Under the pieces are notes generated by a model. That model did no database searches, was not told where the DNA came from, and saw only the letters and a program-made list of their open reading frames with translations. Position numbers and translations under genes: made by a program. From Pontibacter flavimaris (GTDB lineage: Bacteria > Bacteroidota > Bacteroidia > Cytophagales > Hymenobacteraceae), in NCBI RefSeq assembly GCF_001907195.1, contig NZ_LVWA01000007.1, positions 1-64,000 of the forward strand: 64,000 nt of DNA, read 5' to 3'. Shown here piece by piece: positions 1-64,000 of the stretch. Positions within the stretch are counted from its first letter, which is position 1. The number at the start of each line of letters is the position of its first letter.

Positions 1-147
1 TGGTGCTCTCAAGCCCGAGAGGGCTCGTCCTTTGGCATCGCGCTGTGTTCCCTCCTGCGCCAGGGCGCTGCCACTAACGTGGCACCGGATCTCACAAGGC
101 GCTCAACCCAAGGACTGGGATCATTTCGATAGCCGCTGCTGACGAAG
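1..147 (+). repeat. Structured repeat family, copy A (5' part outside window)
   Basis: This is the 3' two-thirds of a repeat present four more times (19121, 33965, 53579, 61750). It shows the hairpin AGCCC-GAGA-GGGCT, the helix GCGCTGTG pairing with CACAAGGCGC, and the inner hairpin GCCAC-TAAC-GTGGC. Compared with copy B, the inner stem has changed on both sides (GCCGC/GCGGC to GCCAC/GTGGC). It precedes the pyrimidine/purine-rich modules at 160-400. Confidence 0.8.
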
Positions 148-157
148 CTTGAACTAA

Positions 158-405
158 AGTCCCCCTTCAAAGGGGGTAGGGGGATGTGATCGGCTGCGAG
201 ACTCTTCTTCTGGATTATACTTTGTAGGGACAAGTCGCGACCTGTCCACACGGTACCAGCAGCTATGAAACTTATACTTCAGCAGAAGCAATAGCAGGCT
301 CCCCGCCTTGGCTAAGGAGGGGTCAGGGGTGGTTGGACCCGGCATTGCAAAAGCTCCCTCCCCTGTTATTAAGAGAGGGTTGGGGAGAGGCAAAAATCCT
401 CCTCC
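158..405. repeat. Hairpin modules following repeat copy A
   Basis: No gene is seen here. Four short hairpins follow one another: CCCCCTTCAAAGGGGG at about 162-177; GGACAAGTCGCGACCTGTCC near 230-249; CCCCGCCTTGGCTAAGGAGGGG near 300-320; and the CCTCCCCTGTTATTAAGAGAGGG type near 358-380. The same modules, in the same order but not always all present, follow the other copies of the structured repeat (19460-19585, 34246-34345, 53830-54010, 62090-62300). Short ORFs crossing them are not conserved in frame. Confidence 0.7.
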
Positions 406-449
406 TTAAACAAGTAACATGGCGCTAGTCGGAGTTTGGCACTACTGCC

Positions 450-995
450 CTACAACCTCGCGCTGCCGCAAAGGCCTTTGAGCAGTTCCAGCCCCTGGTC
501 CCAGCTGCCGTAGCCGGAGGCGCTGTTGATGTGGCCCGCCATGCCGATGTTGACGTAGCGACTGCCCCAGGCTTCAGCCAGTTGCTGCGCGCGCTTGGTC
601 AGCATGTATTCATCGTTGCTGCTGCTCACCAGTATACTTTTAAACGGCAACCGCTGCGTGGGTATAGGCGCAAAGCCACTCGCCTCCTCCGGAAACTGGG
701 GCGCCTCGGAATCGGCGGGAGCCACAAGCAGGGCCCCCTTTATTTTCTGCTTATACTGCTGCGCCCAGATGGCCACGGCGATGCAGGCCAGGCTGTGCGC
801 CACCAGCACCACCTGCTCGGGGTTATGCTGCTGCACCACGCGGTTTAACTCCTCCACCCACTCCTGCCGCACAGGTTTGTCCCAGTTCTGCTGCTGCACC
901 CGCTCAAAAGCCGGGAACTTCTGCTGCCACAGGCTCTGCCAGTGGTCTGGGCCGGAGTCGCCGAGGCCGGGAACAAGTATGACGGTGTGCTGCAT
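450..995 (-). CDS. RBBP9/YdeN-family alpha/beta serine hydrolase
   Basis: A 181-residue protein of the serine hydrolase family PF06821 (RBBP9/YdeN), a small single-domain alpha/beta hydrolase of usual family length. The N-terminus carries the strand and turn VILVPGLGDSGPDHW. The catalytic triad can be assigned: Ser68 in AHSLA, Asp128 in SSSNDEY and His155 in GMAGHINS. There is no signal peptide, so it should be cytoplasmic. The natural substrate of the bacterial family is poorly defined; a carboxylesterase-type activity is likely. It starts at ATG 995 and is followed, on its own 3' side, by the repeat region at 1-405. It is separated by 47 bp from the upstream beta-barrel gene on the same strand and may be co-transcribed with it. 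Confidence 0.85.
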   Translation of the reverse strand: MQHTVILVPGLGDSGPDHWQSLWQQKFPAFERVQQQNWDKPVRQEWVEELNRVVQQHNPEQVVLVAHSLACIAVAIWAQQYKQKIKGALLVAPADSEAPQFPEEASGFAPIPTQRLPFKSILVSSSNDEYMLTKRAQQLAEAWGSRYVNIGMAGHINSASGYGSWDQGLELLKGLCGSARL

Positions 996-1042
996 AAGCT
1001 ATCGTGCGGCTGAAAGTATAAATCACTGAAAGTATAAACGGG

Positions 1043-1636
1043 TTAAAAACCCAGCCCCGCAGAGATGGAGAAAGCGCGGCCCTTGCCCGATGATCGCCCA
1101 TCGTTAAAGAGCGAGGTTAAGTAGTGGTGGTACATCAGGTCCAGGTTCAGCAGCCACACCTCAAACCCAATACCGCCATTGAGGGCAAACTGGGCCTTGT
1201 GCAGGTCGCTCCGGCTCACGTCTATGTTATTGTCTGCCACAGCAAAGGCATAGGAAATGGAAGGGCCCACCATAAAGCGTACCTGCGAGGCCACCGGGCC
1301 ACTATAGTCGGTGCGGTAGCCCAGCAGCACCGGTATGCGCAGGTAGCGCACGGTAAGCGCATCGCGCTCCCCCACGCGGGTTTGGGTACGGGTGATGAGG
1401 TGCGTTTTGTGGCTCACCAGGTTTAGCTCCGGCTGCACGAAAAACCGCTCCCCGATGCGGCCGTAAACCCCGAACTCATAGCTCAGGCCGGTGTCGTCGT
1501 CCTCCACCAGCTCGTCGCTGCCCAGGCTGTAGAAGTTAAGGCCAACCTTGGCGCCGATGGTTAGCTTCGGCTCATCCTGTGCCACGGCCGGCAGGCCCCA
1601 GACAAGTATAAAGGCAATTATTGTAAAGATTTCCAT
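1043..1636 (-). CDS. Outer-membrane beta-barrel (porin family) protein
   Basis: A 197-residue exported protein. Residues 1-20 form a signal peptide ending AVAQ, followed by alternating-hydrophobicity strands and ending in a C-terminal Phe, typical of a small outer-membrane beta-barrel (PF13568-like, eight strands likely). Strands such as FFVQPELNLVS, LRIPVLLGYR and RFMVGPSISYAF match the pattern seen in Bacteroidota porin-family proteins. These are usually annotated only by fold; no substrate can be inferred. It lies on the same strand as the hydrolase at 450-995 and is divergent from the GNAT gene at 1770. Confidence 0.85.
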   Translation of the reverse strand: MEIFTIIAFILVWGLPAVAQDEPKLTIGAKVGLNFYSLGSDELVEDDDTGLSYEFGVYGRIGERFFVQPELNLVSHKTHLITRTQTRVGERDALTVRYLRIPVLLGYRTDYSGPVASQVRFMVGPSISYAFAVADNNIDVSRSDLHKAQFALNGGIGFEVWLLNLDLMYHHYLTSLFNDGRSSGKGRAFSISAGLGF

Positions 1637-1769
1637 AAGATGGGGTATAAATTTCCGAAGACTGCGTTATACTCCTTAAACTATACTTCCCGAAGCTTTG
1701 TTTAGCCGCCCCTGCTGGCCGTATGGGCGAAGATAACTAACTTGCCTGTTCACGTGTAAGTATAAAACT

Positions 1770-2339
1770 ATGAAACCTGCTGCCCCGCTCTTACAGCTGC
1801 CCGTAGCCCCCGACCTGTACCTGCGCCGCGCCACCACCGCCGACGCGCCCGCCCTCTACTACATCATCGACCGCGACCGGCCGTACCTGCGCCAGTGGCT
1901 GCCCTTTATAGATTTCAGCCAGGAGGTGGGCGATACCGAAGCCTACCTGAAGTATGTCTCCGCGCCGGGCAATACCTCCGACCTGATTTTCGTGATCGTG
2001 CATGCGCAGAAGGTGTGCGGCCTCATTGGGTTTAAGGGGATCGATAAACTGAACAGGAAACTGGAGATCGGCTATTGGCTGGCCGAGGACAAGCAGGGCA
2101 AGGGTATTATGCGCCGCGCCTGCCAAACGCTGCTGGACTACGCCTTCGGGAAGTTGCGCATGAACCGCGTGGAGATCAGGGTGGGCGTGGGCAACGCGCG
2201 CAGCAGCAACATCCCCAGGAAACTTGGCTTCACGCTGGAGGGGGTGCAGCGGCACGGCGAGTTCCTCAACGACCACTTCCACGACCTGGAGGTATACAGC
2301 CTGCTCAGGAGCGAGTACGGGGCCGGCACGCAAGTATAA
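1770..2339 (+). CDS. GNAT N-acetyltransferase, RimJ/RimL type
   Basis: A 189-residue GNAT of the RimJ/RimL/YdaF type. Visible features are the N-terminal substrate part (LYLRRATTADAPALYYIIDRDRPYLRQWLPF), the acetyl-CoA loop with QGKGI near residue 110, and the C-terminal segment N-x-SSNIPRKLGF followed by EGVQRHGEFLNDHFHDLEVYSLL, the usual ending of proteins that acetylate protein N-termini or small amines. Normally this last motif reads SxxVxEKLGF; here it is SSNIPRKLGF. The exact acceptor is unknown. The next gene (YciO-like) starts 61 bp downstream on the same strand, so the two may share a transcript. Confidence 0.88.
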   Translation: MKPAAPLLQLPVAPDLYLRRATTADAPALYYIIDRDRPYLRQWLPFIDFSQEVGDTEAYLKYVSAPGNTSDLIFVIVHAQKVCGLIGFKGIDKLNRKLEIGYWLAEDKQGKGIMRRACQTLLDYAFGKLRMNRVEIRVGVGNARSSNIPRKLGFTLEGVQRHGEFLNDHFHDLEVYSLLRSEYGAGTQV

Positions 2340-2400
2340 GTTTTGCAACGCTTCTGCACCCGAAACAGTATCTCTACTTTAAAACAATAACACCTGAAAG

Positions 2401-3030
2401 ATGAGCAACGCAGCCTTTATCCAGATACACCCCGACAACCCGCAGGAACGGAAGATACGCGAGGTAGCGGACATACTCCGCAACGGGGGTGTCATCATCT
2501 ACCCTACTGACACCATCTACGGCCTTGGCTGCGACATCCATAATGCCCGCGCCATTGAGCGCGTGTGCCAGATAAAGGGCGTAAAGCCTGATAAGGTGAA
2601 CCTGTCCTTCATTTGCTCCGACCTCACCCACATCTCCGATTATGCCAAAATAGACACGCCTACCTACAAGGTGATGAAAAAGGCGCTGCCGGGGCCGTTT
2701 ACTTTTGTGCTGAACGCCACCAGCAACGTGCCCAAGTATGCCAGCGCCAAGAAGAAAACCGTAGGGATACGCGTGCCCGACAACAGCATTGCGCTGCAGC
2801 TGGTAAAGGAACTAGGCAACCCCATCCTCTCCACCTCCATCCGCGATGATGATGAAGTACTGGAATACAGCACCGACCCGGAACTGATCTATGAGAAGTA
2901 TAAAAATCTGGTGGATGCCGTGATAGACGGGGGCCCGGGCAACAACATAGCCTCTACCGTGGTGGACGTGACCAATAACGCCTTTGAGGTACTACGCCCT
3001 GGCGCCGGCGATATTGAAGAGTATTTATAG
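2401..3030 (+). CDS. Sua5/YciO/YrdC-family protein, YciO subtype
   Basis: A 209-residue single-domain protein of the Sua5/YciO/YrdC family. The core is clear: VIIYPTDTIYGLGCDI near residues 30-45, GPFTFVLNAT near 98, VGIRVPDN near 120, and the ending LRPGAGDIEEYL. TsaC/Sua5 enzymes make threonylcarbamoyl-AMP for the tRNA t6A modification. However, this protein has STSIRDDD where TsaC has STSAN, and KGVKPDKVNLSF in place of the usual KxR loop, which matches YciO-type paralogues whose role is less certain. It lacks the second domain of Sua5. The stop codon sits inside the left arm of a GTTAGAAA repeat. Confidence 0.85.
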   Translation: MSNAAFIQIHPDNPQERKIREVADILRNGGVIIYPTDTIYGLGCDIHNARAIERVCQIKGVKPDKVNLSFICSDLTHISDYAKIDTPTYKVMKKALPGPFTFVLNATSNVPKYASAKKKTVGIRVPDNSIALQLVKELGNPILSTSIRDDDEVLEYSTDPELIYEKYKNLVDAVIDGGPGNNIASTVVDVTNNAFEVLRPGAGDIEEYL

Positions 3031-3196
3031 TTAGAAAGTTAAAAGGTTAGAAAGTTAGAAAGTGTGGATGAGATGTCGTGATTTATACTTTGCCTGACAC
3101 GCAATCCATACTTACCGCCTTGCTTATACTATCGCTCAGTATACAGTATATTATATACCTTATCTTCCCAAACTCTCTAACTCTCTAACTCAGCGG
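3029..3196. repeat. Inverted GTTAGAAA arrays between convergent genes
   Basis: The left array (3029-3062) repeats GTTAGAAA; the right array (3168-3196) repeats the near-complement CTCTCTAA. They bracket about 105 bp between the convergent YciO-like and acyltransferase genes and reach into both stop codons. A folded transcript would give a long imperfect hairpin that could act as a two-way terminator. A related single array lies at 4232-4281. Confidence 0.65.
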
Positions 3197-4076
3197 CCTT
3201 CGGCCGCTTGTGTTTCCAGCGTTTGTGGGTCCAGAGGTAGTTGGCGGGGGCGCGGCGGATGGCAGCTTCCAGCTTTTTTGCGAAAATTTCAGTAATCGGA
3301 ACTGTGTCTGAAGTACCATCCGAGATTACCTCGAACGTTAACGTGTAATACCCGCGTCTCGAACGTTTCACATCCAGGAACAGAACCGGGTACCTGAATT
3401 TTTTGGCCAGCTTTTCGGCCCCTTCATAAAATGGGGTATCCTGGTGCAGGAAAGTAGTCCAGAACGTGATCTCGCTTTTAAGAGGCGTCTGGTCGGAGAG
3501 CATGGCCACCACGCGCGGCATGTTGCGGTGGGCGGCGAAATCGCGGAGGGTGTCCTTCATTTTTATCAGTCCCGCCCCCAGTTTGCTGCGCGTCGTCAGC
3601 ATAAAGGCCTCGAAGAAGGGGTTGTTCAGCGGCTTGTAAATGCCATGGGCCGGAAAACCAAACTGCACCGCCCCGGCAGAGAGCACCCACTCCCAGTTGC
3701 AGGAGTGTGAGCCCATGGTGATAACAGTTTTGCCCTGCTGCACAAAATCATCCAGCAGTTCCTGGTTCGAGAAAACGATGCGCCGCCTCATTTCAGCTGC
3801 GCCCATCGACCGCAGCTTCAGGATCTCGACCACCACATCCGTGAACTGCTTGTAAAAGTCTTTGGCAATCAGTCGTATTTCCGGATCACTTTTCTCCGGG
3901 AAGGCGTTTCGCAGGTTGCTTAGCACCACCTTTTTGCGGTAGCCGGCAACGTAGTAAACTATAAAGTATAAGCAATCGGATAACAGGTAAAGCACCGGCA
4001 ACGGCAGCAGGGATAAGCCTTTGAGCAGCAACCAGAGCGGATAATACAGGAAAGGAATATTCGGATAATTTTTCAT
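3177..4076 (-). CDS. LpxL/HtrB-type lysophospholipid (lipid A) acyltransferase
   Basis: A 299-residue member of the LpxL/LpxM acyltransferase family, which transfers acyl chains to lipid A precursors at the inner membrane. It has an N-terminal hydrophobic stretch (PLWLLLKGLSLLPLPVLYLLSD), the region RNAFPEKSDPEIRLIAKDFYKQFTDVVVE typical of the family, and the catalytic HX4(D/E) motif as HSCNWE in GSHSCNWEW. A later MLSDQTP segment matches the family block DQ. I chose the ATG at 4076 (MKNYPN); a GTG at 4094 would add six residues. The C-terminus is basic. Acyl specificity cannot be read from sequence. Confidence 0.87.
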   Translation of the reverse strand: MKNYPNIPFLYYPLWLLLKGLSLLPLPVLYLLSDCLYFIVYYVAGYRKKVVLSNLRNAFPEKSDPEIRLIAKDFYKQFTDVVVEILKLRSMGAAEMRRRIVFSNQELLDDFVQQGKTVITMGSHSCNWEWVLSAGAVQFGFPAHGIYKPLNNPFFEAFMLTTRSKLGAGLIKMKDTLRDFAAHRNMPRVVAMLSDQTPLKSEITFWTTFLHQDTPFYEGAEKLAKKFRYPVLFLDVKRSRRGYYTLTFEVISDGTSDTVPITEIFAKKLEAAIRRAPANYLWTHKRWKHKRPKAAELES

Positions 4077-4231
4077 TTGGCAACGAGCAACCACAAAGGT
4101 ACAACCTCCGCGCCGATTATGAAATCTGAGAATTCATGCTTATTTAGCGGGAAAACGTATCACGTAGCACGAATCAAGTAGCACGAATGTACTGGAGCGA
4201 CATCAAAAAGTCTTGACATGTGCTACCAAGA

Positions 4232-4281
4232 ATCTAACTCTCTAACTCCCCAACTTTCTAACTCTCTAACTCTTAAACTCC
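4232..4281. repeat. CTAACTCT low-complexity array
   Basis: Tandem imperfect units of CTAACTCT/CTAACTTT directly upstream of the WbqC-like gene. The reading frame of that gene stays open through the array, but the translated array (Ser/Leu/Thr repeats) is not part of the protein family. A related inverted pair is at 3029-3196 and a shorter copy lies near 28195-28215. Confidence 0.7.
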
Positions 4282-4304
4282 CTTTGATTCTCTTAACCGA
4301 AACC

Positions 4305-4889
4305 ATGTATAACCCGCCGGTGGCTTTTTTCTGGCACGCGCTTCGCTGCGAAAGTATAGCGCTGGAGGCGCACGAGAACTACGTGAAGCAGAGCTACCGC
4401 AACCGCTGCCATGTGCTCACGGCCCACGGGGTGCAGCCCCTGAGCGTGCCGGTGCTGCGCGGCAACAGCAAAACCAAGACACCGATACAGGAAATAGAGA
4501 TCGATTACAGCCAGAAATGGCAGCTGGTGCACTGGCGCACCATACAGGCGGCGTACGGCCGGGCGCCCTATTTTGAATTTTACAGCGGCTACCTGCAGGA
4601 AGTATATGAGCGCCAGCCGAAATTTTTGTTCGAGCTGAACGTTGAACTTTTAAAGCTTTATCTTAAATTACTGAAACTGAACAAACCGCTGAATCACACG
4701 GATGCGTACCGGATTCAGCCCCCCGGGAACGTGCTGGACCTCAGAAACAGGGTACATCCAAAAATCTATCCTGACAATTTGCACGTAATACCATATACAC
4801 AAGTATTTGGCAAACAATTTGTACCAGAGCTAAGTATAATTGACTTGTTGTTTACACAGGGGCCAGCGTCGATTTCTTACCTTCAGTAG
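4305..4889 (+). CDS. WbqC-like family protein
   Basis: A 194-residue protein matching the WbqC-like family (PF08889): an N-terminal core with HENYVKQSYRNRCHVLTAHGVQPLSVPVL, then EIDYSQKWQLVHWRTIQAAYGRAPYFEFY, and the C-terminal YTQVFGKQFVPELSIIDLLFTQGP, all characteristic. WbqC proteins often sit in polysaccharide or amino-sugar gene clusters, but stand-alone copies are common in Bacteroidota and their reaction is not established. I start at ATG 4305 (MYNPPVAFFW) because the frame upstream only reads through the CTAACTCT array. The next gene, clpC, begins 120 bp downstream. Confidence 0.85.
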   Translation: MYNPPVAFFWHALRCESIALEAHENYVKQSYRNRCHVLTAHGVQPLSVPVLRGNSKTKTPIQEIEIDYSQKWQLVHWRTIQAAYGRAPYFEFYSGYLQEVYERQPKFLFELNVELLKLYLKLLKLNKPLNHTDAYRIQPPGNVLDLRNRVHPKIYPDNLHVIPYTQVFGKQFVPELSIIDLLFTQGPASISYLQ

Positions 4890-5009
4890 CGGCGCCCATC
4901 AAGCTGAACATTTGTACCGAAAAGCTTGTTTGGATAAAAGATAGTAACTGTAACACTCAGGCAGTTATAACATTTCATACTTTATAAGAATACACGGAGT
5001 ATAGTATAC

Positions 5010-7607
5010 ATGGAAGCAAAATTCTCAAACCGAGTAAAAGAAGTCATCTCGCTTAGCCGTGAGGAAGCCATACGACTTGGCCATGACTACATCGGCACCG
5101 AACACTTGGTGCTGGGAATGATTCGGGAAGGAGAAGGTACGGCCATCTCTCTGCTGAAGAAGCTTGGCGTTTCGATAGATGAATTAAAGTACGCTTTAGA
5201 GCAGGCTACACGAAATACGGCATCACAAAGCAGCAACATAACGGGCAGTATCCCTCTGACGAAGCAGACCGAAAAGGTGCTCAAGATAACCTACCTGGAG
5301 GCAAAGATCTTCAAGAGCGATATCATTGGCACAGAGCATCTTCTGTTGTCCATCCTACGGGACGAGGACAATATATCTTCTCAAATCTTAGCGAAATTTA
5401 ACGTGAACTACGAAGCAATAAGAGACTCTTTGGATTATCATAGCAATAATCCGCTGGCCTCGTCAGACACTGATGATTCTGATGACTCAGACAAGCTGTT
5501 TGGTAGCTCGTCGTCCCGCTCTGGCAGCGCTGCAAGCAAGAAGCCAGGGGAGAAATCGCGCACGCCTGTGCTCGATAACTTTGGCCGCGACCTAACCAAG
5601 TTGGCCGAGGATGATAAGCTGGACCCGATCGTTGGCCGGGAGAAAGAAATTGAACGCGTGGCCCAGGTACTGAGCCGCCGTAAAAAGAACAACCCTATCC
5701 TTATAGGCGAGCCGGGCGTTGGTAAAACCGCCATTGCCGAAGGACTTGCCCTGCGCATTATCCAGAAAAAGGTGAGCCGTGTGCTGTTTAACAAGCGCGT
5801 GGTTACCCTGGACCTTGCTTCCCTGGTGGCTGGCACTAAGTACAGAGGCCAGTTCGAGGAGCGCATGAAGGCCGTGATGAACGAGTTGGAGAAGTCTCCG
5901 GACGTGATCCTGTTCATTGATGAGCTGCACACGATTGTGGGTGCAGGCGGTGCCTCAGGCTCGCTGGACGCCTCTAACATGTTCAAACCGGCGCTTGCCC
6001 GTGGCGAGATACAATGCATCGGTGCCACTACGCTGGATGAGTACCGCCAGTACATTGAGAAGGATGGCGCCCTGGCCCGTCGTTTCCAGATCGTGATGGT
6101 AGACCCTACCACGGCAGAGGAAACGATGGAGATCCTGCACAACATCAAGGATAAGTACCAGGATCACCACCACGTAAATTACACCGACAAGGCCATTGAG
6201 GCCTGCGTGAAGCTGTCTGACCGCTATATGAGCGACCGTTTCCTGCCGGACAAGGCAATCGACATCCTGGATGAGGCGGGTGCGCGCGTGCATATCAACA
6301 ACATCGTGGTGCCGGACGATATCCTGAAGTTGGAAGAGCAGATCGAGAATATCAAGGTGGAGAAAAACCGCGTGGTGAAGAGCCAGAAGTATGAAGAGGC
6401 GGCCCAACTGCGCGACAAGGAGAAAAAACTCATCGACCAGCTCGAAGCAGCCAAGCGCAACTGGGAAGACGAGACCAAAAAGAAGCGCTACACGGTAAAA
6501 GAGGAAAATGTGGCAGAGGTTATTGCCATGATGACAGGTATACCGGTGAAGCGCATCGCCCAGAACGAAGGACAGAAGCTCCTGAACATGGGCGAGGAGC
6601 TGAAAGGCAAAGTGATCGGCCAGGAAAAGGCAATTGGCCAGCTGGTGAAAGCGATCCAGCGTACCCGCGTTGGCTTGAAAGATCCGAAGAAGCCAATTGG
6701 CTCGTTCGTATTCCTTGGTCCGACGGGTGTGGGTAAAACAGAGCTCGCTAAAGTGCTGGCCACCTACCTGTTCGATAAAGAAGACGCGCTGGTGCGTATC
6801 GACATGAGTGAGTACATGGAGAAATTCAGCGTGTCGCGCCTGGTGGGAGCGCCTCCGGGCTATGTGGGCTACGAAGAAGGTGGCCAGCTGACCGAGAAGA
6901 TCCGCCGCAAGCCATACTCTGTGGTACTGCTGGATGAGATCGAGAAAGCGCACCCGGATGTGTACAACCTGCTGCTGCAGGTGCTGGATGATGGTATACT
7001 TACCGACGGATTGGGCCGCAAGGTTGACTTCCGTAACACGATCATCATCATGACCTCCAACATCGGTGCCCGCGACCTGCAGGACTTCGGTGCCGGTATC
7101 GGTTTTATGTCGAAGACCAAGCAGGAGAACGTGGACGACATCATGAAAGGCACAATTGCCAGCGCCCTGAAGAAAACGTTCTCGCCTGAGTTCCTGAACC
7201 GCCTGGACGACGTGATCGTGTTCAACTCGCTTAACCGTGAGCACATGCACAAGATCATCGAGCTGTCGCTGGGCAAGCTGTTCAAGCGCGTAGAAAGCCT
7301 CGGCTATACTATCGAGCTGACAAAAGAGGCGAAGGACTTCGTGGCTGAGAAAGGATACGATCCGAAGTATGGCGCTCGTCCGCTGAACCGGGCTATTCAG
7401 AAGTATATCGAGGACCCGATTGCGGAGGAGATACTGAAGGCCGAGGTGAACCAAGGTGACGTAATCATGGTGGAGTACAAGGAAGGCGAAGAGAAACTGA
7501 CCTTCACATCCAAGAAGTCGGGCAGCAAGAAAGCCAAAGGCGCATCGGATGAGGCAGAGGAGACAGAGCCAACCAAGTCTACCGACACGGACAAAACGAA
7601 AGAGTAA
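5010..7607 (+). CDS. clpC: ClpC, AAA+ ATPase subunit of the Clp protease
   Basis: An 865-residue class I Clp ATPase. Order of parts: two Clp N-repeats (about 5-75 and 80-150) with the motifs [16 protein letters not shown] and [16 protein letters not shown]; a Ser/Asp-rich linker (150-185); AAA-1 with Walker [10 protein letters not shown] near 233 and Walker B ILFIDELH; a middle domain with the UVR segment [19 protein letters not shown] near 455-475, which marks ClpC rather than ClpA or ClpB; AAA-2 with GPTGVGKTE near 570; and a C-terminal D2-small domain. The tail is a charged Lys/Ser/Glu-rich extension of about 35 residues. It unfolds proteins for ClpP. ATG at 5010; a strong terminator follows. 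Confidence 0.97.
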
Positions 7608-7625
7608 CGCATAAGTTTAAAGTAT

Positions 7626-7664
7626 AAAGAAGGCTACCCGCTTGGGTAGCCTTCTTTGTTTTAT
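7626..7664 (+). terminator. Intrinsic terminator of clpC
   Basis: Perfect stem AAAGAAGGCTACCC / GGGTAGCCTTCTTT with loop GCTT, followed by GTTTTA. It lies 19 bp after the clpC stop codon. Confidence 0.93.
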
Positions 7665-7971
7665 GCCAGTTATACTTGCAGGACTGGCTTTTATACCTTG
7701 CCCCTGACACCGCTCCCCTCTTGTGCGTGAGCCTGTTTCATTCTGCTCTGCTTACCGAGCCTCTACCCAATTTGTCATTCTGTTAAGAATCTTGGTGGAA
7801 AAGAGGGTAAACTTATACTACCGCTACCAAGATCCTTTCAGGATGACAAAATGAAAAGTATGAAACGCGCTGCCACTTTTGTGGGAGTCCTGCCCAAGAG
7901 GCGCTTTAACAAACGACAAAGTATAAGAGAAGCTTCCGTTAGCGAAAGTATAAAATATGTTTATTTATACT
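7665..7971. repeat. Gap with TTTGTCAT...ATGACAAA inverted repeat
   Basis: No gene is supported here. At 7771-7798 and 7824-7850 are inverted arms beginning TTTGTCATTCTG and ending CAGGATGACAAA, with CTTGGTGG/CTACCAAG inside, forming a hairpin of about 25 bp with a 25-nt loop. A related half (TTTGTCATTTCGACC) is at 61997. Such TTTGTCATyCTGA hairpins are common dispersed elements in Bacteroidota genomes. A 63-codon ORF at 7851 overlaps it and is probably spurious. Confidence 0.65.
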
Positions 7972-9021
7972 TTACCGCCGCTCTTTGCCGCTTCCCAGCA
8001 GGAGCGAGATCGGCCGCATGGCCTCGTGCTTATCCGCAATGAGTTTTAGTATGGCCAGGAAAGGGATGAACAGGATCATGCCGGAGGCGCCCCAAAGTAT
8101 ACCGCCGGCCACAATGGCCAGCAGCGTAAAGAGCATGTTCACCTGCAGTCGCGCGCTCACGGCCCACGGGAAAATCAGGTTTGCCTCCAGGTACTGCACC
8201 ACGCCAAACACCAGCACCACCCCCAGCGGGTACCACATCGAGTCGTAGGTGATCCAGGCCACCGCCATGGGAAGTATGGCCCCGATGGTGATGCCCACGT
8301 AAGGTATAAACGTAAGCACAGAGGCGGCCACCCCAAAGAATATGGCGTGCGGCACCCCGATCAGCAGCAGGCCCAGACTGTTCAGCACGCCCACCACCAG
8401 GTACACAATGGCCATGCCTTTGATGAAATTATAGTACGTGGTGATGGTTTCGAGCAGGATCTGGTGGATCTTCTGGTGCTCGTCCTTCGGGAAAAAAGAG
8501 TACAGGGCCCGGGCCAGCGCCTCGCGGTTGTAAAGTATAAGCGCCACGTAGATCGGGATCAGCACGAGCAACACCAGCGAAACCGCCGAAGTATAAACCA
8601 CCCCCTGCACCAGCGAAAAGGCAGAGGAAGCCACATCAGCTGCCATCCCTTCAAGCCAGGCTACCTGTTTCGTGGCATCAAAACCGAAGTGTGTCTCCGC
8701 ATACAGGCTGATGTTCCCCCAGGCTGCTTTCAGTTTACCCTGCAGCTGCGGCCACTCCGCCCCAAAGCGCAGCATCTGGCGCACCAGCAAATACCCTAGC
8801 CCGCCAACCAGCGCCAGCAGCAGCAACAGGCAAAGGGCAATGGCAGCCCAGCGCGGAAATTCTTTCTTCTCCAGCCACACACAGATCGGATATAGCACAA
8901 AACTAATGAGCAGGGCGAAGCTGAGCGGGATAAACAGGGTGCTGCCAAAGTATAAAGTCACCGAGACAAGCACGGTAAACTGTAGCCACTTCAGCCAGTT
9001 TATGTCTGCGCTTTTCTCCAT
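7972..9021 (-). CDS. AI-2E family transporter (PF01594)
   Basis: A 349-residue polytopic membrane protein of the AI-2E transporter family, which includes TqsA and Na+/H+ antiporter-like members. Hydrophobic segments cover 10-60, 65-90, 150-180, 205-235 and 240-335. Characteristic family blocks are visible: LFIPLSFALLISFVLYPICVWLEKKEF near the N-terminus, YYNFIKGMAIVYLVVGVLNSLGLLLIGVPHAIFFG, and FIPYVGITIGAILPMAVAWITYDS near 240-265. Substrate cannot be assigned; the family name should not be read as proof of autoinducer transport. ATG at 9021, divergent from the M28 peptidase gene with only 88 bp between, so their promoters must lie close together. Confidence 0.9.
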   Translation of the reverse strand: MEKSADINWLKWLQFTVLVSVTLYFGSTLFIPLSFALLISFVLYPICVWLEKKEFPRWAAIALCLLLLLALVGGLGYLLVRQMLRFGAEWPQLQGKLKAAWGNISLYAETHFGFDATKQVAWLEGMAADVASSAFSLVQGVVYTSAVSLVLLVLIPIYVALILYNREALARALYSFFPKDEHQKIHQILLETITTYYNFIKGMAIVYLVVGVLNSLGLLLIGVPHAIFFGVAASVLTFIPYVGITIGAILPMAVAWITYDSMWYPLGVVLVFGVVQYLEANLIFPWAVSARLQVNMLFTLLAIVAGGILWGASGMILFIPFLAILKLIADKHEAMRPISLLLGSGKERR

Positions 9022-9109
9022 AGAAACACTATATTTGTTTTGCTTAGGCGTTCGCTGCCTCTGCTGCCAATTTGCTCATTATTTTCCCAGAATCCATAGA
9101 CGCTACCCC

Positions 9110-10411
9110 ATGAGACTAAAATTTACCGCACTTGCTTTTGCCTGTGGCCTTTTTACTGCTACGGCCCAGGATGTAAGCAGCACTATCACCCAAAACGAAG
9201 TTACCCGCATCATATCCACCCTCAGCGATGACAACATGCAGGGCCGCGCCTCCTTTACGCCCGGCATCGAGAAGGCCGCCAAGTTCATCCAGGCCGAGTT
9301 TCAGCGCATCGGGCTAAAGCCGCTTCCCGGCGAGGACGACTACCTGCAGACCTTCAGCGTGTACCGCATCACCCCGGATGAAAAAGAGGCCAAACTGAAC
9401 GGCAAGAAGATTTCCCCGGAAAATATGTTTGCCATCACGGAGAAAGAGGAAGTGGAGTGGAAACACAAGGGCAAGCAGAAAATTGTGACCATTGGCGAGA
9501 ACGATGATTTCCGGGCGGTGCTACGCGAGCTGAACAGTAGTGCTGAGGACGTGCTGGTGCTGGTGCACCCGAAGCATGAGGAAACCTTTAGCCGCTACCA
9601 GCACTACATGGGCCGTGGCAGCGTAAAGCAGCAACTCAGCAGCGAGGGCGGCAGCAAGGTTTTTATACTTACGGACCAGTTGCAGGCTAAAAAGTATAAA
9701 CTGGAGGTAGAAAATAACATAGAGCAGCTGCAACTCACCAACGTGGGCGGCATGATTGAGGGCAAGCGCAAAGATGAGTTTGTCGTATTTTCGGGCCACT
9801 ACGACCACATCGGCATTCAGGAAGCCCTGGACGGTGACAGCATTGCCAACGGCGCCGACGACGACGCGGCCGGCACCACCGCCATGATGCTGCTGGCCGA
9901 GTACTACAAAAAGCAGCCGCAACCGGAGCGCACCTTATTGTTTGTGGCTTTCACGGCAGAGGAGATGGGCGGCTTCGGCTCCAGGTACTTCTCCGAGCAA
10001 CTCAACCCCGATCAGATTGTGGCCATGTTCAACATCGAAATGGTGGGCAAGCCCTCTAAGTTCGGCCCGAACAGCGCTTACCTCACCGGCTTTGAGCGCT
10101 CCAACCTGGGCCCGCTGATGCAGAAACGACTGGAAGGCACCACCTACAGCATCCACCCCGACCCCTACCCCGAGCAAAACCTATTTTACCGCTCCGACAA
10201 CGCCACGCTGGCCCGCTTAGGTGTGCCGGCCCATACCATCTCCTCAGTGCAGATAGACCAGGATAAAACCTACCACACGGTGCACGACGAACTCTCTCAA
10301 CTCAACATGGAGCACCTGACCAACATGATTCGGGCCATTGCCTTAGCTTCTGAGGGTGTGGTGAATGGAGAGGATACGCCGACACGGGTGGATAAGTCGC
10401 AGGTGCGGTAG
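9110..10411 (+). CDS. Exported M28-family metallopeptidase (aminopeptidase type)
   Basis: A 433-residue zinc peptidase. The start at ATG 9110 gives a clean signal peptide (MRLKFTALAFACGLFTATAQ); the frame is open further upstream but codes for nothing recognisable there. Zinc-binding motifs of family M28 are all present: SGHYDHIG (His and Asp ligand region, near 230), NGADDDAAGT (bridging Asp, near 248), AEEMGGFGS (catalytic Glu and zinc Glu, near 283), NIEMVG (near 310) and a C-terminal YHTVHDE His near 388. A protease-associated-type region precedes the catalytic core. It probably trims peptides in the periplasm or outside the cell. Confidence 0.9.
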   Translation: MRLKFTALAFACGLFTATAQDVSSTITQNEVTRIISTLSDDNMQGRASFTPGIEKAAKFIQAEFQRIGLKPLPGEDDYLQTFSVYRITPDEKEAKLNGKKISPENMFAITEKEEVEWKHKGKQKIVTIGENDDFRAVLRELNSSAEDVLVLVHPKHEETFSRYQHYMGRGSVKQQLSSEGGSKVFILTDQLQAKKYKLEVENNIEQLQLTNVGGMIEGKRKDEFVVFSGHYDHIGIQEALDGDSIANGADDDAAGTTAMMLLAEYYKKQPQPERTLLFVAFTAEEMGGFGSRYFSEQLNPDQIVAMFNIEMVGKPSKFGPNSAYLTGFERSNLGPLMQKRLEGTTYSIHPDPYPEQNLFYRSDNATLARLGVPAHTISSVQIDQDKTYHTVHDELSQLNMEHLTNMIRAIALASEGVVNGEDTPTRVDKSQVR

Positions 10412-10448
10412 AGGCTCAGAGGTGACTTCCCTAGGACCAAATTTTATA

Positions 10449-10471
10449 GTGCAAGCGTCGCTTGTGCTGCT
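10449..10471. repeat. REP-like hairpin GCAAGCG-TC-GCTTGTGC
   Basis: A short palindrome, GCAAGCG/CGCTTGTGC, 38 bp after the M28 gene. It is a degenerate relative of the REP hairpins next to the RAYT gene (41661, 41759, 42443) and at 53242. Confidence 0.55.
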
Positions 10472-10568
10472 ACAAAATTAGCTTCAGGCTCATAAACATC
10501 CATTTCTAGCACTATCTGGGCATCAGAAACAACTTTGAAAGCCAAATACATTACTTAGCACTGAACTC

Positions 10569-11282
10569 ATGAATAAAATATGTTTTATCATAATCTATGC
10601 AATGCTTCAGTCCATTGTAAGCTTTGGGCAGACAAAGAACTTCATAGATCAGCCTTTTATAGAGACAGCTGCATCGGTCGATACACTGGTAACTCCTGAT
10701 GAAATTTACCTCAACATCTTAATCAATGAGAAAGACACAAAAGGTAAAATTTCTATTGAGGAGTTAGAGTCTAAGATGGAAAAAACGCTTCAGAAGTTAG
10801 GGATCAATACAGCGGAAAACCTGTCGCTTAATGACTTGGGAAGTAATTTTAAAAAATACTTTCTTAAAGGGCAGGATGTGCTAAAGACCAAGGTTTACTC
10901 CTTGAAAGTTAATGATGCACAAACAGCTGGCTTGGTTATTTTGGAGTTGGAGAAAATCGAAATTTCCAATATTCACCTGGACCGAACAGAGTTCTCAAGC
11001 ATGGACCAACTAAGGTTAGCGCTCAAATCCAATGCTGTTGCAAAAGCTAAAAAGCAGGCAGAATATTTAGCTTCGCCCATAAACCAGAAAGTTGGAGCTG
11101 CTATTTATATTTCTGACCAAAGCAATAACGCCGTACACAATGAACTTCAAGGGCGAGTTGCCGGAATTGTTGTAAGGGGCTACGGAACTTCAACTAAAGC
11201 GGAACCCAAGCCAGCTGATATACAATTTGAAAAAATTAAAGTAGAGAGTAGTGTAAGCGTAAAGTTTAAACTGGAACAGTAA
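10569..11282 (+). CDS. SIMPL-domain (DUF541) exported protein
   Basis: A 237-residue protein with signal peptide (to about residue 20, SIVSFGQ) and a SIMPL/DUF541 domain, recognised by the N-terminal IETAASVDTLVTPDEIYLNILINEKD, the helix KMEKTLQKLGI, and the segment LRLALKSNAVAKAKKQAEYLAS followed by VGAAIYISD. The function of the family is not settled. Near residue 190 it has LQGRVAGIVVRG, which resembles the plug-domain signature of SusC-like TonB-dependent receptors. Base composition is visibly more AT-rich than that of the neighbours, suggesting later acquisition. A strong terminator lies 118 bp downstream. Confidence 0.8.
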   Translation: MNKICFIIIYAMLQSIVSFGQTKNFIDQPFIETAASVDTLVTPDEIYLNILINEKDTKGKISIEELESKMEKTLQKLGINTAENLSLNDLGSNFKKYFLKGQDVLKTKVYSLKVNDAQTAGLVILELEKIEISNIHLDRTEFSSMDQLRLALKSNAVAKAKKQAEYLASPINQKVGAAIYISDQSNNAVHNELQGRVAGIVVRGYGTSTKAEPKPADIQFEKIKVESSVSVKFKLEQ

Positions 11283-11399
11283 CTCTCCGCGCACAGGCGA
11301 ACGCCCGCGCCAGATAGGCGGGTAAGCGCAGGCCTTGCAGTACTATTGAAAAAAATCCCCTTATCACTTTCAGCTTCCCCAATACCTTATTAAGTATGG

Positions 11400-11443
11400 A
11401 AACCCAAAGAGCTACTAAAATAAGTAGCTCTTTGGGTTTCTGC
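11400..11443. terminator. Bidirectional terminator
   Basis: A 17-bp perfect stem (left 11400-11416, right 11423-11439; AAACCCAAAGAGCTACT on the left) with loop AAAATA, and T-rich on the right side. It sits between the convergent SIMPL and QorB-like genes and can serve both. Confidence 0.88.
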
Positions 11444-11484
11444 ACCTTCCCTGACTAGAAACCTATCAGGCTATACTTTGCTTT

Positions 11485-12339
11485 TTAGACCGTTTTCAGC
11501 GCATCCGCCACTGCAGCGGATAAGGGCGTGGTGGGACGTCCGATTAACTTGGAGAGTTGCCGGCTATCATCATACAAGGCATCATGCGAGGCGGCCACGT
11601 CCCAGCCGGCAATGGCCTGCGCCAGCCCCTCGGGCAAGCCGAAGCTGGTAAGGGCAGCGGCATAGTCCGCCTCCGGCAGGTTCTTATAGGGGATATCTTT
11701 TCCGGTCTGGCGGGATATTTCTGCTGCCAGGTCGCTGAGGGTGAACGCTTCATCTCCGGCAAGTTCGTATACTTTGCCCTGGTGCCCCTCGCCGGTAAGT
11801 ACAGCAACAGCTGCCTCGGCAAAATCAGCGCGGGTGGCGGCAGAGATCTTGCCTTCGCCTGCGCTGCCTATAAAAGCACCCCCTGCCACCGCTCCCTGAA
11901 TGGAGCCAGTGTAGTTCTCCGTGTACCAACCGTTCCGGAGGAGTGTGTAGGGAATACCTGAATCTTTCAGTGCTGCTTCCGTGGCCCGGTGTTCCTCTGC
12001 AAGGCTAATAGAGGAAGTATCCGCATGAAGTAGACTTGTGTAAACAATCCACCTCACTCCATACTTTTTCGCAGCATCTATCACGTTTTGATGCTGCTCG
12101 GTGCGCTTTCCCACTTCACTTCCCGAAATCAGCAGAAGCGTCTCTATGCCCTCCAATGCGTTCTCCAGCGTCTCGGGCTTTTCGTAGTCGGCTTCGCGCG
12201 CTTCCACACCAAGGTCGGAAGCCTTCTGTGGTGAACGCACAAGTGCGACAATATTATCTGAGGATACTTTTTCCTTGAGCTTATTTACAACCAGCCGGCC
12301 CAGTTGCCCTGTAGCTCCAGTGATACCAATTTTCATCAT
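11485..12339 (-). CDS. qorB: NmrA-like NAD(P)-binding reductase, QorB type
   Basis: A 284-residue atypical SDR. The nucleotide-binding loop is ITGATGQLG at residues 5-13; the following VVNKLKEKV...IVALVRSPQKASDLGVEAREADYEKPETL is typical of E. coli QorB (NAD(P)H:quinone oxidoreductase 2). It also has LLISGSEVGKR and IPYTLLRNGWYTENYTGS. No active-site YxxxK is seen, as usual for this subgroup. Likely role: reduction of quinones or related electrophiles in the cytoplasm. ATG at 12339; a second ATG three bases inside (12336) gives the same protein one residue shorter. The name is by resemblance; an azoreductase-like role is possible. Confidence 0.82.
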   Translation of the reverse strand: MMKIGITGATGQLGRLVVNKLKEKVSSDNIVALVRSPQKASDLGVEAREADYEKPETLENALEGIETLLLISGSEVGKRTEQHQNVIDAAKKYGVRWIVYTSLLHADTSSISLAEEHRATEAALKDSGIPYTLLRNGWYTENYTGSIQGAVAGGAFIGSAGEGKISAATRADFAEAAVAVLTGEGHQGKVYELAGDEAFTLSDLAAEISRQTGKDIPYKNLPEADYAAALTSFGLPEGLAQAIAGWDVAASHDALYDDSRQLSKLIGRPTTPLSAAVADALKTV

Positions 12340-12418
12340 TTACAAACGTTTATTTGTTCTTTAAGAAAACCCGGAACTCAAAGAAAAGTTAGAAGAATAA
12401 AAGTCAGGAACCAGGCAC

Positions 12419-13279
12419 CTACTTCTTCTTCACCTCATACCTTACCTCCGCCACCACCGGGAAGTGGTCTGATGGGAAAAGGCCATTGGCGTAGGTATCG
12501 GTTAAAATCCCATACTTGCTGACCTTAAAATCCGGGGAAAGCCAGATGTGGTCGATGCGGCCGTCGGATTTGCGGGTGGCTTCAAAGCCGTTGAACGTAC
12601 CGCGCGGCGCGTAACGCATGGCTGCTATTTCATAGGCATCTTTCAGGTTGGAGGCGGCCAGGGTTTTATACTTCTCGTCGTGCTGGTCGAAGTTGAAATC
12701 ACCCATAAGTATAACGGGCGCTTTTTTGGCTATTTCCTGCACCTGCTTTAAGATCAGCTTCACACTCTCCTGGCGGGCCTGCTCACCCCGGTGGTCGAAG
12801 TGCACGTTGAAGAGATAGAACTCAAAGCCTGAATTTTGATCTTTGAACTGGCCCCAGGTGCATATGCGCGGGAAGTCGGCATCCCAGCCTTTGCCCGGTT
12901 TCTCAGGGGTTTCGGAGAGCCAGAAGTTGCCCTGCTTGAGCAGTTTATACTTGTCCTTCTTGTAAAACACGGCTGCGTGCTCCCCGGCCTGCTTGCCGTC
13001 GTCGCGGCCCACGCCAAGGTAGCCATAGGTCGGCAGCGCCTTCGTCATACCTTCCAGCTGGTGATGCAGCACCTCCTGCGTCCCGAAAATATCAAAATCA
13101 TGAAACTGCACCAGGTCCGCAATCACGGGCAGGCGCTTGTTCCAGGCATTGGTGGTATCGCTTTTGTTATCATACCGGGTGTTGTAGGTGGCAACGCGCA
13201 TGGTTTGAGTTTGAGCAAGTACAGACGTGCCGCAAAACAGCAGCAACAGGATGGCAAGGTATACCGTTTTCGCGATCAT
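12419..13279 (-). CDS. Exported endonuclease/exonuclease/phosphatase (EEP) family protein
   Basis: A 286-residue EEP-fold hydrolase with signal peptide (VYLAILLLLFCGTSVLAQ). Motifs in order: MRVATYNTRYD (Asn), FGTQEVLHHQ (metal-binding Glu), LFNVHFDHRGEQAR (His), ILMGDFNFD (catalytic Asp and Asn), RIDHIW and the final SDHFPVVAEV (Asp-His). All residues needed for metal-dependent phosphoester cleavage are present. Relatives act on nucleic acids, sphingomyelin or inositol phosphates; the exported form in Bacteroidota suggests nutrient phosphate scavenging, but that is inference. Starts at ATG 13279, divergent from priA across a repeat-filled gap. Confidence 0.9.
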   Translation of the reverse strand: MIAKTVYLAILLLLFCGTSVLAQTQTMRVATYNTRYDNKSDTTNAWNKRLPVIADLVQFHDFDIFGTQEVLHHQLEGMTKALPTYGYLGVGRDDGKQAGEHAAVFYKKDKYKLLKQGNFWLSETPEKPGKGWDADFPRICTWGQFKDQNSGFEFYLFNVHFDHRGEQARQESVKLILKQVQEIAKKAPVILMGDFNFDQHDEKYKTLAASNLKDAYEIAAMRYAPRGTFNGFEATRKSDGRIDHIWLSPDFKVSKYGILTDTYANGLFPSDHFPVVAEVRYEVKKK

Positions 13280-13326
13280 AGGGATTCCTAGATTAGTGAA
13301 AGTATAAGTTTGTTCGGAAATACTAA

Positions 13327-13450
13327 ATCATCCCCCTACCCCCTTCGAAGGGGGACATTCACAGATGTAAATTCTTAAAGTGTATTTTAATTACACTTTA
13401 AGAAAAGTCTCCCCTTGAAGGGGGCGGGGGATGACAATCATCTGTGAATA
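13327..13450. repeat. Paired CCCCCTTCGAAGGGGG repeats between divergent genes
   Basis: The gap holds two copies of the module ATCATCCCCC...CCCTTCGAAGGGGG in opposite orientation (13327-13355 and 13409-13434), plus TTCACAGATG (13358) with its complement at 13439. Between them is a hairpin with arms TCTTAAAGTGTA / TACACTTTAAGA. The CCCCTTCGAAGGGG module also occurs at about 162 and 53835. No gene lies here. Confidence 0.7.
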
Positions 13451-13587
13451 ATTCTTCCAAAGCTTAAGTTAAGCGTTTTACCCGCACCTGCCAAAGTATA
13501 ATTCCGCCGCTTTTACTTCTACCCTTCCGGCCTGCGCAATTCATCAATTTTTTACGACCTTTGTAGGAAGCAAAAGTATAAATCCCC

Positions 13588-16119
13588 TTGTCTGAGCTAC
13601 TCAACTTCAATTACCCGCCGGAGCCGGCCATAGATCGCGTCACGCTGTTTGCCGACGTGATTCTGCCGCTGCCCCTGCCCAAGCTGTACACCTACCGCAT
13701 CCCTTACGAGATGAACGACGAGGTATCGGTGGGCGTGCGGGTGATTGTGCAGTTTGGCTCTAAAAAGGTGCTGAGCTGCATTGTGGCCGAGGTGCACGAA
13801 GATGCCCCGGCCGATTACCAGGCCAAGTATATCCTGGACGTGCTTGACGACAAGCCGATCATCACCGCGCCGCAGCTCAAGCTTTTTAAGTGGATTGCTG
13901 ATTACTACATGTGCACCCTGGGCGAGGTGATCAACGCCGCCCTGCCCTCAGCTCTTAAACTGAGTAGCGAGTCGCGGATACAGCTGCACCCGCACTACAA
14001 CCCCGAGGAGGACGAGCTTATACTTGCCCCGCAGGAGGAGAAGATCATTTTTGCCCTTCAGAACAACCAGGCCCTTACCTTTACCGAGGTCGGCAACCTG
14101 CTGCAGCTTAAGAGTTACCACAAGTTCATCAAATCGCTCATCCAGAAGGAGGCGATCATTATTTATGAGCAGGTAAGCGACAAATTCTCGCCCAAGGTGG
14201 TGAAGAAAGTGCGCCTGTCGGAGCATTTTGTGCAGGAGGAGGGCCTGCTGGAGGAGCTGTTTAACCAGCTCACGCCGCAGCCCAAGCAGCTGGACATCCT
14301 GCTCAACTACCTACAGCTCGTGCCCGTGCACCAGGATATTAACCTCAACTCCCGCGGCATCGAGAAAAGCGCGCTCACCAATAACCCGCACCTGTCGGCC
14401 TCATCCATTAACACGCTCATTAAAAAAGGCGTGCTGGAGCAGTTCGACCAGATCGTGTCGCGCTTCCCGATGGATTATAGCAACCAGCAGCTGCCGATGG
14501 CGCTGTCGGAGCACCAGTTGCAGGCCAAAGACGAGATCCTGGGCTTGTTTAAGGAAAAGGAAACGGTGCTGCTGCACGGCGTAACGGGCAGTGGCAAAAC
14601 CGAAGTATACATCGACCTGATCAAGCACGCGCTCGATAGCGGCGGACAGGTGTTATACTTGCTGCCCGAGATTGCCCTCACGGCCCAGATCGTAACGCGC
14701 CTGATGAAAGTGTTTGGCGACAAGCTCGGCATCTACCACTCCAAATTCTCCGACAACGAACGCGCCGAAGTATGGCAGGGCGTGCTTTCGGGCCGTTTCC
14801 AGGTGGTGGTGGGCGTGCGTTCCTCCATTTTCCTGCCTTTCCATGACCTCTCGCTCATTATTGTGGACGAGGAGCATGAGCCCAGCTACAAGCAGTACGA
14901 CCCGGCCCCGCGCTACAATGCCCGCGAAACGGCCCTGATGATGGCGCACCTGCAGGGAGCCAAAACGCTGCTGGGCTCTGCTACGCCCGCCATCGAGAGC
15001 TACTACAACTGCCAGACCGGCCGCTGGGGGCTGGTGAGTATGACCAAGCGTTTCGGGGAGGCCAAGCTGCCGGAGATAGAACTGGTGGACACGCGCCGCG
15101 AGCAGCAGCGCAAGACCATGCACAGCCACTTCTCGGCCAAATTATTAAACGATATTGAAGTGCGACTGCAACGGAACGAGCAGGTTATACTTTTTCAGAA
15201 CCGCCGCGGCTACGCGCCCTTCATCTCCTGCGACGAGTGCTCCTGGATACCCAAGTGCAAGTTCTGCGCCGTGAGCCTATCGTACCACAAGTATAACAAC
15301 GAGCTGCGCTGCCACTACTGCGGTTACCACGAGCGCATGCCCCACGACTGTCCCGCCTGCGGTGCCACCACCCTTAAAAGTATGGGTTTTGGCACCGAAA
15401 AGGTAGAAGATGAACTGAAGCTGCTCCTGCCCGACGCCGAGGTGCAGCGCATGGACCTGGACACCACCAAAAAGAAGAACAGCTACCAGCAGATCATCTC
15501 AGATTTTGAGACCGGCCGTACCAACGTGTTGGTGGGCACGCAGATGGTAACAAAGGGCCTCGACTTCGAGAACGTGAGCCTGGTAGGAATTTTAAATGCC
15601 GATACCATCATCAATTTTCCGGATTTCCGGGCGCATGAGCGGGCGTACCAGCTATTTGTGCAGGTAAGCGGGCGCGCCGGCCGCAAAGGCAAGCCGGGCT
15701 CGGTGATCATCCAGACCCGCGACCCGCTGCAGCCCATTTTTAACAAGGTCATCAGCAACGATTACCTGACGCTCTACGAGCACGAGATAGAAGAACGCCT
15801 GCGTTTCGGTTACCCGCCGTTTACGCGCATGATCCGCATCACGGTAAAGCATGCGGATGATAAGATTGCCGAGAACGCCGCCATTGTGCTGTCCAAGGAA
15901 TTAACTGACAGGCTGGGCAAGCAGCAGGTGCTGGGGCCGGAGGTGCCCTACATCTTCAAGATAAGAAACCTCTTTCTGCAGGAGATCCACATCAAGCTGC
16001 CCCGCGACACCACGAACCTGAAAGCCGCCAAAGGCCAGATCGCGCAGGCAATTTTCAACCTGAAACTACTGCCCGACTTTAAAGGGATAAGAGTAGTGGC
16101 CGATGTGGACCCGGTGTAA
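13588..16119 (+). CDS. priA: PriA, primosomal replication-restart helicase
   Basis: An 843-residue PriA, longer than the E. coli protein (732). The start is a TTG at 13588: a stop codon lies 9 bp upstream in frame and the next ATG is inside the conserved N-terminal DNA-binding domain (FADVILPLPLPKLYTYRIP). Helicase motifs: GVTGSGKTEVY near 330, DEEHEPSYKQYDPAPRYNARE, LGSATPAIES, GTQMVTKGLDFENVSLVGIL and VSGRAGRKGKPG. Zinc-binding cysteines sit in CDECSWIPKCKFC and CHYCGYHERMPHDCPACG, as in all PriA. It reloads DnaB at stalled forks. An insertion between residues 130 and 300 accounts for the extra length. Confidence 0.96.
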   Translation: MSELLNFNYPPEPAIDRVTLFADVILPLPLPKLYTYRIPYEMNDEVSVGVRVIVQFGSKKVLSCIVAEVHEDAPADYQAKYILDVLDDKPIITAPQLKLFKWIADYYMCTLGEVINAALPSALKLSSESRIQLHPHYNPEEDELILAPQEEKIIFALQNNQALTFTEVGNLLQLKSYHKFIKSLIQKEAIIIYEQVSDKFSPKVVKKVRLSEHFVQEEGLLEELFNQLTPQPKQLDILLNYLQLVPVHQDINLNSRGIEKSALTNNPHLSASSINTLIKKGVLEQFDQIVSRFPMDYSNQQLPMALSEHQLQAKDEILGLFKEKETVLLHGVTGSGKTEVYIDLIKHALDSGGQVLYLLPEIALTAQIVTRLMKVFGDKLGIYHSKFSDNERAEVWQGVLSGRFQVVVGVRSSIFLPFHDLSLIIVDEEHEPSYKQYDPAPRYNARETALMMAHLQGAKTLLGSATPAIESYYNCQTGRWGLVSMTKRFGEAKLPEIELVDTRREQQRKTMHSHFSAKLLNDIEVRLQRNEQVILFQNRRGYAPFISCDECSWIPKCKFCAVSLSYHKYNNELRCHYCGYHERMPHDCPACGATTLKSMGFGTEKVEDELKLLLPDAEVQRMDLDTTKKKNSYQQIISDFETGRTNVLVGTQMVTKGLDFENVSLVGILNADTIINFPDFRAHERAYQLFVQVSGRAGRKGKPGSVIIQTRDPLQPIFNKVISNDYLTLYEHEIEERLRFGYPPFTRMIRITVKHADDKIAENAAIVLSKELTDRLGKQQVLGPEVPYIFKIRNLFLQEIHIKLPRDTTNLKAAKGQIAQAIFNLKLLPDFKGIRVVADVDPV

Positions 16120-16485
16120 GCCTGGTGTCGCGGACCAATGGCGTACTTCCGCCGCTTCGCTGCTATATAGCTTTAAGGGGTTTAAAAGATTAGTCCAAAA
16201 CAACGGCCAGGGACATACTTCTTCCTCCCGAAACAATACTAAAACTATAGGACTGTAAATGAGACGGTTCCAAATAAAAACCGGGCGTGTACGTCTGCTA
16301 CAGAAGGGGCTAAGCGAGCCGCCTGTCAGAAAATATTTTTAAAATATTTTCATCCTCCCTATAACCTTCCCCAAACCACCCGCGTAAATATAGATACCTT
16401 TGGCTAAAAGTTGAGAACCTGAAAGTCTGATTGTTCAGAAGGAACACTATAGACTTTCAGGTTTTTTCTTTGTGTCCCTCCCCCT
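16120..16485. other. Gap after priA: AT palindrome, promoter-like box and terminator
   Basis: No gene is supported in these 366 bp. An AT palindrome AAAATATTTTTAAAATATTT lies near 16330. A TACCTTTG box at 16394-16401 fits the Bacteroidota -7 element and is followed within 15 bp by the hairpin at 16416-16469, so a hairpin RNA of about 60 nt is conceivable, but no clear -33 element is seen. Confidence 0.4.
16416..16469. terminator. Terminator between priA and a small membrane-protein gene
   Basis: Perfect 13-bp stem AACCTGAAAGTCT / AGACTTTCAGGTT with a 22-nt loop, followed by TTTTCTTTG on the + strand. It lies between convergent genes, 300 bp after priA and 17 bp from the end of the small gene on the - strand. 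Confidence 0.75.
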
Positions 16486-16668
16486 CTATTCCGGCTTGTC
16501 CTTCTTAAAGATCAGGAACAAATAAATTGCACCAAAAACCAGGAAAACCACCAGCAGGAACACATCCATGGTGGAGTAATTTCCGGTGTATACCCTGTAT
16601 GCGTTAAGTCCGGCAAAAACAAAACAGGCGATGGCCATGATAACTCTATAATACTTGCGGTTTTGCAT
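16486..16668 (-). CDS. Small two-helix membrane protein
   Basis: A 60-residue protein with two predicted transmembrane helices: residues 8-25 (RVIMAIACFVFAGLNAYR) and 33-54 (TMDVFLLVVFLVFGAIYLFLIF), ending in the charged tail KKDKPE. ATG at 16668. Both helices have the length and flanking charges of a real membrane hairpin, which supports the gene despite its size. No family recognised and no function inferred. It lies 102 bp downstream of the DASS transporter start... on the opposite side, i.e. after the 3' end of that gene on the same strand, and could be on the same transcript. Confidence 0.65.
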   Translation of the reverse strand: MQNRKYYRVIMAIACFVFAGLNAYRVYTGNYSTMDVFLLVVFLVFGAIYLFLIFKKDKPE

Positions 16669-16769
16669 GAGCTAAAAGTATGATTGTAAAAGTATTGGTT
16701 TAAAGTTGATGCGCCAGCAGTGCGGGTAAGCAGGTTCATACTTGCTGAAAAATCTTCGGGCACCTGCTG

Positions 16770-18215
16770 TTACAGCGCCATATAAAGCATGACCCAGGCG
16801 GTGATCATCACGGCACCGATCAGGTTCAGGAGCATGCCCGCCCGCGCCATCTGGCTGATCGGCACCTGCTTGCTGCCGTACACAATGGCATTCGGCGGGG
16901 TGGCGATCGGCAGCATGAAGGCAAAGCTACAGGCAATTACCACACCCAGCACCGGATAAAGCAAAGGCAGGTTCAGCCCGTTCAGCACCCCGATAATGAT
17001 CGGCACAAAGGTAATGGCGATGGCCGTATTGGAACTTACCTCCGTCAGCATAAGCACCAGAAACACCAGCACCAACACCAGCAGTACTTTCTGGTCAGGG
17101 TTTACAAGGAGGGTGATGCTGCGGCCGATCACGTCGGCCAGGCCGGAGGTGATGACCAGCTGCCCCAACGCCATACCGCCTCCGAAGAGCAGGATCGTGT
17201 CCCAGTCTATCTTCACCAGGTCCTCGGCCGTGAGCGTACCCTGCCCGCCGGTTTCCTGCCCGGGCGGGATGAGGAACAGCAGCAAAGCGGCCAGCACCGA
17301 CACGGTGCTCTCGGCAAAGTAGGTGCTCATAAACGTATAGGCCTGCTCCAGGCCCAGCAGGTTGAAAACACCCGGTGCCAGCCAGAGGATAACCGCCAGA
17401 ACAAACACACCCATCGTTACCAGTTCTCCCTTGCGGAGTCGTTCTTTCTGCTGCCGCCGCTCCGCCACGTAGGCCTGCACCGCCTGCCGGTTATACCCGC
17501 TTTTGCCCAGGTAATAGCGCATGTAGAGCAACATCACCACATACATGCTCACCGCGATGGGCATGGCCAGGTACATCCACTGCAGAAAGTCTATCCGGAT
17601 GCCTTGCTGCGCCAGGTAGTTCACCCCGATCAGGTTGGGCGGTGAGCCAATGATGGTGCCGATCCCTCCGATGGAGGCGCTGTAGGCGATGCCCAGCAGA
17701 AAGTATACCGCTGAACTTTTGCCATCCGCCGGCTGGCACACCAGCTGCGTTACCCCCAGCGTGAGCGGCAGTAGCATCGCCACCGTCACGGAGTTGCTCA
17801 CCCACATCGACAACAGGAAGGCAATGCCTGAAAAACCCAGGAACAACCGGAAGAGGCTTTTCTGAAAATAGGGGCGGGAAAGTATAAACAGGGCAATGCG
17901 CTTGTCCAGGCCGTGGCGCGTCATGGAGCGGGCCAGCAGGAAGCTGCCGATAAAGAGCAGAATAATGGGGTGTCCCAGGTTCTGAAAGGCCGTCTCTATC
18001 TCGGCAATGCCCAGCATCACGGCCAGCAGCACACCCAGAAATGCCGTCATGGAGAGCGGAATCACCTCGGCCATCCAAAACACCAGGCAAAACGACATGA
18101 TGGTGGCCACCATCCGGGCCTCGTAGGCCAGCGCGGGCGTCAGGAGCCATACCAGCAGCGCCAGCAGCGGCGCCACCACCATCCCAACATAGCGGCGGGT
18201 AAAAGTTATTGCCAT
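16770..18215 (-). CDS. DASS/SLC13-family anion transporter
   Basis: A 481-residue secondary transporter of the divalent anion/sodium symporter family, with about eleven hydrophobic segments over its whole length. The two family hairpin motifs are present: MWVSNSVTVAMLLPL (SNS/SNT-type) near 140 and VSSNTAIAITFVPI near 395. Other matching blocks are FWMAEVIPLSMTAFLGVLLAVM and GTIIGSPPNLIGVNYLAQ, and near the C-terminus FAFMLPIATPPNAIVYGSKQVPI. It probably takes up dicarboxylates, citrate or sulfate with sodium. ATG at 18215; no metabolic partner gene is next to it that would narrow the substrate. Confidence 0.93.
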   Translation of the reverse strand: MAITFTRRYVGMVVAPLLALLVWLLTPALAYEARMVATIMSFCLVFWMAEVIPLSMTAFLGVLLAVMLGIAEIETAFQNLGHPIILLFIGSFLLARSMTRHGLDKRIALFILSRPYFQKSLFRLFLGFSGIAFLLSMWVSNSVTVAMLLPLTLGVTQLVCQPADGKSSAVYFLLGIAYSASIGGIGTIIGSPPNLIGVNYLAQQGIRIDFLQWMYLAMPIAVSMYVVMLLYMRYYLGKSGYNRQAVQAYVAERRQQKERLRKGELVTMGVFVLAVILWLAPGVFNLLGLEQAYTFMSTYFAESTVSVLAALLLFLIPPGQETGGQGTLTAEDLVKIDWDTILLFGGGMALGQLVITSGLADVIGRSITLLVNPDQKVLLVLVLVFLVLMLTEVSSNTAIAITFVPIIIGVLNGLNLPLLYPVLGVVIACSFAFMLPIATPPNAIVYGSKQVPISQMARAGMLLNLIGAVMITAWVMLYMAL

Positions 18216-18291
18216 ACTTTATTCTTTTAAGTATCTGTTTCTAAAGATATAGAAATGTATAAGTATGGCAATAGCCTTTCTCCTGAAGCGG

Positions 18292-18825
18292 CTATGCCTT
18301 CAGGTAGCGCTCCCGGATAATTTTCTGGTGATGTACCTCATGCCCAAGTATGGTATAGCCCAGCGCACGCACACTCACTTCTTTCCCGCTGGCTACACCC
18401 ACCTGCTGCAAGGCCTCTTCATCAAAGCTCTTGAACAGCTCGATGGTGGACGTACGCAGCGAGGTGTACTCGGCAATGATGGAGTTAATATCGCGGGCGT
18501 CGGCTTTGGAGGTCTGGGCGTACAGGTTCTCGTCGAAGCTGTGCAGTTCGGTTTTGTCCTGGCGGGCAAAGCGCAGGGCACGGTAGGAGAAGATACGCTC
18601 GGCATCGATCAGGTGCACCATCATTTCCTTGATGCTCCACTTGCCTTCCGCGTAACGGTGCAAAAGCTGTTCCTCGGCCAGGCCCTGCACCAGGCCGGTA
18701 ATATACACGTAACTCGCCGTCAGCCCCTCGATCAGGTCCTCGGTGCGGGCCTGCTGCACGTAGCTGGCCATGTTGCTGCCGTACTCCTCCGGGGCAGGCG
18801 GCGTGATGATGTGTTGCGTTTGCAT
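18292..18825 (-). CDS. DinB-family (DinB_2) putative metal-binding protein
   Basis: A 177-residue four-helix-bundle protein of the DinB superfamily. The metal-ligand histidines sit in GKWSIKEMMVHLIDAERIF (first His, near residue 73) and LGHEVHHQKIIRERYL (the His pair near 163-168), the standard arrangement. Bacterial relatives include thiol-dependent transferases such as BstA/YfiT, but most members have no known activity. The N-terminus IITPPAPEEYGSNMASYVQQ is typical of the Bacteroidota subgroup. ATG at 18825, 76 bp upstream of the DASS transporter on the same strand. Confidence 0.87.
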   Translation of the reverse strand: MQTQHIITPPAPEEYGSNMASYVQQARTEDLIEGLTASYVYITGLVQGLAEEQLLHRYAEGKWSIKEMMVHLIDAERIFSYRALRFARQDKTELHSFDENLYAQTSKADARDINSIIAEYTSLRTSTIELFKSFDEEALQQVGVASGKEVSVRALGYTILGHEVHHQKIIRERYLKA

Positions 18826-18979
18826 AGTTTTACATCTGTTAAGTATAGATGCTACGCAAGGTACGAATTTATACTTTATGGTACTTGGGGTGAGGATGTT
18901 TCGGAGGATGGGTTCAGGCTCTCAGGACAGGCTGCTGCTAGCTGCCAGTTTTTTGATCCGGCCGGTCTGGAGGATCGTA

Positions 18980-19120
18980 CTTTATACTTTGGCTATACTT
19001 TTATACTTTATCTTCTTTCTGGCGCGGGCTTGCAGCCCGTGTCTTTTTATTCGTTGGGTTTTCAACCCGACTGGTTTGAAAAGCCATACTTTATACCTCA
19101 ACCATACTTTTATACTTCAC
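18980..19120. repeat. Hairpin cluster with TATACTT linkers, upstream of repeat copy B
   Basis: Small hairpins CGGGCTTGCAGCCCG (about 19026) and GTTGGGTTTTCAACCCGAC (about 19053), then GGTTTGAAAAGCC, separated by TATACTT-type sequence. The same order occurs at 53280-53345 with different stem sequences. The whole 18826-19588 gap contains no gene that I can support; long ORFs crossing it read through these repeats. Confidence 0.65.
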
Positions 19121-19347
19121 TAGCCGCCGCTTCCTTCCACTTGACACAAGCTATACTTGCTAGCTACCGTTCATCCTCCAGACTATACTTACCTATCGTT
19201 TCATTTTATACTTTGGTGCTCTCAAGCCCGAGAGGGCTCGTCCTTGGGCATCGCGCTGTGTTCCCTCCTGCGCCAGGGCGCTGCCGCTTGCGCGGCACCG
19301 GATCTCACAAGGCGCTCAACCCAAGGACTGGGATCAAGTTCGATAGC
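19121..19347 (+). repeat. Structured repeat family, copy B (complete)
   Basis: Reference copy. Predicted pairings: hairpin AGCCC (19225-19229)-GAGA-GGGCT (19234-19238); long-range helix TCCTTGGG (19241-19248) with CCCAAGGA (19320-19327); helix GCGCTGTG (19253-19260) with CACA-AG-GCGC (19306-19315); inner hairpin GCCGC-TTGC-GCGGC (19283-19296). The first 90 bp (TAGCCGCCGCTTCC...GACACAAGCTATACTTGCTAGC) are also shared by copies C, D and E. Confidence 0.85.
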
Positions 19348-19459
19348 TAAAGCTTTTGCCACTGGAAAAGAAAGCGTAAAGTTATTAGTACAGAAACTGT
19401 CCCCTCGAGGGGACTATAAGGGTGTAAAGCAGCTACAACGAAGTTTATACTTCAGCATC

Positions 19460-19585
19460 AGTAATCACAGGCTCCCCGCCTTAGACAAGGAGGGGCAGGG
19501 GTGGTTGGATTCGTTACCGCAAAGCTCCCTCCCCTGTTCTGGGGGTAGGGGCCCTCGAGGAAAGGGGAGGGTTGGGGTGGGATTA
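19460..19585. repeat. Hairpin modules after repeat copy B
   Basis: CTCCCCGCCTTAGACAAGGAG-type and CCTCCCCTGTTCTGGGGGTAGG-type hairpins, as after the other copies. They end a few bases before the 3' end of the M14 peptidase gene. Confidence 0.6.
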
Positions 19586-19588
19586 AAG

Positions 19589-22150
19589 CTACTGCCCCAC
19601 CACAAAAACAGCATTGCCAAACATCAGCTTTCCGCCCTGCCAGAAGCCCCGGAAAAGCGGGTTATCAGCCAGGTACACGATCTGGCCGCGGCCTAGTGGC
19701 TGTGTGCCAAGTATAAGGGCATCCTGCAGTTTCTCCTTTGCCCCCTGCCCTACATAGCCGGCGGCGTAGTTATTCTTCTTCAGCACGCCCACATTCCAGC
19801 CGTTCTCCAAAAACTGGAATGTATCCGCAGAACGGATGAGGGCGAAATAACTGTCGCCGTAGCCAAAGGCCAACGGATGCGTTTTGTCCAAGTCTATACG
19901 GTACACACTGCCCTGCACTTCGCTTTCCAGCGACTCGCGCTCGCGTCCGACATAGGTGCGCAGGTTCTCGTATGGATTTTTGTCATCACCTTTGCCCTTG
20001 CTTTCCGCTTTCTCTTCAGCTTCTTCGCCTTTCTTCTTGAGCTCAAAACCTTTCTTCCCGGCCAGGAAACCCGCGGCGCTCTCCAGGGCGATGAGTTTAC
20101 CGCCGCCGCGCACCCAGTCCTGCACCTTCTCCAGCGTTTTCTCGTCCAGCACCTTGGTATAAGTGCCTGTGGGTAGGATCAGCACATCGAACTCCTGCAG
20201 CGGTACCTGGCTAAAGTAAGAGGTGTTGAGCACCGTAACCGGGTAATTGATCTGCTGCTCAAAGAAATGCCATATCTCCCCAAAGCCGTAAGGTGAAGTC
20301 CCCTCACCAGAGAGCAGCGCCACTTTCGGCATTTTAAGGTAGCGCACGCTGCCCGAGCCAAAATCTGCGCCGGTGCTCACGAAACCGGTATTGGTGGCAG
20401 CAAGCTGCACGCCATGCTGCTGGGCCAGCTCGCGCACACGGGTGTCAAACGTGTCGCCCAGGCGCTCGTTGCCGGTGCGGGTAATGATGAGGGTGCCAGC
20501 CTCATACTTCTGCCCATCCATCTCAAACGGCAACTCGGCCATGCGAATTTTTATACTTTGCTGCATCAGCTGCGTAGCGAACTTCAGGTCCTGCACACTG
20601 CTCCAGCGGGCCAGGTAAGCGTAGGGTTTTTCGATGCTGATGGCGGCAGCGGCAGGCGCGGCAGGCGCCTTGGTGGTCATATCCACCTTACCCTTTACCG
20701 CGTAGGCCTGCACCCCGTAGGCGTAAGGCAGCGCCCAGGAGGTGATGTCGTAGGTCAGGGAGTCCTCCAGGGCGGACTTTGGTTCGAACAGCACCTTTAC
20801 CAGCACCGACTTCGGCTGGTACATGCTGATCACCACATCCTCAGGTGCCAGTTTTATACTTTCGGTTTTGCCGTTGAGGTAGTTGTAGCCTTTCACGGCG
20901 CCTTTATTGGCCGCATAACCGTACAGGATACCCTGCTGCTGCAGGTAGTCTGTCAGGGCTTTGAGGTTGCCGGCACTGTTGGCGCTGCTTTTTATCACAA
21001 AGGATTTATACTCGCCGCCGGGGTTGCGCAGGCTGTTGCTGTAGTATTTACGGAACTCCTGCTTCAGTTTATCGGCTTTCTCGGAGGTGGCCTTAATGGT
21101 AGCCTCGCTCGCCGCTACGTGGTGCGCTATTCTGTCCGTCAGCGTCAGCGTGTCTCCGTCTGCTTTCTTATAGGCTAACCCTGCGCGTCCCGAGCCACCC
21201 TGCTCATAGGTCATGCCGATGGCGCCGTTGTAGGTGGGCCAAGTGTCGCCGTAGCTGGGGTAAAACAGGTCGAAGCTCTCGCGGGTAAAGTATAACCAGT
21301 TGTTTTTGTCGAAGTACTGGCGGTTATACTCGCCGATAGTGTGCTGGAACTGGCGCTGCCATGGGGTTATACTTTCGTGGAAGGGCTTGGCGGCCGGCGA
21401 AAAGTAGTACGGCGACTCGGCCCCCATCTCATGAAAATCGGCGTGCACCTGCGGCAGCCAGCTGTTGTATACTTTTAGCCGCTGCTGCGACTCCACCTGC
21501 GTTTGCCAGGCCCAGTCGCGGTTCAGGTCGAAGTAGTAATGGTTGGGTCTGCCGCCCGGCCACGGCTCATAGTGCTCCCAGGCGTAAGGCGAGGCGTTGC
21601 CGCCCCGGTTGGAGGCCTGGTTATACCACTGCACATAGCGCTCGCGCCCGTCAGGGTTCACCACCGGGTCAAGTATCACCACGGTGTTCTGCAGCCACTG
21701 ACGGCTCTGGGCGTTCTCCGGGTTCACCAGATCATAGAGCACCTGCAGCACCGACTCCGAACTCACCGACTCGTTGCCGTGCACGTTGTAGCTGAGCCAG
21801 GCGATGGCCGGTTGGTCGCCCTGCACCTGTCCATTCTGCAGGCCAGCCTGGCGCAGGTTGTTTTCCCGGATCTGCTCCAGGCGCGGCAGGTTCTCGTCGG
21901 AAGCCACATAGGCCAGCACCAGCGGGCGGTTCTCGTAGGTGCGGCCATACTCCTCCACTTTGATGCGGTTCGGGGCCTGCGTGGCCAGGTAATGCACATA
22001 GTCCAGGACGCGGTTTTGGGTGGTGAACTGCTGGCCCAACTCGTAGCCCAGGAACTGCGCCGGCGACTGCAGTTGCTGCTGCGCCACGGCGGCCTGCATG
22101 CTTAGTAGCAGCAGCCACAGCGCGGCAAAACGCTTTAGCGTGTGTATCAT
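19589..22150 (-). CDS. Exported M14-family zinc carboxypeptidase, large
   Basis: An 853-residue secreted peptidase. I start at ATG 22150, giving the signal peptide MIHTLKRFAALWLLLLSMQAAVAQ; the open frame extends 25 codons further without a signal. The M14 domain fills roughly residues 25-370: zinc motif HGNES (in NVHGNESVSSES), VVNPDGRERYVQWYNQASNR (Arg of the substrate pocket), VHADFHEMG (third ligand region) and TYEQGGSGRAG (catalytic Glu region). The C-terminal half includes a segment resembling a class I glutamine amidotransferase-like fold (ALLSGEGTSPYGFGEIWHFFEQQINYPVTVL; FDVLILPTGTY). This two-part layout is common in Bacteroidota M14 proteins. It acts in the periplasm or outside. Confidence 0.9.
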   Translation of the reverse strand: MIHTLKRFAALWLLLLSMQAAVAQQQLQSPAQFLGYELGQQFTTQNRVLDYVHYLATQAPNRIKVEEYGRTYENRPLVLAYVASDENLPRLEQIRENNLRQAGLQNGQVQGDQPAIAWLSYNVHGNESVSSESVLQVLYDLVNPENAQSRQWLQNTVVILDPVVNPDGRERYVQWYNQASNRGGNASPYAWEHYEPWPGGRPNHYYFDLNRDWAWQTQVESQQRLKVYNSWLPQVHADFHEMGAESPYYFSPAAKPFHESITPWQRQFQHTIGEYNRQYFDKNNWLYFTRESFDLFYPSYGDTWPTYNGAIGMTYEQGGSGRAGLAYKKADGDTLTLTDRIAHHVAASEATIKATSEKADKLKQEFRKYYSNSLRNPGGEYKSFVIKSSANSAGNLKALTDYLQQQGILYGYAANKGAVKGYNYLNGKTESIKLAPEDVVISMYQPKSVLVKVLFEPKSALEDSLTYDITSWALPYAYGVQAYAVKGKVDMTTKAPAAPAAAAISIEKPYAYLARWSSVQDLKFATQLMQQSIKIRMAELPFEMDGQKYEAGTLIITRTGNERLGDTFDTRVRELAQQHGVQLAATNTGFVSTGADFGSGSVRYLKMPKVALLSGEGTSPYGFGEIWHFFEQQINYPVTVLNTSYFSQVPLQEFDVLILPTGTYTKVLDEKTLEKVQDWVRGGGKLIALESAAGFLAGKKGFELKKKGEEAEEKAESKGKGDDKNPYENLRTYVGRERESLESEVQGSVYRIDLDKTHPLAFGYGDSYFALIRSADTFQFLENGWNVGVLKKNNYAAGYVGQGAKEKLQDALILGTQPLGRGQIVYLADNPLFRGFWQGGKLMFGNAVFVVGQ

Positions 22151-22318
22151 AAAGTCTTTTGTGGGTGAAGTTTTGATGGAGTCTCTAATTTTACACAATC
22201 TGCGCAAAAACAGCGAATATGGCAAACAAGCTATTATTACGTAAGGCTTCGCTGCACGGGTATCGCTCCATAAAATTTAGATAAAATAAGGAAGGATGTT
22301 CAAACAATTGTAAAATTT

Positions 22319-22545
22319 TATACCTTTGTACCCGAAACCCTTTTTGGGTTTCTTACCGCCCTCCCCTACCGAAAACAAAAGCAGCTTATACTTATACATG
22401 GTGGCAGCCACCAATCGGTAGCACTCCCTGCTTCAGAAGTATACTTATTACCAATGGCCGGGGCCGCGGGCGAATTTTGGAAGAGAAACTAAACTAACTA
22501 AACTACACTCAGACCCGGTGCATTGCACCGGGTTTTGTTTTTCAG
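22319..22545 (+). ncRNA. Candidate small RNA gene, about 210 nt
   Basis: A promoter with TATACCTTTG at 22319-22328, with CAATTG about 13 bp upstream as a possible -33 element, is followed by about 190 bp without a plausible ORF and then a strong terminator (22513-22541). Predicted start of transcription is near 22334. Internal helices include GAAACCC/GGGTTTC near the 5' end, CGCCC/GGGCG closing the main part, TACCG/CGGTA, and GGTGGCAGCCACC. I cannot match it to 6S RNA, SRP RNA, tmRNA, RNase P RNA or a known riboswitch. An alternative is a leader of the DUF2459 gene with attenuation. Confidence 0.6.
22513..22541 (+). terminator. Terminator of candidate small RNA
   Basis: Stem ACCCGGTG / CACCGGGT with loop CATTG, followed by TTTGTTTTTC. 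It lies 46 bp before the DUF2459 start, so it ends the preceding unit or attenuates the gene. Confidence 0.88.
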
Positions 22546-22586
22546 GGCTGTTTATACTTTCGGAGCGTGACACGTATCTTACAGGT

Positions 22587-23285
22587 ATGCGTTACGTGCT
22601 CAGGAAAATAGCAGCGGCCATACTTTGGATACTGGCCTCAGTGGCAGGTGCAGCGGTGCTGTTTATGGCAGCGGCGTTTATACTTGGCAGCATCACCGTG
22701 AACAACGGATACGCGCAGCCGCAGCCGCCGGACGAGCACATCGAGATCTACGTCACCTCCAACGGCGTCCACACCGATATCATCGTGCCTGTTTCCACCC
22801 CCTACATCGACTGGCGCGATAAGCTGCCACTGCACCACTTCGGCCACGTAGACAGCACCTACCGCTACATCGGTTTCGGGTGGGGCGACCGCAAATTTTA
22901 CATGGAGACACCGGAATGGACTGACCTGACGCCGAAGGTGGCCATCACCGCAGCCCTCTGGCCCACCCGCACCGCCATGCACGTGGAGTACATCCGCGCC
23001 CGCCTGGTACCCACCAAACGGCAGCGCCCGCTGCGTATCACACCAGAACAGTACCGGCAGCTCATTGCCTATATCGACAAGTCTTTTGTGCAGCAGCAGG
23101 ATGGCCGCTACCTGCACATCAAAGGCTCGGGCTACTCGGGGAGGGATACGTTTTATGAGGCCAACGGGAAGTTCTACATCCTGAAGAACTGCAATAACTG
23201 GGTGAATTATGGTTTAAAAAGTATGGGCGTGAAAACGGCCGTGTGGGCACCGCTGCCTGTGTCTATAATGCGGCACCTGCGCTAA
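22587..23285 (+). CDS. TIGR02117/DUF2459 family protein
   Basis: A 232-residue protein with one N-terminal transmembrane helix (residues 8-33, AAAILWILASVAGAAVLFMAAAFIL) and an extracytoplasmic domain of the DUF2459 family, first noted near urease clusters. Diagnostic blocks: IEIYVTSNGVHTDIIVPV, YRYIGFGWGDRKFYMETPEW and the C-terminal YILKNCNNWVNYGLKSMGVKTAVWAPLP. His and Cys within these blocks (SNGVHTD; KNCNNW) suggest a papain-like NlpC/P60-related fold, but activity is unproven. I chose ATG 22587 rather than the upstream in-frame codon because translation from there would include the terminator region. Not linked here to urease genes. Confidence 0.85.
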   Translation: MRYVLRKIAAAILWILASVAGAAVLFMAAAFILGSITVNNGYAQPQPPDEHIEIYVTSNGVHTDIIVPVSTPYIDWRDKLPLHHFGHVDSTYRYIGFGWGDRKFYMETPEWTDLTPKVAITAALWPTRTAMHVEYIRARLVPTKRQRPLRITPEQYRQLIAYIDKSFVQQQDGRYLHIKGSGYSGRDTFYEANGKFYILKNCNNWVNYGLKSMGVKTAVWAPLPVSIMRHLR

Positions 23286-23342
23286 AAAGAAAAACCCCGG
23301 CATCTGCCAGGGCTCCTACTTAAATCACTAAACACTATATAC

Positions 23343-24056
23343 TTATTTCATGGGAATCTCCATCAGTAACAGTTCTGCATCGCCGGAGGAGTTGATCTGC
23401 ACCTTGTCCGTCCTGCTAATGCCCATGCCGTCGCGCCTACCCAGTTTCTCGCCGTCAATTTCCACCTCTCCGTCCAGCACGAACGCGTAGAGGCCGTTGC
23501 CAGGCTGGTGCAGTGCATACTGCTCCGAGAAACCGTTTCTGAGCGTGCCCAGCGTAAACCAGGCATCCTGGTTTATCCAAAGGGCTTCGCCATCCTTTTC
23601 AGGAGAAACCACGGTCTGCAGCTTGTTCACCCGGTCTTCCGGCTTAAAGCTTTTCTGACCGTAGCGCGGCTGTATGTCCCGCTCTTTAGGAAACACCCAG
23701 ATCTGCAAAAAGTTCACGGGCTCTGTTTTTGATCCGTTAAACTCCGAGTGCGTCAGTCCGCTGCCCGCCGACATGATCTGCACCTCGTTCGTTTGAATCA
23801 CCTCCTGCGTGCCGGTGCTGTCGCGGTGCGCCAACGAGCCCTTTAGCGGAATCGAGATGATTTCCATGTTGTCATGGGGGTGCGTGCCGAAGCCCATGCC
23901 CGGCGCCACCACGTCGTCGTTGAGTACGCGCAGCAGCCCGAAGCCCAGGCGCTCCGGGTCGTAATAGCTGGCAAAGCTGAAGGTATGATGCGAATCGAGC
24001 CAGCCGTGGTTGGCGTGGCCGCGCGTATTGGCCCGGTGGATTATTTTCTTGCTCAT
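23343..24056 (-). CDS. Pirin-family protein (YhhW type)
   Basis: A 237-residue bicupin. The N-terminal pirin cupin has the signature HTFSFASYYDPERLGFGLLRVLNDDVVAPG and the metal site GFGTHPHDNMEI (His, His, Glu), plus SAGSGLTHSEFN containing a further His ligand. The C-terminal cupin domain follows from about residue 150. YhhW-type pirins can show quercetin 2,3-dioxygenase activity in vitro; the physiological role is unknown. ATG at 24056. It sits 28 bp downstream of a nitroreductase gene on the same strand, a common pairing in redox or stress operons. Confidence 0.92.
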   Translation of the reverse strand: MSKKIIHRANTRGHANHGWLDSHHTFSFASYYDPERLGFGLLRVLNDDVVAPGMGFGTHPHDNMEIISIPLKGSLAHRDSTGTQEVIQTNEVQIMSAGSGLTHSEFNGSKTEPVNFLQIWVFPKERDIQPRYGQKSFKPEDRVNKLQTVVSPEKDGEALWINQDAWFTLGTLRNGFSEQYALHQPGNGLYAFVLDGEVEIDGEKLGRRDGMGISRTDKVQINSSGDAELLLMEIPMK

Positions 24057-24084
24057 GGCTTTATACTTGTACTTCTAAGGTAAC

Positions 24085-24669
24085 TTACTGCTGCTTCCAC
24101 TCCCCTTTAAAGGCCAGTTCGTTCAGTGGCTTGCGCTGGCGCGGTGCCAGCTCACGCGTTCTCAACGGCTCCGGCAGCGATTCCGGGTCGCCCACGTAAC
24201 CGACTGCGCCCATCGCCACCGCCTCAAATCCCTCGGGTATCCCCAGCGCCTGTTTCGCTTTAGCGGCATCAAAACCACCCATCATGTGCGCGTGCAAGCC
24301 CATGCCCGTAGCCTGCAGTAGCAGGTTGCCGGTGGCCAGGCCCACATCGTGCCACGCGTGCTTGTTGGGGCTGCCATCATAATCATAGCCGGTTTTAGCG
24401 ATGGACACGAAAAGCGCCCCCGCCTGCCTCGCCCAGCTGTTGCCCTCCAGCAGTATACTTCCCAGTTTCTCAAATGCTGCCTCATCCTCCCTGGTGGCAT
24501 AAATAAAGCGCCAGGGCTGCTCGTTCATGGCAGATGGTGCCCAGCGGGCGGCCTCAAACAGCGCCTCCATCTGCTCTCCGCTTACAGGCTCGTTGCTGAA
24601 TGCGCGTGGGCTCCAGCGGCTCTCTATCAAAGTATGGGTGGCGGTGCTTTTCTCTGTGGTTGTGGACAT
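24085..24669 (-). CDS. Nitroreductase family protein
   Basis: A 194-residue FMN-dependent nitroreductase-fold protein. FMN-binding features: IESRWSPRAFSNEPVS (Arg-Ser region near 17-20), FEAARWAPSAMNEQPWRF (near 44-61), HDVGLATGNLLLQATGMGLHAHMMGGFD (near 108-135) and AMGAVGYVGDPESLPEPLRTRE. Likely reduces nitro compounds or quinones with NAD(P)H in the cytoplasm. First gene of a two-gene unit with the pirin gene. Upstream, at 24722-24749, there is a symmetric sequence that could be an operator. Confidence 0.92.
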   Translation of the reverse strand: MSTTTEKSTATHTLIESRWSPRAFSNEPVSGEQMEALFEAARWAPSAMNEQPWRFIYATREDEAAFEKLGSILLEGNSWARQAGALFVSIAKTGYDYDGSPNKHAWHDVGLATGNLLLQATGMGLHAHMMGGFDAAKAKQALGIPEGFEAVAMGAVGYVGDPESLPEPLRTRELAPRQRKPLNELAFKGEWKQQ

Positions 24670-24721
24670 ATGGCTTATTTAAAGTATAAATCTGATTTTA
24701 TAGCTTGGTGCTACAAATTTA

Positions 24722-24749
24722 ATGTACATACATGTAATGTACAAACATT
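24722..24749. promoter_or_regulatory. Possible operator upstream of nitroreductase-pirin
   Basis: The sequence has three ATGTACA/ACATGTA half-sites in 28 bp, centred on ACATACATGTAATGT, which is nearly palindromic. It lies 53 bp upstream of the nitroreductase start. HxlR- and MarR-type regulators use similar sites, but no such regulator gene is in the window. Confidence 0.3.
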
Positions 24750-24878
24750 ATACCACTTTCTTCAGCTTTTTTACTTGTGCCTACTGTTACCTTAAATGAT
24801 AAAAGAAGCGGGAAGGGGAAGTATAAAGTATAAACCCGCAGCCGGGAAAGCCATACAGCAGCTCTGTTTCTTATTTTG

Positions 24879-24886
24879 TATCTTTG
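24879..24886 (+). promoter_or_regulatory. Probable -7 element of thiL
   Basis: TATCTTTG matches the Bacteroidota -7 consensus TAnnTTTG, 26 bp before the thiL ATG. A convincing -33 TTG is not visible at the right distance. Confidence 0.5.
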
Positions 24887-24911
24887 CATTTGCTAAAACA
24901 GATACAGAACT

Positions 24912-25937
24912 ATGAGCGACTATACTCCCTTAAGTGCCGTGGGCGAGTTTGGCCTGATCCGGAAGATAAACGAGAAAATTGAGCTGCGCAATGATTCTAC
25001 CATCAAAGGCATCGGCGACGATGCGGCTGTGCTGCAACCCAAGGAGAAGCAGGTGGTGGTAACGTCGGACATGCTGCTGGAAGGCGTGCACTTCGACCTG
25101 TCGTTTTGCCCGCTGAAGCACCTAGGCTATAAGGCCGTAGCCGTAAACGTATCCGACGTGGCCGCCATGAACGCCAGGCCCACCCAGATAACGGTGAACA
25201 TTGCCTTGGGTGCCCGCTTTACCGTGGAGGCCGTGGAAGAACTGTATGAAGGCATCCGCCTGGCCTGCGACAACTACAAAGTGGACCTGGTGGGCGGCGA
25301 CACCACTTCCTCCGCTGCCGGCCTGGTGATAAGTATAACTGCCCTCGGCGAGGCTGCCCCGGAGCAGATCGTGTACCGCAACGGCGCTAAAGTGAACGAC
25401 CTGGTATGCGTAACCGGCGACCTGGGCGCGGCTTACATGGGCCTCCAGATTTTGGAGCGCGAGAAGCAGGCGTTTCTGGCAAACCCCGAGATGCAGCCGG
25501 AACTGGAGAACAAGCAGTACATTGTGGGCCGCCAACTACGGCCGGAGGCGCGCATGGACGTGATCTACGACCTGAAGGAGCGCGGCATCCAGCCAACCGC
25601 CATGATCGACATTTCAGACGGGCTGGCCTCGGAGCTGTTCCATATCTGCAGCCAGTCGAAAGTGGGCGCCACGGTATTCAAAGACAACCTGCCCGCCGAC
25701 CCGCAGATGCTGCAAACGGCGCTGGAGTTCAACATCGACCCGCTGACCTGCATCATGAATGGCGGCGAGGACTACGAGCTGCTCTTCACGGTACCACTAT
25801 CCGCTTATGATGAGCTAAAAAATCACCCGGACATCACTATCATCGGCAAAATAACCGAGGAAAGCGAGGGCGTGAACCTGGCAACCAAGTCCGGCCAGGT
25901 GTTCCCGCTAAAGGCGCAGGGCTGGAGCCACTTTTAG
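24912..25937 (+). CDS. thiL: ThiL, thiamine-monophosphate kinase
   Basis: A 341-residue ThiL, which phosphorylates thiamine monophosphate to the active cofactor. Motifs in order: GEFGLIRKI near residue 12, IKGIGDDAAVL (Mg-ATP binding Asp pair) near 36, VTSDMLLEGVHFDLSFCPLKHLGYKAVAVNVSDVAAMNA (50-95), VGGDTT near 130, MIDISDGLASEL near 235 and MNGGEDYELLFTV near 285. All are standard for the PurM-like fold. Slightly longer than E. coli ThiL (325). Monocistronic, with its own promoter box and terminator; no other thiamine genes are adjacent. Confidence 0.96.
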   Translation: MSDYTPLSAVGEFGLIRKINEKIELRNDSTIKGIGDDAAVLQPKEKQVVVTSDMLLEGVHFDLSFCPLKHLGYKAVAVNVSDVAAMNARPTQITVNIALGARFTVEAVEELYEGIRLACDNYKVDLVGGDTTSSAAGLVISITALGEAAPEQIVYRNGAKVNDLVCVTGDLGAAYMGLQILEREKQAFLANPEMQPELENKQYIVGRQLRPEARMDVIYDLKERGIQPTAMIDISDGLASELFHICSQSKVGATVFKDNLPADPQMLQTALEFNIDPLTCIMNGGEDYELLFTVPLSAYDELKNHPDITIIGKITEESEGVNLATKSGQVFPLKAQGWSHF

Positions 25938-25941
25938 AGTT

Positions 25942-26053
25942 GGCGTATCACGACAACAAAACAGAAGAGGAGCACAAAACTGTGCTCCTCTTCTGTTTTT
26001 ACATCCACATTAACTTACTGTCGTGATTCTTGATACGAAATACGTGATACGCC
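25942..26053. repeat. Inverted GTATCACG-type repeats around the thiL terminator
   Basis: GGCGTATCACG (25942-25952) and its exact complement CGTGATACGCC (26043-26053) bracket the thiL terminator between convergent genes. The right side also has TCGTGATTCTTGATACG. The same vocabulary occurs at 4150-4190 and in the longer pair at 26434-26511. Confidence 0.7.
25958..26000 (+). terminator. Terminator of thiL
   Basis: Perfect stem ACAGAAGAGGAGCACA / TGTGCTCCTCTTCTGT with loop AAAC, then TTTT; also A-rich on the left, so it may work in both directions. Confidence 0.92.
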
Positions 26054-26054
26054 C

Positions 26055-26423
26055 TTAATCCTCCGGGAAAGGGATGAACACGAAGTTCTGGAACTCGCCA
26101 TCCACTACAAACAGGCAGCAAAACTCGTCGGGGTCTTTGTAGGCGGCTTTAAACTCCTCCACCTTCTCTTCTACCACCAGCTGGCGGTTCACGAAGTCTT
26201 CCAGGTACGAGGCGTTGATGTGCCAGTCCAGCGCCAGCTCTTCCTTGGCCAGGAACACAGAGCCCACCGGCACTTGCGTGCGGCTGAACACAAAAATCGG
26301 GTACTCTGAGATCTTACGCTTGCGCACCTGGTACGATGCCTCCTTCAGCGTCTCGGCCACCACCACAAAATCCTTTGAGATGGTGCCCAGGTACTTACCA
26401 TTCAGTTCCGGATCGTTTTCCAT
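26055..26423 (-). CDS. Conserved hypothetical protein, 122 residues
   Basis: Not recognised. I start at ATG 26423 (MENDPELNGKYLGTISKDF) because the open frame upstream only translates the inverted repeat at 26434. The protein is soluble and acidic, with alternating strand-like segments (DFVVVAETLKEASYQVRKR; YPIFVFSRTQVPVGSVFLA; EFCCLFVVDGEFQNFVFIPF), suggesting a small alpha/beta fold. It lies 93 bp downstream of rlmD on the same strand, separated by a perfect inverted repeat, and converges on thiL. Confidence 0.65.
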   Translation of the reverse strand: MENDPELNGKYLGTISKDFVVVAETLKEASYQVRKRKISEYPIFVFSRTQVPVGSVFLAKEELALDWHINASYLEDFVNRQLVVEEKVEEFKAAYKDPDEFCCLFVVDGEFQNFVFIPFPED

Positions 26424-26433
26424 ATTTATTTCG

Positions 26434-26511
26434 CGTATCTCGTAGCACGTATCAGATAGCAAGACTTTCGTATACTTTTGTCGTGATACTTGATACGTGC
26501 TACGAGATACG
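26434..26511. repeat. Perfect 21-bp inverted repeat with 36-nt spacer
   Basis: The left arm 26434-26454 (CGTATCTCGTAGCACG...) is exactly complementary to 26491-26511. It fills the space between rlmD and the next gene on the same strand. The spacer contains one TATACTT. Half-copies with similar sequence are at 4150 and 26021. Confidence 0.9.
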
Positions 26512-26516
26512 TTTAT

Positions 26517-27929
26517 CTATTTAGCGGTTAACAATACAATATTCTCTACGTGGTGCGTCTGCGGGAACATGTCTACCGGCTGCACGCGTGTTACGTCATA
26601 CTTCTCCGAGAGCCACTCCACATCGCGGGCCTGCGTGGCAGGGTTGCAGCTCACGTACACGATGCGGTTCGGGTGCACCTGCAAGAGCTTTTTCACCACA
26701 TCCTCGTGCATGCCGGCGCGCGGCGGGTCAGTGATCACCACATCCGGCCTGCCATGGCGGGCAACCAACTCATCCGACAGAATATCTTTCATATCGCCGG
26801 CGTAGAAGGTGGTGTTGGTGATGTTGTTGATCTGCGAGTTTATTTTGGCGTCCTCAATGGCGCTCGGCACATACTCTATCCCGATTACCTCGCGAGCCTG
26901 ACGCGCCACAAAGTTAGCGATGGTACCGGCTCCGGTATACAGGTCGTACACCAACTCGTTTCCGGTCAGGTTGGCCAGCTCGCGGGTCTTTTTATACAGC
27001 TCATACGCCTGGTCGGCATTGGTCTGGTAAAACGACTTCGGCCCTACGCGGAACTTGATGCCCTCCATATCCTCATGGATGTAAGGCAAGCCTTTGTAGC
27101 ATACCACTTCCAGATCGTGAAAGGTCTCGTTGCCCTTGGCGTTTACCACATACTGCAGCGAGGTGATCTCAGGAAAAGTCGCAGCCAGGTGCTCCATGAG
27201 CGCCTGCATTTCCGCCGGCCTGTCTTCGTACACCTGCACAATTACCATCACCTCTCCGGTATTAGCCGTACGGATGATCAGGTTACGCATATAGCCCTCC
27301 TGCTTCACGATGTCGAAGAACGGCAGGTTTTGCTCTTTGGCATACTTTCGCACTTCCAGGCGGATGGCGTTGGAAGGATCGGGCTGCAGGTAGCAATGCT
27401 TGATGTCGAGGATCTTGTCGAAGCGGCCCGGGATGTGGAAGCCCAGCGCGTCGCGGTCATACTCCTGCCCCGACTGGATCTGCTCTTTGGTGAGCCAGCT
27501 GGTGTTGGAGAAAGTATACTCCAACTTGTTGCGGTAGTAGCGCGTTTTCTCCGAGCCAAGTATAGGATCAAATTCCGGTAGCGGCACCTTGCCGATGCGC
27601 TCCAGGTTGTCCTTCACCTGCTTCTGCTTAAAGTATAGCTGGGTGTCGTAGCCAATGTGCTGCCACTTGCAGCCGCCGCAGGTACCGAAGTGCTCGCAAA
27701 ACGGCTGCACGCGCAGCTCCGACAGCTCATGAAAATGCACCGGCTCGGCCTCCATATAACTTTTCTTTTTGCGGGTTACGCGCAGGTCCACCACGTCGCC
27801 GGGGGCCACGCCAGCCACAAAAACAACCATATTATCGTGGCGCGCCAGGCACTTGCCCTCGGCCACCATCTCCTCGATCCGGACTTGCTCGAGTATTACT
27901 AATTGCTTCTTCTTGCTCTTATTTCTCAC
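26517..27929 (-). CDS. rlmD: RlmD, 23S rRNA (uracil-1939-C5)-methyltransferase
   Basis: A 470-residue RlmD/RumA-family enzyme. A TRAM domain covers residues 8-65. Iron-sulfur cluster cysteines are C78, C84 and C87 in CEHFGTCGGC, with the fourth in KHCYLQPD further on. The SAM-binding region has YDLYTGAGTIANF, the tail has ITDPPRAGMHEDVV, and the catalytic Cys lies in YVSCNPATQARD. These match the RumA subtype that modifies U1939, although Bacteroidota carry several paralogues, so RlmC or TrmA-like specificity is not excluded. The start codon is GTG at 27929; the N-terminus is lysine-rich. Confidence 0.93.
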   Translation of the reverse strand: MRNKSKKKQLVILEQVRIEEMVAEGKCLARHDNMVVFVAGVAPGDVVDLRVTRKKKSYMEAEPVHFHELSELRVQPFCEHFGTCGGCKWQHIGYDTQLYFKQKQVKDNLERIGKVPLPEFDPILGSEKTRYYRNKLEYTFSNTSWLTKEQIQSGQEYDRDALGFHIPGRFDKILDIKHCYLQPDPSNAIRLEVRKYAKEQNLPFFDIVKQEGYMRNLIIRTANTGEVMVIVQVYEDRPAEMQALMEHLAATFPEITSLQYVVNAKGNETFHDLEVVCYKGLPYIHEDMEGIKFRVGPKSFYQTNADQAYELYKKTRELANLTGNELVYDLYTGAGTIANFVARQAREVIGIEYVPSAIEDAKINSQINNITNTTFYAGDMKDILSDELVARHGRPDVVITDPPRAGMHEDVVKKLLQVHPNRIVYVSCNPATQARDVEWLSEKYDVTRVQPVDMFPQTHHVENIVLLTAK

Positions 27930-27964
27930 AGTGGTGCAAAATTACGAAAATATAGGGAGATGCG

Positions 27965-28295
27965 GCGGGTTCGTTAGTAGTTATTGGTTCTTCGTTAATA
28001 GTTGTTCGTTGCTAGTTATTCGTCAACAGAAATACAGAAACGCTGCCTGCTTCCTGAAGAAAATATGCTGCAAGGGTACTACAGTCTATCAGCAACAGGT
28101 AATTCATACTTTACCGTTCAGCCAGCATCATTTACATCTGACAGTGCAAGTATAAATTGTTGGTGATAACACCAACAATGGCTAAGACTCCTAAACTTTC
28201 TAACTCCCCAACTTTCCAGCCTTTCAACAATCAACAAACACCAATCAACAATAAAATTTATCTTTGCAGCCTATTAATGATGGAGAAAGTATAAA
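27965..28295. repeat. Gap with GTTATTCGTT repeats, a palindrome and a promoter box
   Basis: No gene. 27971-28022 repeats TTCGTTA/TAGTTATT units, also seen at 29108 and inverted at 29251. At 28156-28179 is a palindrome with arms ATTGTTGGTG / CACCAACAAT; similar ones are at 42501 and 45263. A short CTTTCTAACTCC array lies near 28195. TATCTTTG at 28259-28266 is a likely -7 box for the SDR gene. Confidence 0.6.
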
Positions 28296-29105
28296 ATGAA
28301 AGATAAAGTAGTGTTGATCACCGGCGGCACGTCGGGTATCGGCAAGGCGCTGGCTTTTGCCTTCGGGCGCGAGGGGGCGAGAGTAGCCGTATCAGGCCGC
28401 AACCAGCAAAACCTTGACCAAACCAGCCAGGAACTAACCGCAGCAGGTATAGATAACCTGGCTGTGAATGCCGATGTAAGCGTGGAGGAGCAGTGCCAGC
28501 GCATGGTGCAGGAAACGGTTGACAAGTATGGCCGACTGGACGTGCTCATCAACAACGCCGGCATCTCGATGCGCGCCCTGTTCGAGGACCTGGACCTGGA
28601 CGTGCTACGCCAGGTGATGGACATTAACTTCTGGGGCACCGTGTACAGCACCAAGTATGCGCTGCCCTACATCAAGCAGGCAAAAGGCTCTATCGTAGGC
28701 ATTTCCTCGATTGCCGGCTACCGTGGCCTGCCCGCCCGTACTGGCTACTCGGCCTCCAAATTCGCGATGCACGGCTTCCTGGAAACCTTACGTACCGAGT
28801 TGCTATACTCCGGCGTGCACGTGCTGCTGGCCTGCCCAGGCTTTACCGCCTCCAACATCCGCAACACCGCTTTGGCCGCCAACGGCCAGCAACAGGGCGA
28901 AACGCCGCGCGAAGAAGAGAAAATGATGAGCGCCGAGGAAGTAGCCGAACGCATCCTGAAAGCCACCCTGCAGCGCAAACGCGACCTGGTAATGACCACG
29001 CAAGGCAAGCTGGCCGTGTGGGTGAACAAGCTCTTCCCGAGCCTGGCCGACAAGCTGGTGTACAACGTGATGGCCAAGGAAAAAGACTCGCCGCTGAAGC
29101 GATAG
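28296..29105 (+). CDS. Short-chain dehydrogenase/reductase (SDR)
   Basis: A 269-residue classical SDR. Cofactor loop GGTSGIGKA at residues 9-17; NNAG at about 87-90; catalytic Ser in SSIAGYRG; catalytic YSASK near 148-152, followed by FAMHGFLETLRTELLYSGVHVLLACPGFTAS. The C-terminal part (EEKMMSAEEVAERILKATLQRKRDLVMTTQGKLAVWVNKLFPSLADKLVYNVM) is typical of membrane-associated or DHRS7-like SDRs. Arg rather than Asp/Glu after the second strand (VSGRNQQ) suggests NADPH. Substrate unknown. Flanked on both sides by arrays of GTTATTCGTT repeats. Confidence 0.92.
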   Translation: MKDKVVLITGGTSGIGKALAFAFGREGARVAVSGRNQQNLDQTSQELTAAGIDNLAVNADVSVEEQCQRMVQETVDKYGRLDVLINNAGISMRALFEDLDLDVLRQVMDINFWGTVYSTKYALPYIKQAKGSIVGISSIAGYRGLPARTGYSASKFAMHGFLETLRTELLYSGVHVLLACPGFTASNIRNTALAANGQQQGETPREEEKMMSAEEVAERILKATLQRKRDLVMTTQGKLAVWVNKLFPSLADKLVYNVMAKEKDSPLKR

Positions 29106-29107
29106 TA

Positions 29108-29284
29108 TAGTTGATAGTTATTCGTTGTTCGTTATTAGATTCTGAAAGTATAGCCCCCCTTGCTGCATCAAGGAAGCATGTGAGGATGAAACACCCTTTA
29201 AGTTCAGGGAATTGTGACGACCAATAGAAGCAGCATGTAATAGAGGAACCCTAATAACGAATAACTAACAACCAATAACGAAAC
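29108..29284. repeat. Inverted GTTATTCGTT arrays between convergent genes
   Basis: Left array 29108-29141 (units GTTATTCGTT, ATTAG) and right inverted array 29251-29284 (CTAATAACGAATAAC...) bracket about 110 bp between the SDR gene and the SH3-domain gene. The right arm reaches the latter's stop codon. Confidence 0.7.
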
Positions 29285-30021
29285 TACGGCAGTTCCAGCA
29301 GGTTATTCTTGCGGATGTAGGCCTTCTCTCCTTTCCATTTGATCTCGTACCAGATGTCCTGCTCGCCGGTGATGGGCACTTTGTGGCCCTGGGAGGCAGT
29401 AGCCACCCAATCGGCGCCGGCCGAAGGGGCCGACATGATGGCTACCTGGTTGTTTTTGATGATGCCCTGCTCGCCGAGGTTGAGGAAATTGATGTAGTAA
29501 AGTATGAACAGCAGGTAAAGTATAAAACCGGCTTTGAACGTAGCACTGAATCTATAGCCCCGGCGCCACCTGAACAGCATCACCGTAACCGTAATGACCG
29601 CCGCCAGCAGCATGACCTCCAGCATGCGCATGTAGTGTTTGCTGAACTGGGTTTTGAAGAACTGCAGGTCGTTATACTCATAGCCCTGCAGGCGGTGGGC
29701 CTGCGCCAGTTCCTCCATCTTCTTGAGGGTAGACCGGCTGGGCTCCCTGGTGTAGAACAGGTGCAGGTAATACATGGCGCCGGTATAGTCGCGGAGGCCC
29801 TCCTGGATGTAGGCCATCTTCAGGAGCATTTGCGGCGAATAATGCTGCTCCTGCTCCAGCAACTGCTCGTACAGAACAAAAGCATCGGAATAACGTTGAT
29901 TCTGAAATAAAGAATCTGCTTTAGCCAGTGTTAATTTAGACGCCTGAGCACAAGCCGGTTCCGCCAAAACAGCCAAAAAAATAATCAGAAAGGCAGATAT
30001 TTTGGATAAGATGTTTTGCAT
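29284..30021 (-). CDS. TPR and SH3-like domain membrane protein (BatE-like)
   Basis: A 245-residue protein. Signal peptide 1-25 (AEPACAQ), then tetratricopeptide-type helices (LTLAKADSLFQNQRYSDAFVLYEQLLEQEQHYSPQMLLKMAYIQEGLRDYTGAMYYLHLFY), two transmembrane helices (MLEVMLLAAVITVTVMLF and FKAGFILYLLFILYYINFL), and a C-terminal bacterial SH3-like segment (AIMSAPSAGADWVATASQGHKVPITGEQDIWYEIKWKGEKAYIRKNNLLEL). The layout resembles BatE of the aerotolerance operon, but the other bat genes are not here. Likely a cell-envelope protein; role unknown. ATG at 30021. Confidence 0.78.
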   Translation of the reverse strand: MQNILSKISAFLIIFLAVLAEPACAQASKLTLAKADSLFQNQRYSDAFVLYEQLLEQEQHYSPQMLLKMAYIQEGLRDYTGAMYYLHLFYTREPSRSTLKKMEELAQAHRLQGYEYNDLQFFKTQFSKHYMRMLEVMLLAAVITVTVMLFRWRRGYRFSATFKAGFILYLLFILYYINFLNLGEQGIIKNNQVAIMSAPSAGADWVATASQGHKVPITGEQDIWYEIKWKGEKAYIRKNNLLELP

Positions 30022-30037
30022 TTAAAAACTTAGCTGT

Positions 30038-30045
30038 TAGTTTTG
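30038..30045 (+). promoter_or_regulatory. Probable promoter of first tRNA-Lys
   Basis: TAGTTTTG fits TAnnTTTG, 50 bp upstream of the tRNA; TTTTGCATTT about 19 bp further upstream may supply the -33 element. Confidence 0.45.
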
Positions 30046-30094
30046 CATCGCAATTCAGGGAAACGCCTTGAGCATGCAAGTTAAGAAATAAACT

Positions 30095-30167
30095 GATTCT
30101 GTAGCTCAGCTGGTAGAGCAATACACTTTTAATGTATGGGTCCTGGGTTCGAATCCCAGCGGGATCA
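30095..30167 (+). tRNA. tRNA-Lys (anticodon TTT), copy 1
   Basis: A 73-nt cloverleaf: acceptor GATTCTG pairs with CGGGATC (two G-U pairs), D-arm GCTCAGCTGGTAGAGC, anticodon arm ATACA-CTTTTAA-TGTAT, T-arm CTGGG-TTCGAAT-CCCAG, discriminator A. CCA is not encoded. Identical to the copy at 30306. Confidence 0.97.
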
Positions 30168-30181
30168 CTGAAAGAAAGCCC

Positions 30182-30210
30182 AAGCCTTTCCTAACCGGGA
30201 GGCTTTTTCA
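30182..30210 (+). terminator. Terminator after first tRNA-Lys
   Basis: Imperfect stem AAGCCT...AGGCTT followed by TTTTCATT, directly after the tRNA. Confidence 0.7.
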
Positions 30211-30251
30211 TTCAACCTCTTGCAAGGAGAGGAAAAGAAGCAAAAAAGTGT

Positions 30252-30281
30252 TTGACATTTAAACGGAAGCTTCTATCTTTG
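30252..30281 (+). promoter_or_regulatory. Promoter of second tRNA-Lys
   Basis: TTGACA at 30252-30257 and TATCTTTG at 30274-30281, 16 bp apart: a very good Bacteroidota housekeeping promoter, 25 bp upstream of the tRNA. Confidence 0.85.
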
Positions 30282-30305
30282 CACTCCCAATCAGGGAACA
30301 CACAC

Positions 30306-30378
30306 GATTCTGTAGCTCAGCTGGTAGAGCAATACACTTTTAATGTATGGGTCCTGGGTTCGAATCCCAGCGGGATCA
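30306..30378 (+). tRNA. tRNA-Lys (anticodon TTT), copy 2
   Basis: Identical in all 73 nt to the copy at 30095, and preceded by its own promoter and followed by its own terminator, so the two are separate transcription units from a tandem duplication. Confidence 0.97.
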
Positions 30379-30383
30379 CTTCA

Positions 30384-30418
30384 AAAGCCTCAAACCGAAA
30401 CGTTTGGGGCTTTTTTTA
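30384..30418 (+). terminator. Terminator after second tRNA-Lys
   Basis: AAAGCCTCAAAC / GTTTGGGGCTTT stem with loop CGAAAC, followed by a T run. Confidence 0.92.
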
Positions 30419-30506
30419 TTTCTACTCTAAACAAATAGCGCTATATACCTGTAAGCTCTACTCAAAACCGCCGCTGCGCCACCTGTTACACCATCAATTT
30501 ATTCCT

Positions 30507-31124
30507 ATGGAAGATGCCGTTAGAATCTATGTGCCTGTCTCCGTCTCCTACCCTGCCCTGGAGGGTGTGCTGAAAAGCCAGCTGGTTGGCCAGTACATCC
30601 CGAAACCGGAAGAAGGAACAGACGAGCCTCCGTACGCGCAGATTCTGGACGTGGGCATAAGCGGGAGCAGCTCAGGCACGCAGGAGGTAATTCTCAGGAT
30701 CAGGATCAGAATACTACGTACCATGCTGAAGCGTGACAACGTGGACCTGTATGTATTGGCCAGCCTGGGGTATGATAATGCCACGCAGCAGCTTTACGTG
30801 CAGCAGTTCCACCTGACATCCCGAACCAACAGCGGCTTTTTCAATACTGGCCTGGAGGTGCTGGTAAACAAGGTAGCCTACAGCCAGATCCTCCGGAAGG
30901 CCAGGGTCAGTCTGGGGGAGATAATCTCGGCGGAACTGTTGAAAGCAAACGGAATGCTGGACGAGGGCTTGGAGCTGAAGGGGATCAGGCTTACCGGGGC
31001 TGTAAACGAGGTCCGGGTGCAGGACATCACGCCTTTACCCGACAGGGTAACGCTCTCAGTAGAGCTTAAGGGCAACGTGGCAGCCAACGTGCTGGATCTC
31101 TCCAGCCTATTGCCAGGCAAGTAA
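30507..31124 (+). CDS. Hypothetical protein, DUF4403-like
   Basis: A 205-residue protein starting at ATG 30507; the frame is open upstream but would translate through tRNA-Lys and its terminator. Sequence pattern: IYVPVSVSYPALEGVLKSQLVGQYIPKPEE, then VGISGSSSGTQEVILRIRIRILRT, DLYVLASLGYDNATQQLYVQQFHLTSRTNSGFFNTGLEVLVNKVAYSQILRKARVSLGEIISAELLKAN and a final beta-rich part. The long amphipathic strands and the central long helix resemble the lipid-binding-like fold of DUF4403, but at half its usual length. No signal peptide. Assignment tentative; function unknown. A hairpin terminator follows. Confidence 0.65.
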   Translation: MEDAVRIYVPVSVSYPALEGVLKSQLVGQYIPKPEEGTDEPPYAQILDVGISGSSSGTQEVILRIRIRILRTMLKRDNVDLYVLASLGYDNATQQLYVQQFHLTSRTNSGFFNTGLEVLVNKVAYSQILRKARVSLGEIISAELLKANGMLDEGLELKGIRLTGAVNEVRVQDITPLPDRVTLSVELKGNVAANVLDLSSLLPGK

Positions 31125-31185
31125 GCTGCAGGTAGCTGGCTCTAGGTTCAAATTTCTCAGAATTTATACTTTGAGGGAGCTAATA

Positions 31186-31230
31186 AAAGTATAGCCCCGG
31201 CACTTACAAAATGCCGGGGCTATACTTTAT
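31186..31230. terminator. Bidirectional terminator built with AAGTATA
   Basis: Stem AAAGTATAGCCCCGGCA / TGCCGGGGCTATACTTT with a 9-nt loop. The AAGTATA heptamer and its complement form the base of the stem. It lies between convergent genes. Confidence 0.88.
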
Positions 31231-31247
31231 ACTTCAGACTTCAGACT

Positions 31248-32609
31248 TCAGGCCTCGGCCTTAAAGTGGCTTTCGAAGAGCTTATACTTATACCTGGGAT
31301 ATTCCTTCAGCACCGCCACCAGCGCGAAAATAGTACCTCCCACCACTACCGGGTACACCAGATACAGCAGTGGGTGTATGAGCGGCAGAAACAGCAGGCA
31401 CAGCAGGCCTATGGCAATGAAATTGAACAGGTAGGAAGCCTTGGCGCTAAAGCTGAACAAGCCTCCAGACACCGTTTTTGGGCTCACCACAGAGGCGATT
31501 ATACTTAGTGGCGCCAGCACCAACACGCTGCCCAGGTACATCATCACTACAAAAAAGGCCTCCCCCTGGTTAAACACAGCCACATACACAAAGGTAAGCA
31601 CGGCATCGATGAGCAGCGGCAGGCGCAGCGCCAGCCACGTTACCCGCAGCAGGTCCTTGGTGGTGCCGCTGCTGCGCTCCACGGTGAGCCACAGGTTGCG
31701 GTAAAAGCCCCACACATTATTGAATACGTAGGAAAACACCACCAGCGGCCCCACAAACAGCCACAGCGTCATCATCTCATCCAGCAGGTGCTCACCCTTC
31801 TTGGCGAAAGCCAGTGCATCGGCTCCAAGTATGAACGCCTTGAAAACAAAGCCAAAAATAAGCATCTGACGGGCCTGCTTGTGGTTCTTGAACAGGCGCC
31901 ACCCCAGGCTGCGTCGGGCGCTGGTGCTGTAGTTCACGGTTTTGCGGCGCGGCTCCGAGGCGGCTTTTTCCAGAAAGAAGTTAGCCGTTACAAAGGCCCC
32001 AAGCGCGGCCAGGTGCACCACCAGCATTAACCACTCAGATACCGGGTAGAACATCGGCACACGCACCTGCAGCGCCACAAAGGCCGCCGCCATCACCGCT
32101 GCCGAGTAAAAGTTAGCGTTTCTCCAGCGCATGCGGCGCTCAATAAACACCTGCAGCGAGCGCAGCGTAACATGTGCCGTAAGTATAACCAGCACGCTCT
32201 GCAGCAGGTGCAGCAGCGTATACAGCGGCGACATCAGGTACATCAGCACCAGAAAGTTGAGCAGCACAAAGTAAAACGGCGACACCAGCTCCACCACCAG
32301 CTCGGTGCGGAACCGCTGCAGCGCCGACACCGGGTAGAGCTGGGGAATCAAGTTAGCCTTGGGAATGTATGCCGGGAAAAAGCCCTTCAGGATGATGATG
32401 GCCAACATGAACAGGTTGGTGTACTCCAGCACCTGGTCTACGCCTAGTTTGGTATTGCCCTCGCCGGCCTGCTGCAGCAGGAACGCGAACAGCCAGCTAT
32501 ACACGCCCGCCGATATAAGCCCTACCGACAGCAACAGCACACGCTGCAGGCGCTTCTGCCTGAAAAAGCTGTTGATACGGGCACGGCAAGAGAATGCGAT
32601 CAAATCCAT
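31248..32609 (-). CDS. DUF5687-family ABC-type membrane protein
   Basis: A 453-residue protein with about ten transmembrane segments, of the Bacteroidota DUF5687 family, which is usually encoded next to an ABC ATPase and acts as its permease. Start at ATG 32609 (MDLIAFSCRARINSFFRQKRLQRVLL), since the frame upstream only reads the GTTAAGAGT repeat array. Blocks include LQQAGEGNTKLGVDQVLEYTNLFMLAIIILKGFFPAYIPKANLIPQLYPVSALQRFRTELVVELVSPFYFVLLN. The ATPase gene ends 99 bp upstream on the same strand. Exported substrate unknown. Confidence 0.85.
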   Translation of the reverse strand: MDLIAFSCRARINSFFRQKRLQRVLLLSVGLISAGVYSWLFAFLLQQAGEGNTKLGVDQVLEYTNLFMLAIIILKGFFPAYIPKANLIPQLYPVSALQRFRTELVVELVSPFYFVLLNFLVLMYLMSPLYTLLHLLQSVLVILTAHVTLRSLQVFIERRMRWRNANFYSAAVMAAAFVALQVRVPMFYPVSEWLMLVVHLAALGAFVTANFFLEKAASEPRRKTVNYSTSARRSLGWRLFKNHKQARQMLIFGFVFKAFILGADALAFAKKGEHLLDEMMTLWLFVGPLVVFSYVFNNVWGFYRNLWLTVERSSGTTKDLLRVTWLALRLPLLIDAVLTFVYVAVFNQGEAFFVVMMYLGSVLVLAPLSIIASVVSPKTVSGGLFSFSAKASYLFNFIAIGLLCLLFLPLIHPLLYLVYPVVVGGTIFALVAVLKEYPRYKYKLFESHFKAEA

Positions 32610-32616
32610 TTTTATA

Positions 32617-32705
32617 GTTAAGAGTGGAGAGTTATGAGTTAAGAGTCGCAGGAAGTACAGTAGGCGTTGCCACACTTTTAACTTCAAACTCTTAACTTTT
32701 AACTA
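32617..32705. repeat. Inverted GTTAAGAGT arrays inside an ABC operon
   Basis: Left array 32617-32646 (GTTAAGAGT, GAGTTATGAGTTAAG) and right inverted array 32674-32705 (ACTTTTAACTTC...CTCTTAACTTTTAAC) fill the space between the ATPase and permease genes. A foldback here could weaken read-through or expression of the second gene. Confidence 0.7.
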
Positions 32706-32708
32706 ATT

Positions 32709-33467
32709 CTAGGTGAGCATCCAGTCCAGGTTAGTTTCGGTGTTGTGTTGCGGCAACAGCAGCTGGAACAGGGCCTGGTCTATCAGGCTGGAGCCGTTCA
32801 TGGTGAACTCCTGCACCGAGCCGTTGTACATCAGCTGCCCGTCGTTCAGCACGCCAATGTGCGTGGCGATCTTCTCGACGTAGTTCAGGTCGTGGGAGGA
32901 GATGAGGATGGCGCGGTTTGCGTTGCGGTAGCTGCGGATGAGCTGCACCAGGAGCTGCGCCGCAATCGGGTCGAGGCCGGTAAAAGGCTCGTCGAGGATG
33001 AGCACCTGCGGCTTGTGCAGCATGGCGGCGGCAATACCCACTTTCTTCTTCATGCCGGTGGAGTAGCCGGCCACGTTCTTGTGCAGCGATTCCTTATCGG
33101 TAAAGAAATAACCAACCAGGCTTTTGATGCGCTCCTCCGCCTCTGCTGCCGATAACTTGTAGAGCTTGGCGACAAAGCTGAGGTACTCCAAACCGGTAAA
33201 CTCCTCAATCAGGGGGTTGTCTTCGCAGAGGGCGCCCAGGTTCTGCTTTACCTCCAGCTGGTGCCGGTGATAGTCCTTGCCAAACAGGGCGATGCTCCCA
33301 CTGTCGGGCTGCACCAGGTCGAGAATGCAGTTAAGGAAGGTGCTCTTGCCTACGCCGTTCTTGCCCAGCAGGCAATAAATCTGCCCGCTTTCGATGGTCA
33401 GGTCCAGCTCCTGCAGCACCTGCTTTTTCCCATACTTCTTCGACAATCCCGTTATTTCTATACTCAT
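32709..33467 (-). CDS. ABC transporter ATP-binding protein
   Basis: A 252-residue ABC ATPase of the CcmA/NatA type. Walker A LGKNGVGKST near 34-43, Q-loop in LGALCEDNPLIEEFTG, signature YSTGMKKKVGIAAAM, Walker B LILDEPFTGLDP, and H-loop in ISSHDLNYVEKIATHIGVL. The final 30 residues (SSLIDQALFQLLLPQHNTETNLDWMLT) are a family-specific tail. It most likely powers the DUF5687 membrane protein encoded next on the same strand. ATG at 33467. Confidence 0.93.
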   Translation of the reverse strand: MSIEITGLSKKYGKKQVLQELDLTIESGQIYCLLGKNGVGKSTFLNCILDLVQPDSGSIALFGKDYHRHQLEVKQNLGALCEDNPLIEEFTGLEYLSFVAKLYKLSAAEAEERIKSLVGYFFTDKESLHKNVAGYSTGMKKKVGIAAAMLHKPQVLILDEPFTGLDPIAAQLLVQLIRSYRNANRAILISSHDLNYVEKIATHIGVLNDGQLMYNGSVQEFTMNGSSLIDQALFQLLLPQHNTETNLDWMLT

Positions 33468-33718
33468 ATATTTCTATCGTAGCGTAAAGGAGCGGAAATA
33501 AAAAGTGCGCCTACAGCCTGTGGCACAAGCCTAAAGGTATAAACAATCTCCGAAACGCCCTACACTTACCGCCGCTTTATCTCGAAAATTTCATACTTCC
33601 CTGCGCGCCTCCTGCTTTCATCTGTGCTAACACCGCAAATGCCCGATATGGTTCTTTGGCCACTGAATTTTAGTTTTAAAGTATAAATGGGCTAATTTTT
33701 GAGTATTTGCCTTTGCAT

Positions 33719-33743
33719 TTGTCAGAGCCGGTGTATACTTTTG
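33719..33743 (+). promoter_or_regulatory. Promoter of tRNA-Leu(GAG)
   Basis: TTTG-containing -33 region near 33719 and TACTTTTG (TAnnTTTG) at 33736-33743, 17 bp before the tRNA. The -7 box overlaps a TATACTT heptamer. Confidence 0.65.
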
Positions 33744-33759
33744 CATCCTACTTTTACCG

Positions 33760-33841
33760 GCGCACGTGGTGAAATCGGTAGACACGCCATCTTGAGGGGG
33801 TGGTGCCTTCGGGTGTGGGAGTTCGAATCTCCCCGTGCGCA
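33760..33841 (+). tRNA. tRNA-Leu (anticodon GAG)
   Basis: Acceptor GCGCACG / CGTGCGC, D-arm with GAAATCGGTAGAC, anticodon arm CCATC-TTGAGGG-GGTGG, a class II variable arm TGCCTTCGGGTG, T-arm GGGAG-TTCGAAT-CTCCC, discriminator A. CCA not encoded. Confidence 0.96.
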
Positions 33842-33846
33842 CTCTC

Positions 33847-33881
33847 AAAGCTCTATTCTTAGCGGAATAGGGCTTTTTGCT
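33847..33881 (+). terminator. Terminator after tRNA-Leu(GAG)
   Basis: Stem AGCTCTATTC / GAATAGGGCT with loop TTAGCG, then a T run. Confidence 0.88.
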
Positions 33882-33964
33882 TTTAGAGGCTCCTACCAAT
33901 TTATTGAGGCTATACTTCTAATTCAGGTTTTCAGGTAACTCTTTATACTTTGGCTATACTTCCC

Positions 33965-34220
33965 TAGCCGCTGCTTCCCGCTATTTTGAACAAGCTATCC
34001 TTACTAGCAACCGCTGATCCTCTAGTTCCCACAAACCTACAGTTGCATCTCTAGCTTTGGTGCTCTCAAGCCCGAGAGGGCTCCCCGATATGCATCGGGG
34101 TAAACTCTCTCGGGCATCGCGCTGTGTTCCCTCCTGCCTCCGCTGCGCTACGGCTGCCCTTGACGGGCACCGGATCTCACAAGGCGCTCAACCCAAGGAC
34201 TGGGATTATATTCGATAGCC
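33965..34220 (+). repeat. Structured repeat family, copy C (with insertion)
   Basis: Same order of helices as copy B, but after the GNRA hairpin it carries a 29-bp insertion including the hairpin CCCCGAT-ATGC-ATCGGGG. The inner hairpin is TGCCC-TTGAC-GGGCA, different from copies A and B on both sides of the stem. The insertion disrupts most of the long-range CCTTGGG pairing, so this copy may be inactive. Confidence 0.82.
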
Positions 34221-34245
34221 ACCACTAACGAAGCTTCAGCAGAAC

Positions 34246-34345
34246 TCCCCTCCTTAGACAAGGAGGGGTTAGGGGTGGTTGGACCCGGTACTGCAAAACT
34301 CCCTCCCCTCTTCTTAGGGGAGGGTTGGGGTGGGGTAAAAGCAGG
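34246..34345. repeat. Hairpin modules after repeat copy C
   Basis: CTCCCCTCCTTAGACAAGGAG and CTCCCTCCCCTCTTCTTAGG-type hairpins, followed by GGGAGGGTTGGGGTGGGG. The rest of the gap to comEC holds nothing recognisable. Confidence 0.6.
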
Positions 34346-34451
34346 GGTGACTGGACCAGGCACTGCAGAAACGTGGAAGAAGAAGTCCGGAACAGCAGGT
34401 TGAACCCACCACCTGCAAATGCGCCTCTCCTTCTACCACGAAAAGCATACC

Positions 34452-36557
34452 CTACAACTCCAGCACAAAAGCCCCTGAGTCAGCCACATCATGATAGGCG
34501 ATCCCCAGCGTGTCTAACTGCTGGCGCAGGCGCTGCCGGTACCAGGGGGCGTTGGAGCCATCCAGAATAAGTTTGCCGAAAGTATACTGCTGCAACTGCC
34601 CCGGCCTCAGGCGAACGTTCTTACGCAGCAGGAGGAAATCGACTTTGAAGCCGGACTTTGGCTGCAATTTGGGCGGGTGCGAAAGTATAAACCAGCGCTG
34701 CCCCTGCCATACCAGCAGCTGGTTACTGTCAGGGAGCAACACGGTAGGGGCCGAATTGGAGCCGGCAAGAGAAGTTAGTTGAGGCTGCTGGACACCTAAT
34801 TGCCACAGGTGCGGCTGCACGTTAAAGGTAAAGTTCTGCGGATTGCGGAGCAGCGTCGAATCGGCGATAACCATAGCCTGCTGCCCCTGCACCAGCCCAA
34901 TACCCGTGCTGCCGCGCAGGCTATACACGATGAGTTGCCGCTGCTGCCGTTGCTGTACCTCCTCCCATATCTCCTGCACCGAAAGTATGGCCACAAGACC
35001 CACCGCTATGCTCAGGTACCGTAGCCTTTTAAGGGCGGCGAAAAGTATAAGCGCCAGCAGCAGCAAGTATAAAAGCCAGGTTTGCCCCACACTGATGTCG
35101 ATGCCGGTGAGAATGGACTGCGGCCAGCGCTGCACCCACAGGTTAAACTCGTTCATCCCCCAGATCAGCCAGAAGTGCACCTTGAAAAGAAGCCAGCCAA
35201 GCCCCGGCACCCAACTAAAGGCCAGCGCGGCCATACCCGTGTACAACACCGCCGTGGCAGCCGGCACCACCAGCAAGTTGGCCAGCCAGAAGTATACCGG
35301 GAACTGATGGAAGTAATAGAGCCCAAGCGGGGAAGTGATCAGTTGTGCCGCTACTGACACCGTAAAAGACACCCAAAGCAGATCCAGTGCCCGGTTTCGC
35401 AGCTTCAGCACACTATAAAACCCGGGCTGCAGGTACACGATGCCCAGCACCGCCAGGAACGAGAGCTGAAATCCGATGTCGAAGAGGTTGTACGGGTTGC
35501 CATACAGCAACACCAGCGCGGCAAAGGCAATGGTGTTATAAATAACCGTTCGCCGCTGTAGCGCCATGCCCACGGTAACCAGGCTGAACATGAGCACCGC
35601 CCGCAGCACCGACGGCGAAAGACCCGTTACAAAGGCATAGCCCCAGAGCGCCGCCAGCACAAGTATGGCGCCTAGCCAGCGTTGCCTGGCTGTGGCCGTG
35701 AACCGGGAGAGTACCAGCATCAATACCGAAAAAATAAGCCCTACATGCAGCCCCGACACCGCCAGCACGTGCATGGTACCTGTGTCGGCATAGGCCTGCC
35801 GGATGCTGTTGTCCAGCTCGTCCTTTACGCCTAATATAAGCGCCGAGGAAATGGCGTACTCCCGCTTCTCCCCCACCCGCTCGCGCAGCAAGTCGTCCAA
35901 CTGGCGCCGCAGCTGTATGCTATAGTATAAAATGGGGTTAGAAGGCTGAGAGGCGATTTTACGATACTGCTGCGGCTGCAGGTAGTGGCGGTGGTGGATG
36001 TTCTTGTTGGCCAGGTAAGCTCTGTAGTCGAACTGGCTGGGGTTAAGGGATGCCGCAACCGGCTGTGGCGCACCCCGCACCAGCAGCACGTCGCCGTAGC
36101 TCAGTTCATACGCCCGTTCCGAGTCGTGGGGCACCGAGAGTTGCACCTTGCCGGTGGCCTGTTGCCAGGTGCCGTTTACCTTTACCTGCTCCACCTGTAG
36201 CACCGTGCTCTGGTAGCCAGGCTTCTGCAGCACGTAATCCTGCACCACGCCCTGGTAATGCGTCGGGGCTGTTGTTAAATGCGCAATGTGGCGCGGCTGA
36301 TTCAGTTCCGTGCGCTGGTACACTGTGGTATAGCCAAGCGCCATGAACGTGAGCAAACCAAGTATACCCGCCGCATCGGTCGCGGAGGGGCTTTTATACT
36401 TTAGGGCAAGTATGGCGATGGCCAGAAAGGAGGCAAAGCAAAAGACGAGCAGCCCGAGTCCGTGCCCCAGCTGCCCGCCCAGCAGAAAGTATAGCGCAAT
36501 ACCCGCTATAAAGCTTAGCGTGATGCGTACGAACGGGTATGGCGCCCACCGCAGCAT
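34452..36557 (-). CDS. comEC: ComEC/Rec2-family DNA-uptake channel protein
   Basis: A 701-residue polytopic membrane protein. Order: N-terminal helices (FVRITLSFIAGIALYFLLGG), a DUF4131-type OB-like domain (about 95-190, GKVQLSVPHDSERAYELSYGDVLLVRG), the competence domain with YADTGTMHVLAVSGLHVGLIFSVLML near 235 and many transmembrane segments to about 520, and a C-terminal domain from 540. That last part has the beta-lactamase-fold outline (LRGSTGIGLVQGQQAMVIAD) but lacks the HxHxDH metal motif. ComEC forms the inner-membrane pore for single-stranded DNA. The ATG overlaps the stop of the GNAT gene by one base (TGATG). Confidence 0.92.
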   Translation of the reverse strand: MLRWAPYPFVRITLSFIAGIALYFLLGGQLGHGLGLLVFCFASFLAIAILALKYKSPSATDAAGILGLLTFMALGYTTVYQRTELNQPRHIAHLTTAPTHYQGVVQDYVLQKPGYQSTVLQVEQVKVNGTWQQATGKVQLSVPHDSERAYELSYGDVLLVRGAPQPVAASLNPSQFDYRAYLANKNIHHRHYLQPQQYRKIASQPSNPILYYSIQLRRQLDDLLRERVGEKREYAISSALILGVKDELDNSIRQAYADTGTMHVLAVSGLHVGLIFSVLMLVLSRFTATARQRWLGAILVLAALWGYAFVTGLSPSVLRAVLMFSLVTVGMALQRRTVIYNTIAFAALVLLYGNPYNLFDIGFQLSFLAVLGIVYLQPGFYSVLKLRNRALDLLWVSFTVSVAAQLITSPLGLYYFHQFPVYFWLANLLVVPAATAVLYTGMAALAFSWVPGLGWLLFKVHFWLIWGMNEFNLWVQRWPQSILTGIDISVGQTWLLYLLLLALILFAALKRLRYLSIAVGLVAILSVQEIWEEVQQRQQRQLIVYSLRGSTGIGLVQGQQAMVIADSTLLRNPQNFTFNVQPHLWQLGVQQPQLTSLAGSNSAPTVLLPDSNQLLVWQGQRWFILSHPPKLQPKSGFKVDFLLLRKNVRLRPGQLQQYTFGKLILDGSNAPWYRQRLRQQLDTLGIAYHDVADSGAFVLEL

Positions 36558-36985
36558 CAGCCTCTAAAAACCATTTTGTAGTGCTGGATGTCACACTCCG
36601 TAAACATATCGCCTTCCGCCACAAAGCCGTGGCGCTTGTAGAAGCTCACCGCCGGCAGCTGGGCATGCAGGTAGATCTTGCGCCCCGGCTGCTCTGTTTG
36701 CACGTCCTGCAGCACCAGCCGCAGCACCTCAGCGCCTATACTTCTATTACGATACTCAGGCAGCACGGCAAAACGCTCCAGCTTTACGCCGGCATCGGTT
36801 TTGCGCCAGCGTGCAGCTCCGCAGGGCACTCCCTTGTAAGTGGCCAGGTAGTGTTTGGCCGTGGGCTCGTGGGCATCATACTCCGCCTCGCGGGGCACCT
36901 GCTGCTCCTGCACAAAAACTTTCTCGCGTATGGCAAACGCCGCTTTCAGGTCCTGCCCGGTGGCGGCTCGTTTCACCTCGATCAT
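36557..36985 (-). CDS. GNAT N-acetyltransferase, ElaA/YjcF-like
   Basis: A 142-residue GNAT. Visible: the N-terminal FAIREKVFVQEQQVPREAEYDAHEPTAKHYLA, typical of ElaA/YjcF-like acetyltransferases, then GAARWRKTDAGVKLERFAVLPEYRNRSIGAEVL (acetyl-CoA loop R-x-x-x-I-G-x) and the C-terminal LHAQLPAVSFYKRHGFVAEGDMFTECDIQHYKMV. I chose ATG 36985 (MIEVKRAATG); a TTG at 36994 is the only upstream option. Its stop overlaps the comEC start, so the two are translationally coupled. Acceptor unknown. Confidence 0.88.
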   Translation of the reverse strand: MIEVKRAATGQDLKAAFAIREKVFVQEQQVPREAEYDAHEPTAKHYLATYKGVPCGAARWRKTDAGVKLERFAVLPEYRNRSIGAEVLRLVLQDVQTEQPGRKIYLHAQLPAVSFYKRHGFVAEGDMFTECDIQHYKMVFRG

Positions 36986-37009
36986 GGGGCTCAAGTATAA
37001 AAAAGCAGA

Positions 37010-37034
37010 GACGCAACAGGTTGCGTCTCTACAG
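37010..37034. repeat. GAGACGCAAC palindrome between same-strand genes
   Basis: GAGACGCAACAGGTTGCGTCTC, of which AGAGACGCAA/TTGCGTCTCT is the stem; flanked by AAAAAGC and TACAG. It lies after the phoH 3' end on the - strand side and can act as terminator; similar GAGACGC palindromes are dispersed in many Bacteroidota. Confidence 0.7.
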
Positions 37035-37088
37035 GTGTATTTTAAAAAGTATAAATCAATATTCCGGTACAGAAAGTTCCGTTTACAG

Positions 37089-38126
<1,038 letters not shown>

Positions 38127-38223
38127 ATGTTTATCCTCTTATATAGTAGGTTAGGAATATTTTTTTTAATTTAACTAAATTCAGTATTATTAATACAAAT
38201 CTACTCAAATTATAGTTCGTAAT

Positions 38224-39000
38224 ATGGCTGTAATTACGTTTATCTCGGACTTTGGATATAGGGACCACTATGTGGCCGCCGTCAAAGCCAAAATCCTCTC
38301 TTTGGACCCGCAGGTGCCTGTCGTGGACATTACCCATGCCATTGAGCCTTTCAACATCGCGCAGGCAGAGTATGTTTTCGGTTCCGTTTTCCAGGATTTT
38401 CCGGAGGGCACCGTGCATCTCATTGCCGTAGACACCCACGGTTGTAAGCAGGGCAAATACCATGCTACAAAGTATAAAGGCCACTACTTTCTGCTGGCCA
38501 ACAACGGCTTGCTCTCGCTCCTGACAGACGGACAGCCGGGGGTGGTGGTGGAGCTGAAGACCGACACCCCTTTTATGCCATCTCCGGCAAGAGACCTGCT
38601 GGCGCCTGCCGCTGTGTTCCTGGCCAAAGGCGGCGATATGGACGTGCTCGGCGACCGCACCACCCACATCAGGCAACTGTTTAACCGCCAGCTCCGCCTC
38701 GGCGACCATGCCATCACCGGCCATGTGATCCACGTAGACCGCTTCGGCAACCTGATCACCGACATCACCCGCGACAGTGTGGAGACGATTGCGCACGGCC
38801 GCACCTTCACCATCCACTTCGGCCGCGAAACCATTGGCCGCATCTACCCCAACTACAACCAGGTAGACGACGGCGACTGCTGCTGCACCTATAACAGCCA
38901 GGGACAGCTGTGCATCGGCATCAACAAGGGCCACGCCGCCGAGCTCCTCGGCCTCGGCTTCGACTCGCAGGTTGATGTGCGCTTTTACCCGGGAAACTGA
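38224..39000 (+). CDS. SAM hydrolase / DUF62-family protein
   Basis: A 258-residue protein of the DUF62 family (S-adenosyl-L-methionine hydroxide adenosyltransferase, relative of the fluorinase and chlorinase). Motifs: ITFISDFGYRDHYVAAVKAKI at the N-terminus, VVDITHAIEPFNIAQAEYVF, VHLIAVDTHG and HYFLLANNGLLSLL in the N-domain, then VIHVDRFGNLITDI opening the C-terminal barrel. The Asp-His-type catalytic site of the hydrolases fits these positions (SDFG; D-R-F-G-N). No halogenase-specific 23-residue insertion is apparent. It would split SAM to adenosine and methionine; why cells do this is unclear. Confidence 0.9.
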   Translation: MAVITFISDFGYRDHYVAAVKAKILSLDPQVPVVDITHAIEPFNIAQAEYVFGSVFQDFPEGTVHLIAVDTHGCKQGKYHATKYKGHYFLLANNGLLSLLTDGQPGVVVELKTDTPFMPSPARDLLAPAAVFLAKGGDMDVLGDRTTHIRQLFNRQLRLGDHAITGHVIHVDRFGNLITDITRDSVETIAHGRTFTIHFGRETIGRIYPNYNQVDDGDCCCTYNSQGQLCIGINKGHAAELLGLGFDSQVDVRFYPGN

Positions 39001-39004
39001 CGAG

Positions 39005-39470
39005 TTTTGAATGAGTGGATGAGTGAATGAGTGAATTTTGATGGAGGAATCTAGAACAGGAGATAAGCAACAATTTGTAGAGCGGTTTAGGCAGCGTACA
39101 AAGCAATTGGCGTTGGATGTAATTTTGTTCTCAAAGGTTTTGCCTAAAACGGAAGAGGCCACTATCATGAAGCGACAACTGCTCCGCTCAGCAACATCCG
39201 TGGCAGCTAATTACAGGGCGGCCTGCAGGGCAAGATCATCAGCAGAGTTTTATTCAAAGCTAAGTATTGTGATTGAAGAAGCAGATGAAACCTTATTTTG
39301 GTTAGAGCTCCTTTCTGAATCTGGTACTACCACAGAGGCGAAGGTGGCTGAGCTTAAAAGGGAAACAACGGAAATCCTGTCAGTGATGGCGAAAGCTAGG
39401 AAAAGCGCGTCAAAAAACTGAAATTCACTCATTCACTCATTCACTCATTCACTCATTCACTCATTCAAAA
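39005..39470. mobile_element. S23 element: four-helix-bundle gene inside GAATGAGT inverted arrays
   Basis: The left arm (39005-39040) has three to four units of GAATGAGT and starts TTTTGAATGAGTG; the right arm (39421-39470) has six inverted units and ends CACTCATTCAAAA. The outer 12 bp are perfect terminal inverted repeats. The only content is the S23 gene at 39041-39421, whose start and stop abut the arms. The layout resembles 23S rRNA intervening sequences, in which such a gene sits in the loop of a long stem, but here it is between ordinary genes. Confidence 0.7.
39041..39421 (+). CDS. Four-helix-bundle protein (S23 / 23S rRNA intervening-sequence family)
   Basis: A 126-residue, mostly helical protein of family TIGR02436/PF05635. 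Typical blocks: QRTKQLALDVILFSKVLP, EEATIMKRQLLRSATSVAANYRAACRARSSAEFYSKLSIVIEEADETLFWLELLSES, then a last helix LKRETTEILSVMAKARKSA. I use ATG 39041; a TTG directly before adds one residue. Members are encoded in intervening sequences of 23S rRNA genes and, in many Bacteroidota, in stand-alone loci; a related protein (bAvd) binds RNA in diversity-generating retroelements. The gene lies exactly between inverted repeat arrays. Confidence 0.92.
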   Translation: MEESRTGDKQQFVERFRQRTKQLALDVILFSKVLPKTEEATIMKRQLLRSATSVAANYRAACRARSSAEFYSKLSIVIEEADETLFWLELLSESGTTTEAKVAELKRETTEILSVMAKARKSASKN

Positions 39471-39472
39471 TT

Positions 39473-39763
39473 ATGTTGATTCGCATTGTCCGGATGACGT
39501 TTAGGCCGGAGAAAACGGAGGAGTTTCTGGAGATCTTCCGCAACTCTAAAGATAAAATACGCGCTTACGAAGGCTGTCAGCATGTGGAGCTGCTGCAGGA
39601 CCTGCACCAACCCAATGTATACAGCACCTACAGCCTCTGGGACTCCGAGGAGCACCTGAACAACTACCGCGGCTCTGAGCTGTTCGGGCAAGTATGGCCG
39701 GCTACCAAAACGCTTTTCGCCGCTAAGCCGGAAGCCTGGTCTTATACTTCAGTTACCATTTAA
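39473..39763 (+). CDS. ABM-domain (putative quinol monooxygenase) protein
   Basis: A 96-residue ferredoxin-like alpha/beta-barrel protein of the antibiotic biosynthesis monooxygenase family (PF03992). Pattern: MLIRIVRMTFRPEKTEEFLEIFRNSKDKIRAYEGCQHVELLQDLHQPNVYSTYSLWDSEEHLNNYRGSELFGQVW, the usual strand-helix-strand order with the conserved EGC and W-D-S-x-E-x-L. Such proteins are dimers acting on quinols, heme or unknown small molecules. ATG 39473 follows the right arm of the S23 element by three bases, so its native leader may have been replaced by the insertion. Confidence 0.87.
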   Translation: MLIRIVRMTFRPEKTEEFLEIFRNSKDKIRAYEGCQHVELLQDLHQPNVYSTYSLWDSEEHLNNYRGSELFGQVWPATKTLFAAKPEAWSYTSVTI

Positions 39764-39895
39764 CAGTAATCATTTATCAGAATTACGGAAGCTATACTTC
39801 CGCTTGCAAACAATCTTGGCCCTTTTGCTGTACTTTTGCTACGTATGGCCTGCTTTGATAGGCCCATCTGATAAATGTTAATTGATAATTGATAG

Positions 39896-40432
39896 ATGAA
39901 AAACTACTTCGAATTTTATAACATACCCGAGAGTTTTATACTTGACGAGAAGGCGCTAAAGAACACTTACTACAAGCTGAGCCGCGAGTACCATCCGGAT
40001 TTCCACGCCAACGAGCCACAGGAGAAGCAGCAGGAGATCCTGCATCTGAGCACGCAGAACACTAACGCCTACCGCACCTTATCTGATGCCGACCTGCGCA
40101 TGCAGTACATCCTGAAGGAACACGGGCTGCTGGAGGAAGGCGGCAAAAACGAGTTGCCCGGCGATTTCCTGATGGAGATGATGGACATGAACGAGGAGCT
40201 GATGGAGCTGGAGTTTGACTTCGACGCCGATAAACTGCACGAGATTGGCGAGAATACCAGCGGCCTGGTGGCCCAGCTCGACAACGACATTTTGCCGGTG
40301 CTGCAGCGCTACCCCGAGCTGCACGGCATCACCAAAGAAGAGGCCCTGCAGCAGGTGAAAACTTACTACCTGAAGAAAAAATATTTATTGCGTATTCAGG
40401 AAACATTATCTAAGTTTGCAACCCGTTCCTGA
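39896..40432 (+). CDS. hscB: HscB, Fe-S cluster co-chaperone
   Basis: A 178-residue J-domain protein. J domain at residues 1-75 with the HPD motif in SREYHPDFH, which stimulates the Hsp70 HscA. The C-terminal HSCB oligomerisation domain follows: RMQYILKEHGLLEEGGKNELPGDFLMEMMDMNEELMEL, which binds the scaffold IscU. No zinc-binding cysteines at the N-terminus. Length and domain order match E. coli HscB (171). No isc genes are adjacent. ATG at 39896, ending 12 bp before tRNA-Leu(CAA). Confidence 0.93.
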   Translation: MKNYFEFYNIPESFILDEKALKNTYYKLSREYHPDFHANEPQEKQQEILHLSTQNTNAYRTLSDADLRMQYILKEHGLLEEGGKNELPGDFLMEMMDMNEELMELEFDFDADKLHEIGENTSGLVAQLDNDILPVLQRYPELHGITKEEALQQVKTYYLKKKYLLRIQETLSKFATRS

Positions 40433-40444
40433 CAGAAAGGAGAG

Positions 40445-40528
40445 GCCTTGGTGGCGGAATCGGTAGACGCGTTGGTCTCAAACACCAATGAGGTAACACT
40501 CGTGCCGGTTCGACTCCGGCCCAAGGTA
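40445..40528 (+). tRNA. tRNA-Leu (anticodon CAA)
   Basis: An 84-nt class II tRNA: acceptor GCCTTGG / CCAAGGT (first pair G-U), anticodon arm TTGGT-CTCAAAC-ACCAA, variable arm TGAGGTAACACTCG, T-arm GCCGG-TTCGACT-CCGGC, discriminator A. Immediately downstream starts an AT-rich accessory gene, but I find no second copy of the tRNA 3' end that would mark an integration site. Confidence 0.96.
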
Positions 40529-40529
40529 C

Positions 40530-40566
40530 AAAAGCCCTGCAGATGAAAGTCTGCAGGGCTTTTTCG
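40530..40566 (+). terminator. Terminator after tRNA-Leu(CAA)
   Basis: Perfect stem AAAGCCCTGCAGA / TCTGCAGGGCTTT with a 6-nt loop and T run. Confidence 0.93.
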
Positions 40567-40650
40567 TTTAGTGCTGTTCTGTATTGTTAAGGGAATGTCA
40601 GAAATGGCCTTAAAAATGAAAATCTGCAAGCCTTTAAAATTGAAGGAGGT

Positions 40651-41631
40651 TCATCCTCCAGTTATAATGGGTAAAAATGATTTAAGAGACTCCTTCTTCT
40701 TTGCAAAAATGTATCTATACTTATAGCGAAAACCTATTTCATTAATTTCATTCACACACTGCTCTGATATCACCTGATGTATAAATAATTTTTCATCCCC
40801 GCCAAAAAAGCCGTCATTCTCCAAATCATTGTCTGATATGTATAGGCAAAATGTACTAGAAAGAGGGAAGAAAAATGAGAAGTTGCTGTCATACTTAGTG
40901 TTGAAAGATTTATTATCAGATATAGAAAAACCCGGATTATCTGAGCTGATAAAATTAGCTCCTGTGCATGCCTCAAGAAGATACCACTTATAGCTGATTA
41001 GTTTAGAGGTTATTTTTTCTAACAAACCGCCCGGGAGGTGCCTTCTAAGTAAGCCTCCTTTAAAGTACTGCTCAATAAATGAGGGGTCGTTCGAATATTC
41101 TTCAGCTATTGAATCTATCAGCTCTCTAAATACAGAAGCAGGTAGATTAGGATATATACTTAATCCTACTTCTATCAAAGAATTTATAGACTCATCTTTT
41201 AAATATGATGTGATATCTATACTCTTCACTCTATATGGGTTCCTTAATTTCAGGCTTATTAAGAATTTAATAAATGTAATTGCTTGACTTATATTAAGTC
41301 TTTGCCGTTTTTCAATACATGGAAAGATTCTACCATACTCAGTTTCGAGACAACCAAATATGTCATTTTCGAGTGCTAATTCATTTAATAGAGCATATGC
41401 AGGGAATCTTTTTTTGAAGGATTCTTCGAGTACATGGAGGTCAGGTATATAGCAAATAGAGCCCGGGGAACGCGGATTTATACTTGGAGAAGCGTCTGGC
41501 TTATATTGTTTTATCTTATTGAAAATAAACATATCCAATATATAGGTCTTGCCATCTTCAGTAAAGTTCTTTATGAAACACTCAGGTAGGTAATGATGCT
41601 TGCTTTTTTTCATTTTAAGGGCTTCAAACAT
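40651..41631 (-). CDS. DUF4238-family protein, AT-rich
   Basis: A 326-residue protein of the DUF4238 family, recognised by its N-terminal KKSKHHYLPECFIKNFTEDGKTYILDMF (HHY-x-P motif), a mid region with FIKFLISLKLRNPYRVK and the later FISSDNPGFSISDNKSF...FFFPLSSTFCLYI. The family is widespread in accessory regions and often near defence or mobile genes; its function is unknown. ATG at 41631, or at 41613 for a form six residues shorter. The gene is much more AT-rich than its neighbours and lacks TATACTT-type copies at the usual density, both pointing to recent transfer. Confidence 0.85.
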   Translation of the reverse strand: MFEALKMKKSKHHYLPECFIKNFTEDGKTYILDMFIFNKIKQYKPDASPSINPRSPGSICYIPDLHVLEESFKKRFPAYALLNELALENDIFGCLETEYGRIFPCIEKRQRLNISQAITFIKFLISLKLRNPYRVKSIDITSYLKDESINSLIEVGLSIYPNLPASVFRELIDSIAEEYSNDPSFIEQYFKGGLLRRHLPGGLLEKITSKLISYKWYLLEACTGANFISSDNPGFSISDNKSFNTKYDSNFSFFFPLSSTFCLYISDNDLENDGFFGGDEKLFIHQVISEQCVNEINEIGFRYKYRYIFAKKKESLKSFLPIITGG

Positions 41632-41660
41632 TCAATACAAATAACTGATTTACACCTTAT

Positions 41661-41682
41661 GGCGCAAGCGTCCGCTTGTGCC
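41661..41682 (+). repeat. REP hairpin upstream of RAYT
   Basis: GGCGCAAGCG-TC-CGCTTGTGCC: a 10-bp imperfect palindrome. Inverted copies follow at 41759-41778 and 42443-42464; another is at 53242-53263. Confidence 0.85.
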
Positions 41683-41758
41683 TTGCGACAGCAAAACTAA
41701 CCGCTTGCCCCCGCATCACAGCCAGCAAACTACTAAACCTTTAGCCAAAGCAGTGGCA

Positions 41759-41778
41759 GCACAAGCGGACGCTTGCGC
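41759..41778 (-). repeat. REP hairpin, inverted copy
   Basis: GCACAAGCGGACGCTTGCGC, the reverse complement of the unit at 41661, forming a head-to-head pair (BIME-like) with it ahead of the transposase gene. Confidence 0.85.
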
Positions 41779-41864
41779 TATGATGTTACCTAAACTTTAT
41801 ACTTACCTGGGAAAACCAGGTAGCCTGTAGCCAAGTATGGAAAGGCTAAACCATACTACAGCGC

Positions 41865-42412
41865 ATGAGCAGGAAGTATAAAATCAGGGACCAGCGCAAA
41901 TTATACTTTGTCAGTTTTTCGGTGGTGTACTGGATCGACGTGTTCATCCGGGAGGAGTACAGGCAGGTGCTGCTCGATAGCCTTAGTTACTGCACCCAGC
42001 ATAAAGGGCTGGAAGTATACGCCTACTGCATCATGACCAGCCACATGCACCTGATCATCGGTAGCCAGCAGGAGCCGCTCCAAAACATCCTGCGTGACTT
42101 TAAAAGTTATACTCCACCCAACTCAGAAAAGCCATACAGGATAACCCGCAGGAGAGCCGCAAAGACTGGATGCTCTGGCTTATGCAGCGGGCCGGAAAGA
42201 GGAACGGCAACAACCACGATTATCAGTTCTGGCAGCAGCACAACCACCCCATCGAGCTAAATACAAACTTTCTGCTGCAGCAGAAGCTGGACTACATCCA
42301 CCATAATCCGGTAAAGGCTGGATTTGTCAGCTTCCCAGAGGCGTATACTTACAGCAGCGCCGCTGCCTATGCAGGAGAACCAGGTTTGCTGGATATTATG
42401 CTGATCGAGTAA
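41865..42412 (+). pseudogene. REP-associated tyrosine transposase (RAYT), frameshifted
   Basis: Together the two frames encode a nearly complete Y1/IS200-like RAYT of about 182 residues. Frame 1 (from ATG 41865) reads MSRKYKIRDQRKLYFVSFSVV and has the HUH metal motif with His60 and His62 in TSHMHLII. At about 42113 one base is missing (TATACTCC where TATACTTCC would restore the frame TSTQLRKAIQDNPQ). The second frame continues DNPQESRKDWMLWLMQRAGKRNG and includes the catalytic tyrosine region QKLDYIHHNPVKAGF. REP hairpins flank it on both sides. Either a recent inactivating deletion or a sequencing error. Confidence 0.85.
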
Positions 42413-42442
42413 CGTGGGTATAGTATAAACCGTTAGTACCGC

Positions 42443-42464
42443 GGCACAAGCGGACGCTTGCGCC
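42443..42464 (-). repeat. REP hairpin downstream of RAYT
   Basis: Reverse complement of the unit at 41661 (GGCACAAGCG...CGCTTGCGCC), 31 bp after the transposase stop. A degenerate further copy (GCACAAGCCTCCGCTC) is at about 42535. Confidence 0.85.
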
Positions 42465-42500
42465 AGTGTTTTGTTACTCATTTCCCTTTTTCCCCCGCCG

Positions 42501-42522
42501 TTGTTGGTGTTATCACCAACAA
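42501..42522. repeat. Palindrome TTGTTGGTG-TTAT-CACCAACAA
   Basis: Perfect 9-bp arms around TTAT. Related sites: 28156-28179 (spacer ATAA) and a degenerate one at 45263-45286. Confidence 0.8.
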
Positions 42523-42570
42523 TCAAACCCCCAGCACAAGCCTCCGCTCGCATCATAACCTTTAAACGCC

Positions 42571-42617
42571 GTTAGCCGCTATATCACATCGCATAAGCGA
42601 GTAACATAGCGGCTAAC
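42571..42617. repeat. GTTAGCCGCTAT / ATAGCGGCTAAC inverted repeat
   Basis: Perfect 12-bp arms (42571-42582 and 42606-42617) with a 23-nt loop, 43 bp beyond the 3' end of the PLP-enzyme gene on the - strand. It may be the terminator of that gene; the GTTAGCC ends and preceding AACGCC also recall integron attC sites, but the core GTTRRRY is not matched exactly. Confidence 0.55.
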
Positions 42618-42660
42618 ACACGCCTCAACCGGGTTTGGTATTACACGATCTCCACCAGCC

Positions 42661-44505
42661 TTAGATTTGCGCTACAAAGTCCTGAAACACTTTTTTATGA
42701 AGTTCAAGGTCCAGGTCGGGAGACAGGGATACCCGGGCAATGTAATCCTTGTCGGCTTCTTTAGTTGTGCCTTGCGTGGAGGTGGCAGGTATCGTCCAGT
42801 AACAGCCCTTCAGCTGGCCATAGCTCACACAGTATTTACTTTCATGCGGGATTTCCTGGATCATCATGTTGATCAATTTATTATTCAGCTCCCGCTTATA
42901 GGCCTCCCTTTCTTCAGGCGTATTCCCCTTCGTAGGAAGATCCAGTGAAAACACGGACGGCGTAAATCCTTCTTCTGCCAGTTCTTCTGAAACAAAGTTG
43001 ATCTTCGCCTCCGGCAACGTATCTTTTATAAAGTTTACGAACTCGCGCGTGTTGCTGTAGGCAGCTTCAATCCGTTGGTTCATGGAAGGCAGTTGCTCGG
43101 ACAGTATTTTAGTTTGAAGATCGGTCGCCTGGTTATCGCAAAGCCTCAGGTGCTTTTCTATCTTTTCCAGCAAGGCTTCCGCTTTTGCATTGGCTACGCA
43201 GTAGCCGGCTGTCGCTTTTCCGCCACTCGGGAACTTCGATCCGCTCACATACGAAATAGTCCTGATCGTTGATAGAATGCCGTCTTTGCTTACAAATGGC
43301 ACATTCGGGCAGAAGGTCTGATCCAGAATGAAAACCGGATCAACCGCCACTTCGCCGGCTGCCGTCTTACGCGCCTTGCTTAGCACCTCCCTCAACTGTA
43401 CAAGATCCGGCACTTCTACTCTTGGGTTTGTCGGGATCTCAGCAATAATGTAAGGCACGGCATCCTGGCGGGCGATTTCCTCCAGCACCGTATCTATACT
43501 TCGGACCATATCATGCTCCCCATCCACCAGCAGGTCCACTATTTCCACATTATCCAGAGCAGCAGCTACCCGCCTGGATTGGTCGTTGGTGCCACCATAG
43601 CAGTTTGGAGGAACCACAAACTTGATGTTTTTTCCCGGGTGTTTTTCCAGGGCCTCGTGCACAAGGCCCATCATGATGGCATATTGCGTAGACAGCCCGG
43701 AGGAACCAAGCAGCGCTTTTGTACTTGTACCGGTGATCCCATGGATCAATTCCTGAACCCGCGCTTCGTTTGCCGCAGCATCACCCTTCTCCTTATCGGA
43801 AGGAGATTTCCCGATCAGCAATTGCAAGGCAGCGAAACAGTTGGCCGGCGTCATGGCAATGCTCTCTCTCCTTCTCACATGCTGTATTTCTGAGATGTAG
43901 CCTTTGTTCTGCTCGCCTTTTACCAATATGATACTTCCGAGATGTGCATGCACACTCACATAGAAGTCAATATGGGGCATCAGGGTAGCGTGACCTACTT
44001 CATCTTCCTGCGAAAAGAAAATGGTACTGCCATTAAACGCAGCGATCTCCTCTACTTTCTCAACGTGCTCTAAGTCAAACTTGTAGCTATACACCCGCTT
44101 AAGCACTTCCGCGTCAAAATAATCGGGTAAGGCACCGGTATAAACGATACGTGTGTTCTTCTGCTCCAGTAAGTTTTTCCTTAGAACAGCCAAAACAGGC
44201 ATCGTCCGGGAGGAGAAACTGATGACATGCTCCGGTTTCAGCCCGTGTAAGCTGGCAATTGCCCACTCCAGCACGGATGATAAGGGATGCCCTAACCGGA
44301 TGTAATCGTAAGCAGTGGGTAAAGCACTGAGGGCTGCTGTCTCCGCATTTCGGTTTTTAAACAGGCTTTCAAACTGCTCCAGGAATTCGGTTTTGGCCAG
44401 TTGTTCGTTGTAAATATCCAGTCGGTGGGTGGTTAGCCTCAACCAGTCGGCTGGCATGTTTTCTAATACAGCCTCAATATAACTCCGCACTTTATTGTCT
44501 TCCAT
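42661..44505 (-). CDS. PLP-dependent Cys/Met-metabolism-type enzyme with N-terminal extension
   Basis: A 614-residue protein. The C-terminal 370 residues have the fold-type I PLP layout of trans-sulfuration enzymes: GITGTSTKALLGSSGLSTQYAIMMGLVHEAL near 258-288, VVPPNCYGGTNDQSRRVAAAL, IIAEIPTNPRVEVPDLVQLREVL (in place of E-S-P-x-NP), FILDQTFCPNVPFVSKDG, and the PLP-binding Lys in SYVSGSKFPSGGKATAGYCV near 440. The first 240 residues are an extra domain containing YDYIRLGHPLSSVLEWAIASLHGLKPEHVISFSSRTMPVLAVLR. Exact reaction (gamma-lyase, synthase) is not clear. ATG at 44505. Confidence 0.82.
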   Translation of the reverse strand: MEDNKVRSYIEAVLENMPADWLRLTTHRLDIYNEQLAKTEFLEQFESLFKNRNAETAALSALPTAYDYIRLGHPLSSVLEWAIASLHGLKPEHVISFSSRTMPVLAVLRKNLLEQKNTRIVYTGALPDYFDAEVLKRVYSYKFDLEHVEKVEEIAAFNGSTIFFSQEDEVGHATLMPHIDFYVSVHAHLGSIILVKGEQNKGYISEIQHVRRRESIAMTPANCFAALQLLIGKSPSDKEKGDAAANEARVQELIHGITGTSTKALLGSSGLSTQYAIMMGLVHEALEKHPGKNIKFVVPPNCYGGTNDQSRRVAAALDNVEIVDLLVDGEHDMVRSIDTVLEEIARQDAVPYIIAEIPTNPRVEVPDLVQLREVLSKARKTAAGEVAVDPVFILDQTFCPNVPFVSKDGILSTIRTISYVSGSKFPSGGKATAGYCVANAKAEALLEKIEKHLRLCDNQATDLQTKILSEQLPSMNQRIEAAYSNTREFVNFIKDTLPEAKINFVSEELAEEGFTPSVFSLDLPTKGNTPEEREAYKRELNNKLINMMIQEIPHESKYCVSYGQLKGCYWTIPATSTQGTTKEADKDYIARVSLSPDLDLELHKKVFQDFVAQI

Positions 44506-44733
44506 GATATTTATGTTGCGATTAGCCCATACTTTAAATGGCTCAAATTTACTTTAAAAATGCTACAACAATTTGTTGTAGCATGTTACTTCGGCGCCTT
44601 ACAGCCGGTCCCAACTTCTTCCCTCTAAACCCCACACCAAGTATTATGTTCACGTAGCCGGCACACAAGCAGCATTGTCATCAGGAAAAGTAGTGACAAG
44701 GTCAGATGATTTAGTCTGCCGCTGATCTTCTAT

Positions 44734-45234
44734 TTAAAATAAGGAGACGCCAAATCTTGTTGACAACAGCCTATCAAGTTGCTCGAGATCTGATTGCAAA
44801 TCCAGGTAGTCCTGCGTTAAGGATGCAGGCTCACTTTTCTGAAGCGAGTTTTTCAATTCGATCATTTTAAAGTAAAAGGATTGGGACTGGAGCTCGATTT
44901 GTAGCAACGCCAATTGTTTTTCGATAGCGATCCTTCTTTGTTTAAGCTCATCGACTATTTCGACAGCCGCATCAAAGTCCAGCTCCTTTTGCTCGACGGA
45001 TTTCAAGAGTCCGCACTTGAAACTGGCACAATGTTTCGGTCTTCTGGAATAGATCGTGCAGCCATCACAAAAGTATTTACAGGGCTGAAGAAAGAACCCT
45101 TCACCATTTGTATTCTCAACATCCACTAAGTCGCTCAATGCAGGCACCTCTTCCCGGCCGAGCTGTACAAAACCAATCATGGTACCGTTACAACAGCAGC
45201 CACAAGCCAAACAAATATTTGTTGAATCACCCAT
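44734..45234 (-). CDS. YkgJ-type cysteine-cluster protein
   Basis: A 166-residue protein of the YkgJ/CxxCxxCC family (PF03692). N-terminal cluster CLACGCCCNG (C9, C12, C14, C15), then FLQPCKYFCDGCTIYSRRPKHCASFKCGLL with further cysteines, giving at least eight probable Fe-S or zinc ligands. The C-terminal half is a helical coiled-coil (ELKQRRIAIEKQLALLQIELQSQSFYFKMIELKNSL). Members are thought to be Fe-S oxidoreductases or zinc chaperones; none is well characterised. ATG at 45234. Lies 230 bp upstream of the PLP-enzyme gene on the same strand. Confidence 0.87.
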   Translation of the reverse strand: MGDSTNICLACGCCCNGTMIGFVQLGREEVPALSDLVDVENTNGEGFFLQPCKYFCDGCTIYSRRPKHCASFKCGLLKSVEQKELDFDAAVEIVDELKQRRIAIEKQLALLQIELQSQSFYFKMIELKNSLQKSEPASLTQDYLDLQSDLEQLDRLLSTRFGVSLF

Positions 45235-45262
45235 TCTTCAAGTTTATATAAATAATACGCCG

Positions 45263-45286
45263 TTAGCAGTGTTATCACCAACAACC
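45263..45286. repeat. Degenerate TTGTTGGTG palindrome copy
   Basis: TTAT-CACCAACAAC half is intact, the other arm is changed to GTTAGCAGTG. It lies just upstream of the YkgJ gene. The rest of the gap to 45460 shows nothing clear. Confidence 0.55.
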
Positions 45287-45460
45287 AGCTGCAAAACTGC
45301 CGAAACATTCCGTAAGCATCTTATATATTACTCATAAATAATCGGAGGAGCCGCCCTACAGCAACGGTGGCAAATAGAATACGCTGTTAATGCCGCAGCA
45401 CCAGCACCTGATTACGCTGCCACTGCGAAAAAGCCGTTTTTTATACTTTGAACGAACACC

Positions 45461-46123
45461 ATGCTACAGAACCCGCTTCATGTAGACCCCACCATCGATG
45501 CCATCTTAAAAATAGGCAGCGGTATCTTCTGGTCGCTGACGTACCTGCTTATACTTCGGCGGGGGTTTCTCGACAAAAGCTATGGCATGCCGGTGGTGGC
45601 GCTTTGCGCGAACCTGTCCTGGGAGTTTATCTTCTCGTTCGTGCACCCGCACAGCAAACCACAACTCTACATCGATTATGCCTGGCTCGCCCTGGACGCA
45701 GGCATTCTGATCCAGTACCTGACCTATGGCAGAAAGGAATTTCCGGAGCATTTGCCACGCGTGCTCTTCTACCCTACTTTTCTGCTCACGCTGCTACTGT
45801 CCTTCCTTTTCATTTTGCTCCTGTCGCGCGAGTTTAACGACCTGAACGGCGTATATGCGGCCTTCAGCCAAAACCTGCTGATGTCCATCCTTTTCATTCA
45901 CCTGCTGCTCCGGCGCAACAGCTACGTGGGGCAGTCGCTTTACATTGCGCTGTGCAAGATGATCGGCACCGTGTTTCCTTCCCTACTGCTCTACCTATAC
46001 TTCCCCGATTCATACTTTTTGATTCTGTTGTATGTGAGCATCTTTATTTTCGACATGATCTACCTGCTGCTTTTATACTTTAAGATCCGGGCGGGCGGCC
46101 TCAGCCCCTGGGCCAGGGTATAA
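45461..46123 (+). CDS. Putative transmembrane terpene cyclase (Pyr4-like)
   Basis: A 220-residue integral membrane protein with seven predicted helices. It resembles the Pyr4/PaxB-type membrane terpene cyclases of fungal meroterpenoid pathways: SGIFWSLTYLLILRRGFLDKSYGMPVVALCANLSWEFIFSFVHPHSKPQLYIDYAWLALDAGILIQYL. The two acidic residues reported as essential in Pyr4 (Glu63, Asp218) have counterparts here as Glu55 in LSWEFIF and Asp198 in FIFDMIY. Bacterial members are largely uncharacterised. No terpene or prenyltransferase gene lies nearby. ATG at 45461, preceded by TTATACTTTG. Confidence 0.7.
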   Translation: MLQNPLHVDPTIDAILKIGSGIFWSLTYLLILRRGFLDKSYGMPVVALCANLSWEFIFSFVHPHSKPQLYIDYAWLALDAGILIQYLTYGRKEFPEHLPRVLFYPTFLLTLLLSFLFILLLSREFNDLNGVYAAFSQNLLMSILFIHLLLRRNSYVGQSLYIALCKMIGTVFPSLLLYLYFPDSYFLILLYVSIFIFDMIYLLLLYFKIRAGGLSPWARV

Positions 46124-46149
46124 AGTATAGATCAGCAGTGCACTACCCT

Positions 46150-46300
46150 CAGCTTCCGCTCTTCCGGATTTGTAATCCGAAAGTGTAATAGCCGAAGATT
46201 TGTAATCTGCACTGGCAAAGGCAACAGCTTCAAGCACACAGGCGGATTTGCTATCCGCAAAGTATAACGTTCCGGATTACAAATCCGGAACAGCGGCGGT
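46150..46300. repeat. Array of CGGATTTGTAATCCG-type hairpins
   Basis: Four small hairpins in 130 bp: CGGATTTGTAATCCG, AGATTTGTAATCT, GCGGATTTGCTATCCGC and TTCCGGATTACAAATCCGGA(A). The loops are similar while stem bases differ together. The remaining part of the 46124-46468 gap has no gene. Confidence 0.75.
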
Positions 46301-46468
46301 TACCCTCCACCTAGCCACCCCAACTATATTTTCCACGTATGAAGAACCTTTAATTGCGATCCGGCTTCTTTCGCTTAATTTAGGATCGTGAAAAAGCGTG
46401 CTGCCGCGTTTAATCCGTATAGGATGGGCAGTAAGAACTGAATGATACTTTAAACGAACGTATACATA

Positions 46469-47407
46469 ATGGCGACAGGACTCCTCGCACTTTTAGATGA
46501 TGTGGCGGCGCTGGTGAAAGTCAGCGCGGCAAGCCTCGACGACGTACCAACGCAGGTGGCGAAAACAACGGGCAAGGTTTCCGGCATTGTCATCGACGAC
46601 ACAGCCGTGACGCCCAAGTATGTGGTGGGCCTGGATCCCAAGCGCGAGCTCTCCATCATTTTCCAGATCGCCAAAAAGTCACTCATCAACAAGGCGCTCT
46701 ACCTGGGTCCGGCTGCGCTGGTGCTCGGCTACTTTGCGCCCGGGGTTATCCCTTACCTGCTCATGCTGGGCGGTGCCTACCTGTGCTTCGAGGGCTATGA
46801 GAAAGTGCACTCCCTGTTCGGCAAAACGCACGAGCCTACGGAGGAGCCAACAGAAGAAATGGAGGTGATCACCCCGCAGCAGCTGGAGAAGGAGCGGGTA
46901 AGCAGCGCCGTACGAACGGACTTTATACTTTCGGCAGAGATCATTGCCATTGCCTACGCCACGGTGGCCGACAGTCCGCTGATGAACCAGATCGTGGTGC
47001 TCTTAACGGTGGCTGTCTTTATTACGATAGCGGTGTATGGTTTCGTGGGCCTCATCGTGAAAGCCGACGATATTGGGGTGCACATGGCGCAGGAAAAATT
47101 CAACCCGACTACGCGAAAGATCGGGCGTGGCATCGTCAAGTCCATGCCGAAGTTCCTGACCATACTTGGGTATGTTGGCACCGCGGCCATGCTGTGGGTG
47201 GGGGCCGAGATCATAGCCCACGGACTGCCCTTTATGCACCACCCACTGGAGTCTCTGGAGCAGGCTTTCTCTGGTATACCTGCGCTGGGCTGGCTGGTGA
47301 AGGTGGTGCTGCTGGCCCTGGGAGGCGTTGTGCTGGGCTTTATCATTGCCCAGGTGCTAAACTTAGGTAAAAAACTATTCAAGCGCCCTGCCGAAAAAGT
47401 GGCGTGA
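46469..47407 (+). CDS. DUF808-family membrane protein (YedI-like)
   Basis: A 312-residue inner-membrane protein of the DUF808/YedI family. The N-terminus MATGLLALLDDVAALVKVSAASLDDVPTQVAKTTGKVSGIVIDDTAVTPKYVVGLDPKRELSIIFQIAKKSLINKALYLGPAALVLGYF is nearly diagnostic; about six transmembrane helices follow between 75 and 300, with a charged loop near 115-150 and a conserved FVGLIVKADDIGVHM. Function unknown. ATG at 46469; a strong terminator lies 85 bp downstream, shared with the convergent lytic transglycosylase gene. Confidence 0.93.
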   Translation: MATGLLALLDDVAALVKVSAASLDDVPTQVAKTTGKVSGIVIDDTAVTPKYVVGLDPKRELSIIFQIAKKSLINKALYLGPAALVLGYFAPGVIPYLLMLGGAYLCFEGYEKVHSLFGKTHEPTEEPTEEMEVITPQQLEKERVSSAVRTDFILSAEIIAIAYATVADSPLMNQIVVLLTVAVFITIAVYGFVGLIVKADDIGVHMAQEKFNPTTRKIGRGIVKSMPKFLTILGYVGTAAMLWVGAEIIAHGLPFMHHPLESLEQAFSGIPALGWLVKVVLLALGGVVLGFIIAQVLNLGKKLFKRPAEKVA

Positions 47408-47489
47408 TGCCGGACGAGAAAACTGAAAAAACAAGTTGACGTACGGCTGGAAAAACCGGCTTAAGCCATAGAACCTGATTTTATACTTT

Positions 47490-47527
47490 GTGAGGCTGCT
47501 CAGGTATACCTGGGCAGCCTCTTTTAT
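47490..47527. terminator. Terminator between DUF808 and lytic transglycosylase genes
   Basis: Stem GAGGCTGCTCAGG / CCTGGGCAGCCTC with loop TATA, followed by TTTTATTT. Confidence 0.9.
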
Positions 47528-47533
47528 TTATAC

Positions 47534-48463
47534 TTACATGGCCTCCTGCGGCAGCTGCAGCTCAAACGCCTTGCCTTGCGCCACGGTTAATTTATAGTCC
47601 TTTATCCAGGGGTTGTAGAGGCGCAGGGTTTTGTAGTTGGTGCCCTGCTCCAGGGCAAAGGCAGGCAGGTCAGGGAGCGTAGAAGTAACCTTCACCGTGC
47701 GGGAAGGCAGGGGCTGGTAGCCGTGCTCCTCGGGCAGGTCAAAATTATACTTCTGCGGGTTGCCCAGCACTTCTTTCAGGGCCAGGATACGGAACATGTA
47801 GCGCGAGGTCTCGTCGTTCAGGTAGAGGTCGTAGTAAGAGCTTACGCCCTGGCGCTCCAGTGCGCGGTCAAGCCCGGCCATGCCCCTGTTGTAAGAGGCG
47901 GCGGCATTGGTCCAGGAGCCAAACCGCCCTTTGGCGCTTTTCAGGTACTTTACGGCGGCCAGCGTGGCCTTCTGCACATGGAAACGCTCGTCCACCTCGC
48001 CGTTCACGATCAGGCCGTAGCCCCGGGCGGTGTCGGGCATCAGCTGCCAGAAGCCGGCGGCACCCGCCGGCGAGGTCACATGCCCGAACAGGCTTTCGGC
48101 CAGCGCCAGGTAAATGAAATCCTCCGGCACATCGTTTTCTTTTAACAGGATCTTAATCTCCGGCACGTAGCGCTGCATGCGCTTGAGGCCCAGCAGGGTG
48201 GTGGCGTGCAGGTACGAGTTCACCAGCAGCTCGCGGTCCAGCCGCTCGGCCACGTCCGGCACATCGAGCGGCACCGGCTCGCCGGCAAAGCTAAGGGCGT
48301 CTGGCACAGCAGGCGGACTAAAAACCGGTTTCAGGGCGTTTGCTCTCGTTTCGGAGGTTGCCGCAATGCCCCCCGCCGTCATGATCTGCTGCTGGCTGCA
48401 CAGTTGCAGCGCCACTACCAAAATCACTGTTACCCAAATGTACTTCCAAATCTGCTGTGCCAT
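47534..48463 (-). CDS. Lytic transglycosylase (SLT domain, MltD-like)
   Basis: A 309-residue exported protein. An N-terminal hydrophobic segment (IWVTVILVVALQLCSQ) acts as signal or anchor. The SLT domain spans about 100-245: LLKENDVPEDFIYLALAESLFGHVTSPAGAAGFWQLMPDTARGYGLIV contains the catalytic Glu (ALAES) and the GAAGxWQ motif, followed by AAVKYLKSAKGRFGSWTNAAASYNRG. The C-terminal region has a degenerate LysM-like stretch (LEQGTNYKTLRLYNPWI). It cleaves the glycan strands of peptidoglycan. ATG at 48463. Length is short of E. coli MltD, which has two LysM domains. Confidence 0.9.
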   Translation of the reverse strand: MAQQIWKYIWVTVILVVALQLCSQQQIMTAGGIAATSETRANALKPVFSPPAVPDALSFAGEPVPLDVPDVAERLDRELLVNSYLHATTLLGLKRMQRYVPEIKILLKENDVPEDFIYLALAESLFGHVTSPAGAAGFWQLMPDTARGYGLIVNGEVDERFHVQKATLAAVKYLKSAKGRFGSWTNAAASYNRGMAGLDRALERQGVSSYYDLYLNDETSRYMFRILALKEVLGNPQKYNFDLPEEHGYQPLPSRTVKVTSTLPDLPAFALEQGTNYKTLRLYNPWIKDYKLTVAQGKAFELQLPQEAM

Positions 48464-48780
48464 AGTGCCGCCCCTCCTGTTTTAATATGAAATAAATGTT
48501 CTGCTATAAACTTTCTCTTAAGTTAGGGATAAATGCAAAAGCATCAAAACCAGTTCCTCCCCCGGTATTTATACTTGTGTCGTTTGTTTCGAGCTGATTT
48601 GGTTAAGTACAGGGGAAACTGCACCACTCCTCCGCAGGCCGTGCTTAATAAGTGGTACGGCAGCAGGCGCTAACGGATCAGGGCTTCCAGGGAGGCGCAG
48701 CAAGAAATGTATTAATTTTAAGTGATGCTGATACTTTTTATAGTGCACGGTGGGTACCATCAGTCAGGCTCAGTTAATCT
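48464..48780. other. Gap without recognisable gene
   Basis: Nothing supported except scattered TATACTT-like sequence. Short ORFs on the - strand (48569-48760 and 48760-49068) have no family resemblance, and the second overlaps the TetR gene. Confidence 0.5.
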
Positions 48781-48787
48781 AGTGCGT

Positions 48788-48819
48788 ATTTTGTCATGTA
48801 ACGCGGAACTTCTACCTTT
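48788..48819 (+). promoter_or_regulatory. Promoter of the TetR gene
   Basis: TTTTGTC near 48789 as -33 element and TACCTTTG at 48813-48820 as -7 element. The operator-like sequence at 48823 overlaps the expected transcription start. Confidence 0.7.
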
Positions 48820-48822
48820 GCT

Positions 48823-48844
48823 AACACTGTTAGGTAATATAACA
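48823..48844 (+). promoter_or_regulatory. Putative TetR operator, site 1
   Basis: AACACTGTTAGGTAATATAA plus CA; core GTTAGGTAATATAAC is an imperfect palindrome. It differs at three of 22 positions from the site at 49478 upstream of yceI and lies 12 bp before the TetR start. Confidence 0.6.
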
Positions 48845-48855
48845 GAAGTATAAAA

Positions 48856-49458
48856 ATGGGAATAGCGGAACGGAAGAAACGGCATAAAGAAGAGGTACGA
48901 ACCTCCATCCTTGCGGCTGCCTGGCAACTGGTGCTGCAGGATGGGTGGCAAGCGCTCTCTATCCGCAGGATCGCGGAGGCCATTGAGTACAGCGTTCCCG
49001 TTATCTACGACCACTTCACCAACAAGGAGGCCATTCTGCTGGAGCTTACGAAGCAGGGCTTCCGGCAACTGAACCAGGAGCTTATCCGGGCAAAGGACAA
49101 GGCAAAATCTCCGGAGGAGCAGGTTGAGGCCATGGCGTACGCCTACTGGAAGTTTGCCTTCGACAACCCGGCTTACTACCAGGTGATGTATGGCCTGGGC
49201 ATCCCCTCCTGCGAAACCGTGAACCAGATCAGCGAACTGGGCACGTTCAGCGAACTGATCCTGCAGCCGATAAAAGAACTGATCGCGTCGGGCAAGCTTC
49301 CGGAAACAGACCCTTTCCTAAAGCTGCACACGTTCTGGTCTATGTTGCATGGCCTAGTTTCGATCAATATGATGGGTAGCGGCGAAAACAAAAACGAACT
49401 GAACGGGTTGGTGCTGCAGGATTTCATCCGCGGCTTCGTATCGGGCATGAAAACCTAA
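48856..49458 (+). CDS. TetR/AcrR-family transcriptional regulator
   Basis: A 200-residue regulator. The helix-turn-helix domain covers residues 8-55: EEVRTSILAAAWQLVLQDGWQALSIRRIAEAIEYSVPVIYDHFTNKEAILLEL, which matches the TetR signature (GWxALSIRRIAE...YDHFxNKEAIL). The ligand domain (60-200) is of the WHG type (YAYWKFAFDNPAYYQVMYGLGIPS). It is 89 bp upstream of the YceI gene on the same strand. Near-identical sequences before both genes suggest that it represses itself and yceI; ligand unknown. Confidence 0.92.
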   Translation: MGIAERKKRHKEEVRTSILAAAWQLVLQDGWQALSIRRIAEAIEYSVPVIYDHFTNKEAILLELTKQGFRQLNQELIRAKDKAKSPEEQVEAMAYAYWKFAFDNPAYYQVMYGLGIPSCETVNQISELGTFSELILQPIKELIASGKLPETDPFLKLHTFWSMLHGLVSINMMGSGENKNELNGLVLQDFIRGFVSGMKT

Positions 49459-49477
49459 TTTTTTTGCCCTTATACCT

Positions 49478-49499
49478 AACACCGTTAGATAATATAGCA
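49478..49499 (+). promoter_or_regulatory. Putative TetR operator, site 2
   Basis: AACACCGTTAGATAATATAG plus CA, 19 of 22 positions identical to site 1 at 48823. It lies 48 bp before the YceI start, after TTATACC. Confidence 0.6.
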
Positions 49500-49547
49500 T
49501 CATTATTTCTTTTATAATACACCAAGTAAACTTTAGTACGAATTAAT

Positions 49548-50081
49548 ATGGCAACTACAAAATGGTCTCTCGACCCAACCCACAGCGAGCTCGGTTTTAA
49601 AATCAAGCACCTGATGATCTCTAACGTTACCGGCAGGTTCACCCAGTTCGAGGGGGAGGCTGAAACGGAAGGCGACGACTTTACAAAAGCAAAGGTGGTG
49701 GCGAACATCAACCCGGCCTCCATCGACACCAGCAACCAGCAGCGCGACGAGCACCTGCGCAACGCGGATTTCTTTGCCACGGACCTGCACCCGAACATGA
49801 CCTTTGTTTCCACCAAGGTGGAGAAGGCCGGTGATGACACCTTTAACCTGTATGGCGACCTGACGATTAAGGACACCACCAAGCCGGTGAAGCTTTCTGT
49901 AGAGCAAAATGGTGTGGCCACTGACCCGTGGGGCAACGTGAAGGCGGGCTTCTCCTTTAGCGGCAAAATCAACCGCAAGGACTGGGGCATAAACTACAAC
50001 GCGGCCCTGGAGACAGGCGGCGTGATGCTGGGCGAGGAACTGAAGATACAGGGCGAGGTGCAGCTGGTAAAGCAGGCCTAG
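49548..50081 (+). CDS. YceI-family lipocalin-like protein
   Basis: A 177-residue YceI protein: KWSLDPTHSELGFKIKHLMISNVTGRFTQFEGEAE at the start, then INPASIDTSNQQRDEHLRNADFFATDLHPNMTFVSTKVE, YGDLTIKDTTKPVKLSVE and INRKDWGINYNAALETGGVMLGEELKIQGEVQL at the end. The fold is a beta-barrel that binds polyisoprenoid-type lipids in related proteins. There is no signal peptide, so this is a cytoplasmic form. ATG at 49548. Probably controlled by the TetR protein encoded upstream. Confidence 0.95.
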   Translation: MATTKWSLDPTHSELGFKIKHLMISNVTGRFTQFEGEAETEGDDFTKAKVVANINPASIDTSNQQRDEHLRNADFFATDLHPNMTFVSTKVEKAGDDTFNLYGDLTIKDTTKPVKLSVEQNGVATDPWGNVKAGFSFSGKINRKDWGINYNAALETGGVMLGEELKIQGEVQLVKQA

Positions 50082-50104
50082 TCCCCTTTTTCATACTTAT
50101 ACTT

Positions 50105-50137
50105 CGAGGCTGTCCGGAAATGCCGGGCAGCCTCGTT
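50105..50137 (+). terminator. Weak terminator-like hairpin after yceI
   Basis: GAGGCTGTCCGG / CCGGGCAGCCTC stem with loop AAATG; only GTTGCTTAA follows, so no T run. Confidence 0.5.
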
Positions 50138-50185
50138 GCTTAATACCGTAGCAAGTATGGCCTGCTGCAAAGTATAAACAGGTGC

Positions 50186-50488
50186 CTAGCTCCGCTCGAT
50201 AACGATGTACCTGGCCGAGAAGCCGTTGCTTTTATAGAGCGCCTGCAGCGCCGTGATCAGGGATTGGATGCCGCTGCCTTTGGTGCGGTGGCTGCTGAGC
50301 GGCTCCAGGTAATTCTTGTAGCCTTTCCCGCTCACGCGCCCTACAAAGCTCCTTGCCTCTGCCTCCCCCACGTCCTGCAGGCCCTTGGCCAGTACCACGC
50401 GCTGCATGTAGGGCAGCGCCGACTTCATACTTTGATAATCCGAGAAAGCGTAGAGGCGGTAGTAGGAGCTCAGTTTGATGGAGTTCAT
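50186..50488 (-). CDS. Hypothetical protein, 100 residues
   Basis: Not recognised. A soluble, basic 100-residue protein: MNSIKLSSYYRLYAFSDYQSMKSALPYMQRVVLAKGLQDVGEAEARSFVGRVSGKGYKNYLEPLSSHRTKGSGIQ, ending LQALYKSNGFSARYIVIERS. The start at ATG 50488 fits the composition of neighbouring genes and no overlapping ORF is better. No motif, signal peptide or membrane segment. It stands alone between the yceI gene and a DUF4440 gene, on the opposite strand to yceI. Confidence 0.55.
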   Translation of the reverse strand: MNSIKLSSYYRLYAFSDYQSMKSALPYMQRVVLAKGLQDVGEAEARSFVGRVSGKGYKNYLEPLSSHRTKGSGIQSLITALQALYKSNGFSARYIVIERS

Positions 50489-50618
50489 AGCGGCAAAGAT
50501 AGCAGGGCGAGGTTTGACTTGGGCAGTTTATCCCTACAAACAGAAAAGCCATGCAACATTCAGCTGCATGGCTTCTCAATTTATACTTGTGCAGCGTATC
50601 TTTGCTGCTTCAACTCTG

Positions 50619-51074
50619 TTAATTCTTTACCTGCACCGGCAGGCCTTCCAGTTGGGCGTAGCTTAGCTTCCACTCGCCTTCCGCGGTTTTCTTCCAGAGG
50701 AGCATAAAGTTGCCCTCTCCTATCCCGCGCAGCTGATCCTGGGAGGTTGGGAGCACATCCACCGAGAAGGTGCCTGCCTCGTAGGCCATCTCCTTGTCTA
50801 CGCCCGAGCTTACCACATTCGTCTTCAGGTCGGCGATGGTGCCGTAGGTATCTTTTACCCATTTGTTGGCCACCTCTGTTTTGCCGTTGAAGTGCGTTTC
50901 GCCCTGAACGAACTGCACATCATCTGCCAAATACGAGATCACTTTTTCCGGGTCGTTGCTGTTCCAGGCTCCGATAAACTCCTGGTTCAGGCTTTGTACG
51001 TTCACCGCCTCCTCCGGCTGCGCGCAGGAAGTTAAGATGGCGGCAAAGAACAGGATATATACATAGCGTTTCAT
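50619..51074 (-). CDS. DUF4440/SnoaL-like (NTF2 fold) lipoprotein
   Basis: A 151-residue protein with a lipoprotein signal: hydrophobic 5-15 and lipobox LTSC with Cys17. The mature part has the cone-shaped NTF2-like fold of DUF4440: VQSLNQEFIGAWNSNDPEKVISYLADDVQFVQGETHFNGKTEVANKWVKDTYGTI, then beta strands ending NFMLLWKKTAEGEWKLSYAQLEG. Members are often small-molecule-binding or ketosteroid-isomerase-like; the substrate is unknown. Exposed at the outer membrane or periplasm. ATG at 51074. Confidence 0.85.
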   Translation of the reverse strand: MKRYVYILFFAAILTSCAQPEEAVNVQSLNQEFIGAWNSNDPEKVISYLADDVQFVQGETHFNGKTEVANKWVKDTYGTIADLKTNVVSSGVDKEMAYEAGTFSVDVLPTSQDQLRGIGEGNFMLLWKKTAEGEWKLSYAQLEGLPVQVKN

Positions 51075-51161
51075 AAGTCTGATTGTTAAAAGTATAACAT
51101 CTGTAAGTATGGCCTGCCTGCAGCAAACTTTATACTTGCTGCAGACAGAGCTACTCTATAC

Positions 51162-51716
51162 TTACCAGCTTTTCCGTCTTACCTCTGAGGTAGAGTAAGC
51201 GGTTGATGGGTCGCCGAAGGACAGGTTTGGCAAATACCCCATGCTGATGATCGGGTTGTACACCTCCTCGTTGTAGGCAGCATAAGGCACGGTTACCTGG
51301 TTCTGCGCCACCAGCGCCTGTTTGGCTGGCTCAGCCTGCCTCTTAGCGGCTACCGGCTTGCTGGCGGGGGTCGTTCTGGCGGCTACGGTTCTGGCGCTTC
51401 TGGCCTCTGCGGCGGCCCTGTTAGCGGCAGCCACTCGTTCTGCCTCCGCCACTCGCTCGGCCTCCGCCCGTTTCTGCCTGTTATCGATGCCCTTGCCGAT
51501 GGCATAGCCTGCGCCGCCGCCTACCACACCGCCCACTACACCGCCTACCACACGGTTGCGCTTATGTATCACGGCACCGGCGGCTGCACCTGTGGCAGCG
51601 CCAATTACGGCACCCTTAGCCTGTGGGCTTATTTTTCTGTCTTGTGCTTCGGTTGCAGAACTCAGCAGGATCGATACTATAAAGACCAAACTGAAAATGT
51701 AATTTACCTTTTTCAT
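51162..51716 (-). CDS. Exported glycine-zipper (YMGG-like) protein
   Basis: A 184-residue protein with signal peptide (to about residue 24, SSATEAQ). A glycine-zipper region follows: AKGAVIGAATGAAAGAVIHKRNRVVGGVVGGVVGGGAGYAIGKGID, which can insert in a membrane or oligomerise. Residues 75-140 form an Ala/Glu/Arg-rich helix (QKRAEAERVAEAERVAAANRAAAEARSAR) and an Ala/Lys/Pro-rich linker. The C-terminus (NEEVYNPIISMGYLPNLSFGDPSTAYSTSEVRRKSW) is unrecognised. Probably an envelope protein. ATG at 51716. Confidence 0.82.
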   Translation of the reverse strand: MKKVNYIFSLVFIVSILLSSATEAQDRKISPQAKGAVIGAATGAAAGAVIHKRNRVVGGVVGGVVGGGAGYAIGKGIDNRQKRAEAERVAEAERVAAANRAAAEARSARTVAARTTPASKPVAAKRQAEPAKQALVAQNQVTVPYAAYNEEVYNPIISMGYLPNLSFGDPSTAYSTSEVRRKSW

Positions 51717-51919
51717 AAAACGTGCTTTTAAGGTTTTAATAAACTATCACGCATGGATGAAGGGATTATTACAAGATATATGCCACAACAGTTGTGATAC
51801 CGCCAGGCACACCTATACGGAATTGATTATCAGTATATTAATTTTTATTGATTTTGTAAAATTGATGCAGCACCAGGGGCTTAACGGAAGACAAAAGAAG
51901 ACGGATGGGGACTTTATAC

Positions 51920-52684
51920 TTATTTTGCGGCCTTCCGGAACACCAGGAAGTGCTGGCGGGGCAAAAAGTCCTCCTGCCGGTGCAGCTCAAAGCCATTCGC
52001 GCCCAGTTCCTGGGTTATCTGTTCCACGCTCATTTTGTGCAGCTCCTTCACCTGCACATTAGGGTCCTCGGCGCGGTACTCGAGCAAGAGCAACTCTCCA
52101 TCCGGTTTCAGCGCCCGGTATATGTCCTGCAGCATCTCTTGGGGGTACTCCAGCTCGTGGTACACATCCACCATAAAAGCCAGGTCCAGTAGGTTCTCGG
52201 GGAGGTTTATACGTTGGCTGTCGCCTTTCACCACGTTCACGTTGGTCAGTCCACGTGCTGCCGCGCGTTCTTTCAGTGCCGCCACAAACTCCTCCTGCAC
52301 ATCTATGGCGTATACTTTCCCATCAGGCACTTTGGGGGCTACCCGGAAAGTATAATACCCCACGCCCGCACCGATATCGGCCACCACGCTGTTGGGGCGC
52401 AAACCCATGTTGGCAACGGCTATGCTGGCTTTGTCCTGCTCTTCCCGCGACTCCCGCTCCAGCCACGCCCCGCCTGCCGGACTGATGATGCCCGCAATCT
52501 CGCGGCCCATATATACTTTGCCAATGCCGCCAGGGCCCGGCGTTTTAAAAGTATAACCGCCTGCGGAAACCTGTTTCTGCTCCTGCTCCTGCGCCTGGCA
52601 GGCATTGCAGGCGCTCAGGCACAGCAACAGAAGTATGAAGTATAAACCAGAAATTCGTTTGGCTATGGCAAGCAGGAGGCGCAT
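51920..52684 (-). CDS. Lipoprotein with class I SAM-methyltransferase domain
   Basis: A 254-residue protein. The N-terminus (RISGLYFILLLLCLSACNACQAQ) is a lipoprotein-type signal with lipobox LSAC at Cys26. The rest is a class I methyltransferase: motif I SVVADIGAGVGYYTFRVAP near 95-112, acidic end of strand 2 VYAIDVQEEF, then VVKGDSQRINLPENLLDLAFMVDVYHELEYPQEMLQDIYRALKPDGELLLLEYR. An exported SAM-dependent enzyme is unexpected since SAM is cytoplasmic. Six bases separate it from the hypothetical gene upstream, so they form one operon. Confidence 0.85.
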   Translation of the reverse strand: MRLLLAIAKRISGLYFILLLLCLSACNACQAQEQEQKQVSAGGYTFKTPGPGGIGKVYMGREIAGIISPAGGAWLERESREEQDKASIAVANMGLRPNSVVADIGAGVGYYTFRVAPKVPDGKVYAIDVQEEFVAALKERAAARGLTNVNVVKGDSQRINLPENLLDLAFMVDVYHELEYPQEMLQDIYRALKPDGELLLLEYRAEDPNVQVKELHKMSVEQITQELGANGFELHRQEDFLPRQHFLVFRKAAK

Positions 52685-52690
52685 AGGCTG

Positions 52691-53143
52691 TCAGGTTAGT
52701 TTTTCAAGGCGCTGCGTCAGGTCGTCAATCAGTTCTTCGCTCCACCTGCCGGCCACCAGCTCGTACTCTGATTTTTCCCAGCGCTGCAGGTAGGGCTTCT
52801 CGAGCCAGCTGTTGTTCTTGTCCGGCCCCACGGTATAACTGTTGTACTCCAGTTTGAACAATACGTCTTTGGTCAGGTCAAATGTTTCCACACCCGGCTT
52901 CTGAAAGCCCTCCAGCCGCAGCTTTAGCCCCAGTTGCTGCACGTTGCCGTTCTCCACGCTTACCTCCGTGTCCGCCTCTGCCGCCGGGTCCCGGGTCCAG
53001 GTGTCGATGATGCGCTCCAGCCCGAAATTATCGAACAACGGGAGTATAGGCAGGATGCTCTGGTGAATGTGCTCCGCCAGCGTGGGCAGGATGGTGTTGT
53101 AGAGGTGCTGAATAGCTTGTTTATCGCGGTTTGGGTATTCCAT
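52691..53143 (-). CDS. Hypothetical protein, 150 residues
   Basis: Not recognised. A soluble acidic protein: KQAIQHLYNTILPTLAEHIHQSILPILPLFDNFGLERIIDTWTRDPAAEADTEVSVENGNVQQLGLKLRLEGFQKPGVETFDLTKDVLFKLEYNSYTVGPDKN, ending RWSEELIDDLTQRLEKLT. N-terminal helices are followed by beta strands, and the gene has normal composition and an ATG at 53143. It is the first gene of a two-gene unit with the methyltransferase-domain lipoprotein, six bases downstream. Confidence 0.65.
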   Translation of the reverse strand: MEYPNRDKQAIQHLYNTILPTLAEHIHQSILPILPLFDNFGLERIIDTWTRDPAAEADTEVSVENGNVQQLGLKLRLEGFQKPGVETFDLTKDVLFKLEYNSYTVGPDKNNSWLEKPYLQRWEKSEYELVAGRWSEELIDDLTQRLEKLT

Positions 53144-53241
53144 GGGTTTATACTTTTGGTGTTGATGGGATTGGGATGGCTATGTTTTCTCTGTTTCAGC
53201 TGTGATCTGATAGCTGCTGCTGCTATACTTTATTCTTACCT

Positions 53242-53263
53242 GGCGCAAGCGTCCGCTTGTGCC
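53242..53263 (+). repeat. REP hairpin away from RAYT
   Basis: Exact copy of the unit at 41661 (GGCGCAAGCG...CGCTTGTGCC), about 11 kb from the transposase gene. Confidence 0.85.
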
Positions 53264-53269
53264 ATTTTA

Positions 53270-53578
53270 TACTTTCTCTGGCGCAAGTCTCCAGACTTGT
53301 GTCCTTTTATGATATCGAGTTTGTAACTCGATTGGCTTGAAAAGCCATACTTGCTTTGGCTATACTTTTATACTTGGCTATACTTCCATTTCCGCTGTTC
53401 CGGACATCCTTGTCCGAAACCAATTCTGCTGCGGACTTCCAAGTCCGCGTAAGCCATACTTTTATACTTGCCGGTTTATACTTACTGCTATACTTTATAC
53501 TTACCTGGCGTAAGCCGAAAGTCCCGGAGCATTTCGGGGCGTCCGCCTGTGCCTTTTTATACTTCGGCCATACTTTTT
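53270..53578. repeat. Hairpin array with TATACTT linkers, upstream of repeat copy D
   Basis: In order: CAAGTCTCCAGACTTG (about 53284), ATCGAGTTTGTAACTCGAT (about 53312), GGCTTGAAAAGCC (about 53333), CGGACATCCTTGTCCG (about 53402), GCGGACTTCCAAGTCCGC (about 53433), and GTCCCGGAGCATTTCGGGGC (about 53519). TATACTT or its variants separate them. The first three match the order at 19026-19085 with different stem sequences. Confidence 0.7.
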
Positions 53579-53811
53579 TAGCCACCGCTTCCTTCCACTT
53601 GACACAAGCTATACTTACTAGCTGCCGCTGATCCTGTAGTTCCCACAAATCTACTGTTGCATTTCCTGCTTTGGTGCTCTCAAGCCCGAGAGGGCTCGCC
53701 TTCGGGCATCGCGCTGTGTTCCCTTCCTTTGCTCCTACGTCGCAATGCCCTTTCAGGGCACCGGAATCTCACAAGGCGCTCAACCCAAAGGCTGGGTTCA
53801 GATTCGATAGC
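53579..53811 (+). repeat. Structured repeat family, copy D (complete)
   Basis: Same architecture as copy B. GNRA hairpin AGCCC-GAGA-GGGCT; long-range helix GCCTTCGGG with CCCAAAGGC (or local hairpin GCC-TTCG-GGC with a UUCG loop); helix GCGCTGTG/CACAAGGCGC extended by TTCC/GGAA; inner hairpin TGCCCT-TTC-AGGGCA. The T-A pair at the base of the long-range helix in copy B is G-C here. Confidence 0.85.
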
Positions 53812-53829
53812 TGCTGCTTACACAACATG

Positions 53830-54012
53830 AACCAAGTCCCCCTTTGAAGGGGGTAGGGGGATGATGATCGTTAGTTGAGTACTCCCTCCCCTGTCATTAG
53901 GGGAGGGCTGGGGAGGGGTGAAACAGCGAGACCGGGGGTAGGTTTATACTTGTAGGGACAATTCGCTACCTGTCCGCGAATGTCAGCCGCTATGCAATTT
54001 ATACTTCAGCTA
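53830..54012. repeat. Hairpin modules after repeat copy D
   Basis: CCCCCTTTGAAGGGGG, CCTCCCCTGTCATTAGGGGA and the GGACAATTCGCTACCTGTCC palindrome relative, followed by CAGCCGCTATGCAATTTATAC as after copies A and E. The gap ends at the 3' end of the signalling operon. Confidence 0.65.
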
Positions 54013-54071
54013 AAGCAGTTTCAGAAATCCCCTCTCCTAAAAAATGAGGCTGTTTAGATCCTTCCTAAAAC

Positions 54072-55283
54072 CTACTCCTGCTTCAGGTAAACTTTAAACT
54101 CAGATCCCACGCCCAGTTCACTCTCAAATTCTATCTTCCCGTCGCAGTTCTCGATTATCCGCTTCACGATGGCCAGGCCCACGCCGGAGCCCTCCACGTG
54201 GGCGTGCAGGCGCTTGAACATGCCGAATACCTTATCCTGGTCCTGCTTGCGCAGCCCGAGGCCGTTGTCGCGCACCGTCAGCAAGGTATAGTCCCCCACC
54301 ACTGCTGTGGTGAGAATGATCTCGGGCTTTCTGTCAGGAGAGCTATACTTGATGGAGTTGGAGACCAGGTTGTAGAGGATGCTGCGCAGGTTCTTACGGA
54401 AGAAAATGATTTCGGGAGCAGCCGTGAAATCGTCCACAATGGTGGCGTCATACTTCTGGATCAGGTCCTTGATGTATACTTTCACATCCTCGAGTATCTC
54501 CTTAAAACTGACGCTCTCAGGCTCCGCGGCCTGCTCCTCGTACTGCAGCTTGGCTACCTCCGTCAGGTCCAGGAGGGTGTTTTTGAAGCGGCCGACGGCA
54601 TCGTTTATCATGTCGATGATCGGCGTTACATCCTGCAGGCCGGGCACCTTCTCCTCCAGCGTCTCCTTCAGGGCCGTCATCAGCCCCTCTATGTTGTTGA
54701 TGGGCGCCTTCAGGTCGTGCGAGGCGGTGTATACGAAATTGTCGAGGTCTTTATTTACCTTGGTCAGCTCGCGCGTACGTTTCTGCACACGCTCCTCCAG
54801 TTGCTGGTTCAGTTCTTTTGTCTCCTTGTTGGCCCGCTCCAGCTCCTTTCGCTGCAGGTAAAAGCGCACAAAGGCCGCCACCTTGGCCCTGGTGATGGAC
54901 GGGTGCAGCGGCTTGAAGAGGAAATCCACGGCGCCGGCCTCAAAGCCTTCTATCACGTGTGTCTCCTGCTGGGCAATGGCTGTCACGAAAATGATGGGGA
55001 TGTCGCGGGTCTTGGAGATATCGCGTAGGTAGCGGGCCACTTCGTAGCCGTTCATGCCGGGCATCTGCACATCCAGCAGGATAAGGGCAAGCTCCTCCTG
55101 CAGCGCAATCTTCAGGGCCTCCTCGCCGGAGTGGGCGAAAAGGTAGCTGATATGATCGTCCTCCTCCGAAAGCAGGCTCTCCAGGCTCACCAGGTTCTCC
55201 GGCTTGTCATCCACCAGGAGGATTTTTACGGGATGCGCGATCTTATCCGGGGTCAATAACGTCAGGTCGTGGTCAGTGTTCAT
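54072..55283 (-). CDS. Receiver-histidine kinase hybrid (cytoplasmic)
   Basis: A 403-residue protein with an N-terminal receiver (15-140; phosphoacceptor Asp71 in ILLDVQMPG, Thr101, Lys124), a coiled-coil linker (140-180), a HisKA domain with His189 in TASHDLKAPINNIEGL, and a HATPase domain with NLVSNSIKYS, DNGLGL and GSGVGLAIVKRI. No membrane segment. The order receiver-kinase suggests it passes on a signal received by phosphorylation from another kinase, probably the 1346-residue kinase of this operon. Its ATG lies 11 bases inside the cheB gene, so the last two genes are translationally coupled. Confidence 0.93.
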   Translation of the reverse strand: MNTDHDLTLLTPDKIAHPVKILLVDDKPENLVSLESLLSEEDDHISYLFAHSGEEALKIALQEELALILLDVQMPGMNGYEVARYLRDISKTRDIPIIFVTAIAQQETHVIEGFEAGAVDFLFKPLHPSITRAKVAAFVRFYLQRKELERANKETKELNQQLEERVQKRTRELTKVNKDLDNFVYTASHDLKAPINNIEGLMTALKETLEEKVPGLQDVTPIIDMINDAVGRFKNTLLDLTEVAKLQYEEQAAEPESVSFKEILEDVKVYIKDLIQKYDATIVDDFTAAPEIIFFRKNLRSILYNLVSNSIKYSSPDRKPEIILTTAVVGDYTLLTVRDNGLGLRKQDQDKVFGMFKRLHAHVEGSGVGLAIVKRIIENCDGKIEFESELGVGSEFKVYLKQE

Positions 55284-55845
55284 GTAAGGAAAGCAAAAAC
55301 TCCTTTATGCGCGCAACATTCATTATGCTGCAGCCAGGGATGCTATCGATGGCTGCCTGTGGCATGGTGGCTACTTCGGCTTCGTGCGGGTCCTGTGCAA
55401 CCGCCATACCTCCTTTCTCAAAGATATACTTTAATCCTGAACTTCCGTCCCTGCTGGCGCCACTTAAAAGTATGCCCACCGTGTTTTCGCCGAAAACGTC
55501 CGCGGCGCTGGTAAAGGTAACGTCGATGGAGGGGCGCGAGTAGTTCTCCTGCTCCGAGTCGTCGAGGGAGAACGTATGGTCTTTCTCGAGCAGCACATGG
55601 TAGTTGGCCGGGGCCAGGTATACATGCCCGGGCAGGGCCGGCTCCTTCTCCTCCACCTCCGCGACCTGCAGCAGCAGCTTTCTGGCGAACACCTCCTGCA
55701 AACTGCCCTCCTGGTTGCGCAGGCGGTGCAGCACCAGTATAATGGGTATGCTGTAGCTGGCCGGCAGGTCCTTTAACACCGAGAGCGACGCCTGAATGCC
55801 GCCCCAGGAACCGCCCATCACGATCAGTTTGGAGGAAGTTGGCAT
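55273..55845 (-). CDS. cheB: CheB-type methylesterase without receiver domain
   Basis: A 190-residue stand-alone CheB catalytic domain. The triad is Ser13 (MGGSWGGIQ), His40 (LVLHRLRN) and Asp133 (SGASRDGSSGL), with the end of the domain marked by VAQDPHEAEVATMPQAAI. CheB removes methyl groups from glutamates of signalling coiled coils and deamidates glutamines. It lacks the receiver that normally controls activity; the receiver-kinase encoded next may provide control in trans. Overlaps cheR by one base (TGATG). No chemoreceptor, CheA or CheW gene is seen in the window. Confidence 0.94.
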   Translation of the reverse strand: MPTSSKLIVMGGSWGGIQASLSVLKDLPASYSIPIILVLHRLRNQEGSLQEVFARKLLLQVAEVEEKEPALPGHVYLAPANYHVLLEKDHTFSLDDSEQENYSRPSIDVTFTSAADVFGENTVGILLSGASRDGSSGLKYIFEKGGMAVAQDPHEAEVATMPQAAIDSIPGCSIMNVARIKEFLLSLHEH

Positions 55846-56675
55846 CAGCTTACTTTACGGTATATGCGGTTGCTTTTATCCATAATATCATACCTGGGGC
55901 TGATGCCCGACATGGCCAGCGTCTCCTTCTTGCCCAGTGCCAGGTATCCCAGGCTCACCAGGCTCTCGTCGAAGAGGTTGAACACGCGCTCCTGCAGCTG
56001 CCGGTTAAAGTAGATCAGCACGTTGCGGCACACCACCAGGTGAAACTCGTTGAACGAGGTATCGGTGGCCAGGTTGTGGGGGTAAAACACCACGTTACGC
56101 ACCAGCGACGAGGCGAACTTGACGCTGCCGTAGTTGCTGGTATAGTACCCGGCAAAATCGCGCTTGCCGCCCGCCGCATAGTATGCCGCCGCATAGGCTG
56201 CCATGCTGGAAGCCGGGAAGATGCCTTCCTTCGCCTGCTTCAGCACCTTCTGGTTAATGTCGGTGGCGTAGATCTTGGTGCGGCCCAGCAGCCCCTCCTC
56301 CTCTAAAAGTATGGCCAGCGAGAAAAGCTCCTCGCCCGTGGAGCAGCCGGCATCCCAGATCTTGATGAACGGGTAGGTGCTAAGTATGGGCAGCACGTGC
56401 TGGCGCAGCGACAGGAAGAAGGTCGGGTCGCGGAACATTTCGGTCACGTTCACGGTGATCTCCTGCAGGAAGTTCTCAAAAAAGAAGCTGTCTGAGAACA
56501 GTCTTTCGCGCAGCGCATCCATACCCGGCAGGTGCTTGTGGCCCAGGAAGCGCTTTACCCTGCGGTACACCGAGGCCCGCGCGTAGCCGCTGAAATCGTA
56601 CCCATACGTGGTGTGTATGTCCCTGATAAGCGCCTCTACCTCCTGCTCAAACAGTTCATCCGCCCTAGGCTTCAT
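55845..56675 (-). CDS. cheR: CheR-type protein-glutamate methyltransferase
   Basis: A 276-residue CheR. N-terminal helical domain (FEQEVEALIRDIHTTYGYDFSGYARASVYRRVKRFL), then LFSDSFFFENFLQEITVNVTEMFRDPTFF, the SAM-binding loop IKIWDAGCSTGEELFSLAILLEE near 108-130, KIYATDINQKVLKQAKEGIFP, and FHLVVCRNVLIYFNRQLQERVFNLF near 220-245. All family landmarks are present. It methylates glutamates; the likely target is the coiled-coil of the large kinase in the same operon rather than a chemoreceptor. Its ATG lies 11 bases inside the large kinase gene. Confidence 0.95.
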   Translation of the reverse strand: MKPRADELFEQEVEALIRDIHTTYGYDFSGYARASVYRRVKRFLGHKHLPGMDALRERLFSDSFFFENFLQEITVNVTEMFRDPTFFLSLRQHVLPILSTYPFIKIWDAGCSTGEELFSLAILLEEEGLLGRTKIYATDINQKVLKQAKEGIFPASSMAAYAAAYYAAGGKRDFAGYYTSNYGSVKFASSLVRNVVFYPHNLATDTSFNEFHLVVCRNVLIYFNRQLQERVFNLFDESLVSLGYLALGKKETLAMSGISPRYDIMDKSNRIYRKVS

Positions 56676-59600
56676 ACAACCAAACCCGCATTAAGGTCAG
56701 CAACTTGTCGGTATCCACCGGTTTTGGGATGTAGTCAGAAGCGCCGGCCTCTATACATTTCTCTCTGTCTTCTTTCATGGCTTTTGCGGTGAGGGCAATG
56801 ATCGGGAGTTGCTTAAAACGAGGAATCTCCCGAATTCGTTTTGTGGCCTCAATGCCGTCCATCTCCGGCATCATCACGTCCATCAGCACCAAGTCTATGT
56901 CGCTTTCGGCACCCAGCTTTTGCAGCGCCTCCTTCCCGTCGTAAGCGGCCGTCACGCCCATGCCGTGCATCTCCAGCAAGCTGCTCAGTGAGTAAATGTT
57001 GCGCACGTCGTCGTCCACCACCAGCACCTTTTTGCCGCGCAGCACCTCCTCGGGCACGTGCAGCTTCATCCTGAACTCCTTGCCCTGCGGCAGCTTCTGA
57101 TTCACCTTGTGCAGGAACAGCTGCACCTCGTCCAGCAGGCGCAGGTACGAGTACTCGTTCTTGATGATGATGGTGTTGGCAAACTCCTTGAGCCGGGCTT
57201 CCTCCTCCTCGCTCAGGTCCTTGCCCGAATAGATGATGATCGGGATGTCCGAAAGCCTGCTCTGCAGCCTGATCTTCTTCATCCACTCGTAGCCTTTCAT
57301 GCCCGGCAGGTTCAGGTCAAGTATGATGCAGTCCACTTTCTGCCTGGCCAGCACCTGCTCGGCTTCTTCTGCGGAGAAGGCGGGGGTGGATTTAAGCCCG
57401 TGTGCCAGCAGCAGTTCGCCCACCGCTCGGTTCTCGATCTCGTTATCCTCCACGATCAGGATGTTCTCAATCGTAGCGTCGGACCCGTTGAGTATGGAGC
57501 TGAAGGCTTTGTTCAGCATCTCCAGCGTGACCGGCTTTGGCAGGTATTCCTCGTTTTCGGCATGCTCGCCAATCACGTCCTTGTCGTAGGCCGACATCAC
57601 GTGCACGTTCATGTGGCGCAGCTCCTTGTCCTCCCGCACCTGCTTCAGCACGTCCCAGCCTGTCATGTCGGGCAGGTGGATGTCGAGCAGCATGGCATCG
57701 GGCTTCTCCTCGCGGGCCGCCTGCAGGCCTTCCTGCCCGGTGTAGGCCTGCTGCACCTTAAAGTTCTTGGCCAGGGCAAAGTCAGCCAGAATATCACTGA
57801 AGCCCTTGTCGTCCTCCACGATCAGCACCTTGATGTCCTGTTTCTCCTGGCGCTCCATGTGCATGAACATCTGCCCCACGCCCTGACCCTTGCTTTGCGC
57901 GGGCGCAGGTGCGGTAAGGGCTGGCTGGGCTTGCTTTATACTTGTGGTTGGCTCAGGTTGCTTTTTCTCCACGCCCTGCGGCACGCGCGGCAGGTACAGG
58001 GTAAAGGTGCTGCCCTGGCCCGGCGCACTCTCCAGCATCAGCTCGCCGCCCAGCAGCGTGGCCAGTTCCTTACTGATGGTCAGGCCCAGGCCGGTGCCGC
58101 CATACTTGCGGGTGGTAGATGTATCGGCCTGCTGGAAGGCCTCAAACACCATGTCCTGCTTCTCTTTTGGGATGCCGATACCGGTGTCGCGCACCGAGAA
58201 CGCCAGAATATCGGTCTGCTCGCGCAGCTGCTCCGACCTGAACTTTGGCTTGTGCAGCACCGGTGTTATGGAGAACTCCACCTCACCGCCAGCGTCGGTA
58301 AACTTGAGCGCGTTGCCGATAAAGTTCTTCAGTATCTGCTCCAGGCGGAAGCGGTCGGTAATGATGGTCTCGGAGCTGCCCGGGTCGATGCGCTCGGTAA
58401 AGCGAATCTGCTTTTTAGCGGCCACCTCCCCGAACAGCGGCTTCATGGAGATATCCTGTAGCTTCAGCTCCTCCGTCTCCAGCTTCACCATCCCCGATTC
58501 TATCTTCGACAGGTCCAGTATCTCGTTTATGAGCCGGAGCAAATCGTTGCCCGACTTGTGGATGATCTGGGCGTGATCGATCTGCTTGGTGGAGAGGGTG
58601 TTCTCCACGTTGTCGGCCAGCAGCCTCGAAAGTATAAGGATGCTGTTGAGCGGGGTGCGCAGCTCGTGGCTCATGTTGGCCAGGAAGTCGCTTTTATACT
58701 TGCTCACCGTCTCCACCTGCTGTATCTTCAGCTCGATGGCTTCGCGGGCGTCTTCCAGGGCCCTGTTCTTGGTGCCAAGGGCTTCGTACTGCTCCTCCAG
58801 CAGCTGGGCTTTTTCCTCCAGCTCGGCGTTTTTCTCCTGCAATTCCTCCTGGTTCACGCGCAGCTCCTCCTCCGATGCCTTCAGCTCGGCGTTCAGCTGG
58901 CGTAACTCCTCCTGCTGCGTCTCCAGTTCCTCGGCCTGGTTCTGGGTTTCGTAGAGCAGTTCCTGGGTTTGCAGGTGCGCTTTCAAAGTATGGATCACCA
59001 CGGAAATCCGCTCGGAAACGGACTCGAACAACCTTCGGTGCAGCTCGGTGTAGGGCTGGCGCGCGGCAAGCTCCAGCGCCCCAACGATATTATCGGCAAA
59101 GTATAAAGGAATGATGATCACCGAGGCCGGCCCGATATCGGAAAGGCCCGTTTTGATCCGCAGGTGCTCCTCCGGCACGCCCTCCAGCACTTGTATCCTG
59201 CGCTCCTGCACCGCCTGCCCCACCTTGCCCAAACCGATCGCAAAGGCAGGAAGCTGGTCCCTGTCAAGCGCCACGCCGTAGCTGGCCGCAGGCGTCAGTT
59301 TGCCGTTGCTGTGGTGCAGGTACAACACGCCCGCCTCAGAGCCTGTGTACTCGCAAAGGAAGCTGATAACTTTTTCGGATACCTTCTCCAGGGATGTTTC
59401 GCCGCTTACGTGGATGTTCAGCTCCGCCACGCCGGTAAGTATAAAATTGCGGTTGGTGTTCTCGGTGGTAAAGCGCTGCAGGTTGTCCTTCATATCGCGG
59501 ATAGCCATGCTCAGCACGTCCTCGTCGCTCTGGGCGGCTACCGCCACCTCATAGCGCCCCTCGCCAATGGCCTGCGCCACCTCCGAGAGGTGAACCGTTT

Positions 59601-60705
59601 TATTCAGCACGCCCCTGAAGGAGGTGGCCACGCTTCCGATCTCGTCATTGCTGTGGATGTCGATCGTGACATCGGTGGCGCCCAGCTTGATGCGATCGGC
59701 GGCGGTTTTGAGCTTGGTGAGCGAGGAGGAGATCAGATTGATGATGTAGATGGACAGGGCCACCGTAAGGCCAAGTATGAGCAGGAAAGCAATGATGAGC
59801 GTGGCCACGGCCTGCTGCTTCTCCACCACCCGTGCATTAATATCCTGCTTAATGCTGCCTGAAAGTGCTGTTTCTGCCTTGCGGAGATCCTCTATACTGA
59901 TAGTGAACTCATTAAAGACCGTTTCGGGGTCGAAGGTGGTCAGGTTTAGCTGTGGGTCTGCCTCGATGGCCTGCAGTACAGCCGCCACCTTTTTGTAATT
60001 CCCGGAGGCGAGGATGCCCTGCACCTGGCGCGTTGTCTCCGGCCCGGCGTAGCGGCTGAAATTATCCAGGGCCCGGTTGTAGGAAGTAATCTGCGACCTG
60101 ATGGTGGCGTAGTCGTTGTAGTTGAAGCGCTCCCCTTGTATGGCATTTAAAAAGTGACTCCTGATCCTGGCCAAATGTATTTTAGCCTCGGTGAGCTGGC
60201 GGAAGCTTTCGAGCTGGCGCCCCAGAAACGCACTGCCCACGCCGGTGGCGTTGTCCTCCATCCTGTTGAGCAGGCTAAAGATCAAGGCGCTTGAGTACTC
60301 CCTGTACTCCTGGGCATCAAAATTACGCTGATCGAGGCGGCTCCTGTACTTCTTCTGCTCGCCCAGCTGCGCCAGTTCCGACAGGTTTCGGCCTGAGTTC
60401 TCCAGAAAAGCGTTCAGTTCTCTTTCGGCAGCATCGGTGGTGGCTCGGGTGGCCTTTGCCTCCAGCAGCATGTCGGTGTCGCCGGTTGCCGAGGCCAGCA
60501 TGCGGGCGCGCTCCCGCTGAAACGCATGCAGCAGCGAGGATATTCTCTCCGACTCCTCCAGTTGCAGTTCCTCCTGCTTCAGGGCGGCGTTCTCTTCCAG
60601 TTCATTCTCAATCGCGGATACAAGGAAGTATACCAACGGAACAAGCAGCAGGGACAGCAGCAGAATAAGCTTATCCCTGATCTTAAGGTTCTTTATGAAG
60701 TTCAT
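56665..60705 (-). CDS. Giant hybrid histidine kinase with three receivers
   Basis: A 1346-residue sensor kinase. Order: TM1 (13-31); extracytoplasmic helical sensor (32-300); TM2 (302-324); HAMP (about 325-380) and a second HAMP-like part; GAF domain (430-575); a long coiled coil (575-665, rich in Glu/Gln/Leu); HisKA with the phosphoacceptor His in NMSHELRTPLNS near 678; HATPase (768-902) with FIGNALKFTDAGG and GTGLGLTISKEL; then receivers REC1 (958-1068, LLDIHLPDM), REC2 (1078-1190, ILDLNLPGM) and REC3 (1222-1342, LMDVMMPEMDG). First gene of an operon with cheR, cheB and a receiver-kinase, all overlapping. Signal unknown. ATG at 60705. Confidence 0.94.
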   Translation of the reverse strand: MNFIKNLKIRDKLILLLSLLLVPLVYFLVSAIENELEENAALKQEELQLEESERISSLLHAFQRERARMLASATGDTDMLLEAKATRATTDAAERELNAFLENSGRNLSELAQLGEQKKYRSRLDQRNFDAQEYREYSSALIFSLLNRMEDNATGVGSAFLGRQLESFRQLTEAKIHLARIRSHFLNAIQGERFNYNDYATIRSQITSYNRALDNFSRYAGPETTRQVQGILASGNYKKVAAVLQAIEADPQLNLTTFDPETVFNEFTISIEDLRKAETALSGSIKQDINARVVEKQQAVATLIIAFLLILGLTVALSIYIINLISSSLTKLKTAADRIKLGATDVTIDIHSNDEIGSVATSFRGVLNKTVHLSEVAQAIGEGRYEVAVAAQSDEDVLSMAIRDMKDNLQRFTTENTNRNFILTGVAELNIHVSGETSLEKVSEKVISFLCEYTGSEAGVLYLHHSNGKLTPAASYGVALDRDQLPAFAIGLGKVGQAVQERRIQVLEGVPEEHLRIKTGLSDIGPASVIIIPLYFADNIVGALELAARQPYTELHRRLFESVSERISVVIHTLKAHLQTQELLYETQNQAEELETQQEELRQLNAELKASEEELRVNQEELQEKNAELEEKAQLLEEQYEALGTKNRALEDAREAIELKIQQVETVSKYKSDFLANMSHELRTPLNSILILSRLLADNVENTLSTKQIDHAQIIHKSGNDLLRLINEILDLSKIESGMVKLETEELKLQDISMKPLFGEVAAKKQIRFTERIDPGSSETIITDRFRLEQILKNFIGNALKFTDAGGEVEFSITPVLHKPKFRSEQLREQTDILAFSVRDTGIGIPKEKQDMVFEAFQQADTSTTRKYGGTGLGLTISKELATLLGGELMLESAPGQGSTFTLYLPRVPQGVEKKQPEPTTSIKQAQPALTAPAPAQSKGQGVGQMFMHMERQEKQDIKVLIVEDDKGFSDILADFALAKNFKVQQAYTGQEGLQAAREEKPDAMLLDIHLPDMTGWDVLKQVREDKELRHMNVHVMSAYDKDVIGEHAENEEYLPKPVTLEMLNKAFSSILNGSDATIENILIVEDNEIENRAVGELLLAHGLKSTPAFSAEEAEQVLARQKVDCIILDLNLPGMKGYEWMKKIRLQSRLSDIPIIIYSGKDLSEEEEARLKEFANTIIIKNEYSYLRLLDEVQLFLHKVNQKLPQGKEFRMKLHVPEEVLRGKKVLVVDDDVRNIYSLSSLLEMHGMGVTAAYDGKEALQKLGAESDIDLVLMDVMMPEMDGIEATKRIREIPRFKQLPIIALTAKAMKEDREKCIEAGASDYIPKPVDTDKLLTLMRVWLYEA

Positions 60706-60931
60706 CTAACGTGCGTATGGTTCGGTTCTGTTACCTACTCCTTTGCAAGTTAGTAAAACAAAGTATGATTTTCCCGCTCGTATTACCTCCCTATCCTAGA
60801 TTAGAGCCATGCCAATGGGTTTGGCGCCACAGCGGGCGGCGCAGGATAAGCCACAGCAGTATGCACCTGCGTGATGCGGCGCGCCGGTTTACCGGGAGGC
60901 GCCGGGGTGGGTGAAGCCGTGCTCCGGCAGC

Positions 60932-61183
60932 TTACCAATCAAACATCTCCATCAGGTCTACCTGCTTAATGTAGGGCTCCAGAGCCTTGTTGCTGGTAAA
61001 GCCGCGCACCAGGCTGATGTAATCGTTCTCGGGGTTATACCAGATCTCGGCAAAGAAACTGCCCAGGTTGTAGAGTTCGATGCGGTAGCCTCTTCTGCCC
61101 CGGTTGGCAATAAAGTCCCCGTGCGCCCAGATAATCTCCAGTCTTCCTGCCAGGGTGTGGGTGTTGAATAGGTTGAGGTTCAT
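60932..61183 (-). CDS. Small hypothetical protein, 83 residues
   Basis: Not recognised. MNLNLFNTHTLAGRLEIIWAHGDFIANRGRRGYRIELYNLGSFFAEIWYNPENDYISLVRGFTSNKALEPYIKQVDLMEMFDW: beta-rich start and a helical end, aromatic-rich, no signal or membrane segment. The ATG at 61183 and the regular amphipathic pattern support a real gene. It is followed on the same strand by the hybrid-kinase operon after 226 bp and is preceded by another small gene 62 bp upstream, so the two may form a unit. Confidence 0.65.
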   Translation of the reverse strand: MNLNLFNTHTLAGRLEIIWAHGDFIANRGRRGYRIELYNLGSFFAEIWYNPENDYISLVRGFTSNKALEPYIKQVDLMEMFDW

Positions 61184-61245
61184 GTGGTAGTATACGAGGT
61201 TAGTTAGAAAAGGAGGTGCCCTGTACGGGCTTTGTTACAGCACCG

Positions 61246-61500
61246 CTAAGAGGCTGCCTTGGGATACTCTTGATACTCCTCGGGGTTGCCGAAGTCCCAG
61301 TATACTTCCAGGGTGGTAGGGCCGCTGAGGTAGGCCGGAAGGGGCGTATAGATCACCAGGCCATCTTTAAAGACCCGCTTACCGGATTTAGCCAGGCGCA
61401 TGGCCTGCCAGAGCAGCCTGTCGCGGATCTCGTTGCTTACCGGCCGCCTGGCGTTTACAAACGGACTCCCCTCCCCGAATTTAAATACAGTGGTATACAT
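61246..61500 (-). CDS. Small hypothetical protein, 84 residues
   Basis: Not recognised. From ATG 61500: MYTTVFKFGEGSPFVNARRPVSNEIRDRLLWQAMRLAKSGKRVFKDGLVIYTPLPAYLSGPTTLEVYWDFGNPEEYQEYPKAAS. A TTG eight codons upstream would add a His/Asn-rich leader and seems unlikely. A central basic helix (RDRLLWQAMRLAKSGKRVF) is followed by a hydrophobic strand and an acidic tail. It is on the same strand as, and 62 bp upstream of, the 83-residue protein gene. Confidence 0.6.
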   Translation of the reverse strand: MYTTVFKFGEGSPFVNARRPVSNEIRDRLLWQAMRLAKSGKRVFKDGLVIYTPLPAYLSGPTTLEVYWDFGNPEEYQEYPKAAS

Positions 61501-61614
61501 GGCGTTATGGTTGTGGTGGTACAATCTATCCTACGCAAGTTTCAATTATTTAGTATAAGGAATCAGAGGGAATATTACCTTATGTTACGAGAGCCGGATA
61601 TTGTGGGTGCTGCC

Positions 61615-61749
61615 GAAGCCGTGCTTTCCGTAGCTATACTTTTATACTTGCTGTTATGGACATACCTGTCTGAAAGCACTTCTGCTGCGGGTTTCCTGAT
61701 TCGCGTAAGCCATACTTTATACTTTGCTTATACTTGATTTATACTTCCT
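61615..61749. repeat. Gap with TATACTT cluster and CGGGTTTCC-type hairpin
   Basis: Part of the 61525-62335 gap. It contains several TATACTT copies and GACATACCTGTC and GCGGGTTTCCTGATTCGC-type hairpins, in the same position relative to the structured repeat as the arrays before copies B and D. No gene. Confidence 0.6.
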
Positions 61750-61988
61750 TAGCCGCTGCTTCCTGTTTTTGACACAGGCTATACTTGCTAGCTGCCGCTG
61801 ATCCTCAGTCTTACGAGCCTACCGTTGCACTTTATACTTTGGCTCCCTCAAGGCCGGGAGGCCTCGCCTTCGGGCATCGCGCTGGGAGCTTTTCCTTTGC
61901 TCCTGACGTCGCAATGCCTCACTGGCGTTCGTCACCGGAAAAACTCGCATAGGCGCTCAACCCAAAGGCTGGGATCAGATTCGATAGC
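61750..61988 (+). repeat. Structured repeat family, copy E (most diverged)
   Basis: The sequence differs most from copy B, but the pairings persist: hairpin AGGCC-GGGA-GGCCT replaces AGCCC-GAGA-GGGCT (both GNRA loops); long-range helix GCCTTCGGG (61866-61874) with CCCAAAGGC (61961-61969); GCGC...GAGCTTTTCC (61879-61895) with GGAAAAACTC...GCGC (61937-61956) replaces GCGCTGTGTTCC/GGATCTCACAAGGCGC. Confidence 0.82.
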
Positions 61989-61996
61989 CGCCGGTT

Positions 61997-62300
61997 TTGT
62001 CATTTCGACCTTCGGGAGAAATCTTATTAGAATTCCGGATAGATCTTTCACTGTGTTCGGGATGTTAGGTAGAAGAAGTAAGTATAAATTCCCCTCCTCA
62101 GAGGGGCAAGGGGTGGTTTTATACTTTGTAGGGACAGGTCGCGACCTGTCCGCGCTGTACCAGCGGCTACAAAGCTTATACCTTGGCAAAAGTAATTACG
62201 GGCTCCCCTCCTTGGACAAGGAGGGGTAGGGGTGGTTGGAACAAGTGCTGCAGAAGCTCCCTCTCCTGTTCTTAAGACAGGGCTGGGCTGGGGTAATCCC
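61997..62300. repeat. Hairpin modules after repeat copy E
   Basis: TTTGTCATTTCGACC repeat half, then the perfect palindrome GGACAGGTCGCGACCTGTCC at 62132-62151, CTCCCCTCCTTGGACAAGGAG and CTCCCTCTCCTGTTCTTAAG-type hairpins. Same order as after copy A. Confidence 0.7.
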
Positions 62301-62335
62301 CCTCTGTCAAATATTTCATCCGGGATGCATGATAG

Positions 62336-62785
62336 CTACTGCCTCCCCTCCCCCAACAGCCACTGCAGCGCCGTTTGTTGATCCATGAAAACCTCGTGCC
62401 GGGCAGAGCCGTGGTGCTGGTACTTCTTCTGTGCCCGCTGCGTAAAACCGGTGAAGGAAACGAGGCTGTTGTAGTGGTCCGTGAGGAGAACTGCGATTTT
62501 GCTGATGCCGGATGTTGCCACCAGGGCCGTCCACTCGTTCTCCACCCAATGCTGCTCCTGCGACGTGATCACGAAGATCTCAGCGTCATCGATCAGCCAG
62601 TACCTTATATCGTTCCCGATGGAAAAGTCCAGGGCCCGGAGAAAGCCTTCCCGTCGCTCTTCAAAATCAATCTGCCGCAACCACTTTAGCGTTAGCAGCG
62701 CGTGCGCCGCGTCATAACGTAAGGAGACAAACCCATTTCGCAAGATCTCTTCAGACACAAATTTATGATACTCGGCCTCCCCCAT
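62336..62785 (-). CDS. Hypothetical protein, SpoIIAA/STAS-like
   Basis: A 149-residue soluble protein. The middle (GFVSLRYDAAHALLTLKWLRQIDFEERREGFLRALDFSIGNDIRYWLIDDAEIFVITSQEQHWVENEWTALVATSGISKIAVLL) shows the strand-helix-strand order of small STAS/SpoIIAA-like proteins widespread in Cytophagales, with W-L-I-D-D at the site of the phosphorylatable loop. C-terminus VFMDQQTALQWLLG is also typical. No Ser at the usual phosphorylation site is obvious, so a regulatory role is only a guess. ATG at 62785. Confidence 0.68.
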   Translation of the reverse strand: MGEAEYHKFVSEEILRNGFVSLRYDAAHALLTLKWLRQIDFEERREGFLRALDFSIGNDIRYWLIDDAEIFVITSQEQHWVENEWTALVATSGISKIAVLLTDHYNSLVSFTGFTQRAQKKYQHHGSARHEVFMDQQTALQWLLGEGRQ

Positions 62786-63095
62786 AAAGTGAGCTTCTGC
62801 GCTAATTGCTGATAACTGCTGCTACATCCTCAATTTAAGGAACTTAGGCGAGAATCACAGAAAAACGACCATAAAAATTGACTTATTACCGCGTGCTAAG
62901 CCACGGAAAGAGGCAATGCCATACCTTTCCTGCACGGAATTTGCGTGAACACGACCGTCCAAAGTATAAAATCAATATACGGGCCTTCTCTAACCCACAT
63001 GGCGGGAGCGGCTTTATAGTTGTTTTTTGTATCTTGTGGCTGATTTCAGTAACACCGCCTGAGGAAGGCATCATTCACCCAATTTTAAATAATCT
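62786..63095. other. Gap upstream of the M3 peptidase
   Basis: 310 bp without a supported gene. One AAGTATAAA copy at about 62960. TTTTGTATCTTGTGG near 63026-63040 may be the promoter of the peptidase gene, but it does not match TAnnTTTG exactly. Confidence 0.4.
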
Positions 63096-64000
63096 ATGCA
63101 GAAGAAAATTATAACAGCAGGCAGCCTGATAGCTGTACTTGCCCTGACCAACTGTACCTCGGTAGAGGACAAGTCGCAGCAGGCGCAGGCTACCGTAGAG
63201 CAGGCGCAGGCCGAAACCAACCCGCTCCTGAAGGAGTGGACAGGCCCCTACGGCGGCGTGCCGGCCTTCGACAAAATGAACCTGGCCGACCTGAAACCGG
63301 CGATGGAAAAAGCCATGGCCCTGAACCTGGCTGAGATCGAGGCAATCGCCAACAACCCGCAGCCCGCCACTTTCGAGAACACCATCGAGGAGATGGAGCG
63401 CGCCGGCGAGGAGCTGGGTCGTGTGTTCACGTACTACGGCATCTGGGGCAGCAACGTGTCTACGCCGGAGTTCCGGAAAGTACAGGCGGAGATGGCGCCC
63501 AAAATCTCTGAGTTCAGCTCCAAGATCTCCCAGAACGAGAAGCTGTTCCAGCGCATCAAGACCGTTTACGAGAACTCCCAGAAAAACCCGCTGCCTGCCG
63601 ACCAGCAGCGCGTGGTGCAGCTGGTGTACGAGAACTTTGCACTGGAAGGCGCTGACCTGAGCCCGGAGGCCAAGAAGCGCTATGCCGAGATCAACAAGGA
63701 GCTCTCCTCGCTTTATACTTCGTTCTCTAACAACGTGCTGGCCGACGAGGAAAAGTACGTGGTTTACCTGACCAAGGAGCAACTGGGCGGTTTGCCGGAG
63801 TCGTTCGTGAAATCGGCGGCCAAAGAAGCCGAGGACCGCGGGCAGGCAGGCAAGTACGCTGTTACGAACACCCGCTCCAGCATGGACCAGTTCCTGACCT
63901 ACTCGGATGAGCGCGCCCTGCGTGAGAAAGTATGGAAGAACTACTACTCCCGCGCTGACAACGGCGATGCCAGCGACAACAACGAGAACATTGCCAAGAT
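63096..64000 (+). CDS. M3-family oligopeptidase lipoprotein (Dcp type), 3' end cut
   Basis: The first 301 codons of a gene that runs off the window. Residues 1-20 form a lipoprotein signal with lipobox LTNC (Cys20), followed by an Ala/Gln/Glu-rich linker. The rest is the helical N-terminal part of M3 peptidases of the peptidyl-dipeptidase Dcp type: EWTGPYGGVPAFDKMNLADLKPAMEKAMALNLAEIEAIANNPQPATFENTIEEMERAGEELGRVFTYYG and later LSPEAKKRYAEINKELSSLYTSFSNNVL. The HEXXH zinc site lies beyond the edge. It would trim peptides at the outer membrane or in the periplasm. ATG 63096. Confidence 0.9.
   Translation, partial: MQKKIITAGSLIAVLALTNCTSVEDKSQQAQATVEQAQAETNPLLKEWTGPYGGVPAFDKMNLADLKPAMEKAMALNLAEIEAIANNPQPATFENTIEEMERAGEELGRVFTYYGIWGSNVSTPEFRKVQAEMAPKISEFSSKISQNEKLFQRIKTVYENSQKNPLPADQQRVVQLVYENFALEGADLSPEAKKRYAEINKELSSLYTSFSNNVLADEEKYVVYLTKEQLGGLPESFVKSAAKEAEDRGQAGKYAVTNTRSSMDQFLTYSDERALREKVWKNYYSRADNGDASDNNENIAK

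Follow-up and report, generated by a model that had tools for sequence, protein, structure and literature searches.

What is the repeat that occurs five times in a 64,000-nucleotide stretch of the Pontibacter flavimaris genome (the window, hereafter), and which of its strands, if either, works as a folded molecule? The first-pass annotation, made from the letters alone, proposed that its stems change on both sides while pairing is kept, that GNRA and UUCG loops mark the plus orientation as the RNA, and that the repeat is a family of non-coding RNAs, or else the structured portion of a mobile element. All five copies were found at the places given there (Table 1). Comparison across many more copies points to a dispersed structured RNA family on the minus strand, which we consider most likely, with a probability of roughly 0.6, to be a cis-acting folded 3'-end element that is at the same time a non-autonomous, gene-converted repeat.

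Copies, fold and covariation

In the P. flavimaris genome as a whole, DNA similarity yielded 217 candidates; the 40 that were scored all proved to be matches. A covariance model of 142 positions (R1) recovered at least 150 copies of the 142-nt core in the same genome, and all 150 scored copies matched; 148 of these matches cover the full model, and the other two cover positions 7-142 at a contig end and positions 41-114 at a contig start. Several contigs start or stop within or near a copy, as is expected because repeats break assembly. None of the 147 distinct own-genome copies in the fetched stretches overlaps an open reading frame called by hexamer score. The earlier statement that reading frames across the repeat are not maintained is borne out as well: no frame is common to the copies, and any one of the six runs uninterrupted across the core in only 7-72 of 143 own copies. 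At one locus (L313), two copies stand in tandem about 150 nt apart. Flank matching for empty sites returned 21 combinations, all from this tandem pair, and no clean empty site. The spacer between comEC and tRNA-Leu occurs in filled versions and in short unfilled ones (L134, L139), which did not look alignable.

Table 1. Features of the repeat element, and a transposase gene remnant, in the window. Scores refer to the models R1 and R3; arms are named in the sense of the RNA.
Feature	Positions	Strand	Remarks
Copy 1 core	1-132	-	contig's very start; R3 108.1 bits
Copy 2 core	19213-19346	-	R3 124.3 bits
Copy 3 core	34057-34218	-	R3 68.4 bits; 3' of comEC, in sense with comEC
RAYT (Y1_Tnp) gene remnant	41865-42260	+	apparently frameshifted; flanked by short GGCGCAAGCGTCCGCTTGTGCC-like palindromes
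Copy 4 core	53671-53810	-	R3 139.0 bits
Copy 5 leader	61750-61838		conserved between copies, without conserved structure of its own; evolves separately from the core
Copy 5 core	61839-61987	- (RNA 61987->61839)	copy named in the first-pass annotation; R3 130.4 bits on -; R1 150.5 bits
Copy 5, pseudoknot hairpin at RNA 3' end	61845-61864	-	S2 = 61851-61855 with 61860-61864; loop 61856-61858 pairs with 61845-61847 (S1)
Copy 5, P1/P2 3' arm	61866-61875	-	C61871 and C61875 face A61964 and A61960, U·G pairs on the minus strand
Copy 5, P1/P2 5' arm	61960-61969	-	10-bp helix
Copy 5, P3	61879-61882 with 61953-61956	-	GCGC/GCGC, almost invariant
Copy 5, P4	61886-61895 with 61937-61946	-	sequence varies by subfamily, pairing mostly kept
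Copy 5, P5 hairpin	61897-61914	-	TTGC/GCAA in copy 5; GCCC/GGGC or GCGC/GCGC elsewhere
Copy 5, P6 hairpin	61915-61934	-	1 of 4 pairs broken in copy 5

The minus strand of the core, about 142 nt, is predicted to form one long arm consisting of P1/P2 (10 bp, conserved G·U pairs included), P3, the variable P4 and the hairpins P5 and P6. This arm would be followed by an H-type pseudoknot hairpin, the loop of which pairs with nucleotides just downstream. Among the aligned copies, S2 has the consensus AGSCC/GGSCT. A pairing of the leader with the RNA tail, plausible by eye, found no support in the consensus fold.

Covariation was judged against shuffles and slid partners, and by counting changes under parsimony along a tree. 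In an alignment fitted to the covariance model (A3, 102 distinct sequences), 93.5% of cells pair and 31 of the 35 pairs have changed on both sides; the 540 double-changed cells compare with 160 after shuffling and at most 86 with slid partners, and none of 500 shuffles reached the observed number. The first MAFFT alignment gave both-sided changes at 22 of 35 pairs (188 cells vs. 71), and the MAFFT alignment A4, with 83 distinct sequences, at 30 of 39 (344 cells vs. 100); in the latter count the pseudoknot columns are off by one, and counts for S1 are taken from A3. On a tree built from unpaired columns, 195 both-sided Watson-Crick switches were counted for 35 pairs (S1 one column off), vs. 6 to 16 in runs with slid partners, which used 32 pairs. 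The both-sided stem changes first described for the five window copies thus stand far above the shuffled and slid controls, and they hold in larger alignments of 102 and 83 distinct sequences.

Individual helices illustrate how far the letters have moved. The middle pair of S1 is C-G in 37 sequences of A3, G-C in 33 and U-A in 16, with two others and 13 unpaired. For P4, the 63 distinct arm pairs form duplexes with a mean energy of -8.4 kcal/mol, vs. -4.3 kcal/mol when arms are swapped between sequences, and 16% of foreign arms pair equally well or better (both computed on plus-strand letters). At three loci (L163, L101, L220), P2 has passed from GGG/CCC to a CCG/CGG type, several bases changing together on both sides. 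Within the P. flavimaris genome, 129 of 143 copies have at most two of 24 pairs broken. We read the core as probably being under selection on the fold of one strand, with homogenisation as a possible contributor.

Strand of the fold and its place among genes

A plus-strand RNA, the orientation proposed from the loop motifs, was accepted at first and rejected once conserved C·A oppositions proved to be G·U pairs on the other strand. In plus-strand letters, the junction of P1 and P2 is C·A in 63, T-A in 24, C-G in 6 and G-C in 4 of 100 sequences, and the junction of P2 and P3 is C·A in 70, T-A in 12 and C-G in 8 of 101. On the minus strand, standard pairs form at the first junction in 97/100 sequences and at the second in 90/101, whereas the plus strand has 35 and 20; for the own-genome copies the figures are 138/143 and 136/143 vs. 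58 and 5. Because C·A on the plus strand is G·U on the minus strand, P1 and P2 join as a single 10-bp helix. The loop motifs themselves dissolve on closer comparison: the supposed UUCG loop is part of a long-range helix arm (GCCTT/AAGGC, GTCCT/AGGAC) and occurs in some variants only, and the GNG pattern of the supposed GNRA loop accompanies pairing to an upstream CNC (S1).

The overall pair composition agrees with this assignment. In A3, the plus-strand structure holds 0.7% G·U and 1.6% A·C pairs, vs. 6.9% and 0.7% after refolding on the minus strand; refolding of A4 gave 6.2% G·U and 0.8% A·C on the minus strand, vs. 2.9% and 2.3% on the plus strand. For comparison, G·U makes up 9.5% of the pairs in 29 distinct tRNAs from the same loci. 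The scarcity of G·U in the plus-strand structure is explained by that strand being the wrong one; its candidate interpretation as a sign of DNA-only pairing was rejected as an artefact of drawing the structure on the wrong strand.

Folding energies point in the same direction. The plain consensus energy is -32.5 kcal/mol on the minus strand vs. -13.1 kcal/mol on the plus strand for A3, and -24.6 vs. -15.6 for A4; with ribosum scoring the values are -88.7 vs. -81.2 and -80.3 vs. -71.5, the covariation terms of the two strands being about equal (42.6 and 43.5 for A3). Over 143 single own copies, the mean RNA energy is -56.9 on the minus strand vs. -49.4 on the plus strand, a difference of 7.5 of which shuffled letters explain about 3. 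Two window copies gave folding z-scores of -4.4 and -3.1 on the minus strand, vs. -1.8 and -1.7 on the plus strand. Among private changes that hit a Watson-Crick pair with the partner unchanged, 18 of 44 give G·U on the minus strand, a strand signal (18 vs. 5) that may be partly mutational bias. In addition, the modelled pseudoknot looks sterically easier in the minus direction. Taken as comparative sequence evidence, these data establish a structured single strand and its orientation.

The arrangement of neighbouring genes is likewise strand-specific. For 139 copies with genes on both sides, oriented by the plus sense of the repeat, convergent genes flank 67, two minus-strand genes 47, two plus-strand genes 16 and divergent genes 9; 8 further copies lie at edges. 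The minus-strand RNA is thereby in sense with its upstream gene in 114/139 cases, and tandem spacers divide into 47 sense vs. 16 antisense (p 1e-4). In the window, each of the five copies comes after a minus-strand gene. Since copies usually lie 3' of a same-strand gene, read-through transcription from that gene would place the fold in its 3' untranslated region, where a role in cis could consist of protein binding, 3'-end protection or processing. REPs, too, are reported to lie mainly 3' of genes (PMC3733652), and placement alone is therefore no proof of a role in messages. No U-tract was seen in the element copies read and no conserved neighbouring gene of the element was found; thus no single cis role is singled out. 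Seven relatives carry a copy downstream of comEC, four in the same orientation and three in the opposite one. When comEC was searched against named genomes, Pontibacter came closest, with a best match of 81% to P. anaerobius (the own genome possibly being excluded).

Relatives, known families and candidate mobilisers

The element was found in 36 of 41 Pontibacter genomes, P. flavimaris included, and gave no match in the other five (G005, G009, G014, G028, G327). Copy numbers are highly uneven: ten genomes hold at least 78 copies each, and five hold one or two (G002, G010, G011, G016, G033; three in G033 with a laxer search). Since five of the 41 genomes yielded no copy, the element RNA is not required throughout the genus. 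Beyond it, an order-wide search found 13 of 291 genomes positive: six belong to the genus, four to two other genera in the family (at least 10 or 11 copies per genome) and three to other families (one or two copies). A phylum-wide search with a second model found 5 of 395 positive, P. flavimaris included, one of them outside the order with three copies; these large-scale searches used stricter filters, and absences in them are soft. The model R3, trained without any of ten distant loci, recovers all ten at 28-65 bits. According to the ORF lists of these distant loci, the gene that lies upstream of the RNA runs in the same sense as the minus strand in 8/10, and in six of those eight the RNA begins 30-72 nt past the upstream stop codon.

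A search of Rfam release 15 (4227 models) down to an E-value of 10 gave no match to the element above chance. The few loose rows all lie far under gathering scores, and the three that overlap distant copies have E-values of 2.6 or more; at curated thresholds, the whole window matched only tRNAs. The element is a candidate structured RNA that lacks an Rfam match. With regard to the original proposal of selection on structure, the folded single strand is strongly supported, and the proposed pair of alternatives, a family of RNAs or a mobile element's structured portion, is supported by the missing Rfam match, the many copies and the species-specific copy numbers; the argument for plus orientation was mistaken, as the wobble pairs, energies and gene context indicate. 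A literature search with a few terms, by title and abstract opening, found no publication on the element.

Several known repeats nevertheless invite comparison. BOX elements and MITE-like units such as ERIC and RU are structured intergenic repeats on the order of 100-200 nt with many copies; compared by description only, the present element differs in its extensive double-sided covariation. Flavo-1 is a multi-copy family, and it and the other Bacteroidota candidates in Rfam differ from the element in that the latter has no match above chance to any Rfam model. Flavo-1 (RF01705) is listed as a probable Bacteroidetes RNA that is not cis-regulatory, and the STAXI motif is described as a pseudoknot-containing repeat for which RNA or single-stranded DNA is debated (PMC2864571). 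STAXI consists of tandem pseudoknots near DNA-handling genes in Enterobacteriales, and its likeness to the element is one of description only. REPs and REPINs with their RAYT genes share with the element a high copy number, a location between genes and mainly downstream of them (PMC3733652) and the lack of a coded protein; the copy number of the element also tracks Y1_Tnp genes, before any correction for shared ancestry. However, a REP or REPIN is a 20-40 bp palindrome, whereas the element has a 142-position multi-helix core (S2, P1-P6 and the pseudoknot S1); unlike REPs, the element was not found beside RAYT genes in the 20 loci fetched or in the window, and it shows strand-specific G·U conservation.

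Of four protein families tested as possible mobilisers, only Y1/RAYT tracks the presence of the element. Across the 41 genomes, 34 have both Y1_Tnp and the element, two (G002 with two copies, G011 with one) have copies and no Y1_Tnp match, none has Y1_Tnp only and five have neither (Fisher p 2.8e-5, with shared ancestry uncorrected). All 30 genomes with at least five copies have Y1_Tnp matches and all five zero-copy genomes lack them; the correlation with copy number is rho 0.73, counts of at least 78 being entered as 78. Shared ancestry may explain this association. No element match was present in 20 fetched RAYT loci (125 kb, about 3 kb per side, one of them single-sided). Twelve RAYT genes, 11 from those loci and the one in the window, were read by eye, and nearly all have other short palindromes in their flanks. 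The RAYT remnant of the window, considered as a mobiliser, adjoins no element copy. The consensus of the 5' flanks of element copies contains palindromes of the GGCGCAAGCGTCCGCTTGTGCC type, too.

The other profiles gave little. TnpB (E<=0.001) had no match in 35 of the 41 genomes, the own one among them, RRXRR (IscB-type) had none in 41 genomes, where its control was silent too, and RVT_1 had none in G006, G012, G017, G020, G030, G324 and G326, each with at least 78 copies. Reverse transcriptase and TnpB do not track element copies.

Evolution of the copies and competing explanations

Private changes were counted at positions on which nine or more of ten neighbours agree. Over 142 copies, their rate per site is 0.0114 in the core, 0.0323 in the tail and 0.0527 in the leader, so that the core changes about 4.6 times more slowly than the leader. 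Over 10,011 copy pairs, the distance between leaders shows no correlation with that between cores (rho 0.03): copies with cores 1-3% apart have leaders that differ by 24%, vs. 26% for any two copies, and only the nine copy pairs with cores less than 1% apart have closer leaders (15%). For the comEC-side copy of the window, identity is 96% with its best own paralog and 70-73% with the same-orientation comEC copies of four relatives. This independence of leader and core, together with the comEC pattern, suggests that cores are exchanged or homogenised within a genome separately from their surroundings, and conversion would fit the uncorrelated distances too. Inside the core, the private-change rate is equal at paired and unpaired columns, and 40 of 48 private changes that hit a pair break it (judged on the plus strand); part of the low core rate may therefore be homogenisation and not selection. 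Neutral decay of all copies, proposed from the equal rates and the pair-breaking changes, was withdrawn, since the core evolves 4-5 times more slowly than the leader beside it and arms stay matched despite partial reassortment. The equal rates and broken pairs still speak against selection on each single copy.

This reassortment is visible in the linkage between segments. The top four of 66 segment pairs are all helix partners (P5 0.88, P4 0.84, S1 0.75, S2 0.72), P1 partners follow in sixth place, with 0.52 over 91 nt, and P2 partners in eighteenth, with 0.34; the arms of P1 and P5, 29 nt apart, have a linkage of 0.05, and adjacent segments that are not partners reach 0.53. Given the rank of P2 and the values among non-partners, exchange of contiguous blocks explains part of the arm matching. 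The comparison of copies thus demonstrates, at the level of sequence, that helix types partly reassort while their arms stay matched, and that the element evolves in a population-like manner. In the subfamily of window copy 3 (also at L272, L273, L275, L278-L280 and L282), a P1 arm is replaced by a hairpin (CCCGATATGCATCGGGG / CCCCGAWATGCWTCGGGG) plus CTCTC, which is able to pair with GAGAG of S2; its presence at several sites implies that it has multiplied. As a separate observation by eye, a sequence of about 21 nt (TTATCGAGGGCCCCTACCCCC and variants) is inserted in element copies, in either orientation, at internal loops or the S2 loop (L270, L271, L274, L276, L277, L281, L283 and others).

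Two accounts compete over what kind of molecule folds. According to the first, the preferred minus-strand RNA, the element would be copied and gene-converted within each genome as a non-autonomous repeat, spread in trans, and carried in the 3' ends of messages; the wobble pairs and the gene context of the sequences speak for RNA rather than single-stranded DNA. According to the other, which we regard as possible but doubtful, the fold belongs to single-stranded DNA, a large REP-like substrate copied in trans by a Y1 (RAYT/HUH) transposase. Tracking of copies by Y1_Tnp (rho 0.73) suits this account, as does placement between convergent and unidirectional genes, which is reported for REPs (PMC3733652), but the 20 RAYT loci contain no element match, the flanks of nearly all 12 RAYT genes read hold other palindromes, G002 and G011 have copies and no Y1_Tnp match in a comparison uncorrected for kinship of the genomes, and G·U, more typical of RNA, is the commonest state at both junctions (63/100, 70/101). 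A further-reaching version of the RNA account, unlikely in our estimate, would have an RNA-level repeat population: a mobile or converting core of about 140 nt would overwrite the cores of established loci, its helices reassorting as cassettes and each copy being kept foldable, to leave about 150 natural variants per genome, perhaps of a new ribozyme or protein-binding 3'-end module, and the spread itself may run via the folded RNA.

The remaining explanations carry little weight. An RNA read from the plus strand, with GNRA and UUCG loops and a role in trans or within a mobile element, is very improbable: its helices exist on both strands, and A4 refolded on the plus strand alone does give 2.9% G·U and 2.3% A·C, but in A3 its G·U (0.7%) falls below A·C (1.6%) and far below the tRNA value of 9.5%, two junctions would keep a C·A mismatch, and it folds with weaker energy. 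Still less probable is covariation without selection, in which template switching between hairpin arms (quasi-palindrome correction) remakes perfect inverted repeats; the scarcity of G·U and A·C intermediates in the plus-strand structure would fit, yet the arms of P1 and P2 covary across 81-91 nt, pseudoknotted pairs covary as well, and two junctions keep wobble in a form that pairs on one strand only. TnpB/IscB and group II intron systems leave ORF-less copies of structured RNA, and the many ORF-less copies seen here would suit a transposon guide-RNA part or an intron remnant. This last origin is the least credible of all, with no TnpB match in 35 of 41 genomes, the own one included, no RRXRR match in 41 (control silent too), reverse transcriptases that do not track copies and no Rfam match above chance at E-values up to 10.

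For the preferred reading, a dispersed minus-strand RNA, about 150 copies per genome offer an unusually rich natural library, in which repeated replacement of helices within a single genome has left the fold intact. With the element one can test directly whether intergenic repeats of high copy number work as RNA at message 3' ends, as single-stranded DNA on which transposases act, or in both ways. More generally, wobble-pair asymmetry can assign the strand of a repeat from its sequence alone.

Further repeated words occur in the spacers around the element and elsewhere in the window. After genes, as in the window at 61988-62300, the flanks are mosaics of other repeats (GACAGGTCGCGACCTGTCC, CCCTCCTTGGGAGGGG, GTCATCTCGACC...GAGATGACA) in recurring order. 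The octamer TTATACTT/AAGTATAA occurs 116 times in the window, vs. about 1.3 expected. In other Pontibacter loci (L134-L178), the top word is TATACCT (CAGGTATA/AGGTATAG) or TATAGTT (AACTATAG), with none in a few; in the loci counted, the heptamer density is 1.6-2.0 per kb in coding sequence vs. 5.5-6.8 per kb between genes. From their letters, these words look like dialects of a DNA-uptake-like or HIP-like sequence.
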